This document shows positions 1-10,136 of a stretch of DNA of 10,136 nt, one piece after another. The DNA is taken from NCBI GenBank assembly GCA_017652345.1, contig JAGCBE010000418.1, forward strand, positions 1 through 10,136. The letters run 5' to 3'. Made by a program: the position numbers and the translations under genes. Origin of the DNA: Methanobrevibacter sp. (lineage in GTDB: Archaea > Methanobacteriota > Methanobacteria > Methanobacteriales > Methanobacteriaceae). Every line of letters starts with the position of its first letter. Position 1 is the stretch's first letter. The notes beneath the pieces are model-generated. The model made no database searches, was not told the DNA's origin, and saw only the letters and a program-made list of their open reading frames with translations.

Positions 1-186
1 AACTAAATAATAGCCACGTTCCTCTTCAGCAATTTTATAATAAGTAGGAATATATTTATATCTGACATATCTTCCTGTCTCTGTACTATTAATGAAGTAT
101 CGTTGATAACTGGTCATTACAATTTCGTCTCCGACTTTTAAATTAAGACCATCTAATAATATTTTCCATTTTTCTTTTTTTGTCAT
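1..186 (-). CDS. Small protein of unknown function, C-terminus outside window
   Basis: The ATG at 186-184 follows a well-spaced AAAGGA and a consensus promoter, and the frame stays open for 62 codons to the left edge. The visible protein starts MTKKEKWKILLDG, then LKVGDEIVM, and is rich in Tyr, Lys and Arg with alternating polar and apolar residues, suggesting a short amphipathic helix followed by beta strands. There is no signal peptide or membrane segment. I do not recognise the family. The VGDEI turn is seen in many small barrel folds but proves nothing. It lies 173 bases after the tape measure stop, on the same strand but with its own promoter, so it is probably a separate transcription unit: an early or constitutive accessory gene, or simply the next phage gene. 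Confidence 0.8.
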   Translation of the reverse strand, partial: MTKKEKWKILLDGLNLKVGDEIVMTSYQRYFINSTETGRYVRYKYIPTYYKIAEEERGYYLV

Positions 187-195
187 TCTATAATG

Positions 196-201
196 TCCTT
201 T
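196..201 (-). promoter_or_regulatory. Ribosome binding site of the downstream small gene
   Basis: In minus-strand sense this reads AAAGGA, 9 bases before the ATG at 186. The spacing is good for a Gram-positive start and fixes that start codon. Confidence 0.8.
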
Positions 202-218
202 CTTTGTATTACGAGAAC

Positions 219-247
219 ATTATATCATACCTGAACATAGTTGTCAA
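219..247 (-). promoter_or_regulatory. Consensus sigma-A/sigma-70 promoter with extended -10
   Basis: In minus-strand sense the -35 is TTGACA (247-242) and the -10 is TATAAT (224-219), with a 17-base spacer. TG sits one base upstream of the -10, making it an extended -10. All twelve hexamer bases match the consensus. Transcription should start near 211-213, leaving a leader of about 25 bases before the ATG at 186. This is a host-type promoter, so the next gene can be read by the host polymerase without the tape measure transcript. Confidence 0.9.
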
Positions 248-269
248 GTATTTTTATTAAATTTTTTAA

Positions 270-299
270 AAGCAAATAAAATTTACCTTTTATTCGCTT
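270..299 (-). terminator. Second AT-rich hairpin, U-tailed
   Basis: In minus-strand RNA, positions 299-288 pair with 281-270 around a 6-base loop, a 12-bp stem with one G-U wobble that is again specific to the minus strand. It ends in a short run of U before an A-rich stretch. The stem is mostly A-U pairs, so it is weak alone. With the hairpin at 306-340 it forms a plausible tandem terminator separating the tape measure from the next gene. Confidence 0.5.
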
Positions 300-305
300 C
301 TTGGC

Positions 306-340
306 AAAGCTACCCTACTCTATATGAGTAGGATAACTTT
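306..340 (-). terminator. Hairpin just after the tape measure stop
   Basis: In minus-strand RNA, positions 340-326 pair with 320-306 around a 5-base loop (325-321), giving a 15-bp stem with a 7-bp perfect core next to the loop (CCTACTC/GAGTAGG). Two pairs are G-U in the minus-strand RNA and would be A-C mismatches in the plus strand, so the structure belongs to the minus transcript. It starts 20 bases after the stop. The stem ends in UUU and no longer U tract follows, so termination alone is uncertain; it may also stabilise the 3' end. Confidence 0.6.
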
Positions 341-359
341 ATTATTTTCCTTTTAGGAA

Positions 360-719
360 TTAATTATTTTTTGAAATTGCTTGAAGCGCCTTCAATTGTT
401 GAATAAACTTATCAGCATCAAAATCTTTATCAGCTCTTAAAGTGATATTAAGAGTATTAATATTAGTAGATTCATCAGCACCAAAAACAGTAGAACTACT
501 TGAACCAAGTCCTCCTAAAGAACGTAAAGGTTTAATAAATTCATTCGCAAAATTACCAAGTTCCCATAGACCCTTAGTAGCAGTTGTAGGAAGAACTTTT
601 GAACCTTCTGGAATCAACGCTGCGCCAGATAATCCTGGAGTTGCATATAATTCTGGACCAAATTCTGATATAGAAGATAAACCACCTTGAGTATATAATG
701 ATCCAGCAGCATAACTATC
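360..719 (-). other. Tape measure C-terminal segment
   Basis: Residues 3120-3238 carry a G-G-L then FGPELYATPG stretch (F3139) followed by an IPEGSKVLP motif and a Trp-containing helix. The protein ends in a strand-rich tail with an FDADKFIQQLK helix. GPEL and VLP-type motifs of this kind are usual at the C-termini of siphophage tape measures, the end expected at the distal tail tip. The gene therefore ends as a normal tape measure, without truncation at this end. Confidence 0.8.
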
Positions 720-3700
720 TGCCACAGAACCAGAAAGATTATCCTTCCCAGAAATAATACCTTGATAATTAAAAATATCGTCAAGAAGTTGACTAATTAT
801 ATTATACTTAGTTGTTCCAGGACCAATAGGGCCTGTACCGCTATAATTTTTATGAATATTATTAAAATTATCAGATAAATATTTTGACAAAGCTTGATAG
901 TTAACATTATAATTGCCATCTTGAGTTTGGAAATAACTCTGAATCAATGGAGAAGCAGCATACCAACTTTGTTGAGCGTTAGGTCTCTCTTGAATCATTG
1001 ACATAATTCCTTCTAAAGCAAGTCTTTTTAAATAATCTTTTTTACCTTTAACTTCAGAATTTTGTGACATTAAAATGTCAAGATTTTTATCAGTGAATAA
1101 TTCAGTATACCAATTACTAACCTTATATTTGTTTTTTAAATTAGCAGCATATTCACCTGTTTTTTCAAGAGCAACTAAAGCCTGACTTTGAGTATTACTT
1201 GCACTCTTCAAAATTGAAGTGCTTGAATATTCGTTTTCTTTTAAATCGGCTATTAAATTACCAGCATATGTTTTAACAGAGTCAGAATTAGTTTCTTTAG
1301 TTGACTCTTCTTCAAGGATTTGTCTTAAACCTGCTCTATTAATTTCTCCTAAGAAAAATTTACTAAAGCCTTCTTTAATATTAGAATATGCCATATAATC
1401 AGAATAATTTTGCATTAAAGAACTATTTGCTCTCGCTTTGCCTTTTTCCCAAGCATCTGTTCCAGCATCTGTGAAATTTTCACTATTGAAGTTATAGATT
1501 TTATTATATATTTCTATTAATTTGTTAACTGAACCCCAAAGACCACTTGTTTCGTTTGTTCCAAGAGTCTTCAAGAAAGGACTCTCTGTTCCAAAAGCTT
1601 TTTCAAGATTCTTAAACTCTTGTCTATCTGAAAATTGATCTAACCAATCTTTTTGAGATTGCATTTCTGTAATAATCATATCTAGACTATCAACAAGTTT
1701 TTCATTTTCTAATTTATCAAGTTCTTCTTGAGCTTGTTGTATTGCTTCTTGATCAGCTTCATAAACAAAGCCAATGCCTTCTCTATAAACTTGGACTTTT
1801 TCATTTTGAGCATTTTCTAATTTAATACGAGCTTGTACTAATTTATTTTCATATTCTCTTTGAGTATTAACTTTTTCTAAAGCTACTTTTTGGTCTTGTA
1901 AGTTTTTAATTTGCATTTCATATATTTTGCTTAAATAAGAACGATATTTATCTAATATTGTAGTATCAATTGTTACATTAGCTGTCACAGAATTAAATTG
2001 TTTTTTGAAAGATTCGGCAATTTCAGAAAATTTATCCTTGTCTTCTTCTGTTAGTGTCATATAGGCGTCCCAGAATGATGAACCAGAATAAACATTTTCT
2101 AATGCTGTTTCTTTCATAAGTTCTAACATTTCTTCAGACAAAGTTGATTTCCAACTCTTAAAGAATTCTTCGTTGTTTCCTAAATCCTCTAATATGTTCT
2201 TTTTTTGTTGCTCAATATAAACATCTGTTTTATTAAAAATTTCACCAACTAAAGAACCAATATCTCCAACTTGTCCAATTAAATCAGGATATTTAGATAA
2301 AATTTCTTCAAAATTATCTGCTGTTAATCCTGTAGAAGATACGATAGAACTAAATAAAGAATCTAAACTTTCTAGAGAAGTCTTAACATCTCCATAGCCT
2401 TTCATAATATCTCCTAAAGAAAAACTGCTATATTTTTCTAAATTAGCATTTAATTCTTCTAAAGGAATATTTAATTGTTTCGCAAAAGAGACCATATATT
2501 CTTCTGCTTTTTGACCAGTTAATGCACCTCGAGAAACTTCTCCCAATGTATAGCTTTGACCAGTAAGAACTCCATATAAAGTAGCATTATTTTTGATATA
2601 ATCAGAAATATATCCTTTTGGTATTTTAGAAAGAGTATTTAAACTTCCTGTCCATTGATATTGACGTTGAATTTTACCATTCTCTTCATAAAAACCGCCT
2701 TGCTTATTAATATTTTCTAATATCATTTTAGCAATTTCGTCAATGCCTAATTCTTTTATTTGGGCAGTAGTTAAATTACCTATCCCTTGAGTTACGGCAC
2801 TCGCCTTTACTTGTTTTTCATTAATATCGAAAACAGAATTATCAATATTATGAACAGCATTATTAAGATCTGCAATATGTTTTTGTAGATTTTTATAGAA
2901 TTCAGATCCTTGTTTTCCTTGTTCCTCTAAATACTCTAATAATTGTCTTTCTGTATTCAATCTTTCAGAAGCAGTTCCTGAAAAATAAAGTTTATTATTT
3001 CTTCGAGCATTTTCTTCGAAGCCTTCAGGATTAGCTCTAATAAAATCATCAATAATAGATTTTACTCCACTACCATATGCATGTTTGACATAATTTGTTT
3101 GAAGAGTCTTCTCATTTTCATAAAGTTCATTTTCTTTACTTCTTCTAAAAGTGTCAGCTTCTGCTTGGTATACGGCTTGTTCCCAATCATTGATTACTTC
3201 TTTTCTTACATCTTCGTCTCCTAATAGATAATCATTGAATAAAAGTTTTATTCTATCAATAACTTCGACATCAGATAAAGACTCTATGTCCATATTAGGA
3301 TTATATTGTTTTAATAATAGACGCCCTGCTTGAGTATTTCCATAAAGTTGAGTAATTATACTGTTAATTGATGTTTTAGCTTTTTGATATTGATCATAAC
3401 TCAAAGCTCCTTCTGTAGAAAGTTCTTTTAAAGCATTAGTATCGCTTTGTATTGCTTTAATAGCATTATAAGATCTTTCTGCTTCTTTAGAACGTTCTCT
3501 ACGACTAATCTTTTCTTGGTCAATAAAATTACCTATCAAAGGAGCAACAAATTGTCCAAATAATTGACCAGCAATTGGTCCAAGAGTTGTTGCAAGAAGT
3601 GGGCCTACACCAGGAATCAAACTCAAAAGAACCGAAGAAGCAGCTGTTGCTCCGCCTGTAGCAAGACCTGCCTTGATTTTAGCTTCTTGAGAAGCATCTT

Positions 3701-6700
3701 CTCCATCTGAGTTTTTCAATCCTGCCCCAGTAGATAACCCAATAGTCACACCTTGAGCTAATCCTACTGTTGCTCCTACTGCAGCACGTTTACCTATTTC
3801 TATACCTGGTCTTTGTTGAGCCGCTTTGCCCGCACTTTTGGGTTCTCCTGTTACACCTTCTGCACTTCCTTCAGTAGGCTTTTTAGTAACTAAATAAGTA
3901 TAGATATTTCTTAAAGTTTGATTAATTGTAGTAACTTTAGTCGAAATTGTTTGGGCTGGAGCTCCTGTCACGTAATCGTAACCTTTTCTAACAAGACCTT
4001 TCTTTATTACGGTACCATCTTTATCTACTTCATTTTTTAGACCTCTGAAAGGATTTAAAATATTTAATCCTCTTAAGATACCTTTACCAATTCCAGAACC
4101 ACTATTACTATATAAGAAGTTAGACATTTTCATGCCTAAGACTTGTGCTCCTAATGTAGTCACAATTTGAGGTAAATATTCTACCACTTTAGCTAATAGA
4201 TTGTTTATAGATGTTAAAACACCACTATTTTCTAAATCTAGAGAAAACTTTTGCCAAGCATTTTGTAATGCTTTTTGAGAAGCTTCATAAGAGTCTAAAT
4301 AAGCATTATATTTTGTTTCTGCTGCTCCATGAGAAGTAGCTGAAATTTCTCTCAATTCTCGTGATTTAGAATAATTAGATAAAAGAACAAGCAAACTTTC
4401 ACGCTGACGAGTTCCTGCCATTGCAGTAGCTATAGCGTTTTTCTCTACTGTTGAATAAGTTTCCCATTTTTCTGCTAATTCTTCTAAAACAGTATCTAAT
4501 GCTCTAAATTCCATTGTACTTGTTCGAATAGAAATTCCCATTCTTCTTAAAACTTTTTCAATATCATTGATATTTTCTAGGTCTTCACCAACATTTTCAC
4601 TTCCCATATTAGAAAAAGCACCTGCTTTAACATTTCCATAACGAGAAATAATTGTTCTAAGACTTGCACCAATAGTCGAAGCTTCCTTTTGAGTAACGTC
4701 AGCAATAGTGCTTACATAAGCCATAGTTGTATCAATGTCTAAACCTGCTTGTTGTGCTGTTGTACTTAAGCTTTGCATTGCAGTAGCAACTTCTCCTGCA
4801 GAAACAGCTGCACTTTGGTCTAACATTGTTAATTTAGAAACTACATCTGTTGCATCAGAAACTTCAAGTTTAAATGCTTTTATAATACTTGTTAAATCTT
4901 TCGCTGCCGCTGCACTATCAATCATACCTAACTTACTTAAATACATTGAAGACTTAATTAATTCATTGACTTGATTGATAGAATAACCTTGACGAAGCCA
5001 TACATTCGCACTTTGAGCAACTTCAGCTACTGTAGCACCTAATTGTTTGCCCAAGTCAGCATAGGTTTTCATTAATTTAACAGCTTCTTCTCTTGTAGTA
5101 TTAGTTACTATTTGAATATTAACCATTACTTTGTCAAGTTGTTTTGCATAATCAACAACTTGTTTAAAAGATTGTGCTACTTTATTAACCAACTTATACC
5201 CTGCAGAGAAAACAGTCATTCGATAAAAAGCTGATTTTATTGAATTTCCGATTTGTCCCCAAACTGAATTTGCTTTTTGGCTAGCATCTATATGAGCCTT
5301 TTGAAGCGCTAATGCTTTTTCAGCTTTCGCTATATCTTCTGCAGCACGTTCTTTTGTAGATCCCGTAAGTCTGCTAGAATAGCCTATTAGATTATTTTTA
5401 GCTTCCTCAAGATAAGATTGATTAAGCTCCATTTCTGCGCCAACCAAACCTTTCTGAGTTCCTTTTGTTTTTTTATATCTTGCCTCTAAAGCCCATTGAT
5501 TTTTTTGGTATTGTTGATAAGCACTTAGATTTTCTCTAAAACCTTGATAAGATTCTTTCAAATCTTTTTCATCTTTTTCAAGTTTTTCTTTTTGAGCATC
5601 TCTTTCTGCTTTTGTTATATGATCTTCATAATCTTGCTTATAAGTTTTATCAGCATCTCGAGATAAAGTATCAATAGCTTCCGCAAGATTTTTAGCTGCA
5701 AGAGTAGCATCATGATATTTTTGTATATTTTCTGTAAGAGCTTCATTAACAGTTTTTAAAGCTTCAGATTCTTTTCCGTAAACTTTTTCAATTTGATTAG
5801 CTTCATCAGCTGATTCTTTAGCAGCTTTACGCGCTTCTTCAGCTTTTGCAACCTGCTCGTTGTATTGTGCAATTAAATTTTGACGTTGCGTATCAGCAGA
5901 CAGACCTTCAACGGCCTGAAGATTCACTGAACTTTCAGAACCCGCAACTTTAGAATATAAATTGCCAATTAAAGAAAGAGCCTCTTCAGAATTTAAACCA
6001 TAATCTTGTTGAAAAGCTCTATAAATTAAGCCTTTTTCAACAGAAGAAAAACCTCCATGAGAAACTACCTCAGCCTTCCCTGTAGAAGAATTTAACGAAA
6101 TTAGGTCTGTAATTATTTGTTCATCTGTTAATGGGACGTTTTTATTTTTTTTACCCATTAAAATTTCTAACCAACCTTTTGCTTCTGTGTTAGTTATTTC
6201 ATCCCAGTTGCCTGTTTTTTCATTATATTCTTTTGTTCTAAAATAAGTGTCAAAAATATCTTTAATGTTTTTATTATAAAGAGTTCCTTCTTTCCACTCA
6301 TCATAAAGGCTTCCTATACCAGCCCCTGTTACACCTTCTCTGCTTAAAGCATTACGTAAGCCTGCAAGCTGAGCTTTATAAATTAAAGGTTGTAATTTAT
6401 CTCCTGCTGTCAATTTACCAGTGCCATGTGTTTTATAATCAATTATATGTAAATTACCGTTTTTATCTACAGCTAATTGGTCTATAAACATACTCATAGC
6501 TTGTCCTGTAACAGGATTAATACCATTAAGCGCAGCTTCTGAGCCAACGGCTTTTCCAATCTTTGATACTTCTAGCTGCGCTAATTTTCCTAAATTTAAA
6601 ACATTTGAAGCATAATTTGTATTTCCAAATAATAGACGTGAACGAGCTTCTATTTCAGAATAAGTCTTTTGAAATTTTTTACTATCTTCTTTAGTTCCAG

Positions 6701-9700
6701 TATTTAAAAGTTCAGCGATAGCATGGACATCAGTTCCGTATTGAGTTCTCATGTATTGAGCTCTCATAGCCTTGAATAAGTCTGCATTGTCTTCAGTATC
6801 TGCTAATAATTTAGGAATATTATCGACTTTTCCTCCGACTATTAAAGAAGCCTTTTTATTTAAATCTGCAATAAAGTCTGTTAAGTCGTAATTAGATACG
6901 GCACCTGCTCCACCTTTTTGTATATAATAGCCGTCTGCAGTATGCGCTATTTTACTTGGTCCAGCTCCATAAATTCCGTTTTGAACAGCATTTTGTAAAG
7001 TGGCAAAATAACTATCTAGATCTTTAAAATGAGATCCAACTTCTTTTATAGTTTCTCCTGTTGTTTTTCCGTAACTAGAAAAAGGATCTACTAATCCTAA
7101 TCTTTTTAAATTTTCATAAATTTCAGGACTGTATCTTGCTCCTGCAGAAGACAACCAGTCATTTGTTGAACCAACACCTTCCAAAGCCCCTCTGTAAATA
7201 TTTCTTACAATATCCGACATGTCCCCAATTCTAATCTGACTGTCGAATTTTCCACTTATAGTGTGCCCTTCTTTTAAAGAGTCATCTAATATATTAAAAG
7301 AATTTTCTAATATATTAGAAGTTATTCCCAATTGTCTTTCAGCAATTGCTTTTTCAATTATTGGTCTTGCTTCTTCAAAGCTGTTAGTTTTTTCTATATC
7401 TTTTATTAACGAATTATATTGGTCTTCTGTTCCAAGCCAACCTAATTGAAAGATATTTCCTTTTTTTAATAAATTTTTTTTAGTATTAGAATAATTGCCA
7501 CTAGATAAAATTTCTAAAGTATTTGTCCACGCTTCAGCAACAGCTCTATCTGCAGTAAAGTCTTTGCCAAAAACAGAGCCTTCGTTTTTACTACCTTCAA
7601 AAATACCCAATTCTTGACCTTTGGCTATAATTTTTTTGAAATTTTTACCAGTAGACCACATAGATGCATTTCCCCAATAATTAGTAAGGAAATCATCTAA
7701 CATACCTCGAATTTCTTTATCGCTGTTTTTTTTACCAAGGTCTTTTGCTTTCTTTTTAATAGAAATAACAGTTTGTTCTGGCACTTGAGCAAAAGCTCTC
7801 ATCATTTCAGAAGCTATTGCAACATCTTTGTCCACAATATTATCAGGAGATATTCCTCCACTTATATCGTTGCCTGTTTGCAATAATACAGAGCTTATAC
7901 CTTCACGGACATTACTAAACAAACCTACATAATCTTTTCCTATACTTTTTAAGAAAGTAGCTTTACGTTGGTTTTCTTCTTTAAATTCTTCTTGAAGTTT
8001 ATTTTTATCCACAGTAAGCTTGTTCGCTCTATCAGTAGTACTAAAAATTCTATCTCCAGTTGCATCCATTTTGGCAATAAGATTTCTTTTCTTTAAAGCT
8101 ATCTCTGCTGCTTTTTGAATATCTGAACGAATTTCAGGAGTAACACTTCGTAATAATAAGTTTAGTTGAGATTTATCTCCGTCCCAGTCACCGTTAAGAA
8201 TACTCCATAAGATAGGGTTAACACCGAAAGTCCCCTTTCCTATATTTTCATCACCTTTTGCAGCTACAAAAGTTTCTACCCCCATTAAGTCTCCAAGACC
8301 TAAAAGAGTAGGGTAACGGTTCATAATACTTACTAAACCTTTTCCTGTAAAAGATTTATTTCCTACAGTTAAAACATCCAAAATTTTTTCTACTGCTTGA
8401 GTTTTAGAAATATTTTCTTTTAATTCTTTGTCAGTAAGTTCTTTATAAATATTCTTTAATTCAGTAACATCGTCTTTATTGCCAATTTTATGCAATTGTT
8501 CTGCAACATCTTCTCTACTTAAAATAACTGCAGCTTTATCTCTTAATGGAGCGTAGTCAAGTTCAGTAGCCGTAGCCAGAGCCATTAAAGCAGTAGGTAA
8601 TTCAGCCTTATTTGCATCCAAATAAGCTCCGCCTTCTTTGCTCAATAAAGCTTGATTATATTCTGCGACATTTTTAGCAACATTAGCTCCTAGTCCCAAA
8701 CTTGCCAATTCGCTATTTGCAGGTTCTTTTGAATATCTATGAGCAGATAATAATAATCTGTTTGCTATAATTGCAGATTGCGTTGGACTGTATTTTTCTT
8801 CCCCTTCTCTTTTTTCCAATGTTTTAAATCTAGGAAGAGCAATGAAACGTCCAGCATAAGCAGATTTTCCGCCAGTTCCTCGACGACCAAAGAATCTCTC
8901 TGGGTCGATAAAAATTGGAACGTCTTCAACAGTTTCCCAACCATATTTTTTTCTATTTTCTTCATTATCAAAAGCTTCTTGTCTTAAGTTTTGTGCTTTA
9001 ATTAAGTTTTTAATATAATCGTCAGTAACGTTTCCGTTTTTATCAAAAGCGTCCTCTGTATCTAATTGAGAATCTTCTAAATCGCTTGCAGATAATATTA
9101 CTCCGCCTGTTTTTTTTAAATCATCTAAAGTTAGTTCTGCGTTTGTGGCGATTCTTTGCATTAACTTACCAGCTTCTTTTTGTTTTGTATATTCAGCTGG
9201 ACTAGTTTTTGCAGAAAGGCTATTAATATATGCTTTTAATCCAGCCCCTTCTCCGCTAAGAGAAAGTAAACCTGCTGTTCTTTTTAAAGCGTTTATTTCT
9301 CTAAAGCCATAAGTACGGCTATCATTTGTATAAGGATTATCTGGATCATATAAATCATTTTCTCCATTATAAAACCTTAAAAAAGCTTGGGATACAATTG
9401 AATGTACTATTCCATTCTCAGTATTAGCTTCTAATCCTTCTGCTGTTTCTTTGAAAAAATTATTTTTTCTTAAAGCTTGAATTGCCTTAGTTCCCCCAAG
9501 TCCTTTTGTTATTCCTAAATCACGAATAATCTTAGAGTAACCACCAGCTTGTTTTAAAACTGTATATGGGTCAAGGTCCTTTTTAGATGCACTGTCATTC
9601 GAAAAGGTAACCATTCCATTTGAAACTGAAAAGGTTCCAAGACCAGTCCCTTTGAACTGCTTATTTAAAGTATCGGCTAAATCTTGTAATTCGGCTTTTC

Positions 9701-10136
9701 CCGCTTTCGCTCCGTTTTTCTCTTGGAAAGCTTGTAAATATTGATTATTTACATATTCAATAGTTCCTCTTACAAAATCATATACTCCTTTAGCTTTAAT
9801 TTCATTAGAAGCTGTTTGAATTGCATCAATATATTGCCTTTCTTCTGCGGAATATCCTGCAGCCTCTAGCACATAATCCATAATTTCAGATTCAATAGCT
9901 TGCATATTGAAACGACCAGAGCCAATTGCATTAAGACCCTTGAATCCTCCTCCAGGAAGAGTATCTTTTATTGTAAAAGTCCATCCTGAATCATCAAAAG
10001 TTTTTCGAGCTCCTGAGATAGAAGCTGTAAATTTTCCTCCATATGGGTTATCTTTTTTATAAGCTTCTTCAAGCATATTGTAAACTGCTTGTTCAATTTG
10101 TGCGTTTTCACTTTTTTTAGAATATTTTTTATTTCC
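360..10136 (-). CDS. Giant tail tape measure protein carrying RNA polymerase beta'-like and PD-(D/E)XK nuclease domains; N-terminus outside window
   Basis: Seen: one frame open from the right edge to a TAA at 362-360, giving 3258 residues. The Met at 10076 has no Shine-Dalgarno upstream and the frame runs on for 20 codons to the edge, so it is internal and the true start lies outside. Order by residue: unassigned 1-390; RNA polymerase beta'-like active-site region 390-800; unassigned 800-1100; RecB-like nuclease 1100-1245; coiled coil 1395-1605; TP901-type tape measure core 1610-1990; hydrophobic segments 2098-2185; helical region 2190-2700; coiled coil 2705-2830; tape-measure C-terminus 3130-3238. 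There is no cysteine and no recognisable lysozyme or peptidase domain. Known: tape measure proteins set tail length, fill the tail tube and leave the tail at infection. Inferred: the N-terminal enzymes are ejected cargo. The tape measure call is near certain, the polymerase and nuclease calls strong. At over 3200 residues it is much longer than usual tape measures (often 700-2000). Confidence 0.96.
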   Translation of the reverse strand, partial: GNKKYSKKSENAQIEQAVYNMLEEAYKKDNPYGGKFTASISGARKTFDDSGWTFTIKDTLPGGGFKGLNAIGSGRFNMQAIESEIMDYVLEAAGYSAEERQYIDAIQTASNEIKAKGVYDFVRGTIEYVNNQYLQAFQEKNGAKAGKAELQDLADTLNKQFKGTGLGTFSVSNGMVTFSNDSASKKDLDPYTVLKQAGGYSKIIRDLGITKGLGGTKAIQALRKNNFFKETAEGLEANTENGIVHSIVSQAFLRFYNGENDLYDPDNPYTNDSRTYGFREINALKRTAGLLSLSGEGAGLKAYINSLSAKTSPAEYTKQKEAGKLMQRIATNAELTLDDLKKTGGVILSASDLEDSQLDTEDAFDKNGNVTDDYIKNLIKAQNLRQEAFDNEENRKKYGWETVEDVPIFIDPERFFGRRGTGGKSAYAGRFIALPRFKTLEKREGEEKYSPTQSAIIANRLLLSAHRYSKEPANSELASLGLGANVAKNVAEYNQALLSKEGGAYLDANKAELPTALMALATATELDYAPLRDKAAVILSREDVAEQLHKIGNKDDVTELKNIYKELTDKELKENISKTQAVEKILDVLTVGNKSFTGKGLVSIMNRYPTLLGLGDLMGVETFVAAKGDENIGKGTFGVNPILWSILNGDWDGDKSQLNLLLRSVTPEIRSDIQKAAEIALKKRNLIAKMDATGDRIFSTTDRANKLTVDKNKLQEEFKEENQRKATFLKSIGKDYVGLFSNVREGISSVLLQTGNDISGGISPDNIVDKDVAIASEMMRAFAQVPEQTVISIKKKAKDLGKKNSDKEIRGMLDDFLTNYWGNASMWSTGKNFKKIIAKGQELGIFEGSKNEGSVFGKDFTADRAVAEAWTNTLEILSSGNYSNTKKNLLKKGNIFQLGWLGTEDQYNSLIKDIEKTNSFEEARPIIEKAIAERQLGITSNILENSFNILDDSLKEGHTISGKFDSQIRIGDMSDIVRNIYRGALEGVGSTNDWLSSAGARYSPEIYENLKRLGLVDPFSSYGKTTGETIKEVGSHFKDLDSYFATLQNAVQNGIYGAGPSKIAHTADGYYIQKGGAGAVSNYDLTDFIADLNKKASLIVGGKVDNIPKLLADTEDNADLFKAMRAQYMRTQYGTDVHAIAELLNTGTKEDSKKFQKTYSEIEARSRLLFGNTNYASNVLNLGKLAQLEVSKIGKAVGSEAALNGINPVTGQAMSMFIDQLAVDKNGNLHIIDYKTHGTGKLTAGDKLQPLIYKAQLAGLRNALSREGVTGAGIGSLYDEWKEGTLYNKNIKDIFDTYFRTKEYNEKTGNWDEITNTEAKGWLEILMGKKNKNVPLTDEQIITDLISLNSSTGKAEVVSHGGFSSVEKGLIYRAFQQDYGLNSEEALSLIGNLYSKVAGSESSVNLQAVEGLSADTQRQNLIAQYNEQVAKAEEARKAAKESADEANQIEKVYGKESEALKTVNEALTENIQKYHDATLAAKNLAEAIDTLSRDADKTYKQDYEDHITKAERDAQKEKLEKDEKDLKESYQGFRENLSAYQQYQKNQWALEARYKKTKGTQKGLVGAEMELNQSYLEEAKNNLIGYSSRLTGSTKERAAEDIAKAEKALALQKAHIDASQKANSVWGQIGNSIKSAFYRMTVFSAGYKLVNKVAQSFKQVVDYAKQLDKVMVNIQIVTNTTREEAVKLMKTYADLGKQLGATVAEVAQSANVWLRQGYSINQVNELIKSSMYLSKLGMIDSAAAAKDLTSIIKAFKLEVSDATDVVSKLTMLDQSAAVSAGEVATAMQSLSTTAQQAGLDIDTTMAYVSTIADVTQKEASTIGASLRTIISRYGNVKAGAFSNMGSENVGEDLENINDIEKVLRRMGISIRTSTMEFRALDTVLEELAEKWETYSTVEKNAIATAMAGTRQRESLLVLLSNYSKSRELREISATSHGAAETKYNAYLDSYEASQKALQNAWQKFSLDLENSGVLTSINNLLAKVVEYLPQIVTTLGAQVLGMKMSNFLYSNSGSGIGKGILRGLNILNPFRGLKNEVDKDGTVIKKGLVRKGYDYVTGAPAQTISTKVTTINQTLRNIYTYLVTKKPTEGSAEGVTGEPKSAGKAAQQRPGIEIGKRAAVGATVGLAQGVTIGLSTGAGLKNSDGEDASQEAKIKAGLATGGATAASSVLLSLIPGVGPLLATTLGPIAGQLFGQFVAPLIGNFIDQEKISRRERSKEAERSYNAIKAIQSDTNALKELSTEGALSYDQYQKAKTSINSIITQLYGNTQAGRLLLKQYNPNMDIESLSDVEVIDRIKLLFNDYLLGDEDVRKEVINDWEQAVYQAEADTFRRSKENELYENEKTLQTNYVKHAYGSGVKSIIDDFIRANPEGFEENARRNNKLYFSGTASERLNTERQLLEYLEEQGKQGSEFYKNLQKHIADLNNAVHNIDNSVFDINEKQVKASAVTQGIGNLTTAQIKELGIDEIAKMILENINKQGGFYEENGKIQRQYQWTGSLNTLSKIPKGYISDYIKNNATLYGVLTGQSYTLGEVSRGALTGQKAEEYMVSFAKQLNIPLEELNANLEKYSSFSLGDIMKGYGDVKTSLESLDSLFSSIVSSTGLTADNFEEILSKYPDLIGQVGDIGSLVGEIFNKTDVYIEQQKKNILEDLGNNEEFFKSWKSTLSEEMLELMKETALENVYSGSSFWDAYMTLTEEDKDKFSEIAESFKKQFNSVTANVTIDTTILDKYRSYLSKIYEMQIKNLQDQKVALEKVNTQREYENKLVQARIKLENAQNEKVQVYREGIGFVYEADQEAIQQAQEELDKLENEKLVDSLDMIITEMQSQKDWLDQFSDRQEFKNLEKAFGTESPFLKTLGTNETSGLWGSVNKLIEIYNKIYNFNSENFTDAGTDAWEKGKARANSSLMQNYSDYMAYSNIKEGFSKFFLGEINRAGLRQILEEESTKETNSDSVKTYAGNLIADLKENEYSSTSILKSASNTQSQALVALEKTGEYAANLKNKYKVSNWYTELFTDKNLDILMSQNSEVKGKKDYLKRLALEGIMSMIQERPNAQQSWYAASPLIQSYFQTQDGNYNVNYQALSKYLSDNFNNIHKNYSGTGPIGPGTTKYNIISQLLDDIFNYQGIISGKDNLSGSVADSYAAGSLYTQGGLSSISEFGPELYATPGLSGAALIPEGSKVLPTTATKGLWELGNFANEFIKPLRSLGGLGSSSSTVFGADESTNINTLNITLRADKDFDADKFIQQLKALQAISKNN
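1587..1979 (-). other. C-terminal coiled coil with tape-measure YREGxGFVYEAD motif
   Basis: Residues 2699-2829 form a charged coiled coil. It carries a VYREGIGFVYEADQEAI block flanked by helices ending in Ala-Gln and Leu-Asp-Lys-Leu. Similar blocks recur in the distal halves of Bacillota phage tape measures, as I recall the family. This supports a long-tailed Bacillota phage. Confidence 0.7.
1980..3521 (-). other. Helical region of the tape measure, unassigned
   Basis: Residues 2186-2698 are soluble, helix-rich and full of charged residues, with short Gly/Asn/Tyr patches (for example around 2390-2480). They resemble the variable central parts of tape measures. I see no enzyme motif; in particular there is no lysozyme-type Glu/Asp pattern, NlpC/P60 Cys-His pair or zinc peptidase motif. 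Confidence 0.55.
3522..3794 (-). other. Gly/Ala-rich hydrophobic segments of the tape measure
   Basis: There are two hydrophobic stretches, at residues 2098-2120 and 2136-2185, the second with an IPGVGP turn at 2154-2159 between two apolar helices. Tape measure proteins commonly carry such segments, thought to insert in the host membrane and help form the DNA channel. That role is inferred from the family, not shown by the sequence. Confidence 0.7.
4107..5249 (-). other. TP901-family phage tail tape measure core domain
   Basis: Residues 1610-1990 have the layout of the TP901-type tape measure core. An initial helix (FYRM and YKLVNK near 1617-1630) is followed by the VxNIQxxTNTTREEA-like block, a segment on module choice in helices rich in Ala and Ser (SAAVSAGEVATAM near 1755), the DVTQKEASTIGASLRTI helix, and a GTRQRESLL block before a long closing helix. 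I know these from siphophage tape measures of Bacillota. The domain is complete and uninterrupted. It identifies the protein as a tail component of a long-tailed phage. Confidence 0.95.
5262..5894 (-). other. Long coiled coil preceding the tape measure core
   Basis: Residues 1395-1605 are strongly helical and rich in Ala, Glu, Lys and Gln, almost without Pro or Gly for long stretches, with heptad-like spacing of Leu/Ala/Ile. Such rods are typical of tape measure proteins, where extended helices span the tail tube. This one separates the enzymatic N-terminal half from the TP901-type core. Confidence 0.8.
6342..6779 (-). other. RecB/Cas4-like PD-(D/E)XK nuclease domain
   Basis: The full ordered signature of the RecB-type PD-(D/E)XK fold is visible. 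G1114-T-D-V-H1118 is the G-x-x-x-H block that starts the domain. S1179-E1180 opens a strand before the active site. D1199 sits in an FIDQL strand, followed by a turn with D1204 and G1207. Motif III is I-I-D1213-Y-K1215-T, and Q1229-x-x-x-Y1233 lies 14 residues later. Known: H, D, D and K of this set coordinate metal and catalyse phosphodiester cleavage, and QxxxY helps bind DNA in RecB/AddAB/Cas4 nucleases. There are no cysteines, so no Cas4/AddB-type iron-sulphur cluster. No helicase motifs are attached. The substrate is unknown; host DNA, incoming phage DNA ends or a competitor are all possible. Confidence 0.85.
6780..7676 (-). other. Linker region between polymerase and nuclease domains, unassigned
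   Basis: This segment covers residues 801-1099. It is mixed alpha/beta, with several Trp/Tyr/Gly-rich patches (about 840-900) and an aromatic and Gly-rich stretch at 1000-1075. I recognise no domain. By position it could hold the remaining polymerase elements (bridge-helix or trigger-loop equivalents) or a structural adaptor to the nuclease. That is inference from order only. Confidence 0.4.
7677..8909 (-). other. RNA polymerase beta'-like double-psi beta-barrel domain
   Basis: Three blocks match the beta' catalytic subunit in order. G403-K404-x-x-Y407-x-G409-R410 followed by an IALP stretch matches the bacterial GKRxxYSGRSVI block. N586-R587-x-P-T-L591 matches NRAPTL. N628-G-D630-W-D632-G-D634 matches NADFDGD, preceded by NPIL where bacteria have HPLV. 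Known: the three Asp of DxDGD bind the catalytic Mg2+, and E. coli beta' Arg425 and Asn458 contact the incoming NTP; R587 and N628 occupy those places. Further on, G718-L-F-S-N722 and a helix with Q764, Q768 and K774 resemble elements that follow the triad in single-chain YonO/QDE-1-like polymerases (weaker). All key residues are intact, so activity is plausible. A beta-like partner barrel is not visible. Confidence 0.85.
8910..10136 (-). other. N-terminal visible segment of the giant protein, unassigned
   Basis: This segment covers residues 1-389 plus 20 residues upstream to the window edge. It is soluble-looking, mixed helix and strand, rich in Gly, Asn and Lys, with no membrane segment or signal peptide. 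I recognise no family. Two-barrel RNA polymerases place a beta-like barrel bearing two catalytic lysines before the beta'-like barrel. I could not locate a convincing GDK/GNKG-like lysine pair here, so that half is either too diverged to see or lies beyond the right edge. Confidence 0.5.

Follow-up and report, generated by a model that had tools for sequence, protein, structure and literature searches.

The question raised by this locus is whether a phage tape measure protein can carry an RNA polymerase (RNAP) within its own chain, as an earlier note on this DNA proposed from short blocks resembling the catalytic centre of β′ subunits. The window (the whole stretch of 10,136 nucleotides analysed here) holds a giant ORF whose 5′ end lies beyond the window, and in which the predicted RNAP is followed by a nuclease-like module and then by the tape measure. 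A relative on another contig, P0003, is 93 percent identical to the window over residues 400-900, and its 3743 residues supply the N-terminus that the window ORF is missing. Residues are counted from the window edge unless stated otherwise; the first-Met numbering used in the earlier note starts 20 residues into the frame.

10136..360, minus strand: giant ORF, 3258 codons in the window, no inner stop
7137..10136, minus strand: predicted two-barrel RNAP module, the portion inside the window (residues 1-1000), from predicted models and fold searches
8157..9299, minus strand: β′-like catalytic domain, residues 280-660, from the predicted model
8847..8870, minus strand: GKSAYAGR, 403-410 in first-Met numbering, resembling the β′ block GKxxYxGR
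8304..8321, minus strand: NRYPTL, 586-591 in first-Met numbering, containing Arg607 and Pro609
Residues 620-623 in first-Met numbering, minus strand: NPIL, just before the triad
8175..8195, minus strand: NGDWDGD, 628-634 in first-Met numbering, with Asn648 and the expected Mg-binding triad Asp650, Asp652 and Asp654
7911..7937, minus strand: KDYVGLFSN, residues 734-742, family block G-x-F-S-N, after the barrel
7752..7775, minus strand: QTVISIKK, residues 788-795, family block Q..IS.KK, at the end of the predicted helix 770-791
6324..6749, minus strand: putative RecB-like PD-(D/E)XK nuclease-like module, residues 1130-1271, Pfam PF12705 below cut-off
4413..5060, minus strand: tape measure core, PhageMin_Tail PF10145, residues 1693-1908

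The TP901-type tape measure named in the earlier note is borne out by the core, which matches PF10145 far above the Pfam cut-off (E 5.5e-27, 95.4 bits against 33.2) and eleven tape measure families of PHROG overlap it. Matches to the core come from 100 records of the phage collection, of which at least 90 bear the names of genera that we take to belong to the phylum Bacillota. The core is homologous to that of YomI from SPbeta (SPBc2; 24.5 percent identity, E 2e-26) and of other Bacillota phage tape measures, and no polymerase lies ahead of it in the four of the 100 records that were inspected (Phass-1, Perkons, MT835936 and PMBT24).

The RecB-like module, situated mostly between RNAP and core, is a weakly supported assignment. 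Its match to PF12705 falls short of the Pfam cut-off (E 3.8e-4, 20.9 bits against 22), and the putative active-site residues are present (His1138, Glu1200, Asp1219 and Asp1233-Tyr-Lys1235). A home-made profile built from 12 relatives matches 52 of the 57 RNAP-bearing proteins described below (40 of the 45 outside the training set) and one of 41 RNAP-less ones, counts that may be too high since two training rows, P0072 and P0079, show no motif in the stretch used; [DE]xK occurs in 50 of the 52 matched stretches. PF12705 was not found at E 0.1 in the four RNAP-bearing relatives scanned (P0004, P0029, P0065 and P0046), and a precomputed table records it in the RNAP-less P0063, so the nuclease-like module is not tied to the polymerase.

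Predicted fold and conserved residues of the polymerase part

The predicted model of the window matches known folds in a way that points to a β′-like double-psi barrel; its confidence is mostly 70-95 from residue 511 on and uneven (45-81) before. RNA polymerases make up all 50 of the Foldseek matches listed for this model and all 50 of those listed in the VIA search, the window matching β′-type chains, and the family profile run against PDB sequences found them in 23 of 28 matches, each of which is weak (best E 0.022), with many versions of Rpb1. The searches thus returned neither a fold foreign to RNAPs nor a profile without RNAP matches, the two outcomes that the earlier note had named as contrary to its reading. 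The partner barrel is predicted in the related locus L013, whose upstream half gave β-type chains in 50 of the 50 VIA matches listed, at middling Z, and whose model places a β-like barrel before the β′-like one on a single chain. Judged by position relative to the triad, the predicted β-like half of the window protein begins upstream of the window.

GKSAYAGR, NRYPTL, NPIL and NGDWDGD all lie where the earlier note had placed them, in a single minus-strand frame. Their conservation was followed in an alignment of 36 rows (the window, 25 giant proteins and 10 locus fragments), picked by D.DGD without use of RxP or the downstream blocks. Identity to the window ranges from 15 to 26 percent, except for P0003 at 92, and near or exact copies within the set are window/P0003 and the identical pair P0079/L010. 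Invariant in all 36 rows are Arg607, Pro609, Asp650, Asp652, Gly653, Asp654, Gln788 and Lys794, while Asn648 is kept in 27, Gly738 in 31 and Asn742 in 32. Two of the three blocks, NRxPTL and NxDxDGD, are conserved far beyond chance in their Arg and Pro and in D.DGD. Arg607 is presumably the NTP-contacting Arg expected from cellular RNAPs, and we take the Asn before the triad to have the role it has in two-barrel RNAPs. GKxxYxGR, also read as a β′ block in the earlier note, is present in the window, in a stretch modelled with low confidence; it is not conserved in the relatives, which by eye have Arg at its place in about 8 of 36 rows and Lys in 4. Long helices are predicted at 721-753 and 770-791, bearing the conserved G.FSN and Q..IS.KK, and the residues around Q..IS.KK at the end of the second helix are a candidate bridge helix/trigger loop region. 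The NGDWDGD heptapeptide was discarded as evidence on its own, the corresponding DNA pattern having given seven viral contigs by chance, none with the ORF of a relative around it.

We consider it unlikely that the module is an inactive remnant of a two-barrel RNAP, retained as a structural or DNA-binding element of the tail. The partial absence of the normal β′ motifs (GKxxYxGR), the fast sequence drift around the motifs and the dispensability of a module absent from many relatives are what such a relic might display, but the three Asp persist in four relatives in which the Gly has been replaced, as DFDKD (P0069 and P0070), DFDSD (L034) and DYDRD (L019). The persistence of the triad, together with that of Arg607, Gln788 and Lys794 in 36 of 36 rows, is the pattern expected of an active site and not of a scaffold. 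The profile of the 36 rows matches these four relatives; it matches none of 15 further sequences, namely 13 proteins without RNAP plus L009 and L018.

Fusion to the tape measure among relatives

Relatives were collected by a search with residues 1600-2500 of P0003, from the nuclease-like part to the core, and comprise 98 giant proteins, including the window's own cluster, P0002. At least 2080 residues precede the core in 55 of them, and in 54 of the 55 DxDxD comes no more than about 75 residues after RxP, the pair always preceding the core; the only one lacking the pair is P0078, with an extension of about 2128 aa. Shuffled extensions hold RxP with DxDxD in 88 of 2750 cases and RxP with DxDGD in 3 of 2750. 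Two of the 43 relatives with shorter extensions, P0002 and P0005, hold RxP and DxDxD as well, and both appear truncated, their ORFs starting shortly before the polymerase. P0009, whose triad at residue 34 is too close to the start for the RxP test, was counted as RNAP-bearing, which brings the total to 57 of 98, many of these being near-copies. The fusion that the earlier note inferred from the window is thus recurrent and found in frame in many separate contigs.

For a tree of the core, short core matches, near-copies (at least 93 percent) and P0002 were dropped, leaving 49 rows with the window included, 27 of them with RNAP. In this quick tree with long branches the presence of RNAP changes eight times, at least six of which are forced by starred branches, and sister cores differ in it (P0063 versus P0067, and P0062 versus P0075). 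All 15 RNAP-less proteins checked have a Met start; because some lie on short contigs, an individual case may be truncated or its RNAP missed. L009 holds no RNAP recognisable by the 36-row profile, despite about 2628 residues ahead of its core.

A protein search with the RNAP region, covering 7982 candidates, returned only the window's own cluster and P0003, and a search with back-translated peptides of the region found no locus. Within the limited sensitivity of the RNAP-region query and of an alignment of 11 RNAP fragments, which matched nothing, no free-standing version was found. Two scans of genome contigs gave no relative, and hence no prophage was seen at that sensitivity. Profile A2, used to look for a second RNAP in the same records, matches 12 of 15, at a single place in all but L041, although a divergent second enzyme would escape it; the two neighbouring RNAP pieces in L041 we take for one recoded gene.

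The loci display further features of gene structure. Split genes in L013 and L014 were considered and set aside, as the break falls within the tape measure core and in L013 is covered by a group I intron (L013:14166-14525). The matches in L034 and in L020/L036, the latter a single contig, share one end point at core residue 269; breaks in the core occur also in L011 and L014. Long frames appear in several loci only when a stop codon is decoded as an amino acid, TAG in L009, L020, L023, L039 and L044 and TGA in L012, and the polymerase motif is found in the recoded L012 (3912 aa, KGDYDGD), L039 and L044. A ROOL RNA (273.7 bits) lies at L014:923-1546, about 1.3 kb ahead of the ORF that encodes polymerase and tape measure. 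In L037/L038 an open frame of 7185 residues, longer than gp96 of phage P23-45, has RFPS...NLDFDGD at residue 2002 of the available portion.

Known tape measure polymerases and the proposed role

A virion RNAP fused to a tape measure, as the earlier note inferred here, has already been published: gp96 of Thermus phage P23-45 (PDB structures 8h2m and 8h2n) is a tape measure protein of 5,002 residues with an N-terminal virion RNAP (PMC10770324). According to that paper, N-terminal fragments of gp96 extend RNA on a scaffold, the enzyme transcribes DNA, and gp96 associates with 9 kb of the genome at the terminus that is probably first to enter; its authors propose that transcription takes place during DNA passage through the tape measure pore (PMC10770324). 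The tape-measure-fused kind of RNAP is already known from P23-45, P74-26, G20c and TSP4, and no other report of it was found among the titles and abstract openings listed in searches of papers outside subscription journals and preprints.

The proteins described here resemble gp96 in the predicted single-chain two-barrel RNAP with DxDGD towards the N-terminus of a giant tape measure protein, and in having relatives both with and without the RNAP module. They differ in their other domains, gp96 carrying metallopeptidase and membrane domains (PMC10770324) and the window ORF a PhageMin_Tail core and the putative RecB-like module. A tblastn search with residues 1-1200 of gp96 returned 10 phage records, all Thermus, and one with the first 1545 residues of the window matched nothing among phage records up to an E of 1; hhalign of the window family against gp96 aligns the triads in a weak match (probability 2.1 percent). 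BLAST detects no similarity between the window family and gp96; the family is a distinct and widespread variant that contributes a nuclease-like module, another tape measure and repeated exchange.

The giant chain might be cut, leaving the RNAP part as an active late or non-virion enzyme in the cell. There is little to recommend this reading, given that many contigs retain the fusion to the tape measure and that P23-45 virions contain the RNAP domain within full-size gp96 (PMC10770324). A two-barrel polymerase of another kind, serving RNA-dependent RNA synthesis or acting as a primase or a PolD-like DNA polymerase, is also quite improbable. The lowest rmsd among the VIA matches listed (3.7 over 210 residues) belongs to QDE-1, an RNA/DNA-dependent RNA polymerase, and both barrels are also present in PolD (PMC10770324), but the remaining fold matches listed are DNA-dependent RNAPs, and the one characterised tape-measure-fused member transcribes DNA (PMC10770324). 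PolD, gp66, YonO and 8h2m/8h2n are absent among the fold matches listed, an absence that excludes none of them. That the motifs arose by chance or convergence within a coiled tape measure, as the occurrence of NGDWDGD in unrelated viral contigs and the occasional RxP and DxDxD in shuffled extensions might suggest, is scarcely credible and already contradicted by the invariant motifs (36 of 36 rows, 54 of 55 extensions) and the fold matches.

QDE-1, YonO, crAss-like gp66 and P23-45 gp64 likewise have both barrels on one chain with the β-like one first, as predicted for L013, and to our knowledge none of them is fused to a tape measure. By eye, the family's Q..IS.KK is reminiscent of IQVAVDRQK in gp64 and SIDFPK in gp96. 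The β′ parts of the AR9 and phiKZ non-virion RNAPs, which are separate subunits of multi-subunit enzymes, are among the best Foldseek and profile matches listed (7s01, 7s00, 8que and 7ogp).

Taken together, sequence, predicted models and analogy make it very probable that the N-terminal part is a single-chain two-barrel RNAP, likely carried in the tail, injected with the DNA and transcribing the first phage genes; that it is virion-borne and active we infer by analogy. Asp650, Asp652 and Asp654 would perform two-metal catalysis, with Arg607 and Asn648 at the NTP and a β-like barrel upstream, partly outside the window. As a portion of the tape measure, the RNAP would be stored inside the tail tube; at infection it would be ejected and would then transcribe the leading end of the incoming DNA, the course proposed for P23-45 gp96. 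The RecB-like module between polymerase and core may provide a second injected activity, on DNA. There is perhaps an even chance that these proteins represent a large unreported lineage with Bacillota-type tape measures, in which a polymerase and a RecB-like nuclease, set into the ruler, form an injected start-up kit, and in which six or more gains or losses of the polymerase cassette on a single core make the tape measure an exchangeable enzyme delivery scaffold, independent of P23-45.

The published tape-measure-fused virion polymerases belong, in the literature covered, to one small group of phages from the thermophile Thermus. The RNAP-bearing relatives reported here, 57 of 98 (27 of 49 rows in the thinned tree), and the viral contigs of up to 169 kb (completeness uncertain), some of them recoded, suggest a common and modular arrangement. 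An RNAP fused to the tape measure would make the first phage genes independent of the host polymerase, and the family offers a set of sequences for testing both the coupling of DNA entry to transcription and the minimal two-barrel active site.
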